39,654 nucleotides of DNA. Source: Bryobacteraceae bacterium (lineage in GTDB: Bacteria > Acidobacteriota > Terriglobia > Bryobacterales > Bryobacteraceae). The stretch is taken from NCBI GenBank assembly GCA_028275505.1, contig JAPWUP010000016.1:1-39654 (forward strand). The letters run 5' to 3'. The notes beneath the pieces were generated by a model. The model made no database searches. It was not told the origin of the DNA and was given only the letters and a program-made list of their open reading frames with translations. Both the position numbers and the translations under genes were made by a program. Shown here one piece after another: positions 1 through 39,654 of the stretch (positions within the stretch are counted from its first letter, which is position 1; the number at the start of each line of letters is the position of its first letter).

Positions 1-139
1 TCCGGTTAAGGCACGCTAGGTTGTTGTATCACTCTGCCGTTCCCGGCGAATTCCTCGCAGTGAATCCGCGCCGCTGCCGGCAACGCAATCGCGGTGCGTC
101 GGCGCGGCGGCGGGAGGCGGTGGTCGCATTGAGGCAAAC

Positions 140-460
140 GTGGTAGTGAGCCTGCTCCTGCAACAGCAACAACCTCCATCCAGCGCCGTGGGATTCCTGA
201 TCACGGTCCTGCCCATCATCCTGATCTTCTACTTCCTGCTTTTCCTGCCCATGCAGCGGCAGCGCAAGCGCCAGCAGAAAATGCTGGCCAGCCTGGAAAC
301 GGGCCAGACCGTACTGACCAGCGGCGGAATCATCGGAACCATCGTGGCTATCAACCGGGACGACGACACGCTCGTGCTGCGCGTCAAACCCGACAATGTC
401 AAGCTCCAAATCACGCGCAGCGCAGTAGCGGCCTTGATCCCGAGCGAAACCAGGAAATGA
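140..460 (+). CDS. yajC: YajC, preprotein translocase accessory subunit
   Basis: YajC is a small inner-membrane protein that associates with SecDF and supports Sec-dependent export. The 106-residue product has a glutamine-rich N-terminus, one strong membrane segment at about residues 17-38 (ITVLPIILIFYFLLFLPMQ) and the conserved basic stretch RQRKRQQKML. A small soluble domain with the family motif TGGI-like 'TSGGIIGTIVAI' follows. The start is GTG at 140 because GAGG at 131-134 sits five bases upstream. Length matches the family (about 110 residues). It lies 16 bases before secD, the usual yajC-secD-secF order, which strongly supports the call. The 139 bases before it contain no gene I can identify; TAA at 7-9 could end an upstream gene but this cannot be shown. 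Confidence 0.95.
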   Translation: MVVSLLLQQQQPPSSAVGFLITVLPIILIFYFLLFLPMQRQRKRQQKMLASLETGQTVLTSGGIIGTIVAINRDDDTLVLRVKPDNVKLQITRSAVAALIPSETRK

Positions 461-476
461 GGCGGGCAGCGCAAGC

Positions 477-2096
477 ATGAAAAGGAGTGTCAGAGCGCGA
501 GCGATTGTCATTGCGGTGGTCCTGTTGCTCTCGGTGCTGGGCCTGACCGGCTTGCCGCGTTCCGTGGAGCAAGTCAAGGCCAATCTGCGCCGCAACATCC
601 GTCTGGGCCTGGATCTGCGCGGCGGCACGCACCTGATTTTGCAGGTGCGCGTGCACGAGGCGGTCAAGGCGCGCGCGGATATGACGATCGAGAGCCTGCG
701 CCAGGAGCTGCGGCGTGCGGGAATCGAGTTCTCGCAACTGGAGCGCAACGATCCGCAGCGCGTGGAAGAGGCTGATTCCATCGCCATCTATCTGCGCGGG
801 GTGCCGTCGGCGCGGGCCGGCGATTTGCGCCAGCTCATCACCCAGCGTTTCCCGATGTGGGTGCTGACGGCGATCAGCGATACGGACTACCGGCTGACCA
901 TGCGTCCTAGCGAGTTGCTGGCGCTGAAGCGTGAGACGGTGGAACGCACCATCCGTACGCTGGAGCGTCGCATCAACGCGCTGGGTTTGACGGAGCCGGT
1001 CATCCAGCAGCACGGCGCCGCGGAGAGCACCTACCAGATTCTGGTCCAGTTGCCGGGCGTGGACGATCCGGCGCGCGTCAAACAGATCATGGGCACCACG
1101 GCGGTGCTGGAGGTCAGCGAGGTCAAGGATGGCCCGTTTTCCTCGCGCGAGCAGGCACTGGCCAAGTACGGCGGCGTGTTGCCGCTGAACACCAAGCTGG
1201 TGCCGGAGATGCGGCGTGCCGGCGAGGCGGGTGAGACCTGGTGGCTGGTCAGCCGCGTGCCCGTCATCACGGGGGAAGACCTGCGCATGGCGCGTCCCAG
1301 CCGCGACGAGTTCGGCAAGTGGGAGACCGATTTCACGCTGGGCCCGGACGGCGCCCGGCGCTTCGCCCAGCACACCGAGCGCAACATCGGCAACCGGCTG
1401 GCCATTATCCTCGACAACCAAGTGCGCAGCGCGCCGGTGATTCAGAGCCGGATCGAGGATCAGGGACGCATCACGGGAGCGGCCAACGAGCAGGATGCGG
1501 CGGATCTGGCGCTGGTTTTGCAATCCGGTTCGCTGCCCGCAGGCATTGACTACCTGGAAGAGCGAACCATCGGGCCGTCGCTTGGTTCGGATTCCATCCG
1601 CCAGGGCCTCTCGGCCGCCGTGCTGGGCTTGATCCTGGTGGCCGCCATCATGCTGGTCTATTACAAGGCGAGCGGGATCAACGCCATCGTGGCCCTGCTC
1701 ATGAACGGGCTGATCACGCTGGCTGCGCTGAGTTACTTCGGCGCTGTGTGGACGCTGCCCGGAATCGCCGGCTTCGTGCTGAGCCTGGGCATGGCGGTGG
1801 ATTCCAACATCCTCATTTTCGAGCGCATTCGCGAAGAACTGCGCGCGGGCAAGGGCGTGATCGCAGCCGTAGACGCCGGCTTCGATCGCGCCTTCATCAC
1901 CATCGTGGACACGCACGTGGTGACTGTGGTCTCCTGCGCCTTCCTGTTCATGTTCGGCACAGGCCCGGTCCGCGGGTTCGCCGTGACCCTGGTGATCGGC
2001 CTGATCGCCAACGTCTTCACAGCCGTGTTCGTTTCGCGAACGATCTTCAACTGGGTTTTGTTCCGCCAGCGGGAGGCGGTGAGCATCAGCATATGA
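477..2096 (+). CDS. secD: SecD, protein translocase subunit
   Basis: SecD is an RND-type inner-membrane protein that, with SecF, uses proton motive force to pull proteins through SecYEG. The 539-residue product has a first membrane segment at about residues 8-26 and the D1 motif DLRGGTH at 46-52. A large periplasmic P1 region follows, then a C-terminal block of five membrane segments (from about residue 380) with the typical 'AVDSNILIFERIREE' D4 motif. It is somewhat shorter than E. coli SecD (615), mainly in the periplasmic part. The ATG at 477 has only a distant GAGG (459-462), so coupling to yajC is likely. It is separated from secF by 162 bases, more than is usual for this pair. Confidence 0.97.
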   Translation: MKRSVRARAIVIAVVLLLSVLGLTGLPRSVEQVKANLRRNIRLGLDLRGGTHLILQVRVHEAVKARADMTIESLRQELRRAGIEFSQLERNDPQRVEEADSIAIYLRGVPSARAGDLRQLITQRFPMWVLTAISDTDYRLTMRPSELLALKRETVERTIRTLERRINALGLTEPVIQQHGAAESTYQILVQLPGVDDPARVKQIMGTTAVLEVSEVKDGPFSSREQALAKYGGVLPLNTKLVPEMRRAGEAGETWWLVSRVPVITGEDLRMARPSRDEFGKWETDFTLGPDGARRFAQHTERNIGNRLAIILDNQVRSAPVIQSRIEDQGRITGAANEQDAADLALVLQSGSLPAGIDYLEERTIGPSLGSDSIRQGLSAAVLGLILVAAIMLVYYKASGINAIVALLMNGLITLAALSYFGAVWTLPGIAGFVLSLGMAVDSNILIFERIREELRAGKGVIAAVDAGFDRAFITIVDTHVVTVVSCAFLFMFGTGPVRGFAVTLVIGLIANVFTAVFVSRTIFNWVLFRQREAVSISI

Positions 2097-2258
2097 GGAG
2101 CGGTTCTTGCTCGAATCCGGGCCGGAAGGTCCCGGCGCCGCCGATTGCGCCGCCCGCCTCCACGCGCTGCGTGGATTATGGTATTTTCTTGACTGCGGAG
2201 GGGAACTTTCCGCAAACTGCCGGTGTCCAAAGCTTGAACGCCGGCTCACGCTGACGCA
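2097..2258 (+). other. secD-secF spacer with two small inverted repeats
   Basis: This spacer holds no convincing gene. It contains an imperfect inverted repeat at 2117-2135 (CCGGGCC / GGTCCCGG with one bulged T) and a second around TGCGGA...TCCGCA at about 2195-2215. Neither is followed by a T-run, so they do not look like simple terminators. They may be mRNA-stability elements between secD and secF. This is read by eye without a folding calculation. Confidence 0.35.
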
Positions 2259-3479
2259 ATGGAGCTGTTCCGCGAACCCAAGATCAACTGGATCCGCCTG
2301 ATGCCCCTCGGGGCCGCTCTGTCCCTGGCGCTCACGCTGGCAAGCGTTCTCAGTCTCGTGCTCAAAGGTGGCCCCAGATGGGGCATTGATTTCCGCGGCG
2401 GAACCCTCGTCTATGTCAAGTTTCGCCAACAGCCTCCCCTCGACCAGATTCGCCGCGCCCTGATGGGGCGTGTCCCGGGCGAGATCACCGTTCAGGAAAT
2501 CACGGGAGCGCGTGAGGTCATCATCGGCACCGAGATGCGCAGCGAACAGGAGCTGGATCGCGCGCGGCGCATCATCACGGAAACCCTCGCCGAGCGCTTC
2601 GCTCCGGAAAAGGGCAAGCTCGATTTGAACAACGTGGGACGGGAAGTTCTTGCGGAGCGGCTGCGCGAGCCGTTGCAGCGGGCCGGCGTGAACCTCTCCG
2701 AACCGCAGTTGCAGGAGCTGGCGGGGCGAATCGTGGAGTTCCGCGATCGTGAACGTTCCGGTCTGCTCGGCAGCGTGGACGAGCTGGCGGCCGTTCCGGG
2801 CGTAACGCCGGCTGTGCTCGGCGTCTTGAAGCAGGAAGCCACGCTGGCGCCCTTTACCATCCGGCAGGTAGAAATCGTAGGTCCCAAAGTCGGTGCTGAC
2901 CTTCGGCAGAAGGCCTTGATGGCGACGTTGTACGCGCTGGCCGGCATGCTGGTCTACATCGCTTTCCGGTTCGAGTTCGTGGCCGGCATCGGCGCGGTGG
3001 TGGCCAGCTTCCACGACGCTCTGATCACCATCGGCGTGTTCTCGTGGCTGGATCGCGAGATTTCGTTGACGGTGATTGCGGCGATTCTCACGCTGATCGG
3101 CTACTCCATTAACGATACAATCGTGGTTTTCGATCGCGTGCGCGAGAATCTGAAAGTGCGGTTCCGGGAAGCGCTGCCGGAGGTGGTGAACGTAAGCGTG
3201 AACCAGACGCTGTCGCGAACGGTGATGACTTCGGGCACCACACTGGCGGCGGTGTTGGCGCTATATTTTCTGGGTGGGCCGGTGCTCAATAGCATGGCGC
3301 TGGCCCTGCTGGTGGGCGTGATTGTCGGGACCTATTCTTCGATTTTCGTGGCCAGCGCCATCGTCGTGGGCTGGCATAATCTGTCCGAGCGCCGCAAGAA
3401 GGCCGCGGGATCCGTGGCCGCGGCGCCGGTGTCTAAAACGAAGGAGGTTGCCCGGAAGGTTGGCCGGGCAGCAAGGTAA
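2259..3479 (+). CDS. secF: SecF, protein translocase subunit with enlarged P1 region
   Basis: SecF partners SecD in proton-driven protein export. The 406-residue product starts with the typical MELFREPKINW and a first membrane segment at about residues 14-36. The WGIDFRGGTL motif is at 41-50, and five C-terminal membrane segments start at about residue 219, carrying 'GYSINDTIVVFDRVREN'. It is longer than E. coli SecF (323). The extra length is a segment of about 100 residues (about 100-200) between the first periplasmic strands and the conserved 'VEIVGPKVG'. It ends in a helix-hairpin-helix-like stretch, 'LAAVPGVTPAVLGVL' (176-190). The basic C-terminal tail (KTKEVARKVGRAAR) is cytoplasmic. 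No good ribosome binding site is visible before ATG 2259, but homology of the N-terminus fixes the start. Confidence 0.96.
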   Translation: MELFREPKINWIRLMPLGAALSLALTLASVLSLVLKGGPRWGIDFRGGTLVYVKFRQQPPLDQIRRALMGRVPGEITVQEITGAREVIIGTEMRSEQELDRARRIITETLAERFAPEKGKLDLNNVGREVLAERLREPLQRAGVNLSEPQLQELAGRIVEFRDRERSGLLGSVDELAAVPGVTPAVLGVLKQEATLAPFTIRQVEIVGPKVGADLRQKALMATLYALAGMLVYIAFRFEFVAGIGAVVASFHDALITIGVFSWLDREISLTVIAAILTLIGYSINDTIVVFDRVRENLKVRFREALPEVVNVSVNQTLSRTVMTSGTTLAAVLALYFLGGPVLNSMALALLVGVIVGTYSSIFVASAIVVGWHNLSERRKKAAGSVAAAPVSKTKEVARKVGRAAR

Positions 3480-3563
3480 GGAAGGTTTCGGTGAGCAAGG
3501 GGCGAGGCCGGGCGGTTGAGAGAGTAGCCGGGCCGACGCCCCGGGTTGGGAAAGGCAACGGAG

Positions 3564-4328
3564 ATGTTTGAGCAAAGCTTGCTGGATACGGCGGTAAAGA
3601 CCCGCAGGCCGTGGACCGTCGTGGTCTCGTTCATCGGCCAGTCCCTGCTGGTCATGATTCTGATCCTGATCCCCCTCATTTACACGGACACGATCCCGAG
3701 GGGGACGCTGACCAGCTTCCTGGTGGCGCCTCCGCCACCCCCGCCTCCTCCCCCACCGCCGGCTGCGGCGCCGGTGAAGGTCGTCAAGGTGATTCCGCGG
3801 CAGTTCGACGCCGGGCGCTTGATGGCGCCAAGGCAGATCCCCAAAGAAATCGCGATGATCAAGGAGGATGAGCTGCCGCCGCCTTCGGCTGGGGCTGTCG
3901 GCGTGGTGGGCGGCGTGCCGGGTGGCGTTCCGGGCGGCTCTCCGGGTGGCGTGATCGGGGGGATTATCTCGGCGGCCCCGGTGGCTGCGCCGCCGCCTCC
4001 GCCTCCCAAGGTGGAGGTTCAGAAGCCGAAGGAGATCCAGCGCATTCGCGTGGGTGGTAACGTCCAGCAAGCCAAGCTGATCTATGCCCCCAAGCCGGTC
4101 TATCCTCCGCTGGCCAAGCAGGCGCGCATCCAAGGCGTGGTGCGCTTGCAGGCGGTGATCGGCGTGGACGGGACCATCCAGAACCTCCAGGTGCTTTCCG
4201 GGCATCCCTTGTTGATCCCGGCGGCGCTGGAGGCGGTCAGGCAGTGGCGTTATCAGCCCACGCTGCTGAACGGCGAACCGGTGGAAGTGATCACGCAGAT
4301 TGACGTGAACTTCACCTTGAGCCAGTAA
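3564..4328 (+). CDS. tonB: Energy transducer TonB
   Basis: TonB spans the periplasm and transmits proton motive force from ExbB/ExbD to outer-membrane receptors. The 254-residue product has a short cytoplasmic N-terminus, a membrane anchor at about 18-40, a run of about a dozen prolines (56-66) and a Gly/Pro linker with VPGG-type repeats (about 115-135). The C-terminal TonB domain is at about 170-254 ('KPVYPPLAKQARIQGVVRL', 'VRQWRYQPTLLNGEPVEV'). An in-frame TTG at 3546 would add six residues; I prefer ATG 3564 because MFEQSLLDTAVKTRRPW looks like a normal TonB start. It lies 84 bases after secF and 54 before exbB, so it opens the TonB-ExbB-ExbD module. Confidence 0.93.
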   Translation: MFEQSLLDTAVKTRRPWTVVVSFIGQSLLVMILILIPLIYTDTIPRGTLTSFLVAPPPPPPPPPPPAAAPVKVVKVIPRQFDAGRLMAPRQIPKEIAMIKEDELPPPSAGAVGVVGGVPGGVPGGSPGGVIGGIISAAPVAAPPPPPPKVEVQKPKEIQRIRVGGNVQQAKLIYAPKPVYPPLAKQARIQGVVRLQAVIGVDGTIQNLQVLSGHPLLIPAALEAVRQWRYQPTLLNGEPVEVITQIDVNFTLSQ

Positions 4329-4382
4329 AAAGGGTTTCCATACGTCGAAAGACGGAATTTCAACTCGCAGGAGAGGAGAGAG

Positions 4383-5111
4383 ATGATTCTACAGTTGCAA
4401 GTCTGGTCGTTTCTGCTGCTGCAAGAGGCGGCCGTAGGTTGGGACATCCGCTCGCTGTGGGCCCAGATGGGCATGCTGGCGAAGATCGTGGTGATCATCT
4501 TGTTCTGCATGTCCGCCTGGTCCATCGGCGTGATGATTGACCGCGTCCTGGCGTTCAATGCTGCGCGCAAGCAGTCGCGTCTGTTCGCGCCGGCGGTGGC
4601 AGGCGCGCTGCGCGAAGGCAAGCTGGACGAGGCCATCAAGATTGCGGACCGCTACAAGAAGAGCCACCTGGCTAAGGTGGTGGTCGCTGGCCTGCAAGAG
4701 TTCCGCGCTCACCAGATGAGCTCCGAGATCCCGGGCGAGGACATCGAAGCTTCGCGCCGGGCGTTGGAGAGGGCGGAGGCCATCGTCCATGCGGAGCTCA
4801 AGCGTGGCGTGCCTACGCTGGCGACGATCGGAGCGACGGCGCCGTTCGTGGGCTTGTTCGGCACGGTGGTCGGCATCATTAACGCCTTCCACGGGATTTC
4901 GACCGAGAAGTCCACGGGCTTGGGCGCGGTGGCAGGCGGAATTTCCGAAGCGCTGGTGACCACGGCTATTGGCTTGTTCGTGGCGGTGCCGGCGTTCTGG
5001 GCCTTCAACGCCTTCACCAGCCGCATCGAGGGCTTTGACGTCGAGATGAGCAACTCCAGCTCGGAGTTGATTGACTACTTCTTGAAGCGCTCTCAGCGCG
5101 TGAGCAAGTAA
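4383..5111 (+). CDS. exbB: ExbB/TolQ-family proton channel protein
   Basis: ExbB forms the pentameric inner-membrane channel that, with ExbD, uses the proton gradient to power TonB. The 242-residue product has three membrane segments at about 32-52, 145-168 and 188-211. The large cytoplasmic loop between the first two is typical of ExbB/TolQ/MotA. The conserved core 'IGATAPFVGLFGTVVGIINAF' and 'ISEALVTTAIGLFVAVPAFWAFN' is intact, including the threonines and alanines that line the channel. A strong AGGAGAGGAGAG precedes ATG 4383. Being beside TonB and ExbD, it is better called ExbB than TolQ, although sequence alone does not fully separate them. Confidence 0.93.
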   Translation: MILQLQVWSFLLLQEAAVGWDIRSLWAQMGMLAKIVVIILFCMSAWSIGVMIDRVLAFNAARKQSRLFAPAVAGALREGKLDEAIKIADRYKKSHLAKVVVAGLQEFRAHQMSSEIPGEDIEASRRALERAEAIVHAELKRGVPTLATIGATAPFVGLFGTVVGIINAFHGISTEKSTGLGAVAGGISEALVTTAIGLFVAVPAFWAFNAFTSRIEGFDVEMSNSSSELIDYFLKRSQRVSK

Positions 5112-5145
5112 GTTATCCGATCCGGCGAGTTGAAGCCTTGTTGGG

Positions 5146-5168
5146 GGCGGGGCCGGCAAGGCCCCGCC
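5146..5168 (+). promoter_or_regulatory. Perfect 9-bp stem-loop between exbB and exbD
   Basis: GGCGGGGCC (5146-5154) pairs perfectly with GGCCCCGCC (5160-5168) around a five-base loop. No T-run follows, so it is not a standard terminator. It lies 35 bases after the exbB stop and 34 before the exbD start. The position suits an intercistronic mRNA-stabilising or attenuating element that sets different ExbB and ExbD levels. The function is inferred. Confidence 0.6.
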
Positions 5169-5202
5169 GCACAGGGCTTCGCTTGCGGAGGAGGAAGGAA
5201 TT

Positions 5203-5646
5203 ATGGCCAAGAGGGAAATGCCCCCGCCGGTGTCCACGCCCAATGTGGTGCCCATGGTGGACGTGATGCTGGTGCTGTTGATCATCTTCATGGTGGTCAC
5301 GCCCATGTTGACCAAGGGCGTCAGCGTGGACATGGTGAAGACCCGCAACCCGATCCCGATGCAAGCTGCGGACAAGGATGACGCCATCCTGATCGCGATC
5401 ACGCGGGACGGTCGGACGTTCTTGGGGACCACCCAGATGCCGCCAGACCAGTTGCCGACCAAGGTCAAAGATCTGCTCACGAACCGGCTGGACAAGACGG
5501 TTTACATCCGCAGCGACGCCCGGGCACGGTACGAACGGGTTGTGGAGGTGGTGGATAACCTGCGATCCGCAGGAGTGGATCAAATCGGTTTACTCACCGA
5601 ACAGATCAAGGAAAAGGGAGCGGCAGCCGCTACTGCGGCGCAATAG
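5203..5646 (+). CDS. exbD: ExbD/TolR-family biopolymer transport protein (first copy)
   Basis: ExbD is a dimeric stator protein inside the ExbB ring. It has one membrane helix with a proton-carrying aspartate and a periplasmic domain. The 147-residue product carries 'PNVVPMVDVMLVLLIIFMVVTP', with the key aspartate at D20, and a periplasmic domain (about 45-147) ending 'VEVVDNLRSAGVDQIGLLTEQ', typical of ExbD/TolR. A strong GGAGGAGGAAGG sits before ATG 5203. It is the middle gene of exbB-exbD-exbD and shares its operon direction. Confidence 0.93.
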   Translation: MAKREMPPPVSTPNVVPMVDVMLVLLIIFMVVTPMLTKGVSVDMVKTRNPIPMQAADKDDAILIAITRDGRTFLGTTQMPPDQLPTKVKDLLTNRLDKTVYIRSDARARYERVVEVVDNLRSAGVDQIGLLTEQIKEKGAAAATAAQ

Positions 5647-5682
5647 CCTGAGTGCGAGCCTGCTCTCCCGGGAGAATGCGCT

Positions 5683-6108
5683 ATGGGAATGCAAGTCAGC
5701 AGCGGCAAGGGGCCGGTTGCAGACCCCAACGTGGTGCCGTTCATTGACGTGTTGCTGGTCCTGCTGATCATCTTCATGGTGATCACGCCGACGACGCCTT
5801 ACGGCCTGGATACTCTGGTCCCCCAGCCGCCGCCCCCTGGCTCCAAGGCCGATGCCGCCGATCAGCGCACGGTGGTGATCATCATCAATAAGGATCACTC
5901 CGTGATGATCAACCAGGAGCCCAGCGATTACAACCGGCTGGGGCGCCGGCTGGAGGAAATCTTCAAGACGCGCGCCGAGCGCGTGGTCTTCGTCAAGGGA
6001 GACCCTGACCTGGAGTTCCAGTACGTGGCGCGCGCCATTGACATCGCAAAAGGGGCCGGCATAGACAAGGTCGGTTTGATGACCGCCAAGATCGAGGCGG
6101 GCCAGTGA
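5683..6108 (+). CDS. exbD: ExbD/TolR-family biopolymer transport protein (second copy)
   Basis: This is a second 141-residue ExbD family member. It shows the same plan: short cytoplasmic tail, membrane helix 'DPNVVPFIDVLLVLLIIFMVITP' with the conserved aspartate at D22, and a periplasmic domain ending 'DIAKGAGIDKVGLMTAKIEAG'. The GGGAGA just upstream (5670-5675) is the ribosome binding site and is half of a 12-base perfect palindrome (5664-5675). The two ExbD proteins differ in the periplasmic domain, so they may form a heterodimer or serve different TonB proteins. Paired ExbD genes beside ExbB occur in other Acidobacteriota and Myxococcota. Confidence 0.92.
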   Translation: MGMQVSSGKGPVADPNVVPFIDVLLVLLIIFMVITPTTPYGLDTLVPQPPPPGSKADAADQRTVVIIINKDHSVMINQEPSDYNRLGRRLEEIFKTRAERVVFVKGDPDLEFQYVARAIDIAKGAGIDKVGLMTAKIEAGQ

Positions 6109-6142
6109 TTGTCGGTCCGCGGGAGTGCGAACAGGAGCCAGC

Positions 6143-6949
6143 ATGAGGACTAGAAAGAGACTGATCCTTGTCGCTTGCGCCGTCGCGGCTGCCCTGCTCA
6201 GTTCCGGTTGCCAGAAACTCAGGGCCCGCGACCATCTCAACAAGGGCGTGCAGGCTTACAAGAACGCTCGCTATCCGGAGGCCATCGAGCACTTCAAGCA
6301 AGCCATCGAGCTGGATCCTAGCTTCCCCACGGCTCGCTTGTACCTCGCCACCGCCTATATGGTGCAGTACATTCCCGGTGCCGAATCTCCGGAGAACCTC
6401 CAGTTCGCCGAGAACGCCCACCGGGAGTTCCTGAAGGTGCTCGAGCAAGATCCCAAGAACGAGGTGGCCATCGCCTCGATTGCCTCCTTGTACTTCAACC
6501 AGAAAAAATTCGATCAGGCGGCTGAGTGGTACAAGAAACTGATCGAAGTGAACCCGAAGAACAAGGAGGCGTACTATACCCTGGGCGTGATTGCCTGGAC
6601 GAAGGCGTTCCAGGACAACGCCGAGGCGCGCGCCAAGCTCGGGATGCGGCCGGAGGATCCGGGGCCTTTGAAGGACAAGAAGGTCCGCGATCAGCTGCGC
6701 CAGAAGAACCTGGCGATGATCGAGGAGGGGATGAAATACCTCGAGAAAGCGCTGGAGCTCGATCCCCAGTACGATGACGCGATGGCCTACATGAACCTGC
6801 TCTACCGGCAGCGGGCCGACCTCCAAGAGACCCAGGAAGCCTACAAGCGCGACTGGGACACCGCGGATAGCTGGGTGCAGAAGACCTTGGAAACCAAGAA
6901 AATGAAGACCGGCGGCGCCGCAGCAGCAGCCGGTGGGGGGACGCAGTAG
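6143..6949 (+). CDS. TPR-repeat lipoprotein
   Basis: The product is 268 residues. A signal peptide (MRTRKRLILV..., hydrophobic to about residue 19) is followed by a lipobox-like LLSSGC with the lipid-modified cysteine predicted at C23. The -3 residue is serine rather than leucine, so the lipobox is imperfect. The rest is helical TPR repeats ('NKGVQAYKNARYPEAIEHFKQAIELDPSFPTARLYLATAY', quoted only as the first repeat region, about 33-72) with further repeats to about residue 225, then an Ala/Gly-rich tail. I chose ATG 6143 over a GTG at 6125 because CAGGAG (6132-6137) precedes it. It ends the TonB-ExbBD run, suggesting an envelope scaffold, but no partner can be named. Confidence 0.85.
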   Translation: MRTRKRLILVACAVAAALLSSGCQKLRARDHLNKGVQAYKNARYPEAIEHFKQAIELDPSFPTARLYLATAYMVQYIPGAESPENLQFAENAHREFLKVLEQDPKNEVAIASIASLYFNQKKFDQAAEWYKKLIEVNPKNKEAYYTLGVIAWTKAFQDNAEARAKLGMRPEDPGPLKDKKVRDQLRQKNLAMIEEGMKYLEKALELDPQYDDAMAYMNLLYRQRADLQETQEAYKRDWDTADSWVQKTLETKKMKTGGAAAAAGGGTQ

Positions 6950-6979
6950 GCCTGCACCGGTGGACTGGCCACATCCCGG

Positions 6980-7018
6980 TATAATAAAAGTCGGGCGGCG
7001 CTGATAGTAGCGCCGCCC
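6980..7018 (+). promoter_or_regulatory. rel promoter -10 box and 5' terminal hairpin
   Basis: A perfect TATAAT lies at 6980-6985. No good -35 box is visible at normal spacing. Transcription would start at about 6991-6993, which is where a perfect 10-bp inverted repeat begins: GGGCGGCGCT (6993-7002) and AGCGCCGCCC (7009-7018) around a six-base loop. The message would therefore begin with a stable hairpin ending nine bases before the rel start codon. There is no T-run, so a terminator for the upstream gene is less likely. Confidence 0.6.
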
Positions 7019-7027
7019 GTGGTTTCC

Positions 7028-9280
7028 ATGGAGGAGGATCCGAATTGGTCGAGCGCGGTCCCGGCGGTCTCAAGCTGTGCAGCGAGTGCCCCGCCTCAAA
7101 CAGCCGGAGTTGAAGTGGATGCGGACGCGCTCTTCCGTGAACTTGAAACCCGCCTGAAACCCCGCCGTCCTCCCGAAGAGCTGGTTGCTTTACGCAAGGC
7201 CTTTGATTTCGCCCTCCGCTGCCACGCGGGCCAGCAGCGCGACTCGGGCGAACCTTACATCGTTCACCCGGTGCAGACCGCGGCGATTCTCGCGGACATG
7301 AATTTGGATCTGGTCTGTCTTCAGACCGGCCTCTTGCATGACGTTGTCGAGGACTCGGCTGCCACTCTAGAGGATATCCGGCGGGAATTCGGCAACGAGG
7401 TGGCCAGCTGCGTAGATGGCGTTACCAAACTCAGCAAGCTCGAGTTTTACTCCGCCGAAGAACGCCAGGCCGAGAGTCTCCGCAAAATGCTGCTCGCCAT
7501 GACCAACGACCTGCGGGTCATCCTGGTCAAGCTGGCCGACCGCCTCCACAATATGCGCACGCTCGCCTTCTGCCCGCCGGAAAAGCAGAAACGCATCGCC
7601 CAAGAGACGCTGGATATTTATGCTCCCATAGCCCACCGGCTGGGCATGGGCGTGATGCGGGGAGAGCTCGAAGACCTGGCTTTCTCCTACCTCGAGCCCG
7701 AGGCTTACGCCGAGATCCGCGAGGCCATCGAATCGCGGCGCCAGGCCAAGCAGGAATTCCTGGCCGAAATCCAGCGCGAGATCCTCGATCTACTGAAGGC
7801 CGAACAAATCCCGGCGCGCGTAGAAGGCCGGATCAAGGGCGTTTATTCGACGTATCAGAAGCTCCGGCGCCAGAGAATTACGATCGAACAGGTCTACGAT
7901 CTGCTCGCGGTGCGGGTGATCACGGACACCGTCAAAAACTGCTACGCGGCGCTCGGCGTCATCCACGGGCGATGGCCGCACATCCCCGGACGTTTCAAGG
8001 ACTTTATCAACATGCCCCGGCCCAATCTCTACCGGTCCCTTCATACGTCCCTCATGGGGCCGGGCGGCCAGCCCTTCGAAGTCCAGATCCGCACCGAGGA
8101 AATGCACCGCATCGCCGAAGAGGGCATCGCGGCGCACTGGAAATACAAGGAAGGGAACATCCGCAGCGGCCAGCAAGAGGAGGAGCGCATCGCCTGGCTC
8201 CGGCACCTGCTGGACTGGGTACAGGAAATGCGCGATTCGCGCGATTTCCTTTCCACCCTCAAGGTGGACCTGTACCCCGAAGAGGTTTACACCTTCACGC
8301 CCCGCGGCAAAGTCATCGTGCTGCCGCGCGACGCCACGCCCATTGACTTCGCTTACGCCATCCACACGGAAGTGGGACACACTTGCGTCGGCGCCAAGGT
8401 CAACGGGCGGATCGTGCCCCTGCGCTACACCCTGCGCAACGGCGACGTAGTCGAGATCCTGACCCAGCCCGGTCACCTGCCCAGCAAGGACTGGCTGGCG
8501 CTGGTGAAAACCTCGCGCGCCCGCCAGAAAATCAAGGCCGTGATCAATGCGGCCGAACGGGCGCGAGCCATCGAGATCGGCCAGAAATACCTCGAGCGCG
8601 AAGCGCGGCGGCTAGGGATCCAGCTCGCCAAGACCGCGAAGGCCGAGCTGGAGCGCATCGCCGGCGAATACGGGTACGCCAAACTCGAGGACTTGTACGC
8701 CGCCCTCGGCTATGGGCGCTTCTCGCCCCGCAAGATCCTGCAAAAGATTGCTCCCGAAAGCAGTGCCGCGGAAGAGCCGACCGTCACCGCGCCGCCCGCT
8801 CCGGCGCCGGCCGCGCGTCCCGGCGCCGCAGGCGAACTGGTCGTGCGCGTCCGGGGTGTGGATGACCTGCTCGTCTATCGCGCCAAGTGCTGCAACCCGA
8901 TCCCCGGTGATCCTATCGTCGGTTACGTGACGCGGGGCAAAGGCATTGCCGTGCACTCCACCAGCTGCCCCAACGTCCAGAATCTGCTCTATGAAGTAGA
9001 ACGCCGGATTGACGTCGAGTGGGGCGCGCCGGGCGATCAGTGCTTCCCGGTGAAACTGGTGGCGCATATTGACGACCGCCCGGGCATGCTGAATCAGTTG
9101 ACCACGATCCTCTTCAACGAGAACGTGAACATTCGCACGCTGGAAGCTCGGGGCGAGAACTCTCACGCCGAAGTGGCCGTGGTGGACATGACCATCGAAG
9201 TGCGCGACAACAAACAACTGGGCAGGCTGCTGGCCGCCATGCGACGCGTTTCCGGAGTGCGCGATGTCCAGCGGGTCTGA
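7028..9280 (+). CDS. rel: Bifunctional (p)ppGpp synthetase/hydrolase, Rel/SpoT family
   Basis: This enzyme makes and degrades the alarmone (p)ppGpp. The 750-residue product has the full long-RSH layout. The HD hydrolase is at about 60-190, with H66, H104-D105 (LLHDVVED) and 'ADRLHNMRTL' at 170-179. The synthetase is at about 260-375 ('YRSLHTSLMGPGG' and catalytic-type E351 in EVQIRT). TGS is at about 418-480, a zinc-finger/RIS region has the 'AKCCNPIPGD' motif near 640, and a C-terminal ACT domain starts at about 670. The RFKD motif at 322-325 is the RxKD form of bifunctional enzymes, not the acidic form of synthetase-only RelA, and the HD site is intact, so both activities are predicted. ATG 7028 was chosen; an in-frame GTG at 7019 adds three residues. 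Both lack a clear ribosome binding site. Confidence 0.95.
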   Translation: MEEDPNWSSAVPAVSSCAASAPPQTAGVEVDADALFRELETRLKPRRPPEELVALRKAFDFALRCHAGQQRDSGEPYIVHPVQTAAILADMNLDLVCLQTGLLHDVVEDSAATLEDIRREFGNEVASCVDGVTKLSKLEFYSAEERQAESLRKMLLAMTNDLRVILVKLADRLHNMRTLAFCPPEKQKRIAQETLDIYAPIAHRLGMGVMRGELEDLAFSYLEPEAYAEIREAIESRRQAKQEFLAEIQREILDLLKAEQIPARVEGRIKGVYSTYQKLRRQRITIEQVYDLLAVRVITDTVKNCYAALGVIHGRWPHIPGRFKDFINMPRPNLYRSLHTSLMGPGGQPFEVQIRTEEMHRIAEEGIAAHWKYKEGNIRSGQQEEERIAWLRHLLDWVQEMRDSRDFLSTLKVDLYPEEVYTFTPRGKVIVLPRDATPIDFAYAIHTEVGHTCVGAKVNGRIVPLRYTLRNGDVVEILTQPGHLPSKDWLALVKTSRARQKIKAVINAAERARAIEIGQKYLEREARRLGIQLAKTAKAELERIAGEYGYAKLEDLYAALGYGRFSPRKILQKIAPESSAAEEPTVTAPPAPAPAARPGAAGELVVRVRGVDDLLVYRAKCCNPIPGDPIVGYVTRGKGIAVHSTSCPNVQNLLYEVERRIDVEWGAPGDQCFPVKLVAHIDDRPGMLNQLTTILFNENVNIRTLEARGENSHAEVAVVDMTIEVRDNKQLGRLLAAMRRVSGVRDVQRV

Positions 9281-9608
9281 GGTGGTCGGTTTTCCCGAGC
9301 CCGTCCAGATCTCGGTTTCCAGGAGCCGCGGACTCACGATCCAGTGGCGGGACGGGCACCGCAGCGAGTATCCCCTGCGTTACTTGCGCGACCGCTGCCC
9401 TTGCGCCACCTGCAGCCAGACACGCAGCGGCGCCGATCCCTCGCCTTTCCCGATGTTCCAGCCGGCCCTCCGCCTCATCAACGCCGAGCCCGTGGGTCGC
9501 TACGCGCTGAGACTTCAGTGGAGCGACGGACACAACACGGGGATCTACAGTTGGGAATACCTGCGCAGCATCTGCCCGTGCCAGGAATGCAGCGGGCGAA
9601 CGGATTGA
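9264..9608 (+). CDS. DUF971 domain protein (gamma-butyrobetaine hydroxylase N-terminal-like)
   Basis: This 114-residue protein is a stand-alone DUF971 domain, found elsewhere at the N-terminus of gamma-butyrobetaine hydroxylase and fused to Mrp-type Fe-S proteins. It reads as two similar halves. The first is IQWRDGH...YLRDRCPCATC (about 26-50) and the second is LQWSDGH...YLRSICPCQEC (about 84-109). Each ends in CPCxxC, giving six cysteines (C45, C47, C50, C104, C106, C109) suited to metal binding. ATG 9264 overlaps the 3' end of rel by 17 bases, so translation is probably coupled. Its function is unknown; a role in metal or Fe-S handling is inference. Confidence 0.88.
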   Translation: MSSGSEVVGFPEPVQISVSRSRGLTIQWRDGHRSEYPLRYLRDRCPCATCSQTRSGADPSPFPMFQPALRLINAEPVGRYALRLQWSDGHNTGIYSWEYLRSICPCQECSGRTD

Positions 9609-9637
9609 GGGGGTCAGGGAAGGCGCAGGCGCCAGCC

Positions 9638-10651
9638 TTACAACAGGCGGAAGTTCACCTCGACGGTAGCCAGTACAGCCACGGGCTTGCCGTCTTTGTA
9701 GCCGGGGCGGAAGCGCCACTTAGAGACGGCTTCGATGGCCTTCTCGTCCAACCCCATCCCCAGCGGGCGGATCACTTTGATGTCGCGCGGCCGGCCCTGC
9801 TCATCAATCACGATGGAGAGTACAACGGTGCCCTGGTACTTGGCCTTGCGGGCCTCCTCGGAGTACTCCGGCTCGACCTTATAGAGGATCACGGGCGCGG
9901 ATACGCCACCGCCGATCCGGTAAACACCACCACCGATCCCACCGCCTTCGCCAGGGCCATAACCACCGCCGCGACCTGGACCGACGCCACCGCCGGACCC
10001 CGTCCCGATGCCGCCACCAAAGCCCGGCCCGCTGGAGGGCGGCCCCAGCTTGGCGAGCGGGTCGCCGTAGTTGGGCAGATTCACGCTGGGCAGCGGCACG
10101 TCCGGCGGCATGATCAGCGTGGGCTCCATGGCCAGCTTGGGGTTAGGGTTCTGGATCACAGCCGTGGGGGGCGTGAACTGCCGGAAGGAAGGCTTCGGCA
10201 ACCTGCCTTTGCTCGGCGGCAAAGGAGAACGGTCACCGCCGCCCCCACCCCCGCCCATCTGGGTATCCTTCGGCTTGAGCGGGGGAAGGTAAGGTGCGAT
10301 ATCCGGTGCCACCAAGGTGACCGTATCGCGGACCGTCTTCTGGACTACGGGGCTGGAAGCCGCCGTGAACAGCAGGACCACCGCCAAACCGTGGATCAGA
10401 GCGGAAGTCAGACCTGCTTGCTTTCCGTACCGATAGTCGCCCCAGATGTCTTTGACTGCGACCGGCTTTGAGGTCACCTCCAGCGGGGGCAGCTTGGGCG
10501 GAAACAGCGTGTCGCGCAGGTTATTCAGGAAAGACCGGTACCAAGGAACTTGGGTCTCCGGGGGCAGGAGCCTGGCGAGATGATCCTCGGCCGTGGCAGC
10601 TACGGGCGTAATGTTGACTGCCGTCTGCTGCTGCCCTTGATTGGCCGCCAT
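9638..10651 (-). CDS. Energy transducer TonB, glycine-rich, long N-terminal tail
   Basis: This 337-residue protein has a cytoplasmic N-terminal region of about 78 residues, one membrane segment at about 79-101 ('LTSALIHGLAVVLLFTAAS') and a proline-rich stretch. Gly-rich linkers follow, one of seven glycines near 133 and GGG repeats at about 205-245. A C-terminal TonB domain ends it (about 250-337: 'KVEPEYSEEARKAKYQGTVV', 'AVSKWRFRPGYKDGKPVAV'). AAGGGA lies upstream of ATG 10651. Unlike the first TonB at 3564, it has no ExbB or ExbD next to it. It probably shares the stators encoded at 4383-6108 or acts in a different TonB-like role. Its strand is opposite to rel/DUF971, with a 29-base convergent gap. 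Confidence 0.88.
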   Translation of the reverse strand: MAANQGQQQTAVNITPVAATAEDHLARLLPPETQVPWYRSFLNNLRDTLFPPKLPPLEVTSKPVAVKDIWGDYRYGKQAGLTSALIHGLAVVLLFTAASSPVVQKTVRDTVTLVAPDIAPYLPPLKPKDTQMGGGGGGGDRSPLPPSKGRLPKPSFRQFTPPTAVIQNPNPKLAMEPTLIMPPDVPLPSVNLPNYGDPLAKLGPPSSGPGFGGGIGTGSGGGVGPGRGGGYGPGEGGGIGGGVYRIGGGVSAPVILYKVEPEYSEEARKAKYQGTVVLSIVIDEQGRPRDIKVIRPLGMGLDEKAIEAVSKWRFRPGYKDGKPVAVLATVEVNFRLL

Positions 10652-10764
10652 CTCTGCGATTCCCTTCTTCGCGACTGGAGCGTTCCCTCCCGCGGCCTTC
10701 CGCGCTTGGGACCGCCTGCCTGTTAGATGTACCGGCGCCCGCCGTCGTTACCGCTCTACGAGAA

Positions 10765-10773
10765 ATTGTAACA
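10765..10773 (-). promoter_or_regulatory. Candidate extended -10 promoter for the second tonB
   Basis: On the minus strand this reads TGTTACAAT, an extended -10 element (TGnTAnAAT). It would start transcription near 10758, about 107 bases before the TonB start at 10651. No good -35 is visible. The 179-base gap 10652-10830 holds no other feature I can identify. Confidence 0.4.
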
Positions 10774-10830
10774 CAGTGCCGCCACGGCGACCGCTGAATT
10801 CCATTCCTTGTAGAGGGGCCCCGCGCGGCA

Positions 10831-11463
10831 CTACATCCCGCCCAACAGGAAGTTACGTGCCCGCTGCCAGATCAGCTCGAGCGAGTCCAGCAGTTCGTGA
10901 TCGGAATCCACCAGCTCTACCTGCACGTTGGGCCGGTTCCGGGCGAACTCGAGGGACCACTCGGGCCTGACCACGCTGTCGCGCAGTCCGTGAAAGATCA
11001 GGGTCGGCTGGCTGGCGGCGGGAAAATCTTCGTACTGGAGGCCGTCCTCAATCAGCCGGTAGGAGACCGGGCGGTAGCGCCGCTCCCCGTAATGAAAAAA
11101 CATCTTCGATCCTTTTTGTTTCCACTCCTCCAGCTCCGCTCCCAGCGCCCCGGCCCACCGTCGCGCGAATCCGAACGCCGGCGCCAGCAACAGCAGGCGG
11201 TCCGTCTCGGGGTGGCGCGCAGCGTACAGGGCAGCCAGGTATCCGCCCAGGCTGGAGCCGATCAGCGCCACCCGGCGGCCCGCAGCGGCCTTCTCGATGA
11301 CCCGCAACTGCCGCGTGATGGTCAGGTTCTCGAAGTCGCCTTCGGTCAGATCGGGAACCTCGACCCGGCAGCCCTCCGCTTCGAGACGTTCGCGGAAGAA
11401 GCGGGCCTTCTGCGAAGCCGGACTGGAAGCGAAGCCGTGCAGGTACAGGAACTCCTTCGTCAT
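10831..11463 (-). CDS. YqiA-like alpha/beta-hydrolase (esterase)
   Basis: This is a 210-residue alpha/beta-hydrolase of the small YqiA/YcfP (UPF0227-like) type. It starts '[18 protein letters not shown]', characteristic of that group, and has the nucleophile elbow GSSLGG with S71. The acid is likely D161 in '[10 protein letters not shown]' and the base H188 in 'DSDHEL'. No signal peptide is present, so it is cytoplasmic. Substrate is unknown; short-chain ester hydrolysis is inferred from the family. Its start overlaps the stop of the upstream gene by four bases (ATGA), so it is translationally coupled to the secreted unknown protein at 11460-12335. Confidence 0.85.
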
Positions 11464-12335
11464 GGGAATTTGATTTCGGCGTCCGCCGCAAACATGCGGA
11501 AGGCCGAGTACTGGAAAACGTCCTCCTCCACGAGCAGATCGCCCGCGTGCAGCCGCCTCACCACGGAAACGGGGACCAGCACTCCGTAGGGGCTGGGTGC
11601 GTATTCGATGGTCGCCTGGTCGAGCAGCGTCCGCTCACCTTGCTGCCGCTTGCTGGCGAGCACGATGCGCAGCGGCAGCCCGTCGGTTTCGCGGATCCAG
11701 AGTTCGCCTTCGAGGGGCTGCCGAAGGACCTGCCGGTTTTCGAATACCGTGAGCGCGCCCGGGCCTCCCGTCTGGCGGAAGCGAAGGATCAGGGCGGGAT
11801 CCGCTCCTACGCGTGCTTTCCCGGCGGCCTCGAAGCGGAAGTCGCCCAGACGTTCGGGCGTGAACAACAGCAATGCAGGTGCAAAATCGGTGGCGGCGCC
11901 GCGCAGGGTGTAGCGTGCAAATTCCTCCAGCATTCGTTGCTTGACCCGGTCATCGGCCGACTTGATGCCGGCCAGCAACCTCCTGCGCGCCTGCACCGGC
12001 GCCGATACCGCCCGCCCGTCCACTCGCAGAACTTGCCGGAATTCATGCAGAACACCGGGCGAGTCGCGCAGCACGCCGTAGGTGTATTCGGAAACGATCT
12101 CGCGGGTCCGATATTCCGCCGGAGGCGGTTCTGTGGCGGCCTTGCCCGCACGGGGACGGAAGCGACGCGGCGGTTGCAAAGCTCGCTGTCGCAGCGTCTC
12201 CTGCGCAAGCAGTTTTACGGCTTGCCGGCGAAAAACTTCCGCTTCCTCGCTCACGCGCGCCAGGAGCCGTTCCGTCTGCGGGTCGAGAAGGGCAGCCAGC
12301 AGGAGCGGCGCCAGCCACCAAGGCCCCGGAGCCAT
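11460..12335 (-). CDS. Secreted protein of unknown function
   Basis: I do not recognise a family. The 291-residue product from ATG 12335 has a short hydrophobic leader ([16 protein letters not shown]) that looks like a signal peptide, then a helical, charged stretch rich in Arg, Ala and Glu (about 20-80). A beta-rich region follows with phrases such as '[20 protein letters not shown]' and '[21 protein letters not shown]'. The second half resembles outer-membrane-associated lipoprotein-binding folds (LolA-like beta sheets) in style, but I cannot support that call. Thirteen further codons are open upstream; I chose ATG 12335 because it starts the signal peptide. No ribosome binding site precedes it, while TACAAT ends seven bases upstream, suggesting a leaderless message. 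It overlaps the esterase gene by four bases. Confidence 0.7.
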
Positions 12336-12341
12336 AGCCGG

Positions 12342-12347
12342 ATTGTA
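12342..12347 (-). promoter_or_regulatory. -10-like box seven bases before ATG 12335
   Basis: TACAAT on the minus strand would place the transcription start at or next to the A of ATG 12335, giving a leaderless mRNA. No Shine-Dalgarno sequence competes with this reading. No convincing -35 is visible. Confidence 0.45.
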
Positions 12348-12396
12348 GCGGCTTTGATAGCCTTCCCGCGACACGGGAACGAGCCAGGCCTGCCAG

Positions 12397-12426
12397 TTGC
12401 GACGGCGGAGCCGCTATCGCTAGAAT
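12397..12426 (+). promoter_or_regulatory. Promoter for acpP-fabF
   Basis: TTGCGA (12397-12402) and TAGAAT (12421-12426) are separated by 18 bases, a sigma-70-like pair. Transcription would begin near 12433, giving an 80-base leader before acpP. The promoter diverges from the minus-strand gene starting at 12335. Confidence 0.5.
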
Positions 12427-12512
12427 CACCGTTTGCAGCCTGCTATGGTTCCGGCGCCGCGATGCCGGGACCGGCAGAACCGGAACTTACGCGAGAGGAC
12501 GCGGGAGGATTC

Positions 12513-12752
12513 ATGTCGGTTGAACAAAAGGTCAAGCAAATCATCGCAGAACAGTTGGGCGTGGACGAGAGCCAGGTGGACAACACGGCCTCCTTTGTGG
12601 ACGACCTCGGCGCCGACTCGCTGGACATCGTCGAGTTGACCATGGCTTTCGAGGAGGCGTTCAATCTGGAGATTCCTGACGAGGACGCCGAGAAGATCAC
12701 CACGGTCAAAGACGCCATCGAGTACATCGAATCCAAGATGGCCAAGAAGTAG
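12513..12752 (+). CDS. acpP: Acyl carrier protein
   Basis: ACP carries growing acyl chains on a phosphopantetheine arm during fatty acid synthesis. The 79-residue, strongly acidic product is full length. It has the universal [16 protein letters not shown] motif with the attachment serine at S36, and the usual four-helix pattern ('[20 protein letters not shown]'). GGGAGGA (12502-12508) precedes ATG 12513. The reading frame is open further upstream, but that extension has no ACP similarity and is chance. It lies 42 bases before fabF, the normal pairing in fatty acid gene clusters. Confidence 0.97.
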
Positions 12753-12794
12753 CCCCATTCCGGATCCCGGCCGCACACAGAAAGGAGTCTGGTC

Positions 12795-14036
12795 TTGTCG
12801 CGCAGGGTGGTGGTGACCGGTGTAGGATTGGTTTCGCCTCTGGGCATAGGCACCGAGGAGACCTGGCGAGCCATTCTGGAGGGGCGAAGCGGCGTCGGCC
12901 CCATCACTGCTTTCGATGCTTCCGGCTTCGCGACTCGCATCGCCGCCGAGGTCAAGGGCTTCGAGCCCGAAAAGTTCATCGAGCGCAAGGAGTTGAAGCG
13001 GATGGGCCGCTTCATCCAGTTCGCGATCGCAGCGGCGGACTTCGCGCTGAAGGCTTCGGGCCTGAAGATCACGCCGGAAAACAGCGAGCGCGTGGGCGTT
13101 TACATCGGCAGCGGGATCGGGGGATTTGAAATCATCGAGCGCGAGTTCGAAGCCCTGCTGCAATACGGTCCGCGACGTATCTCGCCCTTCTTCATTCCGG
13201 CAACCATCATCAATCTCGCCGCGGGCTACGTCTCGATCCGCTGGGGCGCCAAAGGTCCGAACTCGGCTACGGCCACTGCCTGCACCACCGGCGCGCATGC
13301 CATCGGAGATTCCTTCAAGATCATCCAGCGTGGCGACGCCGATGTGATGATTTGCGGCGGTTCCGAGGCTCCCATCTGCCGCATGGGAATTGGCGGCTTC
13401 TCCGCCATGCGCGCGCTCTCCACGCGGAACGATGAGCCGGAACGCGCCAGCCGCCCCTGGGACAAGCTGCGGGACGGGTTTGTGGTGGGAGAAGGCGCCG
13501 GCTTGCTCATCCTGGAGGAGCTGGAACACGCCCGCCGACGCGGGGCTCCTATCCTGGCGGAAATCGTGGGCTACGGCATGAGCGGCGATGCCTACCACAT
13601 CACCGCCCCGTGCGAGGATGGCGACGGCGCCTATCGCGTCATGCGTAATGCCCTTCGCGACGCGGGCATCGAGCCGACTCAGGTGCAGTACATCAACGCG
13701 CACGGCACTTCCACCGACGTCGGCGACCGCATCGAGACCTTGGCGATCAAACGCTGTTTCGGCGAGCACGCTTACAAGCTCGCAGTAAGCTCCACCAAGT
13801 CCATGACCGGCCACTTGCTCGGCGGCGCCGGCGGCCTCGAGGCGGGCATCACGGTGCTGGCCATCCGCGACCAGATTGCGCCGCCCACGATCAACTACGA
13901 AGTACCCGATCCGGAGTGCGATCTGGATTACGTGCCCAACAAGGCCCGCCCGATGCGCATCGAGTACGCCATGTCGAACTCGTTCGGCTTCGGCGGCACC
14001 AACGGCTGCCTGGTCTTCAAGCGATACACCGACTGA
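12795..14036 (+). CDS. fabF: Beta-ketoacyl-ACP synthase II (FabF)
   Basis: FabF condenses malonyl-ACP with acyl-ACP to extend fatty acids. The 413-residue product has the complete Cys-His-His catalytic set: C163 in '[13 protein letters not shown]', H303 in '[11 protein letters not shown]' and H340 in '[14 protein letters not shown]'. These positions match E. coli FabF exactly. The C-terminal 'NSFGFGGTN' loop is present. The start codon is TTG at 12795, supported by AAAGGAG (12781-12787) and the family N-terminus [10 protein letters not shown]. The TTG may lower FabF output relative to ACP. It is the second gene of the acpP-fabF unit and ends seven bases from the convergent permease gene. Confidence 0.97.
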
Positions 14037-14043
14037 GCGCCTT

Positions 14044-15354
14044 TCAGTGCGCGCTGGTCAGGTAGGCGAAGCGCAGCACGAACAGCGCGGCAAGCAGGTA
14101 AACGAGCCAGTGGACTTCGCGGTAGCGGCCTCGCAGCGTCTTCAGCGCGGCGAAGGCGATGAAGCCGATGGCGATGCCGTTGGCGATGCTCGAAGTCAGC
14201 GGGATGGTGATCATGGTCAGGAAGGCAGGCGTGGCGACCACCGGGTCCGACCAGCGGATCTCCGCCACTGTGCTCACCATGAGGCTGCCGACCACGATCA
14301 GGGCGGGCGCCGTGGCCGCGGCCGGGATCGCTCCTGCCAGTGGCGCGGCCACCAGCGCAACCAGAAAGAGCAGACCGGCGACGATGGCCGTCACTCCCGT
14401 ACGCCCGCCTGCGCTCACGCCGGCTGCGCTCTCGATGTAGCAGACCACGGGTGAGGTTCCGGTCAGAGCACCCGCCACGGTAGCCGTCCCGGCTACGCCC
14501 AGCATCGTGCCCGCGCGGGGCAGACGATCACCCGGTTCGAGCAGGCCGGCTTTCTTGGCTACGCCGATCAGGGTGCCCACGTTGTCGAAGAGGATCACGA
14601 AGTAAAACACAAAAACAATTTCGAGCAATCCTGTATTCATCGCGGCCGCGATATCCAGCTTGCCGGCGGCGGCGGTGATCTGGCCCCAGTCGAGCGGTTG
14701 CGGCCGCCACTGCGTCAGCCCGACGAGCGCCCCCAGCGCCGTAGTCGCCAGGATGCCCAGCAGCATGGCGGCGCGGACACCCCAAGCCGTCAGGGTCGCG
14801 ATGACCAGCAATCCAAAGAGGGCCAGTAGCGTGTTGGGTTCCCGCAGGTTGCCCAGCGCCACCGTAGTCTCGGGATTGGGTACGACGATCCCCGCGTTGC
14901 GCAGCCCGATCAGGGCCAGGAACAGGCCGATGCCGGCCGCCACCGAGGCGTGCAGTTCGAGAGGGACGGCGGCCACGATCCGCTGCTGCACGCGCAGCGC
15001 GGTCAGCACCAGGAACAACACGCCTGCCAGGAAGACAGCGCCCAGCGCGGTCTGCCAGGGCACGCCCATGCCCTTGACGACCGTGTAAGCGAAGTAGGCG
15101 TTGATGCCCATGCCGGGCGCCAGCGCAATGGGGTACCGCCCCAGCGTTCCCATCAGGATGCTGCCCAGCGCGGCGCAGAAGCAGGTGGCAGCGGTTACCG
15201 CCGGCGCAGGCAGGCCCGCGGCGCCGAGGATCGCGGGGTTCACGAACACGATGTAGGCCATGGTCAGGAAGGTCGTGGCGCCCGCCAGCAGTTCCGTGCG
15301 CCAGTTCGTCCCCAGTTCGCTGAACCGGAAATACTGTTCGAGCCGCGTCCTCAT
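14044..15354 (-). CDS. NCS2-family (AzgA-like) purine permease
   Basis: This is a 436-residue inner-membrane transporter of the AzgA/PbuG branch of NCS2, which import hypoxanthine, guanine or adenine with protons. It begins 'YFRFSELGTNWRTELLAGATTFLTMAYI', the AzgA hallmark (residues 8-35). It also has 'IALAPGMGINAYFAYTVV', 'FVFYFVILFDNVGTLIGVA' and 'GTSPVVCYIESAAGVSAGGRTG', with about 12 to 14 membrane segments. The length matches E. coli AzgA-type proteins. ATG 15354 follows GGAGGAAGATC; a much longer open frame upstream is spurious. Which purine is used cannot be told from sequence. A weak -10 (TACATT, 15387-15382) lies upstream. Confidence 0.88.
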   Translation of the reverse strand: MRTRLEQYFRFSELGTNWRTELLAGATTFLTMAYIVFVNPAILGAAGLPAPAVTAATCFCAALGSILMGTLGRYPIALAPGMGINAYFAYTVVKGMGVPWQTALGAVFLAGVLFLVLTALRVQQRIVAAVPLELHASVAAGIGLFLALIGLRNAGIVVPNPETTVALGNLREPNTLLALFGLLVIATLTAWGVRAAMLLGILATTALGALVGLTQWRPQPLDWGQITAAAGKLDIAAAMNTGLLEIVFVFYFVILFDNVGTLIGVAKKAGLLEPGDRLPRAGTMLGVAGTATVAGALTGTSPVVCYIESAAGVSAGGRTGVTAIVAGLLFLVALVAAPLAGAIPAAATAPALIVVGSLMVSTVAEIRWSDPVVATPAFLTMITIPLTSSIANGIAIGFIAFAALKTLRGRYREVHWLVYLLAALFVLRFAYLTSAH

Positions 15355-15428
15355 GATCTTCCTCCGCTTCGACCACTCACGAATGTACAACGCCGGCAAG
15401 CAGGCCATGAGGGTGGCGGCGTCGCCAG

Positions 15429-15434
15429 TATAAT
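15429..15434 (+). promoter_or_regulatory. -10 box for the DUF2961 gene
   Basis: A perfect TATAAT lies 22 bases before ATG 15457. The predicted start is near 15441, leaving a short leader that holds AGGGAGAG as ribosome binding site. No good -35 is visible. Confidence 0.5.
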
Positions 15435-15456
15435 GGGCGCGACCAGGGAGAGTTCC

Positions 15457-16653
15457 ATGCCGATGAGAAACACGCAACGCAGAAGATTTCTGGCTGCGCT
15501 GGCTGCGGCTCCGCTGGCGCAGGGAGCGAGTGCGGCCGGCGACTCGCACCCGGTGGAGATCCCCGGCGGCTTGTCGCATCTGTTTCTGGAGCGTCGCGCG
15601 CGGACGCGGCGCTCCTCCAGCTATGACCGTACGGGCGGCAACGCGGACGGCGTGCCGCTGGCGGCCGGAGCCACGCACGTGCTCGCGGATCTGCAAGGTC
15701 CGGGCTGCATCCGTCACATCTGGATCACGTTGCACTCGCTCGAGGAGCACTACCTGCGCCGGTGCGTACTCCGCGCCTGGTGGGACGGGGAAGAGCAGCC
15801 CAGCATTGAGTGTCCCATCGCCGACTTTTTCGGCGTCGGTCACGGCGGAATCGCCAATTTCTGGTCGCTGCCCCTGAACATGGTCACTGGCGGCGACTCG
15901 ATCCCCAAACATCGCGCCGCGATGAACTGTTTCTTCCCCATGCCCTTTGCGCGTTCGGCGCGCATCACGGTGGAGAACCAGGGCACGCAGCCTCTACGCG
16001 CTCTTTATTACTACGTGGACTGGGAACAGTACGACCGTCTGCCCGAGCGTGCCTTGCGTTTCCATGCGCAATGGCGACGGCAGTTCCCGTTCCCGGCCCA
16101 GTATGACGTGGCCAGGCCTCCCAAGCCGCTGCCCACGAACCCCGACGGCAAGCACAACTACGTAATCCTGGAGGCGACCGGGCGGGGGCATTACGTCGGC
16201 TGCGTGCTCTCGGTGGACCACATCAATCCCCACCCCGGCTTCAGTTGGTTCGGCGAAGGCGACGACATGATTTTCATTGACGGCGAAGAGCGCCCTTCCT
16301 TGCACGGCACGGGCACCGAGGATTATTTCTGCGCGGCGTGGGGATTCCCCGGCGGAGCGTATTCGACTCCCTACCACGGCGTCTCCCTGGCGGGGAGAAT
16401 GACTGTGCCCGACGGCTACGCCGGCAAGTGGAGCATGTATCGCTTCCACATCGAGGACCCGATTTGTTTCGAGAAATCCATCCGCGTGACGATCGAGAGC
16501 GGCCACGCCAACGGTCACGCCAACGACATTTCCTCGGTGGCCTACTGGTACCAGCGGGAGCCGCACGCGCCGTTTCCGCCTCTGCTCCCGGTCGAGCAGC
16601 GCTTGCCGTTGTCGGAACTGGAAAGCCTGCGCCGGTTCTGGAAGACCCTCTGA
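15457..16653 (+). CDS. Tat-exported DUF2961 protein (GH172 family)
   Basis: DUF2961 proteins form glycoside hydrolase family 172, with known activities on fructofuranose dianhydride and D-arabinofuranose or related furanosides. The 398-residue product starts with a twin-arginine signal (QRRRFLAALAAAP, residues 7-19, cleavage after ASA near 26), so it acts in the periplasm or outside. Family features seen are 'HIWITLHS', 'ADFFGVGHGG', 'MPFARSARITVENQG', and 'HGTGTEDYF' with a conserved acid at E288. Start ATG 15457 is set by the signal peptide and AGGGAGAG; a second ATG at 15463 is possible. Its substrate is unknown. It is convergent with rnc, seven bases apart. Confidence 0.85.
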   Translation: MPMRNTQRRRFLAALAAAPLAQGASAAGDSHPVEIPGGLSHLFLERRARTRRSSSYDRTGGNADGVPLAAGATHVLADLQGPGCIRHIWITLHSLEEHYLRRCVLRAWWDGEEQPSIECPIADFFGVGHGGIANFWSLPLNMVTGGDSIPKHRAAMNCFFPMPFARSARITVENQGTQPLRALYYYVDWEQYDRLPERALRFHAQWRRQFPFPAQYDVARPPKPLPTNPDGKHNYVILEATGRGHYVGCVLSVDHINPHPGFSWFGEGDDMIFIDGEERPSLHGTGTEDYFCAAWGFPGGAYSTPYHGVSLAGRMTVPDGYAGKWSMYRFHIEDPICFEKSIRVTIESGHANGHANDISSVAYWYQREPHAPFPPLLPVEQRLPLSELESLRRFWKTL

Positions 16654-16660
16654 CGGGGAA

Positions 16661-17365
16661 CTATGGCCTGGCGTCCATCAGGCGCAAAAGCAGGGCGCGG
16701 GCGGCCTGCTGGCCAGCTTCCTTCTTGGACGCTCCTTCGCCCCGCGCGACCCATTCCTCGTCAATGCGGACTTCTACCGTGAAGCGACGGGCGTGGGGAG
16801 GGCCTTCCTCGGCGACCACCGTGTAGCGTGGCGCCGGAAGGTTGAGCTGGCGGGCGGCTTCCTGCAAAGCCCCTTTGTAGTTGGCGCCGGGTGCGGGCGC
16901 TTCCTCGCCGGACCGCTCTTCCGCAAAGATGTAGCGCTCGGCGAAGCGGCGCGCTGCTTCCAAGCCCGCATCGAGATAGATGGCAGCGATGAGGGCCTCC
17001 AGCGCGTCGGCTAACAGGCCAGCCTTTTCCCGGCCCCCGCTGAGTTCCTCGCCTCGTCCGAGAAGCAGGTGTTCGCCGAGTCCCAGTTTCTGAGCGACTT
17101 GCGCGAGGTGCGGGGCGCTCACCAGGTAGTTTTTCAGGATGGAGAGTCGCCCCTCCCGCCAATCCGGATGCTGCCGGATCAGGTGCTCGCTGGCCAGCAA
17201 GCCGAGGACGGCGTCACCGAGAAATTCCAATCGCTGGTTGTCAGCATCGGGGCCGGAAGCAGTTTCGTGGGCGTGCGATGCATGCGTGAGCGCGAGGCGC
17301 AGGAGTTCCCGGTTGGCGAATGTGTGGCCGATGGCGAGTTCGAGACGTTCGAGCGGCGGCAACAT
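16661..17365 (-). CDS. rnc: Ribonuclease III
   Basis: RNase III cuts double-stranded RNA and matures rRNA. The 234-residue product has the N-terminal catalytic domain with the signature 'NQRLEFLGDAVLG' (43-55, acids E47 and D51) and 'LLADALEALIAAIYLD' (acids D120 and E123). A C-terminal double-stranded RNA-binding domain (about 162-232) carries 'NYKGALQEAAR' and 'GEGASKKEAGQQAARALL'. The position equivalent to E. coli E38 is glutamine (Q44), as in many phyla; the two-metal site is otherwise intact. It follows the TPR gene at 17414 by 48 bases and may be co-transcribed. No strong ribosome binding site is visible. Confidence 0.96.
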   Translation of the reverse strand: MLPPLERLELAIGHTFANRELLRLALTHASHAHETASGPDADNQRLEFLGDAVLGLLASEHLIRQHPDWREGRLSILKNYLVSAPHLAQVAQKLGLGEHLLLGRGEELSGGREKAGLLADALEALIAAIYLDAGLEAARRFAERYIFAEERSGEEAPAPGANYKGALQEAARQLNLPAPRYTVVAEEGPPHARRFTVEVRIDEEWVARGEGASKKEAGQQAARALLLRLMDARP

Positions 17366-17413
17366 GCAGTCTGTGCCGCGACGCGTCCCGCCCCGGCGAG
17401 CAGCGCCTCTCGC

Positions 17414-18268
17414 TCAGGGCTGTTTGGGCTCCGGCTTGGCTTCCCCGGCAGGTTTTGCTTCGCCGGCGGGTTTCGCCTGACCCGCCTGCTGTTGGGCAGC
17501 CTGCTTGAGCTGGAAGGCGCGCGCCCGTTCCGCCTGTGCGAACTGTTTGATGGTGGGATGAACCTCGGCGTCGTTCATCACCTTGTCGAGCAGTGCGATG
17601 GCGTCATCGTACTTGCCCGTCATGTTGTAGACGGCGCCCAGGCGCACCATGGTGGCGGGATCGGGATTCGCGGCGCCCTCGACGGCCAGCTTGAACTCGG
17701 CGATGGCGACGTCGTACTTCTTGCGGGCCAGAGCTGCCAGACCGAGAGCCTCATGGGCCTGCGCCGTGAAATCCTTCTTGGCCGCTTCCCACTGCTCGTC
17801 CGGGATGTCCGGGCGTGGCTTGGGCAGGGTCTTCAGGATCTCCATGGCATCATGGGCGTACTTCTCCGCGCGAGCCAGCTTTTCTTCCCGGTCGAGATCG
17901 AACTCGCGCGTGCGCTGGGCGATGCCGGTGGCCAGCATGAGCATGGCGTGGTAGCTCTTGGGATCGGCTTCCAGCGTCCGTTCCGCCCAGACCACCATGT
18001 TTTCGAAGTCGTTTTTCTGCTGGTAGGAGGCCGCGATCATCTGCATGGCGATGGCCTTGAACTCGCTGTCGGCGAACTTGTGCAGCAGCTCCTGCGCCGC
18101 CTTGATGCGCGAGTCGGGGTCCGGCGCCTGGAAAATGGCCATCACGGCCTCGGCTTCCTTCTGGGATTTCACCTGCGGCTGCTTCTGCACTTCCTGGGCA
18201 GCCAGTTGGGAAAGGGAGAATGCGCCGGCAACCAACAAGCCGGCCAGCATCCGTTGGGCTGTGCTCAT
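17414..18268 (-). CDS. Secreted TPR-repeat protein
   Basis: The 284-residue product has a clear signal peptide (MSTAQRMLAGLLVAGAFSLSQ, cleavage after LAAQ near 25) and TPR-like helical repeats throughout. An example is 'QAHEALGLAALARKKYDVAIAEF', followed by 'VRLGAVYNMTGKYDDAIALLD'. The tail is low complexity, with AKPAGE repeated twice. AAGGAAT lies before ATG 18268, and TACAAT (18306-18301) upstream is a likely -10 box placed at the very end of the previous gene. Periplasmic TPR proteins usually act as scaffolds; no specific partner is indicated. Confidence 0.82.
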   Translation of the reverse strand: MSTAQRMLAGLLVAGAFSLSQLAAQEVQKQPQVKSQKEAEAVMAIFQAPDPDSRIKAAQELLHKFADSEFKAIAMQMIAASYQQKNDFENMVVWAERTLEADPKSYHAMLMLATGIAQRTREFDLDREEKLARAEKYAHDAMEILKTLPKPRPDIPDEQWEAAKKDFTAQAHEALGLAALARKKYDVAIAEFKLAVEGAANPDPATMVRLGAVYNMTGKYDDAIALLDKVMNDAEVHPTIKQFAQAERARAFQLKQAAQQQAGQAKPAGEAKPAGEAKPEPKQP

Positions 18269-18308
18269 GAACGATTCCTTCCTGGGAATATCTTTGTCCA
18301 ATTGTACT

Positions 18309-19796
18309 TTACTCTGGCGACCGGCGGGGAACACGCGCTCCCAGGGCCGCCAGTCCTTTTTCCGCAGCGGCGCGCGCCGCCGCGGTTGCGCCCTCGAGCT
18401 GTAATGCGGCCTGGTAGTGTTCGCGGGCCTGATTCGTCTCGCCGGCCGCTTCCGCGAGTCGCGCCAGGTAAACGTGTGTCCAGGCTGCAATCTGCGGGTC
18501 CGGATCGAGCTCCAGAACCCGCTGGAACAGGCGCTCGGCCAGATCCGGATCGTTTTCCAGCGTCGCGATCCGCGCCAGCCCGTAGTAGCAGCGGGAGTGC
18601 AGCTTGCGGTCGTCGGTCTGCCGGAGCACGGCCAAGAATCGCTCCCGGGCTTTGCCCAGTTCGCGTTTCGCGTAGAGGTCCTCAGCTTCCTCGACCTGTT
18701 GTTCCGGGCCGCTCGGCGCCGGCTTGGGTGCGGGCGGCTCAGACTGGCGTGCGGGTTGCGCCGGTTGCCGCGCGAACTCGACTTTGTCCAGCCGCTGGGT
18801 TTCCCGCCTCAAGTCAATCCCCTTGACCATCTCCGGGAAGTAAAAACGCAGGGCTTGCTCCTGCTTTTCGTACGCGGGCAACGCCTCGGCGAAATACGGC
18901 GTCAGAATGTAACCCTCGCGCAACGCCTGCTCGACCAGGGCCTGTCGCTGCGATCTCGGCGCCAGCCGGCTCTCGATCGCCTTCACCAGGCACTTGGACA
19001 CCAGGAGCGGGAAGTCCTTCTTGTAGGCTTCCGGCAACAGCGGTGCCCCCAGCGCGAAATCCATGAGCGGTTTTTTCTGGTTGACCTCTTCGGCGTGGCG
19101 CAGAACGATGGGATCCACCAGGTAGTGCAGGTAAGCGTGACGGATTTCTTCGATCTGCGGCTCGCGCGCCGGGGTGACCACGACGAAGTAATCGTTGGCG
19201 TAGTTGCGCACGTGGACCTGACTGGCCGGCGCCAGCAGCTCGACGTAGATCTGGAATCGCCGGCCCAGCACGCCGCTGGTCGGACTCCGTACATAGGCGT
19301 TGGCTTCCAGCACGGCGCGCGCGATCGGGCCATGATAGCGTTCGATCACCTGCTCGTAGCGCGGCTGCGCCTTCTTCCAGAGTTCCTCGACGCCGCTTTC
19401 CTTGTAGAACTTCGCCACCAGCTTTTCCAGGCCTTGCAGCGGGAACACGTCCGGCGGGAGCTGGTTGAGCAGGAACCGGTACTTGAATTCGGGCGGTCCG
19501 TGGACGCTCAGGGCGAAGGAAATGTACTGACTGAGGTCTTCGATCGGATCCCTCTGGCGGTGCTGTTCGAAGAAATTCTTTAGAGCGGGCAAGGTCGAGG
19601 GCTTGCGGCTCAGGATTTCTGCAACGACGGCTTCCCGCAAGCTCTCATCGGCAGCCCGCCAAGGTTGCTCGGGTGCACGAGCTGCGTGATACGCCGCCAG
19701 AATGGTGAACAGAGAGAGGCTGGAATCGAGCTGCCCTTGTTCTGCCGCCGGCGCCGAGAGCGCCGCCAGCACGATGCCCGCTACCAGTGACCGCAA
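18309..19796 (-). CDS. Secreted TPR-containing protein of unknown function
   Basis: This 495-residue product starts at a TTG (19796) that gives a good signal peptide (MRSLVAGIVLAALSAPAAEQ). GGCAGG lies just upstream, and TACACT (19824-19819) is a plausible -10 box. The reading frame stays open further upstream, into the DUF302 gene, but without a signal peptide. The middle (about 60-320) is an unrecognised alpha/beta region. After a Pro/Ala-rich linker (about 335-365, 'PAQPARQSEPPAPKPAP') the C-terminus has two or three TPR repeats ('AEDLYAKRELGKARERFLAVL', 'ARIATLENDPDLAERLFQRVL'). It is 40 bases upstream of a second secreted TPR gene, so the two may act together. Confidence 0.75.
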   Translation of the reverse strand: MRSLVAGIVLAALSAPAAEQGQLDSSLSLFTILAAYHAARAPEQPWRAADESLREAVVAEILSRKPSTLPALKNFFEQHRQRDPIEDLSQYISFALSVHGPPEFKYRFLLNQLPPDVFPLQGLEKLVAKFYKESGVEELWKKAQPRYEQVIERYHGPIARAVLEANAYVRSPTSGVLGRRFQIYVELLAPASQVHVRNYANDYFVVVTPAREPQIEEIRHAYLHYLVDPIVLRHAEEVNQKKPLMDFALGAPLLPEAYKKDFPLLVSKCLVKAIESRLAPRSQRQALVEQALREGYILTPYFAEALPAYEKQEQALRFYFPEMVKGIDLRRETQRLDKVEFARQPAQPARQSEPPAPKPAPSGPEQQVEEAEDLYAKRELGKARERFLAVLRQTDDRKLHSRCYYGLARIATLENDPDLAERLFQRVLELDPDPQIAAWTHVYLARLAEAAGETNQAREHYQAALQLEGATAAARAAAEKGLAALGARVPRRSPE

Positions 19797-19818
19797 AATC
19801 CGAGACCTGCCTGCGCCT

Positions 19819-19824
19819 AGTGTA
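19819..19824 (-). promoter_or_regulatory. -10-like box upstream of the TPR gene starting at 19796
   Basis: TACACT on the minus strand predicts a start near 19812 and a leader of about 16 bases containing GGCAGG. The short leader supports the TTG start at 19796. Confidence 0.35.
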
Positions 19825-19852
19825 ACGCACCAGGCCCGCTTCCCGCGGGCTG

Positions 19853-20239
19853 TCAGACGCCCGCCGCCTCGCGCATCATCGCGCAGATTTCGGTCTCCAC
19901 TTCCTTGGCTACGTTGTCGAGCTCGGGCGAGCCGAACAGGCTGAGCATCGCGGTGGGCAGGATCGTGGCCAGTTTGCACCGATCGCCCGAGCGATAGACT
20001 GAGATGCGGCAAGGCAAGGCTGTGGAAATGGCGGGATTGGCGGTGAGTACCTTGGCGGCCTGCTGCGGGTTGCAGACCTCGTAGATCAGGCACTCGCCCT
20101 CGTAATCCACGCCTTTCTTTTTCATCGTCTCGCGGATGTTGTGGACAGTCAGGATTCCGAACTTGTGCCGCGCGGCCGCCTCCTGCAAGCCGCGATCAAT
20201 TTCCTCCAGGCTCCTGGTCGTTTCAACCTCGAATAGCAT
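19853..20239 (-). CDS. DUF302 domain protein
   Basis: This 128-residue protein matches the DUF302 family of small alpha/beta proteins of unknown function. Features seen are the N-terminal 'LFEVETTRSLEEIDRGLQEAAARHKFGIL', 'CLIYEVCNPQQAAKVLTANP' and 'LPCRISVYRSGDRCKLATILPT', the last being the most typical family block. No signal peptide is present. It has four cysteines. GAGGAGGAAAG precedes ATG 20239. The gene lies 11 bases after the tandem Usp gene in the same direction, so the two form one unit and probably respond to the same stress. Confidence 0.87.
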   Translation of the reverse strand: MLFEVETTRSLEEIDRGLQEAAARHKFGILTVHNIRETMKKKGVDYEGECLIYEVCNPQQAAKVLTANPAISTALPCRISVYRSGDRCKLATILPTAMLSLFGSPELDNVAKEVETEICAMMREAAGV

Positions 20240-20250
20240 TGCTTTCCTCC

Positions 20251-21153
20251 TCAGCTAGATTCTCGCTGGATCCCGGAAGTCTCGGCGGCGATGGGGACCG
20301 GCTCGCCTTCGACCACTGTGAGCACGGGGCAGGGCGCGTGCCGCACCACGCGCACGGTGGTCGAGCCGATTACGGTGCTGTCGAAGAACCTGCGGTGCTG
20401 GGCGCCGATCACCAGCAGATCGCAGCCTTCTTCGCGCGCCTGGGCGATGATCTCGCGCGCGGCCTCGCCCCGGCGCGTGATTTCACGAATGCGGCATTTC
20501 TGGCGCTGCTCGTTGGGGACCCAGGCGCAAAGGTCAGCGATGCGGTCGCGCGAGGACCCCTCGTCCACGTGGAGCAGCGTCAAGGTTGCGTCGAGGCAAT
20601 GTGCCATTTCGGCCGCCTGCCGCAGCGCGCGCCGTGCCACGGGCGTGTCGTTGACCGGGCACAGGATGTTGCGGATGGCCAGAGGACGCTCGGGCGTACG
20701 CATGTCGCCACGGACCGTCAGGACAGGAATGCTGGTCTCGCGCAGGACACGCTCCGTGACGGAGCCGAGCATCAGCCGGTTCCATCCGCTGCGCCCGTGC
20801 GTTCCCATCACGATCAGGTCGCTGCCGATCTCTTGCGCCGTGCGCAGGATGGTTTCAGCCGGGCGCCCCTCGACGACCCGAATGGCGGGCATTGCCGTAT
20901 CCGGTCCGAGCGCTTTGCGGACGAACTCCCGCAAATCGCGTTCCGCCTGTCGCTGGGCGGCCCGCAATCGCGCCCGCAGCTCTTCTACCTGCCCTTGCGT
21001 GAAGTAAGGAGGCGCCTCGAAGGCGCTGGCGTGCAGCACCGTGATGCGCGCGCCAGAGCAGCGCCCGAGCGCGTCCGCGTACTGCAAAGCGAGTGCAGAA
21101 AGCTCGCTGAAATCCACCGGGACCAGGATGTGCCTGGGACGTTCCAACTGCAT
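20251..21153 (-). CDS. Tandem universal stress protein (two UspA domains)
   Basis: The 300-residue product carries two UspA domains (about 7-145 and 155-290). The first has the nucleotide-binding pattern GTHGRSGWNRLMLGS (G-2x-G-9x-G-S) intact. In the second the matching stretch GAQHRRFFDSTVIGST has histidine where the second glycine should be, so nucleotide binding there is doubtful. ATG 21153 is preceded by GAGG; an ATG at 21186 in frame has no useful spacing. A perfect 6-bp hairpin (GGGCGC/GCGCCC, 21167-21181) lies in the leader. Such tandem proteins bind ATP or AMP under stress and starvation, but the exact role is unknown. It heads a two-gene unit with DUF302. Confidence 0.9.
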   Translation of the reverse strand: MQLERPRHILVPVDFSELSALALQYADALGRCSGARITVLHASAFEAPPYFTQGQVEELRARLRAAQRQAERDLREFVRKALGPDTAMPAIRVVEGRPAETILRTAQEIGSDLIVMGTHGRSGWNRLMLGSVTERVLRETSIPVLTVRGDMRTPERPLAIRNILCPVNDTPVARRALRQAAEMAHCLDATLTLLHVDEGSSRDRIADLCAWVPNEQRQKCRIREITRRGEAAREIIAQAREEGCDLLVIGAQHRRFFDSTVIGSTTVRVVRHAPCPVLTVVEGEPVPIAAETSGIQRESS

Positions 21154-21222
21154 GGAGCCTCGCTGCGGGCGCCGCGCGCCCGTCATCCTTTCTGATGCGC
21201 GCACGAGGCCCCGGGTGACGCG

Positions 21223-22011
21223 CTATTCGGTGGTGACGCGGTTTTCGAGCACGCCCACGCCTTCGATCTCGATCTTGACTTCGGCGCCGGGCGAGAGCGG
21301 CCCCACGCCGGCCGGCGTGCCCGTCGCGATCAGGTCCCCCGGCTCCAGCGTCATGACCTCGGAGACAAACGCGAGGATGCGGGCCACCGAAAAAATCATC
21401 TCCGCCGGGGTGGCCTGCTGCTTCAAGTCGCCGTTGACCCAGGTGCGCAGCCGCAACTGATCCAGACTTACCTCGGCAGCGGGTACAATCCAGGGGCCGA
21501 CCGGGCAGAAGGTGTCGAAGCCTTTGGCCCGCGTCCATTGCACGTCCTTCTTTTGCAGGTCGCGCGCGGTTACGTCATTCACGCAGGTGTAGCCGAGGAT
21601 GTACTCGTGCGCCCGCTCGGGCGGGACGTTCCGCGCGCGCCGTCCGATGACCACCCCAATCTCGCCCTCGTAGTCCACTCGCTGGGAAATGGGCGGAAGC
21701 ACGATGGGATCACGGTGCGCATTGAGCGCGGAGGGCGGCTTGAGGAAGATCACCGGCTCGGCAGGCGCCAGGTTGCCAAGCTCTTTCGCGTGTTCTTCGT
21801 AGTTGCGTCCCACGCACACGATTTTGCTCGGCCAGCAAGGGGGAAGCAGCCGCACTTGGCTGAGCGGCCAGGAAGCCCCAGTGCGGGACGACCAGCCCGC
21901 CAGGGTCTCATAAACCGTCTCGTCTTCCACCACGCCATACTTGACCAGCGGCGAGCCGTCCGGCATGGTTGCAGGTGCAGCAGGATCGAGACTGAAGCGT
22001 ACCAGTTTCAA
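21223..22011 (-). CDS. Fumarylacetoacetate hydrolase family protein
   Basis: The FAH fold acts on beta-diketo or 2-oxo acids; members include acylpyruvases, 5-carboxymethyl-2-hydroxymuconate isomerase/decarboxylases and oxaloacetate decarboxylases. The 262-residue product has the family core: 'KIVCVGRNYEEHAKELG', the metal-binding 'DYEGEIGVVIG', 'YTCVNDVTARDLQ' and 'PGDLIATGTPAGVG'. The start is TTG at 22011, with GGAGGT nine bases upstream. The TTG overlaps the TGA of the preceding lipoprotein gene by four bases (TTGA), a typical coupling arrangement. The exact substrate cannot be assigned; the presence of 'KGFDTFCPVGPWI' fits the acylpyruvase/oxaloacetate-decarboxylase-like branch. It is the fourth gene of the hslV chain. 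Confidence 0.88.
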   Translation of the reverse strand: MKLVRFSLDPAAPATMPDGSPLVKYGVVEDETVYETLAGWSSRTGASWPLSQVRLLPPCWPSKIVCVGRNYEEHAKELGNLAPAEPVIFLKPPSALNAHRDPIVLPPISQRVDYEGEIGVVIGRRARNVPPERAHEYILGYTCVNDVTARDLQKKDVQWTRAKGFDTFCPVGPWIVPAAEVSLDQLRLRTWVNGDLKQQATPAEMIFSVARILAFVSEVMTLEPGDLIATGTPAGVGPLSPGAEVKIEIEGVGVLENRVTTE

Positions 22012-23003
22012 GGCGCATGTACCTCCACAGGAGATGAGGGTGCGCTCTCGTTGCCGCGGACATCCACGGCCGAGACCGCGTAACGATATCTCTGTCCTGA
22101 TTCGATCTTGCGATCTGAGTAAGCGGGCAACTCGACCAGATCGCTCAACGGTTGGAGCGAACCATCGCCGACCGCGCGCCAGACGCGATAGCCTCGCAGA
22201 TCCGGCTCTGCATTGCGCTCCCAGACGAGTTCGATGCTTCCCAGGCCGGGTGTGGCTTGCAAACCGCGTGGCACAGCAGGGGGAAAGCGATCCTCGGGCG
22301 TGATGCGGACCGCCTCGGAAAGCTCGCTGAGAGCTTCCGTCTGTCCGACCTTTCGGAAAGCCTGGACCTGATACTCCCAGGGCTTGCCGAACTCGGCGTT
22401 CGCGTCCACAAAAACAAGCGACTCGGTTTCGCCCACCGGCTCGGCCTCGCGCGCCTGCGCCGCACGACGAAAGATGCGATAGCGTATGTCGGCAAGGTCG
22501 CCGACAGCCTTCCAGCTCAGTTGCACGCCGGATGCAGTGGCTTCGGCACGCAAGTCCGCGGGGCGAGGCAGGGGCGGCACAACTTCCAGCGCCACCAGAT
22601 TGGACCACGCGCCCGGACGGCCCTTGGGTCCGATGGCGCGAACCCCGAGGATCACTTCGCGGCCGGCCCATTCTGCCACGGGCAGCGTGACCTCGACCGG
22701 CCCAGGCGTGCGCGTAGCCACCGAGACCTGCGTCGCTCGTGCGGCCCAGCGTTCCGTGTCGAAGTTTCCCTCGGGCGGCACGCCCGCGCGCAGCTCGACC
22801 TCGCGGAAGCGCCGCACGACGACGCCGTCGGTGGTGAGCTCGGGCAGCGTGAAGCGCACTACGATCCGTTCGCCCACTTGTTGCGCGCGAAGGTCCGAGA
22901 CCGGCTCCGGGATGCCGAGCGATGGCGGCAGCGGTTCGCCAGGGGACCCACAGCCGGCAGCGAGCGCAACGAGCAGAAGAAGCGAGTCGGCCGGCCGGCT
23001 CAC
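22008..23003 (-). CDS. Lipoprotein with fibronectin type III domains
   Basis: The 331-residue product has a signal peptide with lipobox LAAGC (lipidated C18), then about three beta-sandwich domains: one divergent (about 28-140), and two typical fibronectin type III domains (about 145-235 and 240-330). Typical phrases are '[22 protein letters not shown]' and '[21 protein letters not shown]'. Such domains bind carbohydrates or proteins at the envelope. The start is GTG 23003, which overlaps the hslU stop by four bases (GTGA). Its own stop overlaps the next start by four bases. This places an envelope lipoprotein in tight coupling with a cytoplasmic protease, which is unexpected. Confidence 0.85.
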
Positions 23004-24358
23004 AGGATATACCGGGTCAGATCCTGGTCTTTCATGATGTCGGCCAACTGCTTGCGCACGTAGGCCGCATCAATGCGCACGTGCTTTTTCTTCAGGTCGG
23101 GGCCTTCGAAGGAGATCTCCTCCAGAACCTTTTCCATGATCGTGTGCAGGCGACGTGCGCCGATGTTCTCGGTGGTTTCGTTGACGTAAGCGGCGCAGCG
23201 TGCGATCTCCTCCAGCGCGTCGTCGGTGAAGGTCAGCTTGATGCCCTCGGTTTCCAGCAAGGCCGTGTACTGCTTGACGAGCGCGTTCTTGGGCTCTTTG
23301 AGAATGCGGATGAAGTCCTGTTCCGTGAGCGGCTTCAGTTCGACGCGGATGGGGAAGCGGCCTTGCAGTTCGGGAATCAGGTCGCTGGGCTTGGAGACGT
23401 GGAAGGCGCCCGCGGCGATGAACAGGATGTGATCGGTGCGGACGAAGCCGTAGCGCGTGTTGACCGTGGTGCCCTCGACGATAGGCAGGATGTCGCGCTG
23501 CACGCCTTCGCGACTGACGTCGGGCCCGTGACCGCTCTCGCGCCCGGCGATCTTGTCAATCTCGTCGAGGAAAATGATGCCGTTGCGTTCCACGCGGTCC
23601 AGCGCCTCGCGGGTCACCTGATCCATGTCAATGAGCTTTTGTTCTTCTTCCTGGGTGAGATAGTCGAGGGCTTCGCTGACCCGCATCTTGCGCTTGCGGG
23701 TGCGGCCGCCGAAGAGGCCGGGCAGCATGTCGCGGATGGAAACGTCCATTTCCTCGACGCCCGTGCTGGTGGTGATCTGGAAGACGGGTCCCGGTTCGCG
23801 GACGTCAATTTCTACGATGCGGTCGTCGAGTTTGCCGGCCCGGAGCCGTTCCCGCAGCTTTTCGCGCGAGCGCTCGTAGCTTTCGGTGATCTCGGCCGGC
23901 GGCGGCATCAGGATATCGAGCAGGCGCTCCTCGGCGTTGCGCTCGGCCCGGTCGCCGATTTCCTCGGCGCGCTCCTCGCGCACCATGTCAATGGCGATCT
24001 CGACCAGGTCGCGGATCATGGACTCGACGTCGCGCCCCACGTAGCCGACTTCGGTGAACTTGCTGGCTTCGACCTTCAGGAAGGGGGAGTTGGCGAGTTT
24101 GGCCAGCCGCCGGGCGATCTCCGTCTTGCCTACGCCGGTGGGGCCGATCATCAGGATGTTCTTGGGCATCACCTCCTCGGCCATTTCCGGGTCGAGCCGC
24201 TGCCGGCGGATCCGGTTGCGCAGGGCGATGGCGACCGCCCGCTTGGCCTCGGTTTGGCCAATGACGTACTTGTCGAGCTCGCGCACGATTTCGCGCGGAG
24301 TAAGTTCGTCCAGGGCGGGTTGTTCCTCGACGGACTGTACGGGAAGATAGATGACCAT
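23000..24358 (-). CDS. hslU: HslU, ATPase subunit of the HslUV protease
   Basis: HslU is the AAA+ unfoldase ring that feeds proteins into the HslV peptidase. The 452-residue product has '[23 protein letters not shown]', Walker A GPTGVGKT (72-79) and an inserted I domain (about 110-240). The Walker B is '[12 protein letters not shown]', with a sensor region '[15 protein letters not shown]', and the C-terminus 'LTRYIL' is the segment that docks into HslV. Length and layout match E. coli HslU (443). ATG 24358 overlaps the hslV stop by one base (TGATG). Confidence 0.97.
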
Positions 24359-24924
24359 CAGCCCAGCTCCTCGTAAGTTACTTTGTCGTTGGTGTAAATG
24401 CAGATTTCCCCGGCGATCGCCATGGCCTCCTCCGCGATGCGGCGGGCGTCCAGGTCCGTGTTGCGCATGAGGGCCACGGCTGCCGCCTTGGCGAAGGGGC
24501 CGCCCGAGCCGATGGCGGCCACGCCTTCATCCGGCTCGATGACATCCCCCGAGCCGCTGAGGATGTAGGTGTTGTTGGCGTCGGCCACCAACAGGAGCGC
24601 CTCGAGGTGACGCAGAACGCGGTCCGTGCGCCACTCCTTGGCCAGCTCGATCACGGCCCGGGTCAGGTTGCCGCTGTGCGCCTCGAGCTTGGACTCGAAG
24701 CGCGCGAACAAAGCCACGGCGTCCGCCGTCGAACCCGCAAAGCCGGCCAGCACCTTGTCGTTGTAAAGGCGCCGGAGCTTGCGGGCCGAGGCCTTGAGGA
24801 CTTCCTGGCCGATGGTGACCTGCCCGTCGCCGGCCATGACGACCTTGCCGTTCCGACGGACACAGAGAATCGTCGTTCCGTGCACGCGGGCGGAGGATCG
24901 CCGCGTGCCGCGATGCCTGGACAT
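24358..24924 (-). CDS. hslV: HslV, peptidase subunit of the HslUV protease
   Basis: HslV is a proteasome-like threonine peptidase. The 188-residue product has the core '[23 protein letters not shown]' from T17 onward, '[13 protein letters not shown]' and '[16 protein letters not shown]', all typical of HslV. In E. coli the catalytic threonine follows the initiator methionine directly. Here 16 residues ([16 protein letters not shown]) precede T17 and must be removed. An in-frame GTG at 24885 would shorten this leader to three residues but has no ribosome binding site. TAGAAT (24942-24937) predicts a very short leader before ATG 24924. Confidence 0.95.
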
Positions 24925-24936
24925 GGATCCGTACCT

Positions 24937-24942
24937 ATTCTA
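24937..24942 (-). promoter_or_regulatory. -10-like box for hslVU
   Basis: TAGAAT on the minus strand ends 13 bases before ATG 24924, predicting a leader of only about six bases. No -35 is visible at normal spacing. The gap 24925-25061 also holds the divergent ferredoxin promoter. Confidence 0.45.
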
Positions 24943-25012
24943 ACGCGCCGGCAACAGAGCATCGCGACCCCGCCTTCTGGCTTCTTGCTCGCGCCCGCCG
25001 CGCCACATGGGC

Positions 25013-25018
25013 TAAGAT
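25013..25018 (+). promoter_or_regulatory. -10-like box for the ferredoxin gene
   Basis: TAAGAT at 25013-25018 predicts transcription from about 25025 and a 37-base leader containing GGAG before ATG 25062. No clear -35 is present. Confidence 0.35.
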
Positions 25019-25061
25019 GAAGAAAGAACCTTCGACTCCGAGGGGCTGGAGACGAACTGAC

Positions 25062-25322
25062 ATGGCTTACGTGATCGCGGAACCTTGCATTGGCACCAAG
25101 GACACGGCTTGTGTGGACGCCTGTCCGGTGGATTGCATCCATCCCAAGAAGGACGAGGCCGGTTTCGCGGAGGCCCCCATGCTCTACATTGATCCGCAGG
25201 AATGCATTGACTGCGGGGCCTGCGTGCCGGTCTGCCCGGTCTCGGCGATTTTCGCCCTGGATGACCTGCCGGAGAAATGGGCCCATTATGCCCGCATTAA
25301 CGCCGAGTATTACGGGCGGTAA
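25062..25322 (+). CDS. 7Fe ferredoxin ([3Fe-4S][4Fe-4S])
   Basis: This is an 86-residue electron carrier. Its eight cysteines (C9, C17, C21, C25, C48, C51, C54, C58) follow the Azotobacter ferredoxin I pattern. C9, C17 and C58 fit the 3Fe cluster; C21, C48, C51 and C54 fit the 4Fe cluster; and C25 matches the free cysteine beside it. Motifs are 'CIGTKDTACVDACPVDC' and 'CIDCGACVPVCP'. An upstream in-frame ATG at 25017 adds 15 residues without similarity; ATG 25062 with GGAG upstream is preferred. The last 13 bases overlap the end of queD on the other strand. Confidence 0.95.
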   Translation: MAYVIAEPCIGTKDTACVDACPVDCIHPKKDEAGFAEAPMLYIDPQECIDCGACVPVCPVSAIFALDDLPEKWAHYARINAEYYGR

Positions 25323-25690
25323 GTCGCTGTAGTAGTGTCGGTCTCCCAGATCCTGACGCGCGCTACGCGCACGCGGTCGCGACCGGCGCTTTCCTGCAAG
25401 GCGCGGGATATTTCTTCGTAAAAGTAACGCGCCATATTCTCGGCCGTGGGGTTGACGCGATCGAAAGGCGGGATCTCGTTGAGCATGCGGTGATCGAGCC
25501 GTTCGATCACATTCCGCAGCCAGCGTTTCAGCTCGACGAAGTCCACGAGCAATCCGGTCTCGTCCAGTTGTTCGCCTTCCAGAGTTACTTCTACCTTGTA
25601 ATTGTGCCCGTGTACGTTTTCGCACTTGCCGCGGTAGCCGCGCAGGGCGTGGCCGGCGGCGAAGCTTTCCTCGACGGTAATTTCAAACAT
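25310..25690 (-). CDS. queD: QueD, 6-carboxy-5,6,7,8-tetrahydropterin synthase family
   Basis: QueD makes carboxytetrahydropterin from dihydroneopterin triphosphate in queuosine (7-deazaguanine) synthesis. The 126-residue product has the zinc histidines H14 (FAAGHAL), H27 and H29 (NVHGHNY), and the catalytic-type C23 in 'GKCENVHGHNY'. The family block 'TGLLVDFVELKRWLRNVIERLDHRMLNE' is present (45-72), as is the C-terminal glutamate in 'VRIWETDT'. A pyruvoyl-tetrahydropterin synthase or folate-type role is possible, but QueD is the usual bacterial assignment. ATG 25690 overlaps the helicase stop by eight bases. Confidence 0.92.
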   Translation of the reverse strand: MFEITVEESFAAGHALRGYRGKCENVHGHNYKVEVTLEGEQLDETGLLVDFVELKRWLRNVIERLDHRMLNEIPPFDRVNPTAENMARYFYEEISRALQESAGRDRVRVARVRIWETDTTTATYRP

Positions 25691-27611
25691 CGAAAAACTT
25701 CTCCACGTCTTTCAGGCTGGTGGTAAAGGAATACTCGGGCAGGCTGGCGAAAAAGACACGCCCGTAACGTTGCCTGCTGATTCGATTATCCAACAGCACG
25801 AGCACGCCGCGGTCCGAGGAGGAGCGGATCAGGCGTCCGAAGCCTTGCTTGAGAGCCAGAGCGGCCTGCGGGATCTGATACTCGTAAAACGGGTTGCCGC
25901 CTTCTTCACGAATGGCGCGGATACGCGCCTCGACCACGGGATCGGTGGGCACGGCGAACGGCAACCGGTCAATGATGACGCAGCTAAGCTGCTCGCCCGG
26001 CACATCCACCCCCTGCCAGAACGACGCGGTGGCGAACAGCACGCAATGGGGCGTGTTGCGGAAATCCTCCAGCAAGGCGCTGCGGGAACCGGCGCCCTGG
26101 AGCAGGCAAGGATACTCGAGGGCGGGCGCCACGCGATCATAAACCTGCCGCATCTGCTGGTAGCTGGTGAACAGCACGAAGGCGCGTCCGCGGCTGAGGC
26201 GGAGAACACGCAGGATTTCCTCGGCTGCCTCGGCAGGAAAGCGCGGGTCGCGGGGATCGGGCAGATGCTGGGGCACGTATAGCAGGGCTTGCCGCTTGTA
26301 ATCGAAGTGTCCCGGCACGATCAGCGTTTCGGCCTCCATGAGGCCAAGCCGGCGCTGGATGTATTCGAAGCTGCCGCCCACGGCGAGGGTGGCGGAGGTC
26401 AGGATCACAGTGTCCACGCGCTCGAACAGCTTCTCGGCCAGAATCGAGGACACGTCAATCGGCGTGGCTTGCAGGAAACAGCCGCGGCCGCGACGCTCGA
26501 TCCAGTACACGTAGCTCTTGTCGCCCGCTTCCATCCAGAAGCGCAGGTTCTGCGCCAGCTCCGCGGTCCGGCGCAGCAGCGGGATCACTTCTTCGGGCGG
26601 ATTCTTGATGAGGCCCAGATGGGCTGCGGTCAGCTCCAGCGCGCGGAGCAGATCCAGGTAGGACTCCTCGTGCCGCTCGAGAAACTCTTCCTGCTCGCGG
26701 AACGCCCAGCGTCCTTCGTCTTCTCCGAAGAGGGCGAAAAATCGGGTGGTCAGCTCGTCGAGACGCTCGAGAATGCGGTCGAGTTCCTGCGAGCCGAACT
26801 CCTTGCGACGCGCCAGCGCGGCGATGTCCCGCCGCAATTCCTGAAACTGGTAGTTGGAGACCTGTACGCCGAAGTACTGCCCCGCCACCTCTTCGATCTC
26901 ATGGGCTTCGTCGAACACGACCGCGGAGTATTCGGGAATGATCGAAGCCCCTTCGTTCTCCTTGAGCGCCAGATCCGCGAAGAACAAGTGGTGGTTGACG
27001 ATGATGATGTCACTGGCCAGGGCGCGCTGGTGCATCAGGGTCAGGAAGCAACGCTCGAACTGGGGACACTTCTGACCGGGGCAGAGTTCGCGTCGGGCGT
27101 CTACCTTGGCCCACACCGGACTGTCCTCGGGGAGATCGCGAATTTCCGCCCGATCGCCAGTCTGGGTCGTCTTCTCCCACTCGCGGATGATCTGGAAATC
27201 GGCTACCTCTTCCAGGCCTTCGAGCAACAACTCTTTGTCGGCGTCGTAAATTTTCTGCCGGCAAGCGTAATTGTTCCGGCCTTTCATGTAACATACATTG
27301 AGCGGCCGGCCGAGGTTTTTCTCCAGAAAAGGAATATCTTTGTAAAAAAGCTGGTCCTGAAGGTTTTTGGTTCCGGTGGAAATTACCACGCGCTTGCCCG
27401 AGAGGATGGCGGGAACCAGATAGGCGAGGGTTTTGCCCGTGCCGGTGCCCGCCTCAACGATCAGGTGGCGCTTGCGCTGGAGAGCCTCCCAGACTGCCTC
27501 GGCCATCTGGACCTGGCCCGGCCGGTGCTCGTAGTTGGGGTGCCAGCGCGAGAGCAGGCCTTTGGGGCCGAAAAACTGGCGTACTGTGAGCTCGCGCGTG
27601 CGGGCCGGCAT
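25683..27611 (-). CDS. DinG/XPD-type ATP-dependent DNA helicase with Fe-S cluster
   Basis: This 642-residue superfamily 2 helicase has Walker A AGTGTGKT (54-61) and the DEAH box VFDEAHEIE (232-240). Four cysteines placed as in XPD/DinG (C117, C177, C182, C188) should hold a 4Fe-4S cluster. Late motifs are 'FVLFTSYQQMRQVYDRV', 'VLFATASFWQGVDVPGE' and 'QGFGRLIRSSSDRGVLVLLD' (motif VI, QGFGRLIR). Such enzymes unwind DNA 5' to 3' at R-loops, G-quadruplexes or repair intermediates. It sits upstream of queD with an eight-base overlap. Whether to call it DinG or YoaA cannot be settled from this sequence. Confidence 0.92.
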   Translation of the reverse strand: MPARTRELTVRQFFGPKGLLSRWHPNYEHRPGQVQMAEAVWEALQRKRHLIVEAGTGTGKTLAYLVPAILSGKRVVISTGTKNLQDQLFYKDIPFLEKNLGRPLNVCYMKGRNNYACRQKIYDADKELLLEGLEEVADFQIIREWEKTTQTGDRAEIRDLPEDSPVWAKVDARRELCPGQKCPQFERCFLTLMHQRALASDIIIVNHHLFFADLALKENEGASIIPEYSAVVFDEAHEIEEVAGQYFGVQVSNYQFQELRRDIAALARRKEFGSQELDRILERLDELTTRFFALFGEDEGRWAFREQEEFLERHEESYLDLLRALELTAAHLGLIKNPPEEVIPLLRRTAELAQNLRFWMEAGDKSYVYWIERRGRGCFLQATPIDVSSILAEKLFERVDTVILTSATLAVGGSFEYIQRRLGLMEAETLIVPGHFDYKRQALLYVPQHLPDPRDPRFPAEAAEEILRVLRLSRGRAFVLFTSYQQMRQVYDRVAPALEYPCLLQGAGSRSALLEDFRNTPHCVLFATASFWQGVDVPGEQLSCVIIDRLPFAVPTDPVVEARIRAIREEGGNPFYEYQIPQAALALKQGFGRLIRSSSDRGVLVLLDNRISRQRYGRVFFASLPEYSFTTSLKDVEKFFDV

Positions 27612-27647
27612 CGTCTACTCCCAGTATAGGAGCGGCCCGCCGCACGT

Positions 27648-28892
27648 TCAGGAAATAACTTCAAAGTCCCAGCCGAAGCCGGGAGCGTCCGAGGGGCGGG
27701 TGTAGATACCCTCGGGTCCGCGACTGAGCAGGTTGTCCTCTTCGTAGCGCCGGTAGACCTCGGGCGGGCCGCCGGGCGGCGGCATGAACAGCTCGGCCCA
27801 GGGGCTGTTCGGGGTCGCCATGATGAAGTGGACGCAGTCGCGGCTGCCGCCCCCGTGCGGGATGACCGGGATGTCGTAGGCCGCGGCCAGCGCGGCAATG
27901 CGCCGCAGCTCGGTGAGACCGCCGCACCAGTGAATATCCGGTTGCCAGATGTCAGCGGCCTTGTGTTCGAGCAGTTGACGGAAGCCGTAGCGCGTGTACT
28001 CGTGTTCGCCGGTGGCGATGCGGGTGGTGCGAATCCACGCGCGGAGCCTGCCGAAGCCCTCGTAGTCGTGGGGCGGCAGGCATTCTTCCATCCAGTAGAC
28101 CCGGTAAGGGGCAGCCATTTCGGCCATCTCCCGCGTGTAATCCTCCGTCCAGGCCATCCAGCAGTCGAGCATGATGTCGCCGTCCTCGCCCAGCGCTTGC
28201 CGGGCGCGCCGGATCAGTTCCAGGTTCTTCTTCATGCCCGCGCGTCCATCGGCCGGGCCGTGGGGCATGGCCAGCTTCAGCCGGCGGTAGCCGAACTCGA
28301 CGTGCTGCTCGATGTCGTTGCCGGTGCAGTATGCCGGGATGCGGTCTTTGGTGGCGCCGCCCAGCAGACGGTAGACCGGCTCGCCCAGCGCTTTCCCGAT
28401 GAGGTCCCACAAGGCCAGGTCCACGCCGCTGATGGCGTTGATCACCACGCCCATGCGCCCGTAGTGCATGGTGCCGCGCCACATGATGTCCCAGAGTTTT
28501 TCCACGTCGAAGGGATCCTCGCCGATCAACAGCTTGGCGAGGTGGCCTTCCACCACGACGCCCCCGCCCGGTCCTCCCATGCCGTAGCCTTTGAGACCTT
28601 TGTCCGTGGAGACTTCGACGGTGAAGCTGTCCAGTCGGCCCGGGTCGGGAAAGTAAAGCGAGCGGCGGGCCTTGTATTTCGGGTAGATGGACATTGGGCT
28701 GGCCACCTCGGCGCCCTGCGTGGACCAGGCGCCGGGCGCGGGCTGGTAGGCAGGTACGGGGCGCTTCGGACGGGTACGCACCAGGCGAACGCTGGTGATT
28801 TTCATGCGGCTTTTCTCGCCCTGGAACGGAAGGGCGGGTGTGGAGACGGCAGGCGCCAGCGCGGCGTGCCGCAGGAAACTTCTGCGATTCAT
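27648..28892 (-). CDS. Tat-tagged enolase-superfamily dehydratase (rhamnonate dehydratase-like)
   Basis: The 414-residue product starts with a Tat-like signal (MNRRSFLRHAALAPAVSTPA), then an enolase-superfamily acid-sugar dehydratase fold from residue 30. Likely metal ligands are D243 (MLDCWMAW), E269 or E270 (WMEECL) and E296 (TGEHEY). The Asp-His pair is D319 (QPDIHW) and H346 (IPHGGG), and a 'RLKLAMPHGPADG' stretch lies near 204-216. The general style resembles L-rhamnonate dehydratase, but I could not compare sequences, so the substrate is uncertain. GGAGGG precedes ATG 28892. M30 begins a normal cytosolic enolase N-terminus (MKITSVRLVRTRP), so a second start is conceivable. Confidence 0.8.
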   Translation of the reverse strand: MNRRSFLRHAALAPAVSTPALPFQGEKSRMKITSVRLVRTRPKRPVPAYQPAPGAWSTQGAEVASPMSIYPKYKARRSLYFPDPGRLDSFTVEVSTDKGLKGYGMGGPGGGVVVEGHLAKLLIGEDPFDVEKLWDIMWRGTMHYGRMGVVINAISGVDLALWDLIGKALGEPVYRLLGGATKDRIPAYCTGNDIEQHVEFGYRRLKLAMPHGPADGRAGMKKNLELIRRARQALGEDGDIMLDCWMAWTEDYTREMAEMAAPYRVYWMEECLPPHDYEGFGRLRAWIRTTRIATGEHEYTRYGFRQLLEHKAADIWQPDIHWCGGLTELRRIAALAAAYDIPVIPHGGGSRDCVHFIMATPNSPWAELFMPPPGGPPEVYRRYEEDNLLSRGPEGIYTRPSDAPGFGWDFEVIS

Positions 28893-28969
28893 GGGACCCT
28901 CCCCGGCCAGTATGAACCGGGCGGGCAGGGCCGCGTCAAGAGCCTGCGAGCGCCCGTCGCGACGAGCTG

Positions 28970-28978
28970 TGCTAGACT
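28970..28978 (+). promoter_or_regulatory. Extended -10 promoter of the ABC exporter pair
   Basis: TGCTAGACT matches an extended -10 (TGn then TAnnnT). Transcription would begin near 28985, giving a leader of about 28 bases before the permease start. Confidence 0.45.
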
Positions 28979-29010
28979 AACCCTCTAAAGCTCCCCTGAG
29001 GCTTTCTCTG

Positions 29011-29778
29011 GTGATGCGGGTTTTTCGCTACGGATTCCTGCTCAGGAACCTGGTTGTGCGGGACTTCAAGATCCGCTACCGCAACATGTCTCTGGGAGTC
29101 TTCTGGTCGCTGCTCAACCCGCTGGTCATGATGGGGGTGCTGACGTTCATTTTCACGAAGATTTTCCCCAATCCGTCCATCAAAAATTTCGGCGTTTTTG
29201 TGCTCTGCGGGTTGGTGCCTTTCAATTTTTTCTCGCTTGCCTGGGTGAGCGGAACCACGTCGCTGCTCAATAACGCGGCGCTGGTCAAGCGGGTGAGGCT
29301 GCCGCGCGAGGCGGTGCCGGTTTCCGTGGTCCTGGCGAACGGAATCCATTTCCTGATCCAGATCGGCCTGTTGCTGGCGTTCGTTCTGGGCGCCGGCTAC
29401 GGAGTCAATCCGCACTGGCTCTGGCTGCCCCTGATCTTCGGTCTCGAAGTTGTCTTCGTGTGCGGCCTCTCGCTTGCGTCCTCGGCCATGGACGTTTTCT
29501 TCCGGGACGTCCGTTACATCGTGGAGTCCACCAACACGGTGTTGTTCTGGCTGGTGCCGATTTTCTACTCCTTTGCGATCATTCCGGAACAATACAAAAC
29601 GGTTTACCAGTTCAATCCGGTGGCGGCTGTGGTGATGGCTTGCCGTTTGATCCTGCTGGAAAACCGGCAGCCGCCGTTCTCTATATTGTGGAAGCTTACC
29701 CTGGTTTCCACGGTCGCGCTCCTCATAGGCCTGGCCGTTTTCCGGCGCTCCAAGCGCAGGTTCGCGGATTATCTCTGA
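29011..29778 (+). CDS. ABC-2 type polysaccharide exporter permease (Wzm-like)
   Basis: This is a 255-residue inner-membrane permease with six membrane segments, of the Wzm/KpsM/TagG family that exports lipid-linked glycans. The family start 'LRNLVVRDFKIRYRNMSLGVFWSLLNPLVMMGVLTFIF' is clear (about 10-48, quoted as evidence of the amphipathic helix and TM1). 'FFRDVRYIVESTNTVLFWLVPIFY' is also present. GTG 29011 and ATG 29014 are both possible; no strong ribosome binding site separates them. It is one base from the ATPase gene, forming a full exporter. The glycan cannot be named: no glycosyltransferases are next to it. Confidence 0.88.
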   Translation: MMRVFRYGFLLRNLVVRDFKIRYRNMSLGVFWSLLNPLVMMGVLTFIFTKIFPNPSIKNFGVFVLCGLVPFNFFSLAWVSGTTSLLNNAALVKRVRLPREAVPVSVVLANGIHFLIQIGLLLAFVLGAGYGVNPHWLWLPLIFGLEVVFVCGLSLASSAMDVFFRDVRYIVESTNTVLFWLVPIFYSFAIIPEQYKTVYQFNPVAAVVMACRLILLENRQPPFSILWKLTLVSTVALLIGLAVFRRSKRRFADYL

Positions 29779-29779
29779 G

Positions 29780-30541
29780 ATGGCCTCGGCGATCGAGTTC
29801 CGGCACGTTTCCAAGATTTATTACCGCCACCATACGCGGCGTTTTTTCCATCGTTACTTGATGGAGAGAATGCGCCGCGTGCCGCGGGAGCCCTTTTATG
29901 CGCTGCGGGATGTCTCCTTCGAGCTGGAGGAAGGCGGCAGCCTGGCGGTGATCGGGCCGAACGGGGCGGGGAAAAGCACGCTGCTCAGCCTGATCGCGGG
30001 TTTGAGCTTCCCGGACGAGGGCCAGGTTGAAGTTCGCGGGCGCGTCGCGGGCCTGCTCGAACTGGGCTCCGGATTCCACCCCGATCTGACCGGGCGCGAA
30101 AACCTCGTAGTCTACGCCTCCCTGCTGGGATTGTCGCGGAAGGAGTTGCGGGACCGCTTTGACGAGATCGTCGAATTTTCCGGCATCGGAGATTTCCTGG
30201 ACGAACCGCTGCGGACTTACTCGGCCGGGATGATCCTGCGACTGGCTTTCTCGGTCGCCATCCACGTGGACGCCGACATCATGCTGTTCGATGAAATCCT
30301 TGCCGTGGGTGATCAGGCCTTCCAGGCGGCTTGCCTCGACAAGATCCGCGAGCTGCGACGGAAAGGCTGCACCTTCGTGTGCGTCTCGCACTCGTCCGAG
30401 CTTCTCAAGCGCCTCTGCACGCGGGGCATCTGGCTGGAGGGAGGTCAGGTGGTCCGCGACGGCCCTGTGGCCGAGGTCATCGAAGCTTACCAGCTTTCCC
30501 TGGTCGCGCACGCCCACAGCGCAGGTCCGGGCCGGGGTTAG
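29780..30541 (+). CDS. ABC transporter ATPase (Wzt-like, short form)
   Basis: This 253-residue ATPase powers export by the adjacent permease. Walker A GPNGAGKST is at 59-67, followed by 'RGRVAGLLELGSGFHPDLTGREN' typical of Wzt/TagH. The signature is YSAGM rather than LSGGQ, and the Walker B is 'DIMLFDEILAVGDQAF'. The N-terminal 'YYRHHTRRFFHRYLMERMRR' insertion is also family-like. It lacks the C-terminal carbohydrate-binding domain found in O-antigen Wzt proteins of over 400 residues, so it resembles KpsT/TagH-length forms. The stop overlaps the end of the convergent gene by four bases. Confidence 0.92.
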   Translation: MASAIEFRHVSKIYYRHHTRRFFHRYLMERMRRVPREPFYALRDVSFELEEGGSLAVIGPNGAGKSTLLSLIAGLSFPDEGQVEVRGRVAGLLELGSGFHPDLTGRENLVVYASLLGLSRKELRDRFDEIVEFSGIGDFLDEPLRTYSAGMILRLAFSVAIHVDADIMLFDEILAVGDQAFQAACLDKIRELRRKGCTFVCVSHSSELLKRLCTRGIWLEGGQVVRDGPVAEVIEAYQLSLVAHAHSAGPGRG

Positions 30542-31971
30542 GGCCGGAAGCGCAGCGCGTAGAGATCGGCGTCCTTGAGCACGATGTGGAGGCGAACGAT
30601 GCGCCCGGCGAGCTTGGAGACGTCGCTGCCGCTGCGCCAGCGGGCTGTCCCTTCGAATTCGTCGCCGACGATCTCTGTGCTTTCCTCCAGCGAGTAGCCG
30701 GGCAGCGGCTTGCCCTCGGCGTCGGTGATCTCGATCCGCAGCATTCCGGCGGCGGACGTGGAGTAGTTGAGCTCGAGTTCGCGGCCCTGAAAGCGCAGGG
30801 GGCGCGTCCACGCTTCGCCGGCCTGGTAGCCGGCGTGCAGCGAGGCGATACGGTCCAGGCCGAGCACGTAGCGGCTCAAGTGAGCGGTGGGCTGCCCGTA
30901 ATGGCGCGCGACGTAGAACGACATCTCCTGCGGCCCGGTCGGAACGATGTTCCGGGCGGGATAATTCGTGCGCGAGACCCAGTTGGAGGGCCCCGGCCCC
31001 GGTCGAACAAAAGCCTCGAGAAATGTTCTCTCGTAGTTGTTGCCTCCCCGGCTGACGAGCAGCACCGCGTCCGAGCAGTCGCCGGCGTAACGCGGATCCA
31101 CGCCGATGGCTTGCGCCTGCTCGGGCGTGAGCACGCGGCGGCCCGGCACGAAGCGTGCCGCCAGGCCCAGATATAGGTGCGGCGCCCGAAAGTAGGGGCT
31201 GGTTTGGTTGGTGTACAGGTGTTCGGGCGGCGCGTCGCCGAAATCCATCTCCACGGGCGGATCCCAGTGCAGGAAATCTCTGCTCGTGGTACGCGAGATC
31301 CAGCGGTAATTCACGTTACCCACCCGCTTCCAGCTCCGGAAGTAGCAGACGTAACATCCCTCGCTCTCCGACCAGAAGGCTACGTTTTGCGAGTCGAAGG
31401 CCGCGCGATCGGGCGCGGGGATGACGGCTTCCGCGCGCAGCCGGCGCCAGCGTATGCCGTCGGCCGAGACAAAGGCGTGCAGGCCGCTCGACGAGGTCCC
31501 GGCAAGCGCCTTGTACCGCTGATCCGGCGCGACGCCCGGGCGCGCGTCGAGGAAAGGGGCGAAATTGTGAGAAAACGGCGGCTGGCCCGCCAGAATCACG
31601 TTGTTCTCGCGCGTGCCCGCCACCACGAACAAACCCAGCTTCGGCTTGATCCAGTGGATGCCGTCGCGGGATTCGGCGTAACAGGTCACTTCCCGCGCAT
31701 TGCCGTCGGGACCGGCGGCAGGCAACCCGCGGTAGTACAACCGGTACAGCTCGCCGTCTTGGATCACCGTGAAGTAGCCGCTGAAGGGACCTTCCCACGG
31801 CGCATCGAGCCGGAGCACCGGACCAGCTTCGCGGGGCTGCGCCAGGCGCAGCTCGACGCCCCTCATGCGCTCGATCAGCGCCCGATCCACGAACAATTCG
31901 CGCCGCGATCCCAGCTCGATGACCTGGGCGTGGAGAAGCACTGCAACGAGGCCAGTCAACGCGCGGACCAT
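30538..31971 (-). CDS. Secreted beta-propeller, glycosidase-like protein
   Basis: The 477-residue product has a signal peptide (MVRALTGLVAVLLHAQ) and repeating beta-strand motifs like those of GH32/GH43/GH130-type five-bladed propellers: 'GYFTVIQDGELYRLYYRG', 'CYAESRDGIHWIKPKLG', 'HAFVSADGIRWRRL' and 'SQNVAFWSESEGCYVCYFR'. A beta-sandwich-like C-terminus (about 375-477) follows. Similar proteins are frequent in Planctomycetota and Acidobacteriota and are usually annotated only as hypothetical or glycosyl-hydrolase-like. Catalytic residues cannot be assigned by eye. TAGACT ends eight bases before ATG 31971 with no ribosome binding site, suggesting a leaderless message. It diverges from the Gfo/Idh/MocA gene at 32020. 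Confidence 0.78.
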   Translation of the reverse strand: MVRALTGLVAVLLHAQVIELGSRRELFVDRALIERMRGVELRLAQPREAGPVLRLDAPWEGPFSGYFTVIQDGELYRLYYRGLPAAGPDGNAREVTCYAESRDGIHWIKPKLGLFVVAGTRENNVILAGQPPFSHNFAPFLDARPGVAPDQRYKALAGTSSSGLHAFVSADGIRWRRLRAEAVIPAPDRAAFDSQNVAFWSESEGCYVCYFRSWKRVGNVNYRWISRTTSRDFLHWDPPVEMDFGDAPPEHLYTNQTSPYFRAPHLYLGLAARFVPGRRVLTPEQAQAIGVDPRYAGDCSDAVLLVSRGGNNYERTFLEAFVRPGPGPSNWVSRTNYPARNIVPTGPQEMSFYVARHYGQPTAHLSRYVLGLDRIASLHAGYQAGEAWTRPLRFQGRELELNYSTSAAGMLRIEITDAEGKPLPGYSLEESTEIVGDEFEGTARWRSGSDVSKLAGRIVRLHIVLKDADLYALRFRP

Positions 31972-31978
31972 GGCTTCG

Positions 31979-32010
31979 AGTCTATCCCAGCAAGCATCCG
32001 CGAGTATACT
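31979..32010. promoter_or_regulatory. Divergent -10 boxes for the 31971 and 32020 genes
   Basis: In the 48-base gap, TAGACT (minus, 31984-31979) ends eight bases before ATG 31971. TATACT (plus, 32005-32010) ends ten bases before ATG 32020. Both genes lack a ribosome binding site in the expected place. The two -10 boxes face outward with 20 bases between them, so the -35 regions would interpenetrate and the promoters may interfere. Confidence 0.5.
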
Positions 32011-32019
32011 GGGCAGGGT

Positions 32020-33315
32020 ATGCAGCCAACGAGCCGGCGCAAATTCGTCTGGATGTCAAGCCTGGCCTGCCTCGCCCGGGCTCGGAGTGTATCGGCAGCC
32101 GAAAAGATCCGCGTGGGGTTGATCGGCTGCGGGGGAATCAGCCGGGCCGATTTGACGGCGTTCCTGAGCTATCCCGAGGTGGACTGCCCGGTGGTTTGCG
32201 ACGTGGATGACGCGCAGCTCGCCAAGGGGATCGCTCTCGTGGAGAAACTGCGCGGGCGTCGCCCCGATACGGTGAAAGATTTTCGCCGCGTCATCGAACG
32301 CAAGGACGTGGACGTGGTGCTGGTCTGCACGCCGGACCACTGGCACGCTCTGCCCACCGTGCTGGCCTGCCAGGAAGGCAAGGACGTCTACGTGGAAAAG
32401 CCCCTGGCCACAACCGTGGCCGAGGGACGCGCCATGGTGGAGGCTGCGCGTCGTCACGGGCGTGTGGTGCAGATGGGCACGCAATGGCGCAGCGGCCCGC
32501 ACTACCAGGAGGCGATCGAGTTCGTTCAGTCCGGCAAGCTGGGCAAGATCCGGCAGGTCCGCGCCTGGGCTTACCTGGACTGGGTCGGCGGCATCGGGAA
32601 TCCGCCTGACCGGGATCCGCCGCCCGGCGTGGATTACGATTTCTGGCTCGGTCCGGCGCCCTTGCGCCCCTTCAACCCCAACCGGTTCCATTTCAATTTC
32701 CGCTGGTTCTGGGATTACGCCGGCGGTCTGATGACGGATTGGGGCGTGCACCTGATCAACCTGGCCTTGTGGGCGATGGGACCGGAGCCGCCGCGCGCCG
32801 TAACGTCCATGGGCCGCAAGTATGTCTGCGAGGACAACGCGGAGACGCCCGATACGCAGGTTGCGGTGTATGAATTCCCGGGCTACGTGATGATCTGGGA
32901 GCACCAGATGCTCGGCGGCGTGGGCATCGGCGGGCGTCCGCACGGTCTGGCCTTTAGCGGCAGCGAGGCGACGCTCATCGTGGATCAGCGCGGCTGGGAA
33001 GTGATCCCCGAGCCCAAGAAAAGAAATCTCACCATCAAGCGCGTGGTGGATCCGCAGGACCGCGATGCCGACGGCCGCCGCGCCCACGTCGGCAACTTTC
33101 TGGAGTGCGTGCGAACGCGCCGCCAGCCCGTCACCAACGTGGAGGTAGGCCACTTCGTTTCCACGGTGGCGGCGCTCGGCAACCTCGCTTTGCGCTCGGC
33201 TTCCCGCATCGTCTGGGACGCCGCCGCGGAGCGGATTCCGTCCAATCCGCAAGCGGACGCGCTGCTGACCCGGACCTACCGAAAACCGTGGTCGCTGCCG
33301 TACCTGCGAAGCTGA
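32020..33315 (+). CDS. Tat-exported Gfo/Idh/MocA family oxidoreductase
   Basis: The 431-residue product has a Tat signal (SRRKFVWMSSLACLA, cleavage near VSA|AEK at 26), then a Rossmann NAD(P)-binding domain ('VGLIGCGGISRADL' at about 32-45). The family catalytic motif EKP ('YVEKPLATT') and a C-terminal alpha/beta domain follow ('DYDFWLGPAPLRPFNPNRFH', 'WDYAGGLMTDWGVHLINLALW'). These enzymes oxidise or reduce sugars, or act as NAD-dependent glycosidases. The 'DFWLGPAP' and 'DWGVHLIN' blocks define the secreted group common in Planctomycetota and Acidobacteriota. The cofactor would be co-exported after folding through Tat. Substrate is unknown. Confidence 0.9.
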   Translation: MQPTSRRKFVWMSSLACLARARSVSAAEKIRVGLIGCGGISRADLTAFLSYPEVDCPVVCDVDDAQLAKGIALVEKLRGRRPDTVKDFRRVIERKDVDVVLVCTPDHWHALPTVLACQEGKDVYVEKPLATTVAEGRAMVEAARRHGRVVQMGTQWRSGPHYQEAIEFVQSGKLGKIRQVRAWAYLDWVGGIGNPPDRDPPPGVDYDFWLGPAPLRPFNPNRFHFNFRWFWDYAGGLMTDWGVHLINLALWAMGPEPPRAVTSMGRKYVCEDNAETPDTQVAVYEFPGYVMIWEHQMLGGVGIGGRPHGLAFSGSEATLIVDQRGWEVIPEPKKRNLTIKRVVDPQDRDADGRRAHVGNFLECVRTRRQPVTNVEVGHFVSTVAALGNLALRSASRIVWDAAAERIPSNPQADALLTRTYRKPWSLPYLRS

Positions 33316-33321
33316 GACGCT

Positions 33322-33981
33322 TCAGCTGCGATGCTCTGCGGCCCGCGCCTCCAGCAAGGCCCGCACCTGCGCCTCGAGCTGCTCGACCCGGCGCGTTAGT
33401 TCTTCGATGGCCTGGCCCTCGGGGTCCGGCAGCTTGCCGTGTTCGAGCTCGTCGTTGACGGTCACCCCGGCGATGCGAACGACGCGGCCCGGAACGCCCA
33501 CCACAGTGGAATAATCCGGCACCGAGCGAATGACCACGGAACCGGCGCCGATCTTGACGTAGTTGCCGATGCGGATGTTGCCCAGCACCTTGGCGCCGGC
33601 GCCGATGACGACGTGATTGCCGATCGTGGGATGGCGCTTGCCTTTTTCCTTGCCGGTGCCGCCCAGGGTAACGCCCTGGTAAATGAGCACGTCGTCGCCG
33701 ATCTCGGCCGTCTCGCCGATCACCACGCCCATGCCGTGGTCAATGAAGAAACGCCGCCCGATGCGGGCGCCAGGGTGAATTTCGATTCCCGTGAGCCAGC
33801 GGCTGAACTGGGAGATGAGACGCGGAATCAGCGGTATGCGCCAGCACCAGAGCTTGTGCGCCAGCCGGTGCAGCAGGATGGCATGGAAACCGGGATAACA
33901 GAGCAGGATTTCGAGAACGCTGCGTGCTGCGGGGTCTTCGCGAAAGATCGTCTCGATCTGCTCTTTGATGGTGCGGAACAT
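33322..33981 (-). CDS. cysE: Serine O-acetyltransferase (CysE/EpsC)
   Basis: CysE acetylates serine for cysteine synthesis. The 219-residue product has the N-terminal helical part ('[30 protein letters not shown]') and the left-handed beta-helix with active-site D81-H82 in '[18 protein letters not shown]'. '[18 protein letters not shown]' and '[14 protein letters not shown]' are also present. It is the short EpsC-like type. It ends in an added coiled-coil tail (about 190-215, '[21 protein letters not shown]') and lacks the terminal isoleucine through which E. coli CysE binds cysteine synthase. No cysK is nearby. The gene is divergent from the ABC-2 permease at 34055. Confidence 0.94.
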
Positions 33982-34043
33982 CCCGGTTGAACCCTATTAT
34001 CGCGCAAACGGGCGGTGGATCCGGGGGACAGCGGGTGCTTCCG

Positions 34044-34049
34044 TACAAT
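34044..34049 (+). promoter_or_regulatory. -10-like box just upstream of the orphan permease start
   Basis: TACAAT predicts transcription at about 34055-34058, the position of two tandem ATG codons, so the message would be leaderless. On the other strand GATAAT (34001-33996) may serve cysE, with a leader of about eight bases. Confidence 0.45.
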
Positions 34050-34054
34050 ACGGG

Positions 34055-34867
34055 ATGATGGGTCATTTTCCCGGCAGCCACTTCTTGCGCAATCTGATCG
34101 AGCGGCGCAGCCTTTTGTTCCAGCTCGTGCGGCGCGACTTCGAGCAGCGCTTCGTGGGCTCAGCCGCGGGCTGGCTGTGGGGTCTGATTCATCCGTTGGT
34201 GCTGCTGGCCAGTTGGACCTTCGTGTTTCAGACCTGCCTGAAGGTGCGCTTGCCGCCCAGCGAGATCACGCAAAACTACACGCTCTTCCTGTTCGCCGGC
34301 TTTTTGCCCTGGCTGCTTTTCCAGGAAACGGTCCAGCGCTCCGTCGGTTGCCTGCTGGAGCACAAGAACCTGATCACCAAAACGCTGTTTCCCGCCGAGC
34401 TGGCGCCGGTCTCCATCTTTCTTTCGAGCCTGATCAATCATCTGATGGCGCTGGCCATGGCCGTGGGCGCGATCGCGCTGTGGGGCGGGCATTTCGGCCC
34501 CATGCTGCTCACGTTGCCGCTCTACATGTTCCTGCTGGGGTTGTTCGCCGTGGGGCTGGGCTGGATCGTTTCCAGTCTGAACGTGTATTTGCGCGACACG
34601 GCGCACGTCCTCGTGGTGGTGCTGACCGGGTGGTTCTGGCTGACGCCGATCTTCATCACGAAAGAACAAATTCCGCCACATCTGTTGTGGCTGGTGCGCT
34701 ACAACCCCATGACCCACTTCGTGGAGGCTTACCGCGAGCGGCTGCTGACCGACCTGCCCATCAACTTGCGCGAACTGGCAGCGCTGACGACAGCCGGCGT
34801 CGTGACTTTCGTGGCGGGCGGATTGTTTTTCCGTCACCTCAAGCGCGGTTTCGCCGACGTACTCTGA
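34055..34867 (+). CDS. ABC-2 type polysaccharide exporter permease without adjacent ATPase
   Basis: This is a 270-residue permease of the Wzm/KpsM type with six membrane segments. It starts with the family amphipathic region 'LFQLVRRDFEQRFVGSAAGWLWGLIHPLVLLA' and contains 'LYMFLLGLFAVGLGWIVSSLNVYLRDTAHVL', 'GWFWLTPIFI' and 'RYNPMTHFVEAYRE'. No ATPase gene sits beside it; the nearest is at 29780-30541. TACAAT (34044-34049) ends six bases before ATG 34055 (nine before ATG 34058), again without a ribosome binding site. It may share the ATPase or use one encoded elsewhere. Confidence 0.88.
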   Translation: MMGHFPGSHFLRNLIERRSLLFQLVRRDFEQRFVGSAAGWLWGLIHPLVLLASWTFVFQTCLKVRLPPSEITQNYTLFLFAGFLPWLLFQETVQRSVGCLLEHKNLITKTLFPAELAPVSIFLSSLINHLMALAMAVGAIALWGGHFGPMLLTLPLYMFLLGLFAVGLGWIVSSLNVYLRDTAHVLVVVLTGWFWLTPIFITKEQIPPHLLWLVRYNPMTHFVEAYRERLLTDLPINLRELAALTTAGVVTFVAGGLFFRHLKRGFADVL

Positions 34868-34891
34868 GGCGGTTCGGGCCGCGGCCCTGCA

Positions 34892-35902
34892 TCAGGAATC
34901 CTGGTCGAGTCGGGTCAGCCCGGCTTCCCGCGCCCAGCGCAGCGCCTGCTGGTACTCGGTCCAGGTGATGCGGCGCGATAGCTCGGGATACTGGAATGCC
35001 TTGTGCTCGGGGCGGTACTGCGCCATGATGTTGACGTACGTGGACTTGCTGAGCTTCTCCGCGACCCAGCGCACGAACTTGTCCGTGCCGGCGATATTGT
35101 TGGGCAGCACGAGGTGGCGGATGATCAGGCCGCGCAGTGCGATCCCGTTTTCGTCCACCACCAGCTCGCCCACCTGGCGGTGCATCTCCTCGATGGCTGC
35201 CGCGGCACGCTCCGGGTAATCGCTGGCGCCCGAGGAATATTTAGCCGCCATCGCGCCGTCCATGTATTTGAAGTCAGGCATGTAGATGTCCACGATGCCG
35301 TCCAGCAGCTTGATGATTTCCACCGGCTCGTAGCCGCCGCAGTTGTAAACCAGCGGGATGCGCAAGCCGAGGCGAATGGCGGTCCGCAGCGCCTGCACGA
35401 TATTGGGGACGACGTGCGTGGGCGTCACCAGGTTGATGTTGTGGCAGCGCATTTCCTGAAGCTGGACCATGAGCCGCCCGAGCATTTCGTCGCTCATGTA
35501 ACTGCCGTCGCCGCGGTGTGCGATCTCCCAGTTCTGGCAGAAGCAACAGAGCAGGTTGCAGTGGCTGAAAAAGATAGTGCCCGAGCCCCAGCGGCCGACC
35601 AGCGGGCGTTCCTCGCCGAAGTGTGGGTGGGCGGAGGCCACCTTGACGCGGGAAGTGGCGCCACAGACGCCTTTCTCCCCTTTGAGGCGATTCACGCCGC
35701 ACTGGCGCGGGCACAGCCGGCAACTCTTGTAAATCGCCCACAGGGCGCGGGCGCGCTCGGCCAGCTCCCCCGTGCGTTCCAGCTTCAGGTAGGCCGGTTC
35801 GAAATCTTTGCGCAGCATGGTGGGAACGGGTTTGCGCGGTCGTGCGACGAGGCCGCCCGGCAACAGGATCGCGGCGAATTCCCGGCGCGTCGGATCGTCC
35901 AT
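34892..35902 (-). CDS. PflX-like radical SAM protein
   Basis: The 336-residue product carries the radical SAM cluster motif C115-x3-C119-x2-C122 ('SHCNLLCCFCQNW'). An N-terminal cysteine set (C61, C64, C68, C80: 'CRLCPRQCGVNRLKGEKGVCG') is typical of the COG1313/PflX group, relatives of pyruvate-formate-lyase activases. Family phrases 'LVTPTHVVPNIVQAL', 'PLVYNCGGYE' and 'DIYMPDFKYMD' are present. The function of this group is unknown. The N-terminus MDDPTRREFAAILLPGG contains a twin-arginine-like RREF and a short hydrophobic stretch, odd for a cytosolic enzyme. TATCCT and GGGGG precede ATG 35902. Confidence 0.88.
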   Translation of the reverse strand: MDDPTRREFAAILLPGGLVARPRKPVPTMLRKDFEPAYLKLERTGELAERARALWAIYKSCRLCPRQCGVNRLKGEKGVCGATSRVKVASAHPHFGEERPLVGRWGSGTIFFSHCNLLCCFCQNWEIAHRGDGSYMSDEMLGRLMVQLQEMRCHNINLVTPTHVVPNIVQALRTAIRLGLRIPLVYNCGGYEPVEIIKLLDGIVDIYMPDFKYMDGAMAAKYSSGASDYPERAAAAIEEMHRQVGELVVDENGIALRGLIIRHLVLPNNIAGTDKFVRWVAEKLSKSTYVNIMAQYRPEHKAFQYPELSRRITWTEYQQALRWAREAGLTRLDQDS

Positions 35903-35974
35903 CGCTACCCCCAGAAACAGGATAGCGGATCCGTTCGGCCGAGCAAAGGGTCCGGAAGACCGTGATCGCCAGGA

Positions 35975-37351
35975 TCAAGTTTCCCGCGGCGGAAACTCGG
36001 GATGCGGCGGTGGAGTTTCCAGTCGCTGCCGGCGCACCGGATCGAAGGCCATGACCTTGCCGTAGCGGTAGGACTCGACGCCCAGCGAGATCGCCACCTG
36101 GACCTGATAGCCGCGGAGCGAGTTGTAAACGGGCTGCCGCCCTTCGCGGATCGAATCCAGCCAGTCGTCGGTCAGGCCCGGCCCCGGCTCGGGCTCGATG
36201 GTGACCTCAGTCTTGCCGTCATTGGCGGCGCGGAACTCTTCGATGAATTGCTTTTCCGCGCGAACCACGGCGACGGCGCGCGGTCCGCGTTGGGCGCCGG
36301 GAGGAGCCTTGCGCTGATCGCCCATGGCGTCCATGGCGGCCTGACCTTCGAGCACTTGCAGCGTTCCCCAGTTTCCATAGACGGTGAGCGGAACCGAGGT
36401 GGCGTTGGCCATGCAGGAGACCATGTTGATCGAGTAATCGCCCGGATACTCGATCAGGGTCAGATAAGTGTCGGGCACCTCGCGATTCTTTTGTACGTAA
36501 ATTCCGCCCACGGCAACCACGCGCGTGGGAAATTCGAAGCCGATCATCGTGCACATGGTGCCCAGGCGGTGATAGAGCAGGTCGCCGGCGTTGCCGGTCG
36601 AATAATCCCAGAATTTGCGCCAGCGGAAGTAACGTTCGGCGCTAAGCGGACGTTTGGGCGCCGGACCTAGCCACATGTCCCAGTCCAGGTTTTCGGGACC
36701 GAACTTCGCATCGGGCCAGGGTTCGCTGCCCACGCCGGGGATGGGGTAATCCCACATGCCTTCCCGCGTGTTGCGGTTGTAACTGATCAGGCCCCAAAGA
36801 ATCTTGCCCATCTTGCCGGCCTTGATGTACTCATGAATTTTCCAGTTCAGGCGCGAAGCCGGACCGCTGCCGCCCACTTGGAGCACGCGCCCTGTCTTTT
36901 CCACCACCGCGTGCAGCTCAGCGGCTTCCTCCAGCGTTCGGGTCATGGGTTTTTCCAGATAGACGTGCTTGCCGGCTTCCAGCGCTTCGCGCGCCATGCG
37001 GTAGTGCCAGTGGTCGGGAACGGCCAGCACAACCCCGTCAATATCCTTGCGCTGGAGGATTTCGCGGTAATCGCGGTAGGCTTTCTCCGCGCCGGATACC
37101 TTCAGCCCGTTGTCCAGCCGCGGTTGCCAGACGTCGCAGACGGCGCTGATGTGGACGTCGTTGCGCTGGTCGCGGCGCCGCTTGAACATTTCCACCAGGC
37201 TGAGGAACTGCATGCCGCAGCCGATGAAGGCAATGTTGATCCGGTCGTTGGCGCCGAGCACGCGTCCTGCGGTGGCGCAGGCCAAAGCCGCCACGCCCGC
37301 TTCGCGCGTCAGGAACTGACGCCGGGTCAGCTCAGACTGGTTCACGCTCAT
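35975..37351 (-). CDS. Tat-exported Gfo/Idh/MocA family oxidoreductase (second copy)
   Basis: The 458-residue product has a Tat signal (LTRRQFLTREAGVAALACATA, cleavage near VLGAND at 34). A Rossmann domain ('INIAFIGCGMQFL'), the EKP motif ('YLEKPMTRTLEE') and a C-terminal domain with 'DWDMWLGPAPKRP' and 'WDYSTGNAGDLLYHRL' follow. It is paralogous to the product at 32020-33315 but clearly diverged; the equivalent of 'DWGVH' is 'NAGDLLYH', so substrate contacts differ. GGGGAGGG lies before ATG 37351, with TATCCT upstream (about 37370). It probably oxidises or isomerises a sugar in the periplasm, but the substrate is unknown. Confidence 0.9.
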   Translation of the reverse strand: MSVNQSELTRRQFLTREAGVAALACATAGRVLGANDRINIAFIGCGMQFLSLVEMFKRRRDQRNDVHISAVCDVWQPRLDNGLKVSGAEKAYRDYREILQRKDIDGVVLAVPDHWHYRMAREALEAGKHVYLEKPMTRTLEEAAELHAVVEKTGRVLQVGGSGPASRLNWKIHEYIKAGKMGKILWGLISYNRNTREGMWDYPIPGVGSEPWPDAKFGPENLDWDMWLGPAPKRPLSAERYFRWRKFWDYSTGNAGDLLYHRLGTMCTMIGFEFPTRVVAVGGIYVQKNREVPDTYLTLIEYPGDYSINMVSCMANATSVPLTVYGNWGTLQVLEGQAAMDAMGDQRKAPPGAQRGPRAVAVVRAEKQFIEEFRAANDGKTEVTIEPEPGPGLTDDWLDSIREGRQPVYNSLRGYQVQVAISLGVESYRYGKVMAFDPVRRQRLETPPPHPEFPPRET

Positions 37352-37397
37352 GGATCCCTCCCCGTTCTCACAGGATACCCCGCGGGGTCGCCGCGGG

Positions 37398-38135
37398 CTA
37401 CATGTACATGCCGCCGTTCACGTTGAGCACGTGCCCGGTGATGTAGCCTGCCTCCTCGCTGGCCAGGAAGCGGACGGCGGCCGCCACGTCCTCCGGACGG
37501 CCAAAACGTTTCAGGGCGATCATGTTCAACATGCGCTGCTTCACCTCTTCCGGCAGCCGCGCCGTCATGTCGGTTTCGATGTACCCGGGAGCGACGGCGT
37601 TGACGGTGATGTTGCGGCTGGCCACCTCCTGGGCCAGGGCTTTGGTCAGGCCGATCAGGCCGGCCTTGGAAGCCACGTAGTTGGCCTGGCCGGCGTTGCC
37701 CATCAATCCCACCACGGAAGCGATGTTGATGATGCGGCCCCAGCGCTGCCGCATCATGTCGGGCAGCACCTGCTGGATGGCGAGGAAGGCGCCCTCCAGG
37801 TTGATTTTCATGACCAGATCCCAGTCTTCTTTCTTCATGCGCACGGCCAGCGCATCGCGGGTGATGCCTGCGTTGTTGACCAGAATGTCGGTGCGCCCGA
37901 ACTCTTCGGACGCCTTTCGAAAGGCCTCGCGGATGGAGTCCGGCGAGGCCATGTCCACGAACAGGGGAAAAGCCTCGCCCCCCGCGGCGCGGATTTCCGC
38001 AGCCACTTTTTCGTTGTTTTCCGGTTCGTTTGACGCTACCACGACACGCGCGCCGGCCTGCGCCAGGCTGAGCGCTACCGCTCGCCCGATGCCGCGGCCG
38101 GCTCCGGTGACGAATGCCGTACGAGAGTTGCTCAT
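37398..38135 (-). CDS. fabG: 3-oxoacyl-ACP reductase FabG
   Basis: FabG reduces 3-oxoacyl-ACP with NADPH in fatty acid synthesis. The 245-residue short-chain dehydrogenase has the cofactor motif TGAGRGIGRA (10-19) and NNAG. The catalytic Ser-Tyr-Lys set lies in 'NIASVVGLMGNAGQANYVASKAG'. The ending 'GHVLNVNGGMYM' is characteristic of FabG proper rather than other SDR enzymes. GAGGAG precedes ATG 38135; the open frame continues upstream by chance. It is not beside acpP-fabF, which lie at 12.5-14 kb. Confidence 0.93.
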   Translation of the reverse strand: MSNSRTAFVTGAGRGIGRAVALSLAQAGARVVVASNEPENNEKVAAEIRAAGGEAFPLFVDMASPDSIREAFRKASEEFGRTDILVNNAGITRDALAVRMKKEDWDLVMKINLEGAFLAIQQVLPDMMRQRWGRIINIASVVGLMGNAGQANYVASKAGLIGLTKALAQEVASRNITVNAVAPGYIETDMTARLPEEVKQRMLNMIALKRFGRPEDVAAAVRFLASEEAGYITGHVLNVNGGMYM

Positions 38136-38213
38136 AGCTGCTCCTCGAAAGGGGACAGGGCGGCGCGCGGCCGCCCGCGAATCCTCAATCATAGTAAAAA
38201 GGAGCCGCGCCCG

Positions 38214-39654
38214 ATGGCCTATCGCGATCTGCGGGATTTCATCCGCGCTCTGGAAGCGCACGGAGAGCTGAAACGGATCCCGTTCGAGGTGGATCCGGTG
38301 CTGGAGATCACCGAGTTCGCCGACCGTGCGGTAAAACAAGGCGGCCCCGCTTTGTTTTTTGAGAAGCCGCGCGGCTCCTCCGTCCCTGTGCTCATCAACG
38401 CTTTCGCCAGCCGGCGGCGGATGGAGCTGGCGCTGGAAGTTTCCTCCCTGGACGACATCGCCGCCCGCATCACGGAGTTGCTGGCGTTGGAGGCGCCCCA
38501 GGGATTGCTGGGCAAGCTCAAGATGCTGCCCAAGCTCGCCGAACTGGGCTCGTATTTTCCCAAGCGCGTCTCCGGCGGGCCGTGCAAGGAGGTCATCCGG
38601 CGGGACAACTTCTCGCTCCTGGAATACCCCATCCTGAAGTGCTGGCCGGGCGACGCCGGGCGTTTCATCACCCTGCCCTTGGTTTTTTCCAGGAACCCCG
38701 AGACCGGCAAGCGCAACTGCGGCATGTATCGCATGCAGGTCTACGATGACCGCACTACCGGCATGCACTGGCAGACGCACAAGCAGGGCGCCGAACATTA
38801 CCGGCGGCTGGCGGCACGCGGCGAGCGCCGGCGGATGGATGTGGCGGTGGCGCTGGGCTGCGATCCGGCCACGATCTTCTCCGCCATCCTGCCGCTGCCG
38901 CCGGACGTGGACGAAATGCTGTTCGCGGGCTTTCTGCGACGCGAGCCCGTCGAGATGGTTCCTTGCGAGACCTGCGATCTGGAGGTGCCGGCCCATGCCG
39001 AGATCGTGCTGGAGGGCTACGTCGAGCTGGGCGAGCTGCGGCGCGAGGGACCTTTCGGGGATCACACCGGTTTTTACTCGCTGGCCGACGACTACCCCGT
39101 CTTTCACGTGACCACGATCACGCAGCGCAAGGATCCGATTTATCCGGCCACCATCGTGGGACCGCCCCCCATGGAGGATTACTACATGGGCAAGGCGATC
39201 GAGCGGATCTTCCTGCCTTTGATGCGCTTGCAATTGCCCGAGATCCGCGATATCGCGATGCCCGCCGAAGGCGTCTTTCACAACCTCATGCTGGTTTCCA
39301 TCCGCAAATCTTATCCGGGGCATGCGCGCAAGGTGATGCACGCGATCTGGGGAATGGGCCAGGCTATGTTCACCAAGTGCATCGTGGTGGTGGACGAGGA
39401 CGTCAACGTGCAGGACGTGCGCGAGGTGGCCTGGAAGGCGTTGAACAACATTGATCCCGAGCGCGACATCGAGTTCGTGCTAGGGCCGGTGGATTCGCTG
39501 GATCACGCCAGCCGCCTGCCCAATTTCGGCTCCAAAATGGGCGTGGACGCCACACGCAAGTGGCCCGAAGAAGGATTCATGCGGCCCTGGCCGGAAGTGA
39601 TTCGCATGAGCGAGGAGGTCAAGCGCCGCGTGGATGAATTGTGGCGGTTGGCGG
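38214..39654 (+). CDS. ubiD: UbiD-family decarboxylase (3' end beyond window)
   Basis: UbiD enzymes use prenylated FMN, made by UbiX, to decarboxylate aromatic or unsaturated acids, for example in quinone synthesis. 480 codons are present (E. coli UbiD has 497), so only the last part is missing. Features seen: start 'AYRDLRDFIRALEAHGELKRI', 'CWPGDAGRFITLPLVFS', 'GMYRMQVYDDRTTGMHWQTHKQGA' and the active-site region 'GELRREGPFGDHTGFYS', which carries the Glu-Arg-Glu type acids. 'ATIVGPPPMEDYYMGKAIERIF' follows. AAAAAGGAG (38196-38204) precedes ATG 38214. It is divergent from fabG (78-base gap). The exact substrate is unknown; menaquinone or ubiquinone synthesis is the usual guess. Confidence 0.93.
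   Translation, partial: MAYRDLRDFIRALEAHGELKRIPFEVDPVLEITEFADRAVKQGGPALFFEKPRGSSVPVLINAFASRRRMELALEVSSLDDIAARITELLALEAPQGLLGKLKMLPKLAELGSYFPKRVSGGPCKEVIRRDNFSLLEYPILKCWPGDAGRFITLPLVFSRNPETGKRNCGMYRMQVYDDRTTGMHWQTHKQGAEHYRRLAARGERRRMDVAVALGCDPATIFSAILPLPPDVDEMLFAGFLRREPVEMVPCETCDLEVPAHAEIVLEGYVELGELRREGPFGDHTGFYSLADDYPVFHVTTITQRKDPIYPATIVGPPPMEDYYMGKAIERIFLPLMRLQLPEIRDIAMPAEGVFHNLMLVSIRKSYPGHARKVMHAIWGMGQAMFTKCIVVVDEDVNVQDVREVAWKALNNIDPERDIEFVLGPVDSLDHASRLPNFGSKMGVDATRKWPEEGFMRPWPEVIRMSEEVKRRVDELWRLA

Follow-up and report, generated by a model that had tools for sequence, protein, structure and literature searches.

The stretch of DNA analyzed here, called the window throughout, comprises 39,654 nucleotides of a contig from a Bryobacteraceae bacterium. 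Close to its start it carries a yajC-like open reading frame (ORF), secD and secF, with tonB, exbB and two exbD genes behind them (Table 1). Two Pfam domains were found in the secF product, namely Sec_GG (E = 4.7e-6, residues 38 to 58) and SecD_SecF_C (E = 1.1e-65, residues 198 to 373; 221 bits against a cut-off of 20.5), and no Pfam match above cut-off lay between them. The SecF equivalog model TIGR00966 (279 positions) scored 284.7 bits, well over the NCBI cut-off of 160, with its alignment split into two stretches. SecDF_P1_head was recognized in the adjoining secD product (E = 2e-31). The membrane domain, the equivalog model and the presence of secD next door thus identify the protein as SecF. 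The isolate SKYB110, also of the Bryobacteraceae, gave a match with 91% identity. Among the long related secF loci, tonB was present in 47 of 48, exbB in all 48 and exbD in 47, and the genes seem to form a conserved Sec-Ton cluster.

Table 1. Position of the genes and of the SecF segments in the window
Feature	Position	Strand	Remarks
yajC-like ORF	140-460	+	named by sequence and position
secD	477-2096	+	539 aa; P1 head subdomain above Pfam cut-off
secF	2259-3479	+	406 aa; insert-carrying ORF
P4, normal first part	2391-2600	+	residues ~45-114; AlphaFold2 model
Inserted helix-hairpin-helix domain (predicted)	2604-2852	+	residues ~116-198; profiles, models, alignments
D-L-N, domain start	2622-2630	+	residues 122-124; D and N invariant in 23-row phylum alignment
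Second hairpin, V-P-G-V-T-P	2793-2810	+	residues 179-184
Last P4 strand and 'VEIVGPKVG' block	2853-2894	+	residues 199-212
tonB, exbB, exbD, exbD	3546-6108		behind secF; names from sequence

The window SecF resembles the SecDF proteins of Thermus (3AQP), Deinococcus (5XAN) and E. coli (5MG3) in its membrane part, its GG motif, its ferredoxin-like P4 domain and its gene order with secD. The SecF halves of these solved proteins match it only from residue ~187 to 202 onward. The distance from the GG motif to 'VGPKVG' is 159 residues in the window, whereas E. coli SecF and an acidobacterial SecF without the insert (L067) have 79 and 81, respectively, and the window SecF therefore has an excess of ~80 residues. 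An earlier note, made from the letters alone, had described an enlargement of about 100 residues in the P1 domain. The enlargement is real but smaller than proposed, and in the SecDF nomenclature, as given in an excerpt of PMC8669966, the periplasmic domain of SecF is P4.

To place the insert, we used an AlphaFold2 model of the whole SecF built on a 78-row alignment (mean pLDDT 84.3, with block means of 91 to 96 over residues 121 to 200). The 78 rows are the window SecF plus 77 loci taken from the best 80 of 341 confirmed loci, three of the 80 being too short. A separate motif rule yielded no SecF from L007 and L054. In the model, the helices at residues 61-68 and 96-114 and the strands at 48-55, 76-81, 86-92 and 199-207 succeed one another as in a ferredoxin-like P4 domain. 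Four additional helices (128-141, 148-165, 173-178 and 184-193) stand between helix 96-114 and strand 199-207, which places the insert at approximately residues 116 to 198. Alignment with insert-less relatives cuts SecF at these two points as well, and E. coli SecF has nothing in place of the ~80 residues between P4 helix 2 and strand 4. The span of residues 100 to 200 given in the earlier note was therefore right for the core and too wide at both ends, residues 100 to 114 being the ordinary second helix of P4 and the last two residues belonging to its final strand. The sequence LAAVPGVTPAVLGVL, present at 2784 to 2828 and likened there to a helix-hairpin-helix (HhH) turn, does form such a turn between helices 173-178 and 184-193 of the model.

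We then compared the insert with known folds. Predicted alone from the 78 homologous inserts, it gave a pLDDT of 95.5 and a pTM of 0.86. This rules out a disordered filler. The model of the whole SecF, together with a clean empty form of the site in relatives, also rules out an ordinary P4 domain; the predicted fold is not that of a usual SecF domain alone. In VIA-align, where Z values below 8, or below about 13 for helical bundles, may mean a common arrangement only, the best match was ComEA (8dss; Z 9.7, rmsd 1.6 over 65 residues), followed by the HhH region of Tex (3bzc; Z 8.9), GspK (3ci0; Z 8.2, 77 of 83 residues), a ComEA-like protein (2duy; Z 7.6), XcpX (6utu; 7.5), RlmN (7.3), KIF22 (5.5) and PsbU (about 4.8). 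With this caveat, and with a Foldseek E value of only 0.014 against ComEA, structure alone is not decisive for the fold family. Foldseek with the whole SecF returned SecDF and then RND efflux pumps among the 50 matches listed.

Profile comparison pointed to the same families. A 23-row alignment of inserts matched 20 acidobacterial ComEA-like HhH domains with 96.7% probability (hhalign, E = 3e-10) and seven acidobacterial GspK domains with 94.9% (E = 4e-8), and the 78-row alignment gave 95.0% and 95.5%, respectively. One hundred column shuffles each of the 23-row alignment reached at most 3.1% for ComEA-like domains and 7.8% for GspK. Against Pfam, the window insert stayed below the cut-offs of HHH (18 bits, cut-off 24) and HHH_3 (16.8 bits, cut-off 27). 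HHH_3 (PF12836) weakly matched 16 of the 23 alignment members (best E = 7.5e-6), and in a SecDF-fusion relative (G048) the insert exceeded the HHH_3 cut-off in place (34.9 bits against 27), at the very position of the insert-profile match. When PDB sequences were searched with the 78-row alignment (A4), no meaningful match appeared; the more diverse alignment A1 returned 'endonuclease/exonuclease/phosphatase family domain-containing protein 1' (E = 1.5e-5, whole sequence), ComEA (E = 0.053) and PsbU (E = 0.63). With four helices in an HhH arrangement in the predicted model and a concordant profile comparison, the insert is, by computation, a helix-hairpin-helix domain of the ComEA/GspK type. 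The idea of an HhH-like periplasmic module, possibly related to ComEA, is hence upheld by structure prediction, structure comparison and profile comparison.

The insert shares with the C-terminal (HhH)2 domain of ComEA (8DSS, 2DUY) its fold, a 'D/NxN' start, the 'IVxYR...G...EL' core and an extracytoplasmic location. Unlike ComEA, it lacks the first glycine hairpin, which is replaced by a variable stretch, and its second hairpin reads GVT instead of GIG; it is also mostly net negative and part of a translocon subunit. It does not belong to ComEA as a stand-alone DNA receptor, periplasmic or anchored in the membrane, with a basic HhH domain, being an internal part of SecF that is net positive in only 5 of the 78 inserts from the best 80 of 341 loci. 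The helical domain of GspK/XcpX (3CI0_K, 6UTU_C), which is also periplasmic, has the same fold over 76 to 77 residues and shares with the insert a 'GKxxxN' start, the missing first hairpin and a 'VxGVTP'-like second hairpin. However, the insert has neither the ~20-residue insertion that precedes the second hairpin in GspK/XcpX nor a pilin-like N terminus, and the host protein is different; the GspK model NF037980 gave 18.2 bits versus 130, with only positions 133 to 208 matched, and the window SecF does not qualify as a minor pseudopilin of type II secretion. A more distant likeness (Z about 4.8) is to PsbU of photosystem II (1S5L_U and others), another HhH fold outside the cytoplasm and one built for protein contact, although PsbU is a stand-alone subunit.

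Conservation was analyzed next. The 77 aligned relatives (from the best 80 of 341 loci) are 33 to 89% identical to the window insert. Residues D122, N124, R162 and G168 (window numbering) show no variation in the 23-row set; among the 78 inserts from the best 80 of 341, they are retained in 73, 70, 73 and 78, respectively. Most of the conserved residues look as if they maintain the fold, and no clear binding site stands out. The segment that links the first two helices differs widely in length, and a stretch of variable length takes the place of the first hairpin. Glycine hairpins of the G-h-G type bind DNA phosphates. The second hairpin of the insert has its first glycine (Gly 181) in 73 of the 78 and the second (position 183) in none, so that the G-h-G pattern of HHH_3 is missing from this hairpin in 78 of 78 (from the best 80 of 341); anywhere in the insert, it occurs in 6 of these 78 and in none of the 23 phylum-wide sequences. 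Net charge is positive in 5 of the 78 (mean, -1.5; from the best 80 of 341) and in none of the 23. By comparison, ComEA-like domains of the same phylum are net positive in 18 of 20 cases (mean, +4.1) and show a G-h-G hairpin in 19 of 20, while GspK domains are acidic (mean, -9.4; none of 7 positive) with G-h-G somewhere in 3 of 7. As far as its sequence tells, the insert has lost its DNA-binding features. In the genome of the window itself (G000, 392 contigs), HHH_3 at E <= 0.001 gave no match and hence no ComEA-like protein was seen; across the phylum, 74 of 80 genomes had an HHH_3 match, in a few of them the SecF insert itself.

To determine how widespread the insert is, we searched 297 genomes of the phylum. 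The 23-row profile matched 200 of them (E <= 1e-3), and the single-sequence query matched 148. Of the 97 profile-negative genomes, 80 were searched with the whole SecF, and a match (E <= 1e-30) was obtained in 75. By our reading, twenty of these matches start at residue 147 or earlier, thus reaching into the insert region or across it, and represent divergent inserts, many in SecDF fusions. The other 55 start only at residues 171 to 204, as expected without the insert; this is an upper bound, since one of them (G228) carries a divergent insert (L267). Of the best 80 loci (of 341) in the named collection, 79 are titled as Acidobacteriota groups and one as 'uncultured bacterium' (L157). The alignment shows that E. 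coli SecF has no insert, and in Thermus and Deinococcus the SecF halves match only from residues 199 to 202 on and are without it as well. The same site exists in a clean empty form in related genomes. Among plasmid records, 93 had a SecF match and in none did one place cover 80% of the query, and the insert, searched for on its own, had two matches, neither of them significant (E = 0.3 and 0.7). The insert is thus distributed across the phylum, and a recent local event is ruled out. As to lineage specificity, raised in the earlier note, the insert is common to much of the phylum and absent from SecF of E. coli, Thermus and Deinococcus, but we do not take it as exclusive to the Acidobacteriota. 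In the openly licensed literature, we found no account of an HhH domain in SecF and no paper on GspK with a helix-hairpin-helix. SecF and the HhH domain are each known; their combination, with its phylum-wide retention and loss, is apparently new.

We then asked how the insert was gained and lost. A tree of the membrane part was built from 83 rows (60 with the insert, 22 without it, including E. coli, and 1 partial), leaving out L084, L086, L088, L092 and L093. The insert labels require four changes on this tree, at least three of them forced by well-supported branches. In family f4, 15 insert-less rows nest within insert-bearing ones (20-row clade, support 100/99; branch uniting the insert-bearing L038 with the 15, 100/87; the 15 alone, 99/79), which indicates loss. 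None of the 13 genomes read in family f23 (L095 and L250 to L261) has the domain, and L095 groups with two insert-bearing rows (100/98, same tree). Two f23 members retain the domain-opening 'DLN' as a scar at the first edge of the site, namely FGPETGIDKDLNSDANAAFKI (L095) and FGVEATEKADLNSDPNAAYKI (L255); the other 11 do not. In addition to the short scar, the insert-less SecF of L250 to L253 and L257 to L261 has an extra variable stretch before P4 helix 2, the longest of which are rich in Ala, Pro and Glu. This reading left aside wrong-frame ORFs of L084, L086, L092, L268 and L269, and L088 and L262 to L266 gave no ORF. Tree and scars point to loss in whole sublineages; the f17/f26/f35 group either lost the insert or never had it. 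The insert was probably acquired before the Acidobacteriota radiated or early during their radiation, and it was lost again in at least two lineages. Since several lineages are without it, SecDF can work without the insert.

The gap between secD and secF holds a further element. At 2201 to 2230, the window reads GGGAACTTT-N15-GTCCAA, which resembles the consensus of an ECF/sigma-E-type promoter. It ends 28 bases upstream of secF and has 1 match in the window and 0 in 100 shuffles. Of 74 related loci, 63 have a GGGAAC-N15..21-GTC pattern upstream of secF, compared to 3 of 74 and 0 of 74 in two controls. Together with tonB-exbBD, secF may therefore have its own stress-type promoter. A tie between this motif and the insert was considered and rejected, as the motif tracks lineage: most loci of families f1 to f3 have one, and the f4 loci showed none, whether they carry the insert or not. 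This comparison used the lineage pattern alone, the VGP rule having misfiled the insert-bearing L012, L018, L032, L033, L039, L043, L055 and L056 as insert-less and L250 the opposite way.

What would such a domain do in SecF? In P4, strand 1 rises from TM1 and strand 4 descends into TM2, and the loop between helix 2 and strand 4 is therefore at the membrane-distal end. In this inferred orientation, the insert would project from the outer tip of SecF as an additional lobe, close to the P1 domain of SecD, and would follow P4 through the proton-driven cycle of SecDF. P1 and P4 interact with each other and shift upon proton influx, as stated in an excerpt of PMC8669966. At the outer tip, the lobe might touch the emerging chain, holding or guiding it, or dock either the P1 head of SecD or a partner in the periplasm. 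We thus propose that the ComEA/GspK-type insert is an outer-tip lobe of SecF that makes contact with protein, a proposal that we regard as evenly balanced. More specifically, and in our opinion unlikely, the lobe could be a dedicated docking platform of the acidobacterial SecDF that recruits a periplasmic partner, for instance a chaperone or the TonB-ExbB-ExbD products, whose genes directly follow secF; if true, such a platform would link translocation to the envelope step that comes after it, by a route not known in model bacteria.

Binding of DNA, or RNA, in the periplasm would tie SecF to DNA uptake, as with ComEA, which is the best structural match of the insert. HhH domains commonly bind DNA. 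Nevertheless, we consider this reading highly improbable. The insert has a mostly negative net charge and no first glycine hairpin, and the second glycine of its second hairpin is absent from all 78 inserts (from the best 80 of 341), which makes binding of DNA unlikely. The contacts of ComEA with DNA use lysines and backbone nitrogens, according to an excerpt of PMC9747964. In Pasteurella ComE1, HhH domains of this family bind fibronectin, and DNA through the same motifs (excerpt of PMC2601033). The insert is thus more likely to make contact with protein than with DNA, and the protein-binding role suggested earlier gains from charge and hairpin residues, although the role itself and the partner are inferred. 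An equally slim prospect, if not a slimmer one, is a docking site or decoy for minor pseudopilins of type II secretion or pili. The resemblance to GspK (Z 8.2 over 77 residues) would fit it, as would the missing first hairpin and the 'GVTP'-like second hairpin common to the insert and acidobacterial GspK; however, matches to the GspK model were obtained in 28 of 60 phylum genomes, all of them short of its cut-off and many confined to short stretches, and one genome (G053) has the insert but no GspK match.

Two other readings need no outside partner or no function at all. The lobe might be an internal structural part of SecDF, packing on SecD P1 and setting the range or the stability of the P1-P4 movement. 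Its location in P4, the fold-keeping look of its conserved residues and the joint movement of P1 and P4 in known SecDF structures (excerpt of PMC8669966) are consistent with this, but the SecD P1 head is above the Pfam cut-off with nothing odd seen in SecD, and relatives without the lobe keep SecF; we consider this possible but doubtful. Alternatively, the insert could be a neutral or near-neutral passenger, inserted once, tolerated and drifting until deleted. Loss in at least two places, one with scars, and the length-variable stretch between the first two helices would be expected of a passenger; yet the four residues D122, N124, R162 and G168 are invariant or nearly so in the two sets described above, and the insert persists in 200 of 297 genomes, which makes this rather improbable.

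The protein-contact lobe is therefore the reading that we retain, at the strength given above. Overall, the insert is a defined foldable module in P4, probably for protein contact, and bears on how SecDF handles and passes on the emerging chain. It adds a case of an extracytoplasmic HhH domain without DNA-binding hairpins. Finally, close relatives with and without the insert within one family of the phylum represent a natural deletion experiment.
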